Shown: positions 1 through 24,745 of the stretch, in pieces | Layout of the letters: every line of letters begins with the position of its first letter | How positions within the stretch are numbered: the first letter of the stretch is position 1 | Source: a virus | IMG/VR virus record: IMGVR_UViG_3300030943_000164 | Span: 1-24,745 of that record | Length of the DNA stretch: 24,745 bases | Direction: 5' to 3' (one strand) | The notes under the pieces: generated by a model | The model's database searches: none | Seen by the model: the letters and a program-made list of their open reading frames with translations, nothing else | Told to the model about the DNA's origin: nothing | Position numbers and translations under genes: made by a program

Positions 1-14
1 ACAACTTTCCGCAT

Positions 15-99
15 GGAAGATTACAAAGGTAATGGTACCCCTCTCGTTTTGAAAACGGGTGTCGTAAAAGGCATGTTAGTTCGAGTCTAACATCTTCCG
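15..99 (+). tRNA. tRNA-Ser (anticodon UGA)
   Basis: The acceptor stem pairs GGAAGAT (15-21) with ATCTTCC (92-98), followed by discriminator G99. The anticodon arm pairs 43-47 with 55-59 around the loop TTTGAAA, which places anticodon TGA at 50-52. A four-pair variable arm (60-63 with 70-73) marks a class II tRNA. The T arm pairs GTTAG (75-79) with CTAAC (87-91) around TTCGAGT. The D arm is irregular: only a short G-C pairing or an alternative GGTA/TACC hairpin can be drawn, so this part looks divergent. CCA is not encoded. It would read UCA serine codons, which are plentiful in this AT-rich phage. Confidence 0.87.
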
Positions 100-135
100 C
101 AAATTTTAGTTCTTTCACCTTTAATACCTAAAGTT

Positions 136-339
136 ATGGCAAAGTCAAAGCATCACAGGAAGTGCAAGTCCAATGGTGGGACCCGTACCAAGAGAAACAT
201 CTCTAATGTGAAACAAACTTTACACCAAGCATTTCATAATCTCTTTTTAAATAAAGATACTTATGGAATTGCACAAATATTAAACGACACCTGGATTGAC
301 CCTGATTACATTCTCATTGTAAAAAGGAGATATTCATAA
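136..339 (+). CDS. Small HNH-like protein (67 aa)
   Basis: This short basic protein begins with a KHHRKCKSNGG stretch, then has N21 and H30/H34 in the order H-H, N, H, H, which resembles a minimal HNH (His-Me finger) fold. The C-terminus carries a WIDPDY motif. From memory, similar tiny proteins with an HHR..SxGG start and an H...H..LF segment are frequent in some uncultured bacteria and their phages; that is recall, not a search. No Shine-Dalgarno site precedes the ATG (context AAAGTTATGG). It sits between the tRNA and a strong terminator, so it may share a transcript with the tRNA. Nuclease activity is unproven and its role is unknown. Confidence 0.7.
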   Translation: MAKSKHHRKCKSNGGTRTKRNISNVKQTLHQAFHNLFLNKDTYGIAQILNDTWIDPDYILIVKRRYS

Positions 340-347
340 TACTATCA

Positions 348-371
348 AAGTCTTCTTCGGAAGGCTTTTTT
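348..371 (+). terminator. Rho-independent terminator with UUCG loop
   Basis: AGTCTTC (349-355), loop TTCG (356-359) and GAAGGCT (360-366) form a seven-pair stem with one T-G wobble, followed directly by a T run to 371. It lies 9 bases after the stop of the 67-residue gene and separates the tRNA unit from the next promoter. Confidence 0.88.
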
Positions 372-394
372 AGTTATCTTAGCGAAGCGGGGAG

Positions 395-403
395 TTATCC
401 ACA
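395..403 (+). promoter_or_regulatory. DnaA-box-like site
   Basis: The site is TTATCCACA, the high-affinity DnaA-box sequence. It lies nine bases upstream of the -35 hexamer of the 413 promoter. The same 9-mer recurs beside the promoters at the right end of the window. Whether DnaA binds here is inference. Confidence 0.5.
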
Positions 404-412
404 GGTAAGTAC

Positions 413-441
413 TTGACAAATGTGTTACAATATGCTATAAT
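413..441 (+). promoter_or_regulatory. Perfect extended -10 sigma70-type promoter, rightward operon
   Basis: TTGACA (413-418), a 17-base spacer ending in TGC, and TATAAT (436-441). Standard geometry puts +1 at 448, which is the A of the ATG of the first gene, so the mRNA should be leaderless. Confidence 0.93.
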
Positions 442-447
442 AGAAGT

Positions 448-594
448 ATGAAAAAATTAAAAGATAATAAGAATGAGTTTATAATCGTTCGTGTAACGAT
501 TGCCGAAAAACAGGAAGCAATAAAAGCTGCCAAAGATTCGAAAAATTTATCAACCTGGGCTAGACGTAAGTTAGGATTTTCAAATGCAAAATAA
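448..594 (+). CDS. Small RHH-like protein (48 aa)
   Basis: The reading frame codes for 48 residues and is the first gene after the promoter. A predicted beta strand (FIIVRVTI, 11-18) is followed by a helix and a second helix with the pattern NLSTWARRKLG. This strand-helix-helix layout and length resemble CopG/Arc ribbon-helix-helix DNA-binding proteins, so it could be an early transcriptional regulator. The start is supported by the promoter: the predicted transcription start coincides with the ATG. The gene overlaps the next one by 11 bases. The RHH assignment is inference from the pattern only. Confidence 0.75.
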   Translation: MKKLKDNKNEFIIVRVTIAEKQEAIKAAKDSKNLSTWARRKLGFSNAK

Positions 595-1120
595 AAGAAA
601 ACCTCTTTCTGTTGAACATAAAAAGAAAATAAGTAAATCAAGTATAGGAAGAATTGCTTGGAATAAAGGTAAAAAAGGTTACAAAGTTAATGTAAGTCCT
701 GAAGGTAAAGCTAAAATGCTTAAAGCTCATAAGGGTATAAAACTATCACAGAAGACAAAAGATAAAATAAGTAAAGCTAGATTAACTAGAAAAATGCCAT
801 CTCAATTAGGTGAATTAAATCCAAATTGGAAAGGAGGAATAACTCCAGAGAACATTAAAATAAGACAATCAATAGAATCAAAACTTTGGAGAAAATCATG
901 TATGGAAAGAGATAATTTTACTTGCCAAATAACCAAAGAACATGGAGGTAAATTAGTAGTTCATCATATTAATAATTTTGCAGATTTTCCTGAATTAAGA
1001 TTAGATATTTCAAACGGGATTACTTTATCTTATGAAATTCATAGAATATTTCATACTAAATATGGAATAAGAAATAATACCAGAGAGCAATTAAAAGAAT
1101 TTATTAAAAATTACAAATGA
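584..1120 (+). CDS. NUMOD/HNH homing-type endonuclease
   Basis: This 178-residue basic protein has two N-terminal NUMOD3-like DNA-binding repeats (about 8-34 and 38-68, pattern LS.E.K.KISKS..G...NKGKKG). They are followed by an HNH nuclease domain (about 105-158) with H127-H128, N144, H153 and H157 as likely catalytic or metal residues. This is the layout of phage-borne free-standing homing endonucleases, which cut DNA to spread their own gene. The ATG lies inside the end of the preceding gene, and its TGA overlaps the next ATG (ATGA), so translation is probably coupled. Its position inside the operon suggests it has been domesticated or has invaded without an intron. Confidence 0.85.
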   Translation: MQNKRKPLSVEHKKKISKSSIGRIAWNKGKKGYKVNVSPEGKAKMLKAHKGIKLSQKTKDKISKARLTRKMPSQLGELNPNWKGGITPENIKIRQSIESKLWRKSCMERDNFTCQITKEHGGKLVVHHINNFADFPELRLDISNGITLSYEIHRIFHTKYGIRNNTREQLKEFIKNYK

Positions 1121-1503
1121 TTAAACTATCCTTCCCAATCTATTATGTCCAAGAATTTAAAACTAAGCCTAGTAAAACGTTTCTTGTTGGACTTAATTGG
1201 TATCGTAATGCTCATCACATGCTATCTAATAAAGTGAAAGCACATTACCATGAACTTGTTAAACAACAAATAGGAGATAAGAAATTTAAGAAAGTTTTTA
1301 TTTACTATTACGTTTATGCAGGAAGAAGAGGTACTGACGGACATAATATTAGAGCAGTAATGGAGAAGTTTATATGCGATGGATTAGTAGAGTGTGGTGC
1401 CTTAGAAGATGATTCAATAGAGTTTTTAATAGGAGATTCCAGTACCTATTTTATAGACAAAGAGAATCCAAGAATAGATATTATTATTAAAGAAAGCGAA
1501 TAA
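1117..1503 (+). CDS. rusA-like: RusA-like Holliday junction resolvase
   Basis: 128 residues, close to the usual RusA length (about 120). The central motif fits the RusA family acidic signature: D74, N77, K84, D88 and the D98-D99 pair (TDGHN...MEKFICDGL...LEDDS), which would form the metal-binding active site of the dimer that cleaves four-way junctions. The N-terminal NWYRNAHHMLSN stretch corresponds to the family's conserved N-x-x-y-r-x-h segment. In phages such enzymes resolve recombination and replication branches before packaging. The start overlaps the preceding stop as ATGA. An endonuclease VII-like gene lies about 600 bases downstream in the same operon, which is unusual redundancy. 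Confidence 0.8.
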   Translation: MIKLSFPIYYVQEFKTKPSKTFLVGLNWYRNAHHMLSNKVKAHYHELVKQQIGDKKFKKVFIYYYVYAGRRGTDGHNIRAVMEKFICDGLVECGALEDDSIEFLIGDSSTYFIDKENPRIDIIIKESE

Positions 1504-1508
1504 AAATT

Positions 1509-1688
1509 ATGTTTAAAAATAAAAAGAAATTAGAAAATACCAGTACAACATCCAAAACTTTTAACTACAAAAATGGTGAAGTAGTTCTTAATTTTACTTT
1601 AAGGACTGATGAGAAAACTCAATTAAAAGATTTTTTGGTAATTCTAAAATCTGCAATTACTGAAGTTGAACAAGAAATAGAAAAATAG
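1509..1688 (+). CDS. Hypothetical protein (59 aa)
   Basis: A 59-residue frame between RusA-like and the next small gene, with no significant gap on either side (5 bases before, 2 after). It has a Lys-rich N-terminus, a short beta-strand segment (NGEVVLNFTL) and a C-terminal amphipathic helix ending in EVEQEIEK. No family is recognised. Support comes from operon packing, standard starts and stops, and AT-rich codon use like its neighbours. Confidence 0.68.
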   Translation: MFKNKKKLENTSTTSKTFNYKNGEVVLNFTLRTDEKTQLKDFLVILKSAITEVEQEIEK

Positions 1689-1690
1689 TT

Positions 1691-1870
1691 ATGGCTAAGA
1701 AACAACAAAAACTTTATATCGTTCGAAAATATATAATGGCTACCTCCGTTAAAGATGCTATTAAAAAAGATAAGAATGAACAAGTGGATGACTGTTGGCT
1801 CGATGATGATTACAAGAAACAATTAACATCTGCGATGGGGTTTGCACACTATCCTAGAGAAGAAGATTAA
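1691..1870 (+). CDS. Hypothetical protein (59 aa)
   Basis: A 59-residue frame starting two bases after the previous TAG (TAGTTATG). A beta-strand-like start (KLYIVRKYIMATS) followed by a helix with VKDAIKKDKNE and an acidic DDCWLDDDY segment suggests a tiny alpha/beta protein. Phage proteins with this 'y.v...v.A.s...Ai' pattern are common, but their function is not known. No catalytic motif is visible. It fits the packed operon. Confidence 0.7.
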   Translation: MAKKQQKLYIVRKYIMATSVKDAIKKDKNEQVDDCWLDDDYKKQLTSAMGFAHYPREED

Positions 1871-1871
1871 C

Positions 1872-2087
1872 ATGAATGAAATAAAAAAAGCATTTGAATT
1901 ATATCAATCTAAATTTCCTAATACAGGAGACTATATTTGTCTCTGTGAAGTAATCAATAAGAGAGGATATAGTGATGCGATAATAAAGAAGGCATTTAAG
2001 AAATTTGTACTCGATACACCTCCAGTAGGTAAAAGAGAGACAAAAGAATACGTGGATTACTTAATTGGGAAGACAAAAAAGATATGA
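1872..2087 (+). CDS. Hypothetical protein (71 aa)
   Basis: The start at 1872 (TAACATG, one base after the previous stop) is preferred over an upstream in-frame ATG at 1842, which would overlap the preceding gene by 29 bases. The protein is mostly helical and lysine-rich, with a central segment GDYICLCEVINKRGYSDAIIKKAFKKF that could be a small helix-turn-helix-like unit. No family is recognised. Its stop overlaps the next ATG as ATGA. Confidence 0.72.
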   Translation: MNEIKKAFELYQSKFPNTGDYICLCEVINKRGYSDAIIKKAFKKFVLDTPPVGKRETKEYVDYLIGKTKKI

Positions 2088-2434
2088 AGAAATTATCCGA
2101 AAAGAAAATAAAAGAATTAAATGATATTCATGGTGTAACATATAAAAAATATAAATACACTAAAATAGAATTAGATTTAATTAAATCACTTGAACCTTAT
2201 GGAGTTACACTTGATGAATATTTTGATATACTTGAAGCACAGAATAATGTTTGTGCTATTTGTCATGGTATAGATGAGTACAAAAGATTATCAATAGACC
2301 ATAATCATGAAACTGGTAAAATGAGAGGTCTACTTTGTGGTAAATGTAATTTTGGAATTGGAAATTTAAGAGAAAGTAGAGAAAACCTTGAAAATGCCAT
2401 TTTATATCTTGAGAAATATAAAAGTCTGAAATAA
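2084..2434 (+). CDS. Endonuclease VII-like (recombination endonuclease) protein
   Basis: 116 residues. The C-terminal half (about 50-112) carries the endonuclease VII pattern: C57..C60 and C85..C88 as a zinc site, IDHNH (71-75) as the His-Me finger catalytic motif, G-x-x-RGLLC, then N89. In T4 this enzyme (gp49) cleaves Holliday junctions and branched DNA before packaging. The N-terminal half (1-45) is basic and helical and may bind DNA. This is the last gene of the rightward operon, just before the shared terminator. It is the second resolvase type in the operon besides the RusA-like protein. Confidence 0.88.
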   Translation: MKKLSEKKIKELNDIHGVTYKKYKYTKIELDLIKSLEPYGVTLDEYFDILEAQNNVCAICHGIDEYKRLSIDHNHETGKMRGLLCGKCNFGIGNLRESRENLENAILYLEKYKSLK

Positions 2435-2440
2435 ATTTTC

Positions 2441-2458
2441 GATTATAAGGATATAATC
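2441..2458. repeat. Perfect 7-bp inverted repeat
   Basis: GATTATA (2441-2447), spacer AGGA and TATAATC (2452-2458) form a perfect palindromic arm pair just upstream of the terminator. It may add to transcript 3'-end structure or be an operator. The role is unknown. Confidence 0.5.
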
Positions 2459-2461
2459 AAC

Positions 2462-2488
2462 AAAAAACACTCGTAATGGGTGTTTTTT
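2462..2488. terminator. Bidirectional terminator between convergent operons
   Basis: AAAAAACAC, a short loop, then GGTGTTTTTT. The hairpin is flanked by an A run on one side and a T run on the other, so it can act on transcripts from both sides. It lies between the end of the endonuclease VII gene (2434) and the end of the lysin gene (2522). It is the only clear terminator seen downstream of the whole structural block. Confidence 0.8.
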
Positions 2489-2521
2489 GCTCTATATTGA
2501 AATAGATGGTGTATAATAGCT

Positions 2522-3478
2522 CTAAAGCTTATTTAACTCTGCATTAGTCTTTTTACCTACGATTCCGTCAGGTACAAGATTATGTAAACCTTGGAAGTGT
2601 TTGACTGCTGTCTTTGTTTTTAATCCAAATATTCCGTCAACGGTTAGATTCAATTTTGTTTGTAACATCTTAACATCTAATCCTTTACTTCCCATCTTTA
2701 ATGTTTTAGTAAATATGAATTTAACATCCTCAAGTGAAGTAATGTATCCAGCATAAAATACTCTGTTCTTAATAAAAGATTCTGTAAGTATTCTTACTCC
2801 TCCTTTACCATAAGTAGGTCCCCATGAGTCTTCAATCATGATTGCTTTTTCTCCTTTATATAAACAGTAACGTGTACCAGCAATTCCATGACCTACTTCT
2901 CTCTTTGAATCAGCATGAAGAGTAGGAACATCTGTCCATTCATCGTAATCAAATCTAGCTCCAAGTAATACTCCATAACCTTGTTCTATAACTTTAGCGA
3001 TTTCATCAATACCTCCTACAATTTGGAAGTAAGCTTTTCCTTTAAATTTAGAAGCTTGTTCTACACATGCTTTTAATTCAGCTTTATCATTCATAAATGA
3101 TTCACCTTTATTATCGCAAGGCATGAATGCTTCTGGACATGAACCGTGTTTAACAGCAATGTCTAGAGCATTAGGTAGCCACATCCCGCCATCAGGATAA
3201 TTTTCTCTACGAGTATAAATAAATTTAGGACATAGGCGTGTGTAATCTTTTCCTTCTTTTATTTCATGCATAGCAAGTATCTTAGAAACAGCTTGAGCTA
3301 CACATGAAGAAGAACCATCTTGATTTTGAATAATCAAAGGTTTGAAATCTTCTTCGTTATATTCTTTCCAGTCTAGTTTAATATCACCCATTGCTAGGTC
3401 AGATGTTTTATAATCTTGTCCTTTTGCAAATAGACTTCTTGGGTCCTCTACGATACCATTGTAATTTTTATCTATCAT
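2522..3478 (-). CDS. Lysin candidate: papain-like cysteine peptidase with peptidoglycan-binding domain
   Basis: 318 residues from the ATG at 3478, chosen because it follows the previous stop as TAATATG; a longer frame to 3505 would overlap the holin-like gene. The N-terminal domain matches a C1A papain fold: Q53-DGSSS-C59 reproduces the oxyanion Gln and catalytic Cys exactly six residues apart, H197 sits in VGHGIAG, and IEDSWG (215-220) corresponds to papain's NSWG with Asp217 replacing Asn. WGPTYGKGGVRI continues the family pattern. A PG_binding_1-type domain (about 259-318) forms the C-terminus. There is no signal peptide, so release would depend on the adjacent holin-like protein. It probably degrades cell-wall peptide bonds at lysis; a virion or host-protein protease is the alternative. 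Confidence 0.82.
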   Translation of the reverse strand: MIDKNYNGIVEDPRSLFAKGQDYKTSDLAMGDIKLDWKEYNEEDFKPLIIQNQDGSSSCVAQAVSKILAMHEIKEGKDYTRLCPKFIYTRRENYPDGGMWLPNALDIAVKHGSCPEAFMPCDNKGESFMNDKAELKACVEQASKFKGKAYFQIVGGIDEIAKVIEQGYGVLLGARFDYDEWTDVPTLHADSKREVGHGIAGTRYCLYKGEKAIMIEDSWGPTYGKGGVRILTESFIKNRVFYAGYITSLEDVKFIFTKTLKMGSKGLDVKMLQTKLNLTVDGIFGLKTKTAVKHFQGLHNLVPDGIVGKKTNAELNKL

Positions 3479-3479
3479 A

Positions 3480-3878
3480 TTATTTACGAGGAATACGTTC
3501 CTCAATTATTGTTGATAATTTTTCTACAGTTAAACCTAATGATGAAGTTGATTCAATTAGTTTGTCTACTTTAACGTCAACTGTGTGGGTGTGGTTAGAA
3601 GCCAATAAGAAAGCTGACTCAAGTCTTTTTCCAAAGTCTTCAAATTTTCTTTCGGTAGTATCCATATACCATTGAAATTGTTTTTCTAGAACTGAAGCTT
3701 TATTTTCTACTTCTTTTTGTGAAAGTAAAGTAGCTTTATCTTTAACTTCTTCTTCTATTTGTATTTGTTTCTTTTCGGCACTTATTTGAGGATTCTTAAA
3801 GTAAAAGTATACAACGAAAATCATTCCGATGAAACTGATTGCAGAACCTATTAAACTGACTATATCCATTGTATCCAT
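3480..3878 (-). CDS. Holin-like membrane protein
   Basis: 132 residues. A single N-terminal hydrophobic segment (about 6-27, IVSLIGSAISFIGMIFVVYFYF) is followed by a long charged, helical, probably coiled-coil cytoplasmic region. Its size, the membrane anchor and its position directly before the lysin (TAA-T-ATG junction) suggest a holin or holin-like partner. Proteins of this shape also occur as membrane-anchored virion-associated spanin-like factors. An in-frame second ATG at 3869 is a possible alternative start; neither has a Shine-Dalgarno site. Confidence 0.62.
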   Translation of the reverse strand: MDTMDIVSLIGSAISFIGMIFVVYFYFKNPQISAEKKQIQIEEEVKDKATLLSQKEVENKASVLEKQFQWYMDTTERKFEDFGKRLESAFLLASNHTHTVDVKVDKLIESTSSLGLTVEKLSTIIEERIPRK

Positions 3879-3902
3879 TTGTTTGTAATGATTAATTAAT
3901 AA

Positions 3903-6900
3903 TTAGAACCATAGTAATATTCTCCACATTTCTTGACCTGATTGTCTCATGATATATAAATATTTAAGACCATCAACTGTTTGTATAATTTCCATACGAT
4001 TACCTGATACTGCTGTAGACATACCATAAGGTATTGTTGAAGCGTTTACTATTGTATTTGTTGGTAAATCGTAATAAACTAATCTTCCTGAAACTCCTCC
4101 TAATACTGTTGAAAGACAAATATAAATTCTATCTGCTCCATCATAAACATACATAGCACCTGTAGTGTTAGTTTCAAATTGTGGGAAGTAAGACATCTTC
4201 TCCCATTTTTCTGTAGTAATGTCATAACGTTCCATTTCAACTGTTCCAGTTCCTACGAATGAGTAAAGATATTTATGGTTAAGAGTTGTATCAGAACATC
4301 CAGTTACGTTATCTATATGTATTCCGTTTGCTTTTGGTGAAGCATCTAGAATAGCATAAGCTGTTGAAGCATCTGGAGCTATACCTGCTGCTGTAGTAAT
4401 TGTGTTAAATGTATTTGAAGTAATTATGTATTCATTACCTTGTGAAGTACCTGAAAGAAAACGTAGTCTTTTACCTACCCATGCGTTAGTATCCCAGTTC
4501 TTAGTATTATCTTGCATTACTGTTGTAGAACCGATTGCTGTGATTACTGGAGTAACTGTTAGTCCTACACCTGTTCCTGTAATTGGAGTTGTTGCTGTAG
4601 CTACTGCTGTATATCCTGATGTACCTCCATCTACTAGACGAACTACTGATGGAATACCTCCTGCTACAACCATAACTTGTATGACTGCTGTACCTCCTGT
4701 AACTGAAAGTAAATCTCCTACTGCATATCCTGTTCCTGCTACTGTTGGAGCTGCTGGAATTGTTGAGATACCTCCTGCACCTGCTACCATTCCAAAGGCA
4801 TCCATTATTACGTAACGAGTTGTTGTATCTACTGTAAATGCTTGTGTTGCAAATGTTAGTGTTGTTGATGTATTTGAAATGATTGTAATTTCTGCACCTG
4901 CTCCAGTACCTTCTATAATTCTAACTTTTCTACCTACTACTTTAGCCCATGAGTTTGTTTCCCAGTTCTTTGTAGAATCTACAAGTGTAGTTGTTGAACC
5001 ACCTGTTGCAAATCCATCTGAACCTCCTCCGATTCTTCCGTTATTACTTATTCCTGTACCATAAGCTTTAATATCATGAATGATATATCTTGCAGTTCCG
5101 TTTACTGGTGCTGTTGCTGCTAATGTCCAAGTAAGTGTTGTTGCTGTATTTGAAATAATTCTACGTGTTTGTCCTACTGAAAGTAAGGCATTTGTTGAAA
5201 GTTGAACAAGTTTTCCAACATGTTCATTTACAGTCCAGTTTTTTGTACAATCTACTAATACTGTTGTTGCTTGTGAGAAAGGTATAGTTGCTGTTGCTGC
5301 TCCTGGGTCACCTACTGAACAATAGTAAGTTGTTAGGTTTGTAGCAGATACTCCGATAACTGTATAAGTACCATTGAATTTAGCTGCACCTATTCCTGTA
5401 GCTCCACTAAATGTAACTGATTCTCCTATTTTAAAGTTTACTGGAACAACTGATATTGCAGCTTCTATGAAATCAATATCACCTGCTGCTAATGTAATAG
5501 TACAACCAACACCTCCTGCTGGTGCTACTGTTGTTGCTTTAACACCTGCTGTTGCACCTGTACCTGGAGTTAATAATTCTGTTGAAGTAACTGCTCCAAT
5601 AGCATCTACTCCTGTAACTCTTAATGTTGCTGTAACACCTGTAACTGAAAGAATATCATTTATTTGATAGTTAGCTCCTCCTGTTGTAATTGCTCCAGGA
5701 AGTTTCATTCCTGTTGCTGTACGAGTAATAGAAGTTAAAGCATAAGGTTTATCACCTCCTCTTCTAGCGGCTAAGTTATTAGCTTGTCCATCATCGAAAA
5801 TTCTTCCTGGACTCCATTGGTCTTTATCTTGTGAGTATTGAAGTAAGTCAGCATAGTTTCCTCCTACTAGGAATATTTTATCAGCATCTCTCCATACTTC
5901 ATATTTTGAAGTAGCATCTGGTATAACAGACCAGTCAGATGAGAAGTAAAAGATATTTGTTTTATTTGAAGATATTTCTTTTGTTTGTCCAATACCAGTT
6001 CCTCCAACAATACGAAGTTCAAAGTTCTTATATTGGTTTTCTGTCATTGTTAATCCTGTAGTAACACTTCTAACTGTGGCTGAAGATACAGAAGTTATAG
6101 GAACAATAGCTCCACCATTTTCTGTAAGTCTTTCCATTGATAAATCAGAAGCAGCTAAGTTTACTGCTGTTCTTAATCCTGTTTCAGTTGTTTTTCCATA
6201 CCATTGGTCTGCTAGAATATCGTAGTAAGATAGTGAGAAGAAAGGTGCTGATGTAGTACCTTGTGTAATATTCCAAATACCACCAGACATTATCATAAAT
6301 GTTGATGTTGCATCTGGATTAATAGTCCAAGGAGCATCTACTGTTGCTATATGACTTTCAATAACGAATTGAGTTGATACTGCAACTGAAATGTTCATTA
6401 ATGGATTAGCCCAAGGATTTACTATTAAATAGTTAGGGTCAGACCAAACTACCGAGTTTACTGTATTATATAAAATTGGTCTTAATTGTGTTCTACCTGT
6501 ACCATAAGTTGCTCTAAATTGGTAGTTTCTCCATTCATTAGGTTTCCATTGTTTAAGTCCTGCTCCTGTGTTAGCATCAATAATAGATTGAGTACCTGAT
6601 GTAGTAACAGTTCCTCTTTCAGCAATAATTGGGTCTCCAATACTTAAAATAGTTCTTTCTTGTCCTGCTCCAGTTCCATTTGTAATTCTAATCTTATATC
6701 CTTTTAGAATATCTCCTGAAAGACCAGCTAATTGAATAGTATTATTTCCAGGTCCAGGTCCTATTGCTTGTCCAGCATGTCCAACAGAATTAGATAGAAC
6801 ATTGTTGTTCATTATTGTTGGAGTTGAGAATACTGTCATGTTTGTTAACTGATTCCATGAATCTGTAACTGTATCATAACGATAAAGAGAACCTGATACT

Positions 6901-7037
6901 TGGTAGTATAGGTATCTATTTCCAAGACTATTTCCTGTAGTCATTGAAGATACTGCTGTAGGAATTGCTGGTGCAAATCTACACCATTCCCAAACTGGTA
7001 AATCTACTTGTTTTTTTAAATTATTTGTAACTGGCAT
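3903..7037 (-). CDS. Large modular beta-rich virion protein with kelch-like ends
   Basis: 1044 residues, built of beta-strand repeats. The N-terminus (about 40-62, RYLYYQVSGSLYRYDTVTDSW) and C-terminus (about 915-1044) carry kelch/beta-propeller-like blades with the 'Y..D..t..W' pattern. The middle holds at least three clear copies, and about six in all, of a T..LVD.TKNW.....VGK.....G.....I.SNT.TTLT module, plus two copies of a 'GYxVGDxLSVTGG' module (about 453-516 and 765-832). It starts one base after the previous stop (TAATATG). The size, repetitiveness and late position fit a tail fibre, tail-spike stem or capsid decoration protein. The exact site in the virion is unknown. Confidence 0.8.
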   Translation of the reverse strand: MPVTNNLKKQVDLPVWEWCRFAPAIPTAVSSMTTGNSLGNRYLYYQVSGSLYRYDTVTDSWNQLTNMTVFSTPTIMNNNVLSNSVGHAGQAIGPGPGNNTIQLAGLSGDILKGYKIRITNGTGAGQERTILSIGDPIIAERGTVTTSGTQSIIDANTGAGLKQWKPNEWRNYQFRATYGTGRTQLRPILYNTVNSVVWSDPNYLIVNPWANPLMNISVAVSTQFVIESHIATVDAPWTINPDATSTFMIMSGGIWNITQGTTSAPFFSLSYYDILADQWYGKTTETGLRTAVNLAASDLSMERLTENGGAIVPITSVSSATVRSVTTGLTMTENQYKNFELRIVGGTGIGQTKEISSNKTNIFYFSSDWSVIPDATSKYEVWRDADKIFLVGGNYADLLQYSQDKDQWSPGRIFDDGQANNLAARRGGDKPYALTSITRTATGMKLPGAITTGGANYQINDILSVTGVTATLRVTGVDAIGAVTSTELLTPGTGATAGVKATTVAPAGGVGCTITLAAGDIDFIEAAISVVPVNFKIGESVTFSGATGIGAAKFNGTYTVIGVSATNLTTYYCSVGDPGAATATIPFSQATTVLVDCTKNWTVNEHVGKLVQLSTNALLSVGQTRRIISNTATTLTWTLAATAPVNGTARYIIHDIKAYGTGISNNGRIGGGSDGFATGGSTTTLVDSTKNWETNSWAKVVGRKVRIIEGTGAGAEITIISNTSTTLTFATQAFTVDTTTRYVIMDAFGMVAGAGGISTIPAAPTVAGTGYAVGDLLSVTGGTAVIQVMVVAGGIPSVVRLVDGGTSGYTAVATATTPITGTGVGLTVTPVITAIGSTTVMQDNTKNWDTNAWVGKRLRFLSGTSQGNEYIITSNTFNTITTAAGIAPDASTAYAILDASPKANGIHIDNVTGCSDTTLNHKYLYSFVGTGTVEMERYDITTEKWEKMSYFPQFETNTTGAMYVYDGADRIYICLSTVLGGVSGRLVYYDLPTNTIVNASTIPYGMSTAVSGNRMEIIQTVDGLKYLYIMRQSGQEMWRILLWF
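4344..5270 (-). repeat. Tandem and interspersed protein-coding repeats in the 1044-aa gene
   Basis: Three clear copies of a roughly 65-residue TKNW module lie at 5073-5270, 4797-4994 and 4344-4529. A second module with GYxVGDxLSVTGG lies at 4542-4745, between two of the TKNW copies; its other copy is upstream of this stretch at 5490-5681. More divergent TKNW-like copies occur nearer the N-terminus (about residues 99-150, 160-205 and 321-382). Confidence 0.7.
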
Positions 7038-7038
7038 A

Positions 7039-7959
7039 TTATGTAAAAGCTAACTTGTTGCGGATTCCTGCATCGTAGACCATACGAGCATTGTCCATTA
7101 TTTGATAACGTTGGTCAACTGGTCCAATCCATACTTGTTGCCAGTTCATAGTACCTGCTTGTTGTGCTGGTGCTGCTCCTGTAACCATGTTTGGTGTTGG
7201 AACTCCTGCTCCTGAAGATAAACCTGCAAGAGCAACTCCTGTAGCAACTGTACCAACCGTTACAGAATCAAGAGTTATTTTTTGTCTATTGTTTATATCA
7301 ACTACTGCGTTAGATTCAAGTAATTTAACTATTCTACGAAGTTGAAGTAATGATTCATTTTGTATTTCTGCATTTGTATTAATACTTTCTTCTGTTGCTG
7401 GATTTATTTCATCTCCATGAACATTTTGTAAGTTAACACTCTTAACAAAACCACCTCCACGTATAATACTTTGTGCTTCCTTTTCTGTAACAATCTTACC
7501 ATTTTCATCTACTTGAACAACATAAATTGGGTCATCTTTTGTTCCACGTGATAAAACTTTAGTAAAACCATCCTTAATTAAAGTAAAAATGTTTGTTAAG
7601 GGTTTTATTACTACATCAAAAGATATTTTTGGAAACTTAAATTCTGGTATCTTTACTTCTGGGATTTTAATATCATCAACTGATGTCTTTATATTGTGTA
7701 ATGATTGAACTATGTTATCATTACTATTTTTTGTAGAATCTATTAACTCGTCAAACTTCATAGATGATTCTATTGTTTTTCTAGTTAATTCAGCTTCCTT
7801 AGAATTAGATTCTATTATAGGAGTTAAATCAGTTTCCTTTTGTTCTGGTATTTCTACTGTAGGACTAGGAATTGATTTGATGGCTTCAACTACACTATTA
7901 TAACCATCTTTATGCATTTGAAACTTTTGTCTCTCCATTTTTAAATCTTTATTTTCCAT
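7039..7959 (-). CDS. Putative virion structural protein (306 aa)
   Basis: The start at 7959 (MENKDLKM) is chosen because the promoter at 7967-7995 lies inside the longer open frame to 7995. The N-terminal two thirds is helical or coiled-coil with a repeated VEIPE/IKIPEVKIPEFKFPKI proline-spaced pattern (about 93-115). The C-terminus has EINPATEESIN, LLQLRRIVKLLE, a small Ala/Gly/Thr-rich stretch and a closing QRYQIMDNARMVYDAGIRN. From memory, this C-terminal combination recurs in phage structural proteins of unknown location. It is coupled to the next gene by TAATATG. A role linking internal proteins to the large beta protein is a guess. Confidence 0.72.
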   Translation of the reverse strand: MENKDLKMERQKFQMHKDGYNSVVEAIKSIPSPTVEIPEQKETDLTPIIESNSKEAELTRKTIESSMKFDELIDSTKNSNDNIVQSLHNIKTSVDDIKIPEVKIPEFKFPKISFDVVIKPLTNIFTLIKDGFTKVLSRGTKDDPIYVVQVDENGKIVTEKEAQSIIRGGGFVKSVNLQNVHGDEINPATEESINTNAEIQNESLLQLRRIVKLLESNAVVDINNRQKITLDSVTVGTVATGVALAGLSSGAGVPTPNMVTGAAPAQQAGTMNWQQVWIGPVDQRYQIMDNARMVYDAGIRNKLAFT

Positions 7960-7966
7960 AATATGT

Positions 7967-7995
7967 ATTATATCACAAATTTGACAATATGTCAA
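7967..7995 (-). promoter_or_regulatory. Perfect extended -10 promoter inside the structural block
   Basis: On the minus strand: TTGACA (7995-7990), a 17-base spacer ending in TGA, and TATAAT (7972-7967). Predicted +1 is 7960 and the ATG begins at 7959, so the transcript is essentially leaderless. The -35 starts three bases after the stop of the upstream gene. It overlaps a perfect inverted repeat TTGACA-n3-TGTCAA (7981-7995), a possible operator. Confidence 0.92.
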
Positions 7996-7998
7996 GTA

Positions 7999-9735
7999 TT
8001 ATCTTCCTGTTATTAAATCTAATGGTGTTTTATAAGTACCTTCTGTTTTAGAAGTTGGTTGAGTAACTGAACCTCCTAGAAATTCTATAAATGATGATAG
8101 AGCAATAACTCCAGCTTCAAAGTCTTTTTGGTAGTCCTTTATTGGGTTATCTAATGTAATAGGAGCAAATAGACTTTCAGCTACAGAAGCAACTGTTGGT
8201 TTATTTCCAGAATAATCTCTTTGTTCTAGTATATCACGACCTACGCCTGGGACAGGAGCAAGTTTACCTTTCATGAAATCAATAATAACATTCCAAGCGG
8301 TATCTTTATATCCAGGATTTTCTATTTTATCTTTAACTCTTACAATAACAGAAAAGTAAGAACCAAGTGAACCTGTAAGGTCTACCCATTTTGTTGTTCC
8401 TGGGATTCTAGCTTTTCCAAATGTTGATTCTTTTGGATTCCATCCTACGTCAGTAAATGTTCCTATTGCTGTCATTACACCTCCAATAAGAGCAAGATGT
8501 CTAGCTGCTTGTGTTCTAGCAATTTTACCTGCTTCACCAGTCATAGTAAAAGCATGTCTAAATGTATTTATATTAGCTGTTTGGTATCTAGCAGAGAAGA
8601 GTATTTTGTTTAAGAATCCAGCAGAAGCTTCCATTGAACCAAGTCCACCTCTACCTGTTGTAGAGTTAGCAACCTTAGCAAATTGTTTCATCATATCTGC
8701 ATCAGGCATTGCACCTTGATTTGCTTCTTTAAATATATTTACATATTTTTCAAATAAGTCCATACGTGAACCTTGTGAGAACATTGTGAATGCTTCATCA
8801 GATGCTTTAAATAGATTTCCTAGTCCAGGAACCTTATCAACAATATTTGTTGGGAAGAAGTCTTCAACTACACCAATAGCTAGTTTTGCTTTAACAGCAG
8901 CTTGGTATAAATCTCTTGTAACTAAATCAGCCTTAAATGCTGTAGACATTTCTTCCATAGCATCTTTGGATAATACATTACCCCACATTTTCCAAGTATT
9001 ACCAGCTTGTTTAGCAAATGTCTTTGGGTCAGCAGATAATACCTTTAATCCTTGTCTAAATAGTACGGAGTTATCGAGAGATGCTTTAATTGATTTAAGA
9101 GCTGGTGAAAGAACAACATTACCAATTTCATTGATTACTTGTCCTACCATTCCAAACCATTCTTTATCTTTAGCTTTACCAGCAATTCTTTGTCCAGCAA
9201 GTTTAAGTTCACCTCCTATTGATTGAGATACTTGTTTTAAGTCTCCTACAAGATTAGAAAGTTCTACAACTTTTTTACCCCAAGCGAGTTTAGCTTCGGA
9301 GCCGTCTACTGTACCTTCGGCATCTTTCTTAAATACGTCAATTTCATTACGAATATCAAACATCTTTTTAACTTTATCATCTGGAATTTCTAAGTCATAT
9401 TTTCTATCAAGTGTATCCTTAACTAGGGCTAGAAGTTCTTCATCTTTAATTATTCCATTCTTTTCGGCAACTCTAGCTTGAAAGTTTTCTTTCATCTTTA
9501 ATTTCTTTTCAATAGAAACTCCATCAATATCATTTATGAATTTTTCAAAAGCACGTTCTTGGTTTTTAAGTAAAAGAGTTCTTTCATAAAGTACACTTAT
9601 ATTCTTACCAGCATCATCACCAAGAACTTCCGATAACGCTTGAGTACGTTCTTCAGAGGTCATCTTTGTTATATTAAGTTTTTTAACTTGTTCTACTAAT
9701 TCTGGAGGTATACAAGTTGATGTTATTCTTACCAT
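7999..9735 (-). CDS. Large internal/ejection-type protein resembling polyvalent-protein domains
   Basis: 578 mostly helical residues. The first 180 are charged and coiled-coil-like. A middle region has SDEAFTMFSQGSRMDLFEKY (312-331) and TTGRGGLGSMEASAGFLNKILFSARYQ (about 359-385), which from memory resemble segments of phage large polyvalent proteins. A hydrophobic, possibly membrane-spanning segment lies at about 410-430. Large helical proteins with a membrane segment next to tail genes are typical of podovirus internal proteins that enter the host with the DNA. It starts one base after the previous stop (TAAAATG). The assignment is inferred. Confidence 0.72.
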   Translation of the reverse strand: MVRITSTCIPPELVEQVKKLNITKMTSEERTQALSEVLGDDAGKNISVLYERTLLLKNQERAFEKFINDIDGVSIEKKLKMKENFQARVAEKNGIIKDEELLALVKDTLDRKYDLEIPDDKVKKMFDIRNEIDVFKKDAEGTVDGSEAKLAWGKKVVELSNLVGDLKQVSQSIGGELKLAGQRIAGKAKDKEWFGMVGQVINEIGNVVLSPALKSIKASLDNSVLFRQGLKVLSADPKTFAKQAGNTWKMWGNVLSKDAMEEMSTAFKADLVTRDLYQAAVKAKLAIGVVEDFFPTNIVDKVPGLGNLFKASDEAFTMFSQGSRMDLFEKYVNIFKEANQGAMPDADMMKQFAKVANSTTGRGGLGSMEASAGFLNKILFSARYQTANINTFRHAFTMTGEAGKIARTQAARHLALIGGVMTAIGTFTDVGWNPKESTFGKARIPGTTKWVDLTGSLGSYFSVIVRVKDKIENPGYKDTAWNVIIDFMKGKLAPVPGVGRDILEQRDYSGNKPTVASVAESLFAPITLDNPIKDYQKDFEAGVIALSSFIEFLGGSVTQPTSKTEGTYKTPLDLITGR

Positions 9736-9736
9736 T

Positions 9737-11743
9737 TTATTTACAAATTAACTTATTACTAATTATATCTTCGACTTCTTGTACTGTAGGAATTTGTTTT
9801 TTCATTTCTTCAATTCTATTTGATATTTTATCGAACCAAGACTTAGCTTCAGCTTCATATCTATTATCTGAAATACCAATAGCTTTTGCTCTAACTTTTT
9901 TAATTTCAATTAAATCATCAACAAGACTTTCTCCTTGTGCCAATTTGTTTGCAACTAATTCTTGTCCAGACTTTGAACGAACTGGAGAGTTAGCTAACAT
10001 TTGTGATAGGTTAATATCATTTGTTTCTTTTGCTATATTCTTTAAAGTAGAATAGTAAGCTGTTTTAGGTATTGTATTTTGTATTGTCTTTTCTCCACCT
10101 AGACCAACATTTTTAAGTTCGTCTATCGGTAGAGAACGTAAATCCTGGGACCATTGTTTAAATGTTCCTTCATCAAATCCTTCAATATTATTTGCCATTT
10201 CTTCTACATCTTTTGCAAGTGTTGTAGGAGGAACTTCTACTTTTGGTATAGATGATTGTACTTGTTCTACTGGATTAACTTTAGATGTTTTTATAGGTTT
10301 ATCTTCACTTAAAAGTGCTTTTATTTTCTTTGAAGGTTTACCTGTGTATTCAGAAGTAACGTCTACAAATTTAGGAGTTATTCCTTGTTCTGTAGCCGCT
10401 TGAAGTGTATGTCTTCCATCTTCGATAACAACTTTTCCATCAACTTCACGAAGTCTAACTTCTCTATTTGCAATTTCACCTGGATTTTCTTTTAAGTAAT
10501 TAACTGTACCTTCCTTAATACCAGTTGTTGATTTAGACAATGCATTTTCAGCAATCTTATCTACTTTTGCAACTATAGGAGAAACAGGTTTTGGTATTTC
10601 TGGTGCTATTCTTGAAACTCTATCTTCAGCAATTCCCATTGAGAATTTTTGTCCTGTAGGAAGTTCAGAATAGGCAATCTTATTACCAGCTTCTTTACCT
10701 ACTGTCATTTCACCTGTTGATGGTTGTATCCATTTTCCATCAGAAGAAACGAATCCTTTATTTGTTAGAACACTTTCTTGTCCATATTTAGTACCTAATG
10801 CCATAGCATCTTTTTCTGGTAGATTTTTAACGAAATAAGATACACCTTGTTCTGTACCATCATATTTAGATGAAGGTAATTCTACAACATTTTTCTTTCC
10901 ATATTTAGTAACAAGTTCATTGTATAATTCTTTATTTGCTTTAACATTATCAGGATGCATAAATGCTTGTGGAAATTCTTTTGATGTAACAGCTTCACGT
11001 GTACCAGTAACAATACCCCAAGATTTATCCTTGAGTAAGTTATTAATATTCTTATCTTTAAGTATTTCAGGAAGTCTACGCCCAAATAATTTATTTAAAC
11101 CAAATCCTGCAACTGGTGTAATAGCTGTTGAAAGTGCTGTATCTATAAATGTTTGTTTAAGAGATATTGGTATTCCATTATCTGCCCAATTTTGTGATTG
11201 AGTTCCTAGTGAGTAAGCAAGTCCTTGAGTAGCACCTTCTTTAACTAAATTAAGACCTTCTGTTTTAATAAAGTTCTTTAATGGTTGTGCAAATACATTT
11301 TTAACTACTCCTTTAGCAGCTCCTCCAGCTCCTAAATAAGAAGCAATTTCTGCTCCTGTCCCTGCAGATTTAGCAATAACTTTTAGGTTATTCTTTTCCC
11401 AGGGTGCCTTAGTTAAATCTACTTTTCCAAGACCTTCTACTTTACCTAAATAGTTATTAGATAATGGTGATTCAGTTGCACCTCCACCAAGTTCTTGTCC
11501 AACTTTAAATATGTTTGTTGCAATATTAGCAAATGGTTTTATAGCACCACGAATAATACTACCTGCAACAGTAGGTTCTGCTCTATCATCTCTAACGGAT
11601 ACAGGCAAACCTTTACTTATTAAATCTTGCTTTTGTATATTTACTTTTTCTGGAAGTGTTTGTTCTAGTGAACCTGTTTGCCATGAAAACTTTTTAGAAG
11701 ATGAGTTTGTTTCATTTGTTTTATTTTGCCATGAAAAAGACAT
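9737..11743 (-). CDS. Multidomain internal protein with DUF3293-like and ParB-like segments
   Basis: 668 residues from the ATG at 11743, chosen because the upstream gene's stop (11748-11750) reads TAATAAAATG into it; an ATG at 11761 would overlap that gene. Residues about 60-225 are Ala/Gly-rich helical with hydrophobic stretches. About 241-341 (WGIVTGTRE ... SYFVKN ... LGTKYGQESVL) resembles the DUF3293 pattern. About 420-465 has DGKVVIEDGRHTLQAATEQG, like the nucleotide-binding core of ParB/Srx-type domains. The rest is helical. Such mosaics occur in large polyvalent phage proteins thought to be packaged and delivered into the host. It forms a pair with the following gene. Confidence 0.72.
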   Translation of the reverse strand: MSFSWQNKTNETNSSSKKFSWQTGSLEQTLPEKVNIQKQDLISKGLPVSVRDDRAEPTVAGSIIRGAIKPFANIATNIFKVGQELGGGATESPLSNNYLGKVEGLGKVDLTKAPWEKNNLKVIAKSAGTGAEIASYLGAGGAAKGVVKNVFAQPLKNFIKTEGLNLVKEGATQGLAYSLGTQSQNWADNGIPISLKQTFIDTALSTAITPVAGFGLNKLFGRRLPEILKDKNINNLLKDKSWGIVTGTREAVTSKEFPQAFMHPDNVKANKELYNELVTKYGKKNVVELPSSKYDGTEQGVSYFVKNLPEKDAMALGTKYGQESVLTNKGFVSSDGKWIQPSTGEMTVGKEAGNKIAYSELPTGQKFSMGIAEDRVSRIAPEIPKPVSPIVAKVDKIAENALSKSTTGIKEGTVNYLKENPGEIANREVRLREVDGKVVIEDGRHTLQAATEQGITPKFVDVTSEYTGKPSKKIKALLSEDKPIKTSKVNPVEQVQSSIPKVEVPPTTLAKDVEEMANNIEGFDEGTFKQWSQDLRSLPIDELKNVGLGGEKTIQNTIPKTAYYSTLKNIAKETNDINLSQMLANSPVRSKSGQELVANKLAQGESLVDDLIEIKKVRAKAIGISDNRYEAEAKSWFDKISNRIEEMKKQIPTVQEVEDIISNKLICK

Positions 11744-11747
11744 TTTA

Positions 11748-14057
11748 TTATTTTGGTACACTTATGTAAGGTCTAAGTGTGTTATAAATATTATTAGGCA
11801 TACCACTATTCTTAGCAATTTGTTCTAGTGAGAAACCTTTTTGTAATTGATTCATTATTTCTTGAATATCTGAATCTTGCATTCCTGTAGCATCTTCAAT
11901 CTTTTTAACTATCTTAGAATCTTTACCAATGTTAAATGTTTCACCTTTGTAAGCTGGTTTAGGTTCTGGAAGTTTAGTTCCAAAAGATTTAATGTTATCT
12001 GCGTTCTTTTGAGTAGCTGCAACTTTACCTTGTGAGTTAATCATTGTCTTAGCAATATCAAATGGAACGTTCTTGTCAACCATAAGGTCGAGTAACATTG
12101 CATTGTAATCACCAGTAATCTTTTCTTGTTTTGCTTTAGCCTTTTCGTTTTCTGTCTTAATAGAATCTTGGAATTTAGAAACGTAATCTAGTCCCTTCAT
12201 CTTTGTATCAAATCTTAGTTTCATAACATCTAGAGCTACTTCTCTTTCACTCTTAGATAGGTCAGAATTAATATCAATTATCTTTGAATCCATTTCTGAA
12301 TCAAGATTATTTAATTTTTCTGCCATATCAATTTCATTTTCACGGATTGTAAAGTCATAACTATTTTTTGTAGTTAATCTTAGTTGTTGATATTTTTGTT
12401 CTAGAGTTTCAAGACCTGTTTGAGTTGCTCCGTCTGTTCTTAATGCACCAATCTTAGCAAGAAATTCTGTAAGATTTGTTTTAGCTTTAATACGATTAAT
12501 TTCAATTTCAGCATCATCTGATTGTTGTTGAGCTTTAAGTTTATCAATAGCAAGAGTTGCTCTATCACGAACTGTAGTTTCTTCTTTAAGTTCTTTTTCT
12601 GTAATAACATCAATCTTTACTTTAGATTCAACTTTATCTTTTTCAGATTTCGTAAGAATTGTTTTTTCGTATTCAGTTGCAGAATTAGCTACTGATAACA
12701 TTTGAGCTTCTTTCACTGCTTTTTCAGCCGCAAGAGATGTAGGTGCTTGTCCAAGTTTTGTTAGATATTCTGGAGTTGTTTGTGCTGGTACAACACCATT
12801 TGTAACTGGCTTAACCTTTGAAATAATATCTTCTGCTTTTACTCCTTGAGGAAGAGATTTAATTCCTTCTGGAGTTTTATAAAAGGCTACAGCTTGTTCA
12901 GGTGTAGTAAATTGTGAAGCTACATTTGTAGCATAATTAACTGTCTTTGTATTTTGAAATTCTCCCTTTGAACCAGCAGACATCCAAGCTGTGCTTCCTC
13001 CATTTAAGTCATTCTTTAATCCTGTATTAAGATTATTAATATTATTTAGGATTACTGCGTTTGATGCAGATGATGGAGATGCTTCAGACATTAAAGCCGC
13101 ATTAGGGTCTAATATTGGATTATCTGTTCCTGTTGTGTCAGTCTTTGTACCACCTGTATCAACTACAGGGTCAACTACTGGGTCTGGATTTGTATTTAAG
13201 TTGCCTTCACCTGTTATGTCTGGATTGATTCCATTAGTTTCAAGTAATTGTATTGTTTGTGAATTTGCTACGTAAGGTTCAACAGCAGAAGTTGTATTTG
13301 CTTTCATTCCGATTGCTTTCTTAACATCTTTAACGGCTTGTCCTGCAAAAGTACTTGGTGTCATTCCACCACTTAGAAGTAAATCAAGATTTGTTACAGG
13401 TTTTTCATTAACTTGTTTAGCCATGAATGTATCAAGGGAACCTGGAATAAGAGTAGCATCTAATGCACTTGCACCTAATGCTTTTTTATTAACAGTACCT
13501 AATGCATCTTTTACTGGTTTAGCAACAAAAGAATTAAATCCTGTTTTTAGATTATTAAAGAATCCACCAGCAAAAGGATTACCAAATAGAGGTGCCTTTG
13601 TTGATGAAGATGCATAACTTGTTCCTTGAGTTTGTTTTATTGGAATTGCTGGAGATGATTGTTTTGGTGTTGCTGTTGTACTCTTTGGTGTTGATGAACC
13701 AGAAGATGTTCCATATTTATCCATAGCCGCTTGAGTTTTTGGTCCCATGATTCCATCAACAACAAGATTAGCTCCTGCATTATTTAAAGCAATTTGTTGT
13801 GCTTTGATTTGTGCAGAACTAGAAGAAGAACCTCCACCTGATGATGAACCAGAAGAAGATGACTTTGAACTAGATGAACTAGAACTTGAAGAAGAACCTC
13901 CTGATGAAGATTTTCCTGGAATGTTTAAACTTTGTCCGACACTTATTTTATTGACATTAGCAATATTATTTGCACTAGCAATAGCACTTACGGTAGTTCC
14001 GTTAGCTTTAGCGATTGCACTTAATGTATCCCCTGATTTTACTTTGATAGTTGCCAT
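11748..14057 (-). CDS. LysM/PG-binding coiled-coil virion protein
   Basis: 769 residues in order: a LysM domain (3-47, IKVKSGDTLSAIAKANGTTV), a Ser/Gly linker (49-82), a peptidoglycan-binding domain (83-117, VDGIMGPKTQAAMDKYG), a low-complexity Pro/Thr/Asn region, a long helical coiled coil (about 475-650), and a C-terminal helical cap (SLEQIAKNSGMPNN). There is no catalytic hydrolase domain and no signal peptide. Two wall-binding domains on a long coil suggest a tail-tip or internal protein that docks the particle or its ejection channel on peptidoglycan. The ATG lies at +4 of the predicted transcript from the 14067 promoter. Confidence 0.82.
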   Translation of the reverse strand: MATIKVKSGDTLSAIAKANGTTVSAIASANNIANVNKISVGQSLNIPGKSSSGGSSSSSSSSSSKSSSSGSSSGGGSSSSSAQIKAQQIALNNAGANLVVDGIMGPKTQAAMDKYGTSSGSSTPKSTTATPKQSSPAIPIKQTQGTSYASSSTKAPLFGNPFAGGFFNNLKTGFNSFVAKPVKDALGTVNKKALGASALDATLIPGSLDTFMAKQVNEKPVTNLDLLLSGGMTPSTFAGQAVKDVKKAIGMKANTTSAVEPYVANSQTIQLLETNGINPDITGEGNLNTNPDPVVDPVVDTGGTKTDTTGTDNPILDPNAALMSEASPSSASNAVILNNINNLNTGLKNDLNGGSTAWMSAGSKGEFQNTKTVNYATNVASQFTTPEQAVAFYKTPEGIKSLPQGVKAEDIISKVKPVTNGVVPAQTTPEYLTKLGQAPTSLAAEKAVKEAQMLSVANSATEYEKTILTKSEKDKVESKVKIDVITEKELKEETTVRDRATLAIDKLKAQQQSDDAEIEINRIKAKTNLTEFLAKIGALRTDGATQTGLETLEQKYQQLRLTTKNSYDFTIRENEIDMAEKLNNLDSEMDSKIIDINSDLSKSEREVALDVMKLRFDTKMKGLDYVSKFQDSIKTENEKAKAKQEKITGDYNAMLLDLMVDKNVPFDIAKTMINSQGKVAATQKNADNIKSFGTKLPEPKPAYKGETFNIGKDSKIVKKIEDATGMQDSDIQEIMNQLQKGFSLEQIAKNSGMPNNIYNTLRPYISVPK
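13812..13913 (-). repeat. Low-complexity Ser/Gly linker-coding tract
   Basis: About 34 codons for serine and glycine form a direct-repeat-rich stretch between the LysM and peptidoglycan-binding domains. Such tracts vary in length between relatives and likely give a flexible tether. Confidence 0.75.
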
Positions 14058-14066
14058 ATTATTTGT

Positions 14067-14095
14067 ATTATAACATATTTAATGCTATTTGTCAA
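14067..14095 (-). promoter_or_regulatory. Perfect extended -10 promoter before the LysM gene
   Basis: On the minus strand: TTGACA (14095-14090), 17 bases ending in TGT, and TATAAT (14072-14067). Predicted +1 is 14060, three bases before the ATG at 14057, so the leader is nearly absent. The -35 begins two bases after the TAA of the adhesin gene. Confidence 0.93.
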
Positions 14096-14097
14096 TG

Positions 14098-16035
14098 TTA
14101 ATTGATTGATATTATTGAGCCAGGTGTGTAGGTCTTCTTGTCTTCCTTTTCTCCAGCTACCGCAAATTGAAGAACTGTAAAGGTTTCATCAACTGCATTA
14201 TTTGATAATTGTATTGTTAATGATTGGGCTTTTGATAGAAATGAAACACGTCTTTTAACCATCGGTCCTGAAGCAAGGGAACTAAATGCTATGTCTGCAC
14301 CGTAAACTGTTCCAATACTATTTGTTGCGTAAGCACGAACGTGGTAAGCTGTGTTTGCTATTAATCCCGCTACTAGAGTACTATATGCACCTATACCACC
14401 AGTAACAATAACTTTGTTATTTGTTATTGTTGGATTAAGTGATGTACCCCATACAAATCCCATTTCACCTGTTTCACCTCCATCGTCTGTTAGATTTCCT
14501 TTTCCTACGAATGATGATTGAGAGATACTATTTACTCCATCTGTTGTAACAGTAGGTGCAACAGCTATTGTTTTAAATCCTACTGTTGAACCATATTGTG
14601 TTCCATATTGGTTTGTTGCAAAAGCAACTACACGATAGTTTGTTGTACGTGTTAAACCTGTAATATTTTTAGTAAATGCTCCTGTAGAGAAATTACCACC
14701 ATCTGTTAAATTAATTGGTGCTACTGAAGATGATGATGCTGTAAATCCATCAAAGTAAACTGTACATGATGAAGATGATGTCATTCTACCACGTATATAC
14801 AATTTAGTCATATCAGAACTACATAACATTGTAACAGTTAAATATTGCCAAGTTGAATTTCCTGTATGTGGTGTTGAACTAAATTCTGCATAACTAGAAC
14901 CGTTATAATCAATTATATTAACGTGTCCTTTTCCTGCTTGTGAAGACCATACCCATGCACCTATTGTTATATATTTATCTCTATAAGCTGTGGTGTCTAA
15001 TGAATATTCAAAATAAGCTTCTGTACCTGATGTCCAAACAAGTTTACCTGATTGTGTTCCATATTTTGCTTGGTCGGTAGATGCTGTGATAGTACCAAGA
15101 CCTGTAGTCCATTGTAATGTTGCATTTGAAAATGATGGATTTGGAATTGGAACAAAGGTTATATCTCCACTAGATGCAGGAATATAAGCAACACCCATTT
15201 CGTAAGCATTTTCACTTCCTATGTCTGTTATGTTTCCATTTCCAACTGCTGTAGTTGCTGCGATTGAAGTAACGTCTTGTGTTGTAACGATAGGGGGTAG
15301 AACGACTGTAAGTGTTCCACTTGTTGTCATTTCAAGAATTGTGTTTGCTCCTGAAATTATTCTATTATAAGTTCCTGAATAAGTACAGTAACCAAAGTTA
15401 GCTGTAACATAAGAAATAACAACAGCTCCATTATAACCAACTGTTGCAGTTCCTCCTGACGAACCTCCTGCACCTGTACCAGACCATCCATTTGCTGATA
15501 CTCCATAGTTCGAGTTATATCCTCCTCCTGCAATCCATAATACACCTGAAATATTTTGTCCAAGTGTTGAATCTTCCATTGGGTTAACAATACCAATACC
15601 TCCATTACGTGAATCTGAAGCAGGTACTCCACCTGCACCTCCTCCACCTCCTCCATCTGTACCAGAAAAAGAACCGTGAGTTGTACGTCTACCTGCACCT
15701 CCATCATAACCTTGTCCTACAGTTCCATAACCTCCACGTACACCTGGATTTCCACCTTGTCCTCCACCTCCTGAACCTCCATCTATACCTGTTCCATCTC
15801 CATTTTGTCCTCCTCCACCTCCAATAGCTGTTAGAGAAGAAAATACAGAGTTTTGTCCTGAAGTAGAATATGTACCTCCATTACCAACTGTAACTGAATA
15901 TGTACCTGCTGTAATTGTAAATGATGCATTATAAATAACACCTCCTGCACCTCCTGATGGTCCAGTAAATCCGTGAGAGTTCGCTGTAGAACCTCCTCCT
16001 CCTCCCGCTATAACTAATGCTTTAAGTACTGCCAT
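14098..16035 (-). CDS. Glycine-rich adhesin / receptor-binding protein with CBM-like and FN3 modules
   Basis: 645 residues. The first 209 form a glycine-rich domain with AGGGGGS, YSVTVGNGGT and repeated GGGGG runs, as in phage adhesins with polyglycine helices. A first FN3-like repeat starts near 248 and resumes near 437-490 (LTRTTNYRVVAFATNQYGTQYG). Between them (about 285-437) is a jelly-roll, carbohydrate-binding-like domain (NPSFSN ... YRDKYITIGAWVWSS ... YFDGFTASSSS). A second, uninterrupted FN3 repeat covers about 495-585. A short beta tail ends the protein. This layout indicates host-surface glycan recognition. The start is one base after the previous stop (TAATATG). Confidence 0.83.
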   Translation of the reverse strand: MAVLKALVIAGGGGGSTANSHGFTGPSGGAGGVIYNASFTITAGTYSVTVGNGGTYSTSGQNSVFSSLTAIGGGGGQNGDGTGIDGGSGGGGQGGNPGVRGGYGTVGQGYDGGAGRRTTHGSFSGTDGGGGGGAGGVPASDSRNGGIGIVNPMEDSTLGQNISGVLWIAGGGYNSNYGVSANGWSGTGAGGSSGGTATVGYNGAVVISYVTANFGYCTYSGTYNRIISGANTILEMTTSGTLTVVLPPIVTTQDVTSIAATTAVGNGNITDIGSENAYEMGVAYIPASSGDITFVPIPNPSFSNATLQWTTGLGTITASTDQAKYGTQSGKLVWTSGTEAYFEYSLDTTAYRDKYITIGAWVWSSQAGKGHVNIIDYNGSSYAEFSSTPHTGNSTWQYLTVTMLCSSDMTKLYIRGRMTSSSSCTVYFDGFTASSSSVAPINLTDGGNFSTGAFTKNITGLTRTTNYRVVAFATNQYGTQYGSTVGFKTIAVAPTVTTDGVNSISQSSFVGKGNLTDDGGETGEMGFVWGTSLNPTITNNKVIVTGGIGAYSTLVAGLIANTAYHVRAYATNSIGTVYGADIAFSSLASGPMVKRRVSFLSKAQSLTIQLSNNAVDETFTVLQFAVAGEKEDKKTYTPGSIISIN

Positions 16036-16036
16036 A

Positions 16037-17587
16037 TTATGATTGTCCTATAACAAATTCTTTAGTTTGACTTGTTCTTAGGTCTGATTTATCCTGATAA
16101 ATTGTAACCCTAATATGACCTACTAGGTTTTGTAACATTAAATCTACATATCTATAAATATTAAATAAGTTGAAATCTTTGTCTTCTATTTTCTTAAATG
16201 TAACTATTCCATTTACGGCTCCTCCGTTATCATTCAATAAAGTATTATCCCATTTAAGTACAACGTAAGGTGTTGCATTCTTAATTGAATACATAATTAT
16301 TCCTACAGAATAGAATTGAGAAACTCTACCCTTATCTCTTCCTGAATATTTTGTCCATGCATTAGAGTACATTGTGTGGCAAACGAAAGTTACTTCATTT
16401 ACTAATGGAGTTGATGGTGTTACGGATACTGCTAAATAGAATCTACGATTACAGTACCAAACATTTACGTAAGGATAGTTTGCTTCTGGAACTAAATAAA
16501 GAGTTTCTTTAATAGGTTCTGAAATAACTGAAGTATTAACTCCAAGTACTCCTGTTTGTTGGTCCTTAAATCCGAAAGCACGAACTTCTCTTCCTGTAAA
16601 GAACCAGATGTCATTTTCAACCCAAGTAATAGCATTTCTTGAACATGCTCCATAATTACCTGATTGAAGTTCTTGTTTATTATAATAAGTTCCAGATGTA
16701 TCTTGTACACGTGTAACTTTCCAAATTGATTTCTTTTTAAATACGATTAAGAATCCATAATAGTTTTTAAGTCCTGTTATTTCATCTGTTCCTAGTGGTT
16801 TAAATACGTCTGTACCTGTGAATGTTGATAGATTACCAGAGTTTGAGTAGTATACTGAACGAGGTTCGGCTGTAACCCCCGCTACATATAATTTGTCTTC
16901 GAATATTTCTAGAATATTTCCTTTAGGCATACTTGTCTTATCAACGAAGTTTGTACCATCAAAAGTGAAAGCTCCATCTGTTGTGTTTGAACCATAAAGA
17001 ATATCTCCAGCAGAATCTACAATCCATCCAAATCTAATTCCATCTGTAAATATTTTTTGTACTGTATGAGTTCCTGATTGAGTACCAGAAGTTGCTACGG
17101 CACCTCCTCCTAGTGTTGTTGAAAATTGAAAGGCATCTGCGGTAAGTCCTGTAGCAATAACATAGTAAGTTGTACCTGCTGTTATTCCTGTTGGTAAGGC
17201 ACCTGTTGTTGAAAAAACTATTTTACTATTTACTCCAAATCCATGACCTGTTTTTGTAACTACTCCTGGAGTTGCGATTGTTATTGTAGATGTTCCACCC
17301 CAAACCATGTCTGTCCATAATCCTGAACCTGTACTATAAACTTGAAGTTTAGTTCCTTTAGCTCTAATCATATAAGATGTCCCATTCTTTTTGTCGAATT
17401 GAAACATTGAGTGTATTTCTGTAGTTTCAGTAGCACCAAATAAAGAAAAACCAGTATCTTTTGATAGATACCCATTTTCCACGAAGTTCATATTTATAGG
17501 AACACTTCTTCCACGTGAATCATCAATATCAATGGCTTCTACCATTGAGTCTTGAATTATTGAAAATTTTGTTTTTTTTAATGGCAT
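16037..17587 (-). CDS. Beta-propeller-like tail (nozzle/stabilisation) protein
   Basis: 516 beta-rich residues with WD/kelch-like strands: MIRAKGTKLQVYS, DGIRFGWIVDSAGDILYGS, LEIFEDKLYVAGV, PRSVYYSNSGN, KPLGTDEITGLKNYYGFLIVFKKKSIWKV. These features and the place right after the adaptor gene fit tail nozzle or stabilisation proteins of podoviruses (P22 gp10-type role). An inserted module (about 97-179, TGALPTGITAGTTYYVIATG ... SGTHTV) interrupts the propeller pattern. The start lies two bases after the adaptor stop (TAAATATG). The family name is inferred from pattern and order. Confidence 0.75.
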   Translation of the reverse strand: MPLKKTKFSIIQDSMVEAIDIDDSRGRSVPINMNFVENGYLSKDTGFSLFGATETTEIHSMFQFDKKNGTSYMIRAKGTKLQVYSTGSGLWTDMVWGGTSTITIATPGVVTKTGHGFGVNSKIVFSTTGALPTGITAGTTYYVIATGLTADAFQFSTTLGGGAVATSGTQSGTHTVQKIFTDGIRFGWIVDSAGDILYGSNTTDGAFTFDGTNFVDKTSMPKGNILEIFEDKLYVAGVTAEPRSVYYSNSGNLSTFTGTDVFKPLGTDEITGLKNYYGFLIVFKKKSIWKVTRVQDTSGTYYNKQELQSGNYGACSRNAITWVENDIWFFTGREVRAFGFKDQQTGVLGVNTSVISEPIKETLYLVPEANYPYVNVWYCNRRFYLAVSVTPSTPLVNEVTFVCHTMYSNAWTKYSGRDKGRVSQFYSVGIIMYSIKNATPYVVLKWDNTLLNDNGGAVNGIVTFKKIEDKDFNLFNIYRYVDLMLQNLVGHIRVTIYQDKSDLRTSQTKEFVIGQS

Positions 17588-17589
17588 AT

Positions 17590-18192
17590 TTATATTAACT
17601 TTACATAATTAAACATTACTCCACCACGTTGATTACCTTCTTCGTAGTTGCTTTGAATAGATGTTTTCTTTGTAATCATTACTTCATATTTTGAATCATA
17701 AAGAGAAGCTAATTCTTGGTCTTGTAGGTCTTCAAAAGCCCTAGCAAGAATACCATAAACTATTGCTTCATGGAAGTATTCATTTATTGATGGATTACTA
17801 CCAGCAGTAAGAGTAGCAAATACTGGATAGTATTTTATATCTAGAGTTGAAGTTGCAACTGGATATACTTTAATATTATCTCCTTCAACGGTAATCATAT
17901 TATTCAAAACTTTATTATCAAAATCTTCTATTGATACTTCTTCGAATATATTTCCATTACTTTGTGCAGAACCATATAGTGTTCCAAATAATGTTGGAGT
18001 TGGTGCAACACCATTAGTGAAAGTTAATGTTGCTGAAAGTATTTTATCATTTGTAAATACTCTTTTAATTAAATCAGAGTATGCGAGATTAGCGTAAATA
18101 AGAATAGTATCATCAGAAACAATTTCACTTGTTGATTCAAGTAATTTAATTCTAGCTAAGTTTAAAATTTGTATTGTTGTTAATGCTGCCAT
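17590..18192 (-). CDS. Head-tail adaptor protein (SU10-adaptor-like)
   Basis: 200 residues. The N-terminal helix LNLARIKLLESTSEIVSDDTILIYANLAYSDLIKRV fits the adaptor family pattern 'LAR..L......D...L..N.AY..L'. The central part is beta-rich (DNIKVYPVATSTLDIKYYPVFATL), and the C-terminal helices contain FHEAIVYGILARAFEDLQDQELASLYDSKYE. Such proteins form a ring under the portal and join it to the short tail. It follows the coat gene after a 78-base gap holding a hairpin. No Shine-Dalgarno site is next to the ATG (AAAATAAAATG). Confidence 0.82.
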   Translation of the reverse strand: MAALTTIQILNLARIKLLESTSEIVSDDTILIYANLAYSDLIKRVFTNDKILSATLTFTNGVAPTPTLFGTLYGSAQSNGNIFEEVSIEDFDNKVLNNMITVEGDNIKVYPVATSTLDIKYYPVFATLTAGSNPSINEYFHEAIVYGILARAFEDLQDQELASLYDSKYEVMITKKTSIQSNYEEGNQRGGVMFNYVKLI

Positions 18193-18224
18193 TTTATTTT
18201 ATACTAATTAATTAATAATCCTAT

Positions 18225-18259
18225 TCCTACCCACCTCCTAAGAGATGAGTAGAGTAGAA
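18225..18259 (-). other. RNA hairpin downstream of the coat gene
   Basis: In the leftward transcript UUCUACUC (18259-18252) can pair with GGGUAGGA (18232-18225), eight pairs with G-U wobbles. The 19-base loop contains AGGAGGU. There is no U tract, so it is not a simple terminator. It could stabilise coat mRNA or tune read-through. The AGGAGG is more than 30 bases from the next ATG. Confidence 0.45.
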
Positions 18260-18270
18260 CTATTGGGTTA

Positions 18271-19365
18271 TTAAGCCAATGTTGCACGTAGAACAGCACC
18301 GTAACCACGATTTCCTTCGAAAATCTTCTTTCCCCATACAAGGAGTCCCTTACATGTTGAAACGAAAGATGTTGGGTCTGCTTCAGAAGGTATAACAGAA
18401 ACTTTGTTGATTTGCATTGCGAATGAACAGTATTCCTTTGTACCTGCCATGAACCAGTAACCAGTTGAGTTATCTCCAGGAATAAGTTCACTTCTGTAAA
18501 CTTCAAATCCTGCGATTGTACCAACTTTACCACCTATAACTGCATTTGTGTAAGAATCGCCTACTGCAGGAATAAATTCTGGAGCTTGTAATAGTAAACC
18601 TTCGAATTGAGAGTTAACTACTAGGAAACGACCTGCGAATGGTGTAAGAGACTTACCTAGAGCTGTACGAAGTGAAACAATGTATGAGTATACATTTGAC
18701 TTTGTAAGACCTAGAGCAACCGCACCTGCAATAGAGTAAGTAGCACCTGCACCGATAGTACCTCCAGTATAAGCAACTCCATCAAGGTCTTTGATAGTGA
18801 TACTTGTTCCAGATGTATAAGCAGTAACTAGGTAAGATTTTGTCAAACCTACTGCTGTGAATATTCCACCAACCATTGAAGCTGTGAAAGTAGTACCTGA
18901 ACCTGTAACTACACCAGTAGTAACTGCAACTGCGACTGTACCTGTAGCGTAAGCTGTACCAATCATGTTTGCTGCGTTAACTCCTTTTGTCATGTAAGTT
19001 AGAAGTTGTGTATCAAGGTATTCAGAGATTACTCCCTTTGAACTTTGAGCATATTCGTTAATTGCACTTATATCGTTTTGAATCTTATCTACATCGTCAA
19101 CTCCGAAGTCGAAGTATTTCATTGTATCAATTATCAAGTCTTCATAAGTAGGAACAAGGTCTTGCTTAACTAGAGTCATACCTTTAGTATAATCGTTAAG
19201 TGTTACCTTACCTGCTGTACGAACACGTACACGGTCTCCACTTTCTTTAATAGTACCTTCGTACTTTGTGTTTGTAATCTTTGTATAAATAGTCTCATTA
19301 TATAGAATTTCTATAAGTTTAAGAGAATATTTTATGGGCGTAAAAGCCGCTAAATTGTTTGCCAT
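18271..19365 (-). CDS. Major capsid protein (HK97 fold) with beta insertion domain
   Basis: 364 residues. The N-terminal arm has ERxxDRVRVRTAGKVTLNDYTKG-like strands (YEGTIKESGDRVRVR), a helical spine (KIQNDISAINEYAQSSKGVISEYLDTQLLTYM, about 94-126) and a C-terminal strand region with GRFLVVNSQFEGLL, GKVGTIAGFEVYRS and EYCSFAMQINKVSVIPSEADPTSFVSTCKGLLVWGKKIF, as in P22-type coat proteins. Residues about 137-214 (VVTGSGTTFTASMVGG ... AYTSGTSITIKDLDGVAYTGG) form a separate beta module inserted in the fold. It follows the scaffold-like gene, the usual order. Confidence 0.9.
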   Translation of the reverse strand: MANNLAAFTPIKYSLKLIEILYNETIYTKITNTKYEGTIKESGDRVRVRTAGKVTLNDYTKGMTLVKQDLVPTYEDLIIDTMKYFDFGVDDVDKIQNDISAINEYAQSSKGVISEYLDTQLLTYMTKGVNAANMIGTAYATGTVAVAVTTGVVTGSGTTFTASMVGGIFTAVGLTKSYLVTAYTSGTSITIKDLDGVAYTGGTIGAGATYSIAGAVALGLTKSNVYSYIVSLRTALGKSLTPFAGRFLVVNSQFEGLLLQAPEFIPAVGDSYTNAVIGGKVGTIAGFEVYRSELIPGDNSTGYWFMAGTKEYCSFAMQINKVSVIPSEADPTSFVSTCKGLLVWGKKIFEGNRGYGAVLRATLA

Positions 19366-19415
19366 ATTGTTAAATTAAATTAAATAATCTTATTAATGAC
19401 ATAGACAATCTTGCT

Positions 19416-20153
19416 TTAGATTTTACCAGATTCCATATCGGCATTGAACTCTTTTGATAGCGAGAAGAATTTTTGAGGTTCCTCTTGTTGCATACGTGTC
19501 CAATCTTCTAGAGAACGATTAACTTTGGTTTCTTTAGGACCAGCAGTATTACGTTCAATTTCTATACGAGTATTTTTATCTGCTTCATCTTTAGCACCTA
19601 TTTCCATTGAAGAATCAAATAGATGTATTTTAGCAACATCAACTAGGATGTTATCAATATTTTCTGGAACATTGTTCACATCAAAATATTTTGTTCTAAA
19701 TTCATCTTTAGATTCAGCCAATTTAGGATATTTTTGAATAGCGTTATTTAATGCAGCTTCCCACTTTTGGGTATTCCATTGTTTTCTTGCGAAAGCAATA
19801 GCAGGGTCTTTGTTAATCTCCTGTGTGGCTTTATTTACTACACCTTTAGTGTAATTCATAAAGTTTTCTTTAGCTTCATCATCTAAATTTTCAAATCCTG
19901 GAAAAGGATTATCTATGTTTTGTCCAAATTGATTTGAACCTTGCCCTTGTGTAAGTGATTCATTCTCGATTCTTAATCTTTCGATTTCAGAATCTTTCTC
20001 CTTTTGTACATCTAGGAGACGTAGAGCTTCCTTAGAAGACTCTTTGAACTTTACTTCGTAATCAATAGCTGGGACTATAGCTACTTCTGGGATTATAGGA
20101 TTCCCCTCTCCTTGCGTTCCGTTTAAAACGGAGTTTGCTTCTTCTTGTGTCAT
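19416..20153 (-). CDS. Scaffolding-like protein
   Basis: 245 acidic, helix-rich residues lying directly before the coat gene. A coiled coil (about 33-68, VKFKESSKEALRLLDVQKEKDSEIERLRIENESL), a flexible Gln/Gly/Asn stretch, then helices including DWTRMQQEEPQKFFSLSKEFNADM at the C-terminus match the composition of capsid scaffolding proteins, whose C-terminus usually contacts the coat. Its ATG overlaps the stop of the upstream micro-ORF (ATGA). The assignment rests on position and composition. Confidence 0.8.
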   Translation of the reverse strand: MTQEEANSVLNGTQGEGNPIIPEVAIVPAIDYEVKFKESSKEALRLLDVQKEKDSEIERLRIENESLTQGQGSNQFGQNIDNPFPGFENLDDEAKENFMNYTKGVVNKATQEINKDPAIAFARKQWNTQKWEAALNNAIQKYPKLAESKDEFRTKYFDVNNVPENIDNILVDVAKIHLFDSSMEIGAKDEADKNTRIEIERNTAGPKETKVNRSLEDWTRMQQEEPQKFFSLSKEFNADMESGKI

Positions 20154-20227
20154 AATGTTTGTGCCGTCTCTTTAGAGGTTTGGCATATTATATTATTAAT
20201 AGCTTTTTTGTAGGTACCATAACCCAT
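20150..20227 (-). CDS. Candidate micro-ORF (25 aa)
   Basis: The frame reads MGYGTYKKAINNIICQTSKE and five further residues, and its TGA overlaps the ATG of the scaffold-like gene (ATGA). Short basic MxYGxxKK peptides are often found next to portal and scaffold genes in phages, so this may be a real minor protein or a coupling ORF for the scaffold. No homology can be tested here. Confidence 0.45.
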   Translation of the reverse strand: MGYGTYKKAINNIICQTSKETAQTL

Positions 20228-20242
20228 TAGAAACTTAAACCA

Positions 20243-20275
20243 TTAACACTTCTTTCCTCCTTTCTTTTTTTTCAT
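20243..20275 (-). CDS. Candidate 10-residue micro-ORF
   Basis: Reads MKKKKGGKKC then TAA, starting two bases after the stop of the 111-residue gene (TAATTATG), the same stop-start pattern as the other junctions. It is highly basic. An AAAGGAGG stretch lies inside it. It may be a tiny DNA-contacting peptide or just part of a leader region. Confidence 0.3.
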   Translation of the reverse strand: MKKKKGGKKC

Positions 20276-20277
20276 AA

Positions 20278-20589
20278 TTAATCCATTAATTGCTGAATTG
20301 ATTTTACAGCTACTTGCTGTGCAACCTTTGGGCTATTAATAAAGTTTAATATTTTTTTAATGAATTTGATTTCAACCTGTCTAAAAGTAATAACATTACT
20401 ATCTAGACCTTCTTCACAAATTCTTGAAGTAGCTATATCATATTCTGCATTTAACCAATCTTCTACTTCTTTATCGGTTAATTTTCTACCACTTAATGCT
20501 TCTTCCCATTCACGGAATGTTTTTTTTTCTTCTTCGTTTAAGTCAGAGAATGAAGTCAGTCCTAATTTTTTTAAATATTTTTGTAACAT
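20278..20589 (-). CDS. Hypothetical protein after portal (103 aa)
   Basis: The start at 20589 (MLQKYLKKLG) follows the portal stop as TAATATG; a longer frame to 20613 would overlap the portal. It is a helical protein with a pattern LTSFSDLNEEEKKTFREWEEALSGRKLTDKEVEDWL in its first half, then a basic C-terminal half. Small helical proteins between portal and scaffold genes occur in several podovirus-like phages, but the function is not known. It is probably a minor capsid or packaging factor. Confidence 0.78.
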   Translation of the reverse strand: MLQKYLKKLGLTSFSDLNEEEKKTFREWEEALSGRKLTDKEVEDWLNAEYDIATSRICEEGLDSNVITFRQVEIKFIKKILNFINSPKVAQQVAVKSIQQLMD

Positions 20590-20590
20590 A

Positions 20591-22279
20591 TTACATATTT
20601 TGAGGTAGTGCATTTGTATTTGCTACACTATCTTGTGGATTATTAACTTTACTTGGTGGTTGTTGTTGTGTGTTTAAAGGTGCTTGTGGATTCTCTAAAG
20701 CCATAACTGATGCAATTTCTTCATCTGTCCAATCCATTAATTCTAATTCTTTCTTCTTTGCAATCATTATTGCTACTGGATTATTCATGAAAGAATTTTT
20801 AATGTATTGAATCTTCTTTAGGTCAAAGTCATCTGCTGCACTTGCTTCTGATTCTACTTCAACTTTAACTTCGTATCCTTGAGGAGTTAAGAAATCATTT
20901 GTGAATACATCTTTAGCATTATAGTTTCCATCTGAACTCTTTTTGAATAGAGTTACAACACCTGTTTTATTATTTTTTAGAAGGTCATAAAATAGACATC
21001 CAAGTTCTTTCCAAGCTTTACGATAATTTTTTGATACAACACTATTTCTTTGTGCTGATTTTTGTAGGGATAATTGAACTTGTCCTAGTGTTTGTTCTCC
21101 TGGTTGTTTTTCACCTCTTTCTTCGGCTGTTTGAGCAACTGAAGATTGAGCTAAATTCTTAAGGAAACTCATTTGATTTAGTGTATCTCCAAGTGGATTT
21201 ATTTCCATTTGTTTAACTATATCAGAAGGATTACCTGGAACACCAAACATTCCGAATGGTTTAGCATCAAATGCTCTAGGTTGGAATGTTCCATTCATTG
21301 TATTGAAGAAATACATTCCGAAGTTACGATATGTTCTATTCTCAAGGTCTTGAGAAAAGTACATATTAATAACTTTATTTATTGTTCTAACATTATCTGC
21401 AATACCATCACTCCAGAAATCTACTGCATCTGGGTCTGAAGCCCAAGTTACTATAGGAATCTTAGAAATTCCAATAGCTTCTTTCAAAGGCATATCCAAT
21501 AGAAGAATAGAATCAGTAGCGTATGTTCTAATATGACGAATAAATTTCTTTACATCATCATGCCAAACCATTTCGTATGATTCGTTTATTTCTACCATTA
21601 TATCTGCAGATTGGTATTCATCAAAATTTGATACACCAAGATTTTCTAATCTTTCTTTACGTAGTAAATATGATTGTTCATCTGTTGCAGCTTTTAATAA
21701 TCCAGCTTTTGAATCTAGATAAATCTTTAAATCTTTTTTAGCATCTGCTTTATATTTTGGATTTGCTAATATTTCACGAAGAGAACGATAGATATGTGTT
21801 TGTTTAATATAAGTAGCTGTCTCAATGTCTAGTGGATTTACACGTGGGTCAATTTCAATATCATAAGGGTCAATCAAGTCTATAAATATTTGACCACCTG
21901 ATATACCAATCTTTTTAAATCCTCTACCTTGTAATCCTACTATTTTTTTTTCGGCATTATCAAGAATATCAAGTTTTAATTTATCGTAGTAATAATCCCA
22001 TAGTTCATTCATTACTATTTCTGCATCTTTGTCTTTGTTTGCTTTATCACGTGTTTCGAACTTAAGTTTTGGAGCTTCATCAATCTTAGATAACCAAGTT
22101 TGAATTGTTTCACGAATAACAGGAATATTAACAGGTTGACGTTGTGTCAATCTGTTTGTGTTTACCTTATCTCTATATAAAGAGTAGGATTCATTCCATT
22201 GTTGGAATCTACGTTCCTTAAATTTGATGGAATCTTCCTTATCTTTAATATGTTGAGCTACGATTTGTTCTTTATCCAT
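20591..22279 (-). CDS. Portal protein
   Basis: 562 residues, a normal portal length. The N-terminal helical region (FQQWNESYSLYRDKVNTNRL), a wing with DNAEKKIVGLQGRGFKKIGI and FIDLIDPYDIEIDPRVNPLD, a central beta region, and a long crown-side helix segment (TLGQVQLSLQKSAQRNSVVSKNYRKAWKELGCLFYDLL) fit dodecameric portals that thread DNA into the head and bind terminase. The last 30 residues are Gln/Pro/Asn-rich and probably disordered. It lies after TerL, with its own promoter and a leader of about 28 bases. No Shine-Dalgarno site is seen. Confidence 0.88.
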   Translation of the reverse strand: MDKEQIVAQHIKDKEDSIKFKERRFQQWNESYSLYRDKVNTNRLTQRQPVNIPVIRETIQTWLSKIDEAPKLKFETRDKANKDKDAEIVMNELWDYYYDKLKLDILDNAEKKIVGLQGRGFKKIGISGGQIFIDLIDPYDIEIDPRVNPLDIETATYIKQTHIYRSLREILANPKYKADAKKDLKIYLDSKAGLLKAATDEQSYLLRKERLENLGVSNFDEYQSADIMVEINESYEMVWHDDVKKFIRHIRTYATDSILLLDMPLKEAIGISKIPIVTWASDPDAVDFWSDGIADNVRTINKVINMYFSQDLENRTYRNFGMYFFNTMNGTFQPRAFDAKPFGMFGVPGNPSDIVKQMEINPLGDTLNQMSFLKNLAQSSVAQTAEERGEKQPGEQTLGQVQLSLQKSAQRNSVVSKNYRKAWKELGCLFYDLLKNNKTGVVTLFKKSSDGNYNAKDVFTNDFLTPQGYEVKVEVESEASAADDFDLKKIQYIKNSFMNNPVAIMIAKKKELELMDWTDEEIASVMALENPQAPLNTQQQPPSKVNNPQDSVANTNALPQNM

Positions 22280-22313
22280 TATTTAGTTAATTAAAAAATT
22301 AATTTGTACACCC

Positions 22314-22342
22314 ATTATACCACAAAATAAAATATTTGTCAA
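22314..22342 (-). promoter_or_regulatory. Perfect extended -10 promoter before the portal gene
   Basis: On the minus strand: TTGACA (22342-22337), 17 bases ending in TGG, and TATAAT (22319-22314). Predicted +1 is 22307, so the leader to the ATG at 22279 is about 28 bases, AT-rich and without a Shine-Dalgarno site. The -35 begins three bases after the TerL stop. Confidence 0.93.
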
Positions 22343-22345
22343 GTT

Positions 22346-23629
22346 TTACATCCCCATCTCTGGATACATGTCATCAACACCTCCACAAACTGATTGATTT
22401 GAGAATTGATTTACTCTAATTGGTTGTTGTGGAATTTGCCAAACAGCTAAAGCTAGAGACATAATTCTATCGTCATGTTTACCATCAGGAACCTGAATAG
22501 AAGTAGTACCATTATCATTTAAACTATATGACATAGACTTAAGTTCTGTTATGAGTACGTCATCATTTGGTATTTTAATCTTATCTTGTTCTAAGAGTAT
22601 TTGTAAATTATGTAATATGTCAGTTCTAGATACTTTATTGAATCTGAAAGGAGTTATGTTCATTCCTCTTGCATATAAGTCATCGAATATAGGTTCACCA
22701 ACTCCAGTAGAGTCAATCATTATCATTCCTTTGTTGTGTTTTAGATATACGTTCTCAATTCTAGCCTTTTGTAGATTATAATCCATTTGATTAAATGAAT
22801 CTTGCTTTAAAAGGTGGAAATCATTAAGATTAAAAGGAGAAATAACAGTAAAGTCATTATATTTAGCCAAGTCAACTCCAATTTGATACATTGCAAGTTC
22901 TTTTGGTGTATATTCTTCCATTTTATAGGTATTTTCGTCAATTCTCTTGAAGAATCCAAGTCCGTTATCTAGGAAAGTACAGTAATATTCTTGTTTAAAT
23001 AGGTCAGATGGCATCTCTTTTCTAGCATCTTCTAGTTGTTCTGGTGATAATGCTTTTGTTTTATCAACAGTAAGTACTTCACAGAACCATTTAGGGTCAT
23101 GTTCAATAGTTTTCATTAGGTCCCATGCATGATTGATTCCACGGGGAGTCATAATGAAGATAGCCCATCCTCCGTTTTCACGTAGAATAGGTGAGATGAA
23201 GTTCCATACGTCAGGCTTCATCAAGGAATATTCAGAGAAGACTACTCCGATAGGGTTTGTTCCAACGATACGGTCAATGTTATCTGCTCCAACCATCTGT
23301 AAAATAGAACCGTTAATAAGTTCTATAATCATATCTGATTGGTTGATTGATTTTACTATTTCTTTAGGAAAGTGGTCTAGGAATTTGAATCCATCTTTAT
23401 CGGCACCTGTCCAGATAACCTTTTTAGCCTGGGCGTAGGTTGGTAGGAAGTAGTAATAGGTTCCTTTACGTTCCATCATCTTTTTAGGAAGATTAGCGAA
23501 GATTGTTTTATCTTTTCCAGAACGTCTATGAGCAACCCAATAGAGTCTATCAATACCTGAATCCCAAGCTTTGAGAATAGGTATTTGATAAGCACGTGGT
23601 TTAAAATGATACGGTAGAGTTATTTCCAT
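22346..23629 (-). CDS. terL: Terminase large subunit (TerL)
   Basis: 427 residues, at the short end for TerL but complete. The ATPase domain shows a Walker A-type motif HRRSGKDKT (34-42), Walker B VVFSEY (129-134) and a coupling motif FIMTPRG (158-164). The RNase H-like nuclease domain has D253 in GVDLAKYNDFT, D306 in MIDSTGVGE and D387 in GKHDDRIMSLALAVW. It cuts concatemeric DNA and pumps it through the portal. The start overlaps the TerS stop by one base (TAATG). Confidence 0.95.
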   Translation of the reverse strand: MEITLPYHFKPRAYQIPILKAWDSGIDRLYWVAHRRSGKDKTIFANLPKKMMERKGTYYYFLPTYAQAKKVIWTGADKDGFKFLDHFPKEIVKSINQSDMIIELINGSILQMVGADNIDRIVGTNPIGVVFSEYSLMKPDVWNFISPILRENGGWAIFIMTPRGINHAWDLMKTIEHDPKWFCEVLTVDKTKALSPEQLEDARKEMPSDLFKQEYYCTFLDNGLGFFKRIDENTYKMEEYTPKELAMYQIGVDLAKYNDFTVISPFNLNDFHLLKQDSFNQMDYNLQKARIENVYLKHNKGMIMIDSTGVGEPIFDDLYARGMNITPFRFNKVSRTDILHNLQILLEQDKIKIPNDDVLITELKSMSYSLNDNGTTSIQVPDGKHDDRIMSLALAVWQIPQQPIRVNQFSNQSVCGGVDDMYPEMGM

Positions 23630-24309
23630 TATTTTTCTATAATTACAGCATCTAATATTTTATCTTCTAGGACCTTTATTGTTTCATCAATAACTCTTGA
23701 TTCTACTTCTAGTGGAACATCAGCATAATTAACAGAGTTTATTTTAATCTCTCCTTGCATAGTACCTTTAACTTCAGTCTTACTTGAATATCCTTCATCC
23801 TTTCCTAAAGTAGTCATAATAGTCTTAGAAGCTGATTCAACTAATCTAGCTGCATCAATATCTATAACTTCTACTTCAGTCATTTTAGGAGTACCATCTT
23901 CATTCTTACCAGTTTCGATAAGTTTCATTTGGGACCAAGGAATATTTAAAATACGATTATAATTACGTTCAGCATTAGACATCATTGTGGAACGTCTAAG
24001 TTTATCTTTCTTTTCTTTGAACCATTTTTGATTACCAATATTTACTGCAGTATTTTCAGCAAAACCAGCCTTAAGAGCAGCACCCTTTGCATTAGGATTA
24101 CCACTTCTCCAGGACTTAATATATAAGTCCCAACATAGTTGTCTACGTGAGTAGTCTTGATTCTTATTTCTTTCTGATGGATGAATAACTACATTACCAA
24201 CTTTTGATATATAAACTTCTTCTTCACTTCCATCATCAAGAGTTATTATTCTAGTTTCACCATGTTCTAATGGTTCTACTAATTCAATTTTCTTTGGTAT
24301 TTCAGCCAT
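23629..24309 (-). CDS. terS: Terminase small subunit (TerS)
   Basis: 226 residues. A helix-turn-helix-like region (about 60-98, NPNAKGAALKAGFAENTAVNIGNQKWF) matches the terminase small subunit pattern of a DNA-recognition helix pair. It is followed by helices and an acidic beta segment. It lies immediately before TerL with a one-base overlap, the standard packaging order. It recognises phage DNA and regulates TerL. The N-terminal 45 residues are an extra beta-rich extension (ETRIITLDDGSEEEVYISKVGNVVI). Confidence 0.87.
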   Translation of the reverse strand: MAEIPKKIELVEPLEHGETRIITLDDGSEEEVYISKVGNVVIHPSERNKNQDYSRRQLCWDLYIKSWRSGNPNAKGAALKAGFAENTAVNIGNQKWFKEKKDKLRRSTMMSNAERNYNRILNIPWSQMKLIETGKNEDGTPKMTEVEVIDIDAARLVESASKTIMTTLGKDEGYSSKTEVKGTMQGEIKINSVNYADVPLEVESRVIDETIKVLEDKILDAVIIEK

Positions 24310-24310
24310 C

Positions 24311-24595
24311 TTATTTTGCTTTTTCTTCTACTAGATTCTTCTTAACAGTATCCTTACTTGGTTTAAGTTTAGATGCTTCTTTAATAATTTCTATAATATG
24401 CTTTTGGAAAGTAGGAACATTTTCTAATGGAATATTAGCTTCAACTAAGCGACCATCATACATCATAGATATAGACAACATGGCAATCATCTTACCTGTT
24501 TCCTCTGCTTCTGCATCCTTAACTACTAAACCGACTACTGGAACCTTGTTTTTAAATTCTTCTCCTATAGAGAAATGCTTTATTAATTTTTTCAT
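24311..24595 (-). CDS. Hypothetical protein, first gene of the packaging operon (94 aa)
   Basis: 94 residues. The first half has alternating strands (VPVVGLVVKDAEAEE, MIAMLSISMMYDGRLVEANI). The second is a lysine-rich helix that ends in KNLVEEKAK. No family is recognised. It begins one base after the predicted transcription start, so its mRNA is leaderless, and it is followed by TerS with a one-base gap (TAAGATG). Its position suggests an early or packaging-related function. Confidence 0.78.
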   Translation of the reverse strand: MKKLIKHFSIGEEFKNKVPVVGLVVKDAEAEETGKMIAMLSISMMYDGRLVEANIPLENVPTFQKHIIEIIKEASKLKPSKDTVKKNLVEEKAK

Positions 24596-24602
24596 ATCCT
24601 AT

Positions 24603-24631
24603 ATTATAGCATATATTGTATCATTTGTCAA
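24603..24631 (-). promoter_or_regulatory. Perfect extended -10 promoter of the packaging operon
   Basis: On the minus strand: TTGACA (24631-24626), 17 bases ending in TGC, and TATAAT (24608-24603). Predicted +1 is 24596, one base before the ATG at 24595. It is divergent from the promoter at 24663. Confidence 0.93.
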
Positions 24632-24642
24632 GTTTATACAGT

Positions 24643-24663
24643 TTATCCACAGGTTTATCCACT
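24643..24663 (+). promoter_or_regulatory. Two DnaA-box-like sites between divergent promoters
   Basis: TTATCCACA (24643-24651) and TTATCCACT (24655-24663) sit in tandem between the two -35 boxes. The second one touches the rightward -35. They match the site at 395 and could bind host DnaA or a phage regulator. Confidence 0.55.
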
Positions 24664-24691
24664 TGACATTATGCCTAAATTATGCTATAAT
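24663..24691 (+). promoter_or_regulatory. Perfect extended -10 promoter, rightward out of the window
   Basis: TTGACA (24663-24668), 17 bases ending in TGC, and TATAAT (24686-24691). Predicted +1 is 24698. No start codon is seen in the remaining 48 bases, so the driven gene lies beyond the window and has a real leader. Confidence 0.92.
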
Positions 24692-24745
24692 GGGTATAGT
24701 AAAAAATTAGTTAATAAAGAAAATTTAATACAGAGTGTTAAGCAT

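Follow-up and report, generated by a model that had tools for sequence, protein, structure and literature searches.

What does a papain-type peptidase joined to a wall-binding domain do at the far end of a phage's late genes? The window, that is, the whole stretch of DNA analysed here, is a fragment of 24,745 bases, judged against relatives of about 38-41 kb. Its late genes lie on the minus strand and include a terminase (22346-23629), a portal-like protein (20591-22279) and tail-type genes; this unit ends with the gene for a 132-aa membrane-type protein (3480-3878), followed by the peptidase gene (2522-3478), and the early genes occupy the plus strand beyond a stem-loop at 2461-2489. Judging from sequence, we consider that the product of the peptidase gene is probably a phage endolysin belonging to a papain-type class, in which a C1A peptidase is combined with a PG_binding_1 domain. 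The features that enter the argument are as follows.

2522..3478, minus strand: C1A papain-fold peptidase with PG_binding_1, proposed endolysin (open reading frame, Pfam, profile, predicted fold, purifying selection)
2729..3478, minus strand: residues 1-250, xylellain-like C1A catalytic domain (model aligned to 3ois 25-290)
3320..3322, minus strand: codon of Q53, oxyanion-hole Gln (papain Gln19), in 25 of 25 aligned members; aligned to the papain family in the PDB
3302..3304, minus strand: codon of C59, nucleophile (papain Cys25), in 25 of 25; aligned to the papain family in the PDB
2888..2890, minus strand: codon of H197 (papain His159), in 25 of 25; in none of the search motifs
2828..2830, minus strand: codon of D217 (position of papain Asn175), Asp in 23 and Glu in 2 of 25
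2705..2719, minus strand: FIFTK linker, residues 254-258, common to other C1A-PGB and M23-PGB phage proteins
2540..2674, minus strand: PG_binding_1, residues 269-313 (Pfam E 3.1e-10, 40.5 bits, cut-off 23)
3480..3878, minus strand: protein of 132 aa, hydrophobic in one N-terminal segment and coiled-coil-like in the rest
2461..2489, no strand assigned: symmetric, terminator-like stem-loop flanked by A/T runs; it separates the converging early (plus) and late (minus) units

The peptidase reading frame starts with an ATG at 3478, one base past the stop codon of the preceding 3480-3878 gene, and runs to a last sense codon ending at 2525 and a stop at 2522-2524, encoding 318 aa. Codon positions 1, 2 and 3 differ from those of the closest relative (67% identical) at 85, 63 and 165 of 317 codons, which indicates purifying selection on the gene. 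On reading of the translation, its N terminus bears no signal-peptide-like start.

Other parts of the window also hold genes of note. A tRNA-Ser (anticodon TGA) lies at its extreme left end (15-100, plus strand). Within the structural cluster, 11751-14057 (minus strand) encodes a protein of 769 aa that bears a LysM domain at its N terminus and a further PGB-like stretch, which is weak; it has a 50% identical counterpart in G011, a relative described below, and is a candidate virion-borne wall-binding protein. A glycine-rich (Gly_rich_2) tail-type protein is encoded at 14101-16035 (minus strand), where G011 and another relative, G015, have other, dissimilar proteins, so that this place may hold a host-recognition module. 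Dissimilar tail-type proteins also stand in G011 in place of the 1044-aa protein of 3906-7037 (minus strand), which has kelch-like ends and repeated middle segments.

The earlier note had proposed a C1A cysteine peptidase, and the first matter was whether the fold is that of papain or of the CHAP or NlpC/P60 lysins. Taken singly, the protein gave weak evidence: Pfam Peptidase_C1 (PF00112) matched with E 0.08 and 13.4 bits, under the gathering cut-off of 20.7, and single-sequence matches reached E 0.007 for cathepsin K and 2e-5 for Amb a 11. A family profile (A2), built by aligning the protein with 14 viral relatives (15 sequences in all), had as its best match xylellain (3ois, E 1.1e-20), followed by ficin matches and cathepsins, including cathepsin K. 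An AlphaFold2 model of the 318-aa protein (pLDDT 89.1, pTM 0.82) was then compared with the PDB; all 50 Foldseek matches listed were C1A enzymes, and VIA-align placed model residues 1-250 on xylellain 3ois with Z 26.6 and an rmsd of 2.6 over 236 aligned residues at 20% identity, papains and cathepsins following at Z of about 20-23, with C1A enzymes in all rows listed. The family profile and the predicted fold together make the C1 match decisive, and the modelled catalytic domain is genuinely of the C1A papain type, as had been claimed. It carries an N-terminal extension of ~33 residues ahead of a DW motif.

A CHAP or NlpC fold, by contrast, drew no support: all fold matches listed were C1A, though absence from that list does not by itself decide the matter; profile searches of Pfam and NCBIfam at E<=0.1 matched neither CHAP (PF05257) nor NlpC/P60 (PF00877), and neither appeared among the families matched by 25 relatives. 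Peptidase_C39_2 (PF13529) had no match in the 318-aa protein and a weak one (E 0.0098) in 1 of 15 broader relatives.

The motifs on which the proposal had been based are all present in the 318-aa protein, namely Q53-x5-C59, GHGIAG with H197 and EDSWG with D217, and these residues stand in papain order; a profile alignment puts C59, H197 and D217 on the Cys, His and Asn of procerain B. Across an alignment (A4) of 25 Asp-clade members with identity down to 28%, all members keep the Gln, Cys and His, and an acidic residue always stands at position 217, although the conservation of Q53 and C59 has to be read knowing that both lie within the search motif that found many of the 25 members. The tryptophan of the SWG motif, W219, is kept in 22 of the 25. 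The third triad residue, Asn in C1A enzymes, is Asp217 here. Asn, Gln, Asp and Glu are all listed as canonical at this place in papain-like enzymes (PMC10318531), and the fungal protease MOA uses Glu (PMC8244254); Asp217 therefore marks a variant. The change itself, which the earlier note had singled out, is real; it is less striking than that note implied, since it is clade-wide and the residue is an allowed one. Changed pH dependence is possible, though nothing in the data points to such a change. The wall-binding tail is likewise as proposed, with PG_binding_1 over the Pfam cut-off, and the C1A domain of residues 1-250 together with this domain gives the protein the modular build of an endolysin.

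We then wondered how widely this arrangement occurs. A search with the single protein returned one full-length viral relative and no relative in bacterial genomes, and a tblastn search with the catalytic domain as query found, among cultured phages, one 595-kb metagenomic phage (E 5e-3) and otherwise chance-level matches. Relatives were better found by DNA patterns, one for the linker and PGB motif and one for the motif round the catalytic Cys. The pattern for the linker and the PGB start brought up 18 viral contigs, most with C1A+PGB and two with M23+PGB, and the pattern around the catalytic Cys only brought up 27 contigs; in all, the viral relatives come from about 35 contigs. PG_binding_1 is present in 24 of the 25 aligned members, many of which came from the catalytic-Cys motif, which is neutral as to PGB, and Peptidase_C1 matches at E<=0.1 in 21 (best 2e-13). 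A tree built from 19 catalytic domains has a branch (94/97) that separates the Asp/Glu members from the Asn forms, the latter including cultured Gordonia and Streptomyces phage proteins. One sequence, L035, fitted the C1A motif poorly and was excluded from the tree and the statistics; MT838839 (H1) was rejected as a relative, having the PGB part alone in common. A scan of bacterial genomes with the terminase, intended to reveal a host, found no relative.

Several of these contigs have features of their own. Two (L036:2976-3695, minus strand; L045:2306-3025, plus strand) encode an M23 peptidase with the same FTK linker and PG_binding_1, a case of catalytic-domain swapping. In G013 (40,836 bases), the left end (L062) and the right end (L054) overlap inside the C1A-PGB gene, both encoding AFLAKNSWGKNYPLVWIPYTTMQRLLNEDGEAALITDEVEVD, so that this record gives the impression of a complete genome, circular or circularly permuted. 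Directly after the C1A-PGB gene of another contig lies a gene for a small protein (L084:11524-11964, plus strand) that by eye resembles CHAP/NlpC-type amidases, and past it come a TM protein and then a transglycosylase-like gene.

As regards its role, we compared the same position in phages with related terminases. In G015, whose terminase is 89% identical to that of the window, an M15_3 peptidase occupies it, following the tail genes and a small coiled-coil protein with a TM segment; in G010 (75% identical) it is taken by a PGB+M15_4 protein, so that known wall hydrolases fill the slot in these relatives. G013 (61% identical) has a C1A+PGB gene in the slot and then Amidase_2. G011 is closest (93% identical) and was uninformative, its lysin slot falling at contig ends. 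The M15 and amidase enzymes of these relatives would imply that the host wall is murein. Further, a same-strand gene for a small TM protein lies at <=250 bp from 23 of 33 C1A genes, and from 52 of the 352 other genes of those loci; the Fisher p of 4e-11 treats related phages as independent, which they are not, and is indicative only.

In the window this neighbour is the 3480-3878 gene, whose product is, on its sequence features, a possible holin or holin accessory. It was rejected as a known holin, having no match that names it in Pfam, NCBIfam or the other family libraries searched, and it shows no clear similarity to the corresponding neighbour in L091. Of the earlier proposal that the peptidase gene sits in the lysin position after a holin-like gene, the position finds support in the M15 peptidases of G010 and G015, and the neighbour is at present no recognised holin.

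Taken together, four indirect lines, the M15 enzymes in the same slot, the M23 peptidases with the same PGB, the pairing with TM genes and, in several loci, the nearness of transglycosylase- or amidase-type genes, make an endolysin, acting as a wall endopeptidase, the best reading. A C1 gene flanked by lysin A parts and a holin in cultured Gordonia phages fits this reading too. Such an enzyme would be made late and would cross the inner membrane through a holin, perhaps aided by the 3480-3878 product; its PGB domain would bind murein, and its thiol mechanism would cleave peptide or wall-linked protein bonds, whereupon the cell would burst. There is about an even chance that the bond lies in the peptide part of murein, which is the likeliest target, wall-attached protein being the next option. 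More tentatively, the group may form a large class of phage endolysins in which a C1A domain with a Cys-His-Asp triad serves as a murein-peptide endopeptidase that cuts next to D-amino acids and is the main lysis enzyme of widespread environmental phages.

C1A enzymes are proteases of ordinary L-peptides, and in the open-licence literature searched we found no documented case of a C1A domain cleaving murein peptides that contain D-amino acids. The rival that fares best builds on this: the protein, bound to murein by its PGB, would be an accessory lysis protease acting on proteins of the envelope or attached to the wall (S-layer, lipoprotein and the like), and a separate amidase or transglycosylase would cut the murein. 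Because C1A enzymes cut ordinary peptides, this stays a fair competitor. Indeed, transglycosylase- or amidase-type genes lie near C1A genes in several loci, often with an Amidase_2 or transglycosylase-like gene beside or near the C1A-PGB gene (G013, L035, L038, L041, L091 and L093), so that the C1A protein may be accessory, and Gordonia phages have C39 and amidase lysin A genes plus a C1 gene. Against this, G010 and G015 have M15 peptidases in the slot, and the same PGB module also occurs with M23, which links slot and module alike to the cleavage of murein peptides; moreover, five C1A-PGB records of 34-40 kb, possibly incomplete (G025, G026, G030, G033 and G035), have no SLT, Amidase_2, M15_4 or Phage_lysozyme match. 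The window itself, at 24.7 kb in a group of about 40 kb, is incomplete, and another lysin may sit in the missing part. On balance we consider the accessory protease unlikely.

The early regions of G011 and G015 each contain a short gene whose product begins like a signal peptide and continues with a body resembling lysozyme/transglycosylase (L053:13546-13983, plus strand; L055:6253-6714, minus strand); of the two proteins, P0006 has a weak Pfam Lys match and P0005 has no match. The window's counterpart of this region may be missing, in which case a second wall enzyme may exist there.

It is distinctly improbable that the protein acts at infection and not at lysis, as a virion-associated lysin that would sit in the tail or capsid and open the wall locally. 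The peptidase gene does close the structural operon, after the tail genes, as such a component might; the protein, however, is small (318 aa) and has no tail-type domain, the pairing with small membrane-protein genes suits a late lysis cassette, and the LysM-bearing 769-aa protein is the better candidate for a virion wall protein. Still more improbable is a degenerate papain homologue, inactive and retained for wall binding alone, which the sub-threshold Pfam C1 score and the replacement of the triad Asn by Asp might have suggested; Gln, Cys and His are kept in all 25 relatives down to 28% identity, the third residue is always acidic, and Asn, Gln, Asp and Glu alike are listed as canonical there (PMC10318531). 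A head-maturation (prohead) protease, or another protease processing phage proteins, deserves hardly any credence and was rejected: a protease fold within a phage genome could invite that reading, but within the cluster the gene is at the opposite end to the portal and capsid genes, and a murein-binding domain accompanies the fold in 24 of the 25 relatives.

Returning to the endolysin reading, we compared the protein with known systems. Xylellain, a C1A peptidase of Xylella fastidiosa, resembles it as the best fold match to residues 1-250, in its N-terminal extension and in triad order; the phage protein differs by Asp at the position of the triad Asn and by its C-terminal PG_binding_1. We know of no role of xylellain in lysis. 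Xylellain-type C1A genes in tailed phages have been described as horizontal gains (PMC10380794).

Among cultured phages, the C1 peptidases of Gordonia phages, GMA2 orf38 and Aleemily gp29, are alike in lying between the lysin A genes and the holin, and in related Gordonia phages the C1 gene comes directly before the holin; in 2015 a C1-type motif, cd02619, led to the naming of GMA2 orf38 as a putative lysin (PMC4524720). Unlike the protein described here, they are single-domain proteins without a PG_binding_1 match, have the triad Asn, belong to a distant clade and adjoin C39 and amidase lysins. The 'endolysin' of Alicyclobacillus phage MMB025 (XXN61434.1) likewise combines Peptidase_C1 and PG_binding_1 in one protein; it differs in its 753-aa length and in an Rv2525c glycoside-hydrolase-like domain between the two, and its role comes from annotation. 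Two uncultured-phage proteins in BFVD, A0A6J5MXS7 ('Peptidoglycan binding-like') and A0A8S5PQA2 ('N acetylmuramidase'), match beyond the catalytic domain at ~20% identity and were named from the binding domain or by general annotation, not as C1A lysins. CHAP and NlpC/P60 lysins are also papain-like cysteine enzymes serving as phage lysins (PMC10318531), but they belong to other families of the papain-like superfamily, ones that give no profile match in the phage protein. The M15 + PGB lysin of G010 shares the slot, PG_binding_1 and the late operon, and differs in its catalytic domain, an unrelated zinc peptidase.

The idea of a papain in a lysis module therefore has precedents, in GMA2 orf38 (PMC4524720) and the MMB025 'endolysin'. 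C1A papains go unmentioned as a lysin class in the open-licence phage lysin surveys consulted, and in the open-licence literature searched we found no description of a C1A endolysin, GMA2 orf38 coming nearest (PMC4524720). What is new here is the Asp-triad C1A + PGB protein as a family; such enzymes had earlier been noted piecemeal, and they are not a new kind.

The 318-aa protein falls under the Pfam C1 cut-off, so automatic lysin searches based on CHAP, NlpC or amidase families can overlook a group that is widespread. A C1A peptidase with a wall-binding domain, in a lysis-cassette setting, occurs on about 35 viral contigs. If wall cleavage by these proteins is true, they would add a new catalytic class to the endolysins, would prompt the question of how murein can be dealt with by a fold that serves to cut ordinary protein bonds, and would offer, through thiol probes (E-64-like), a handle for studying such lysins.
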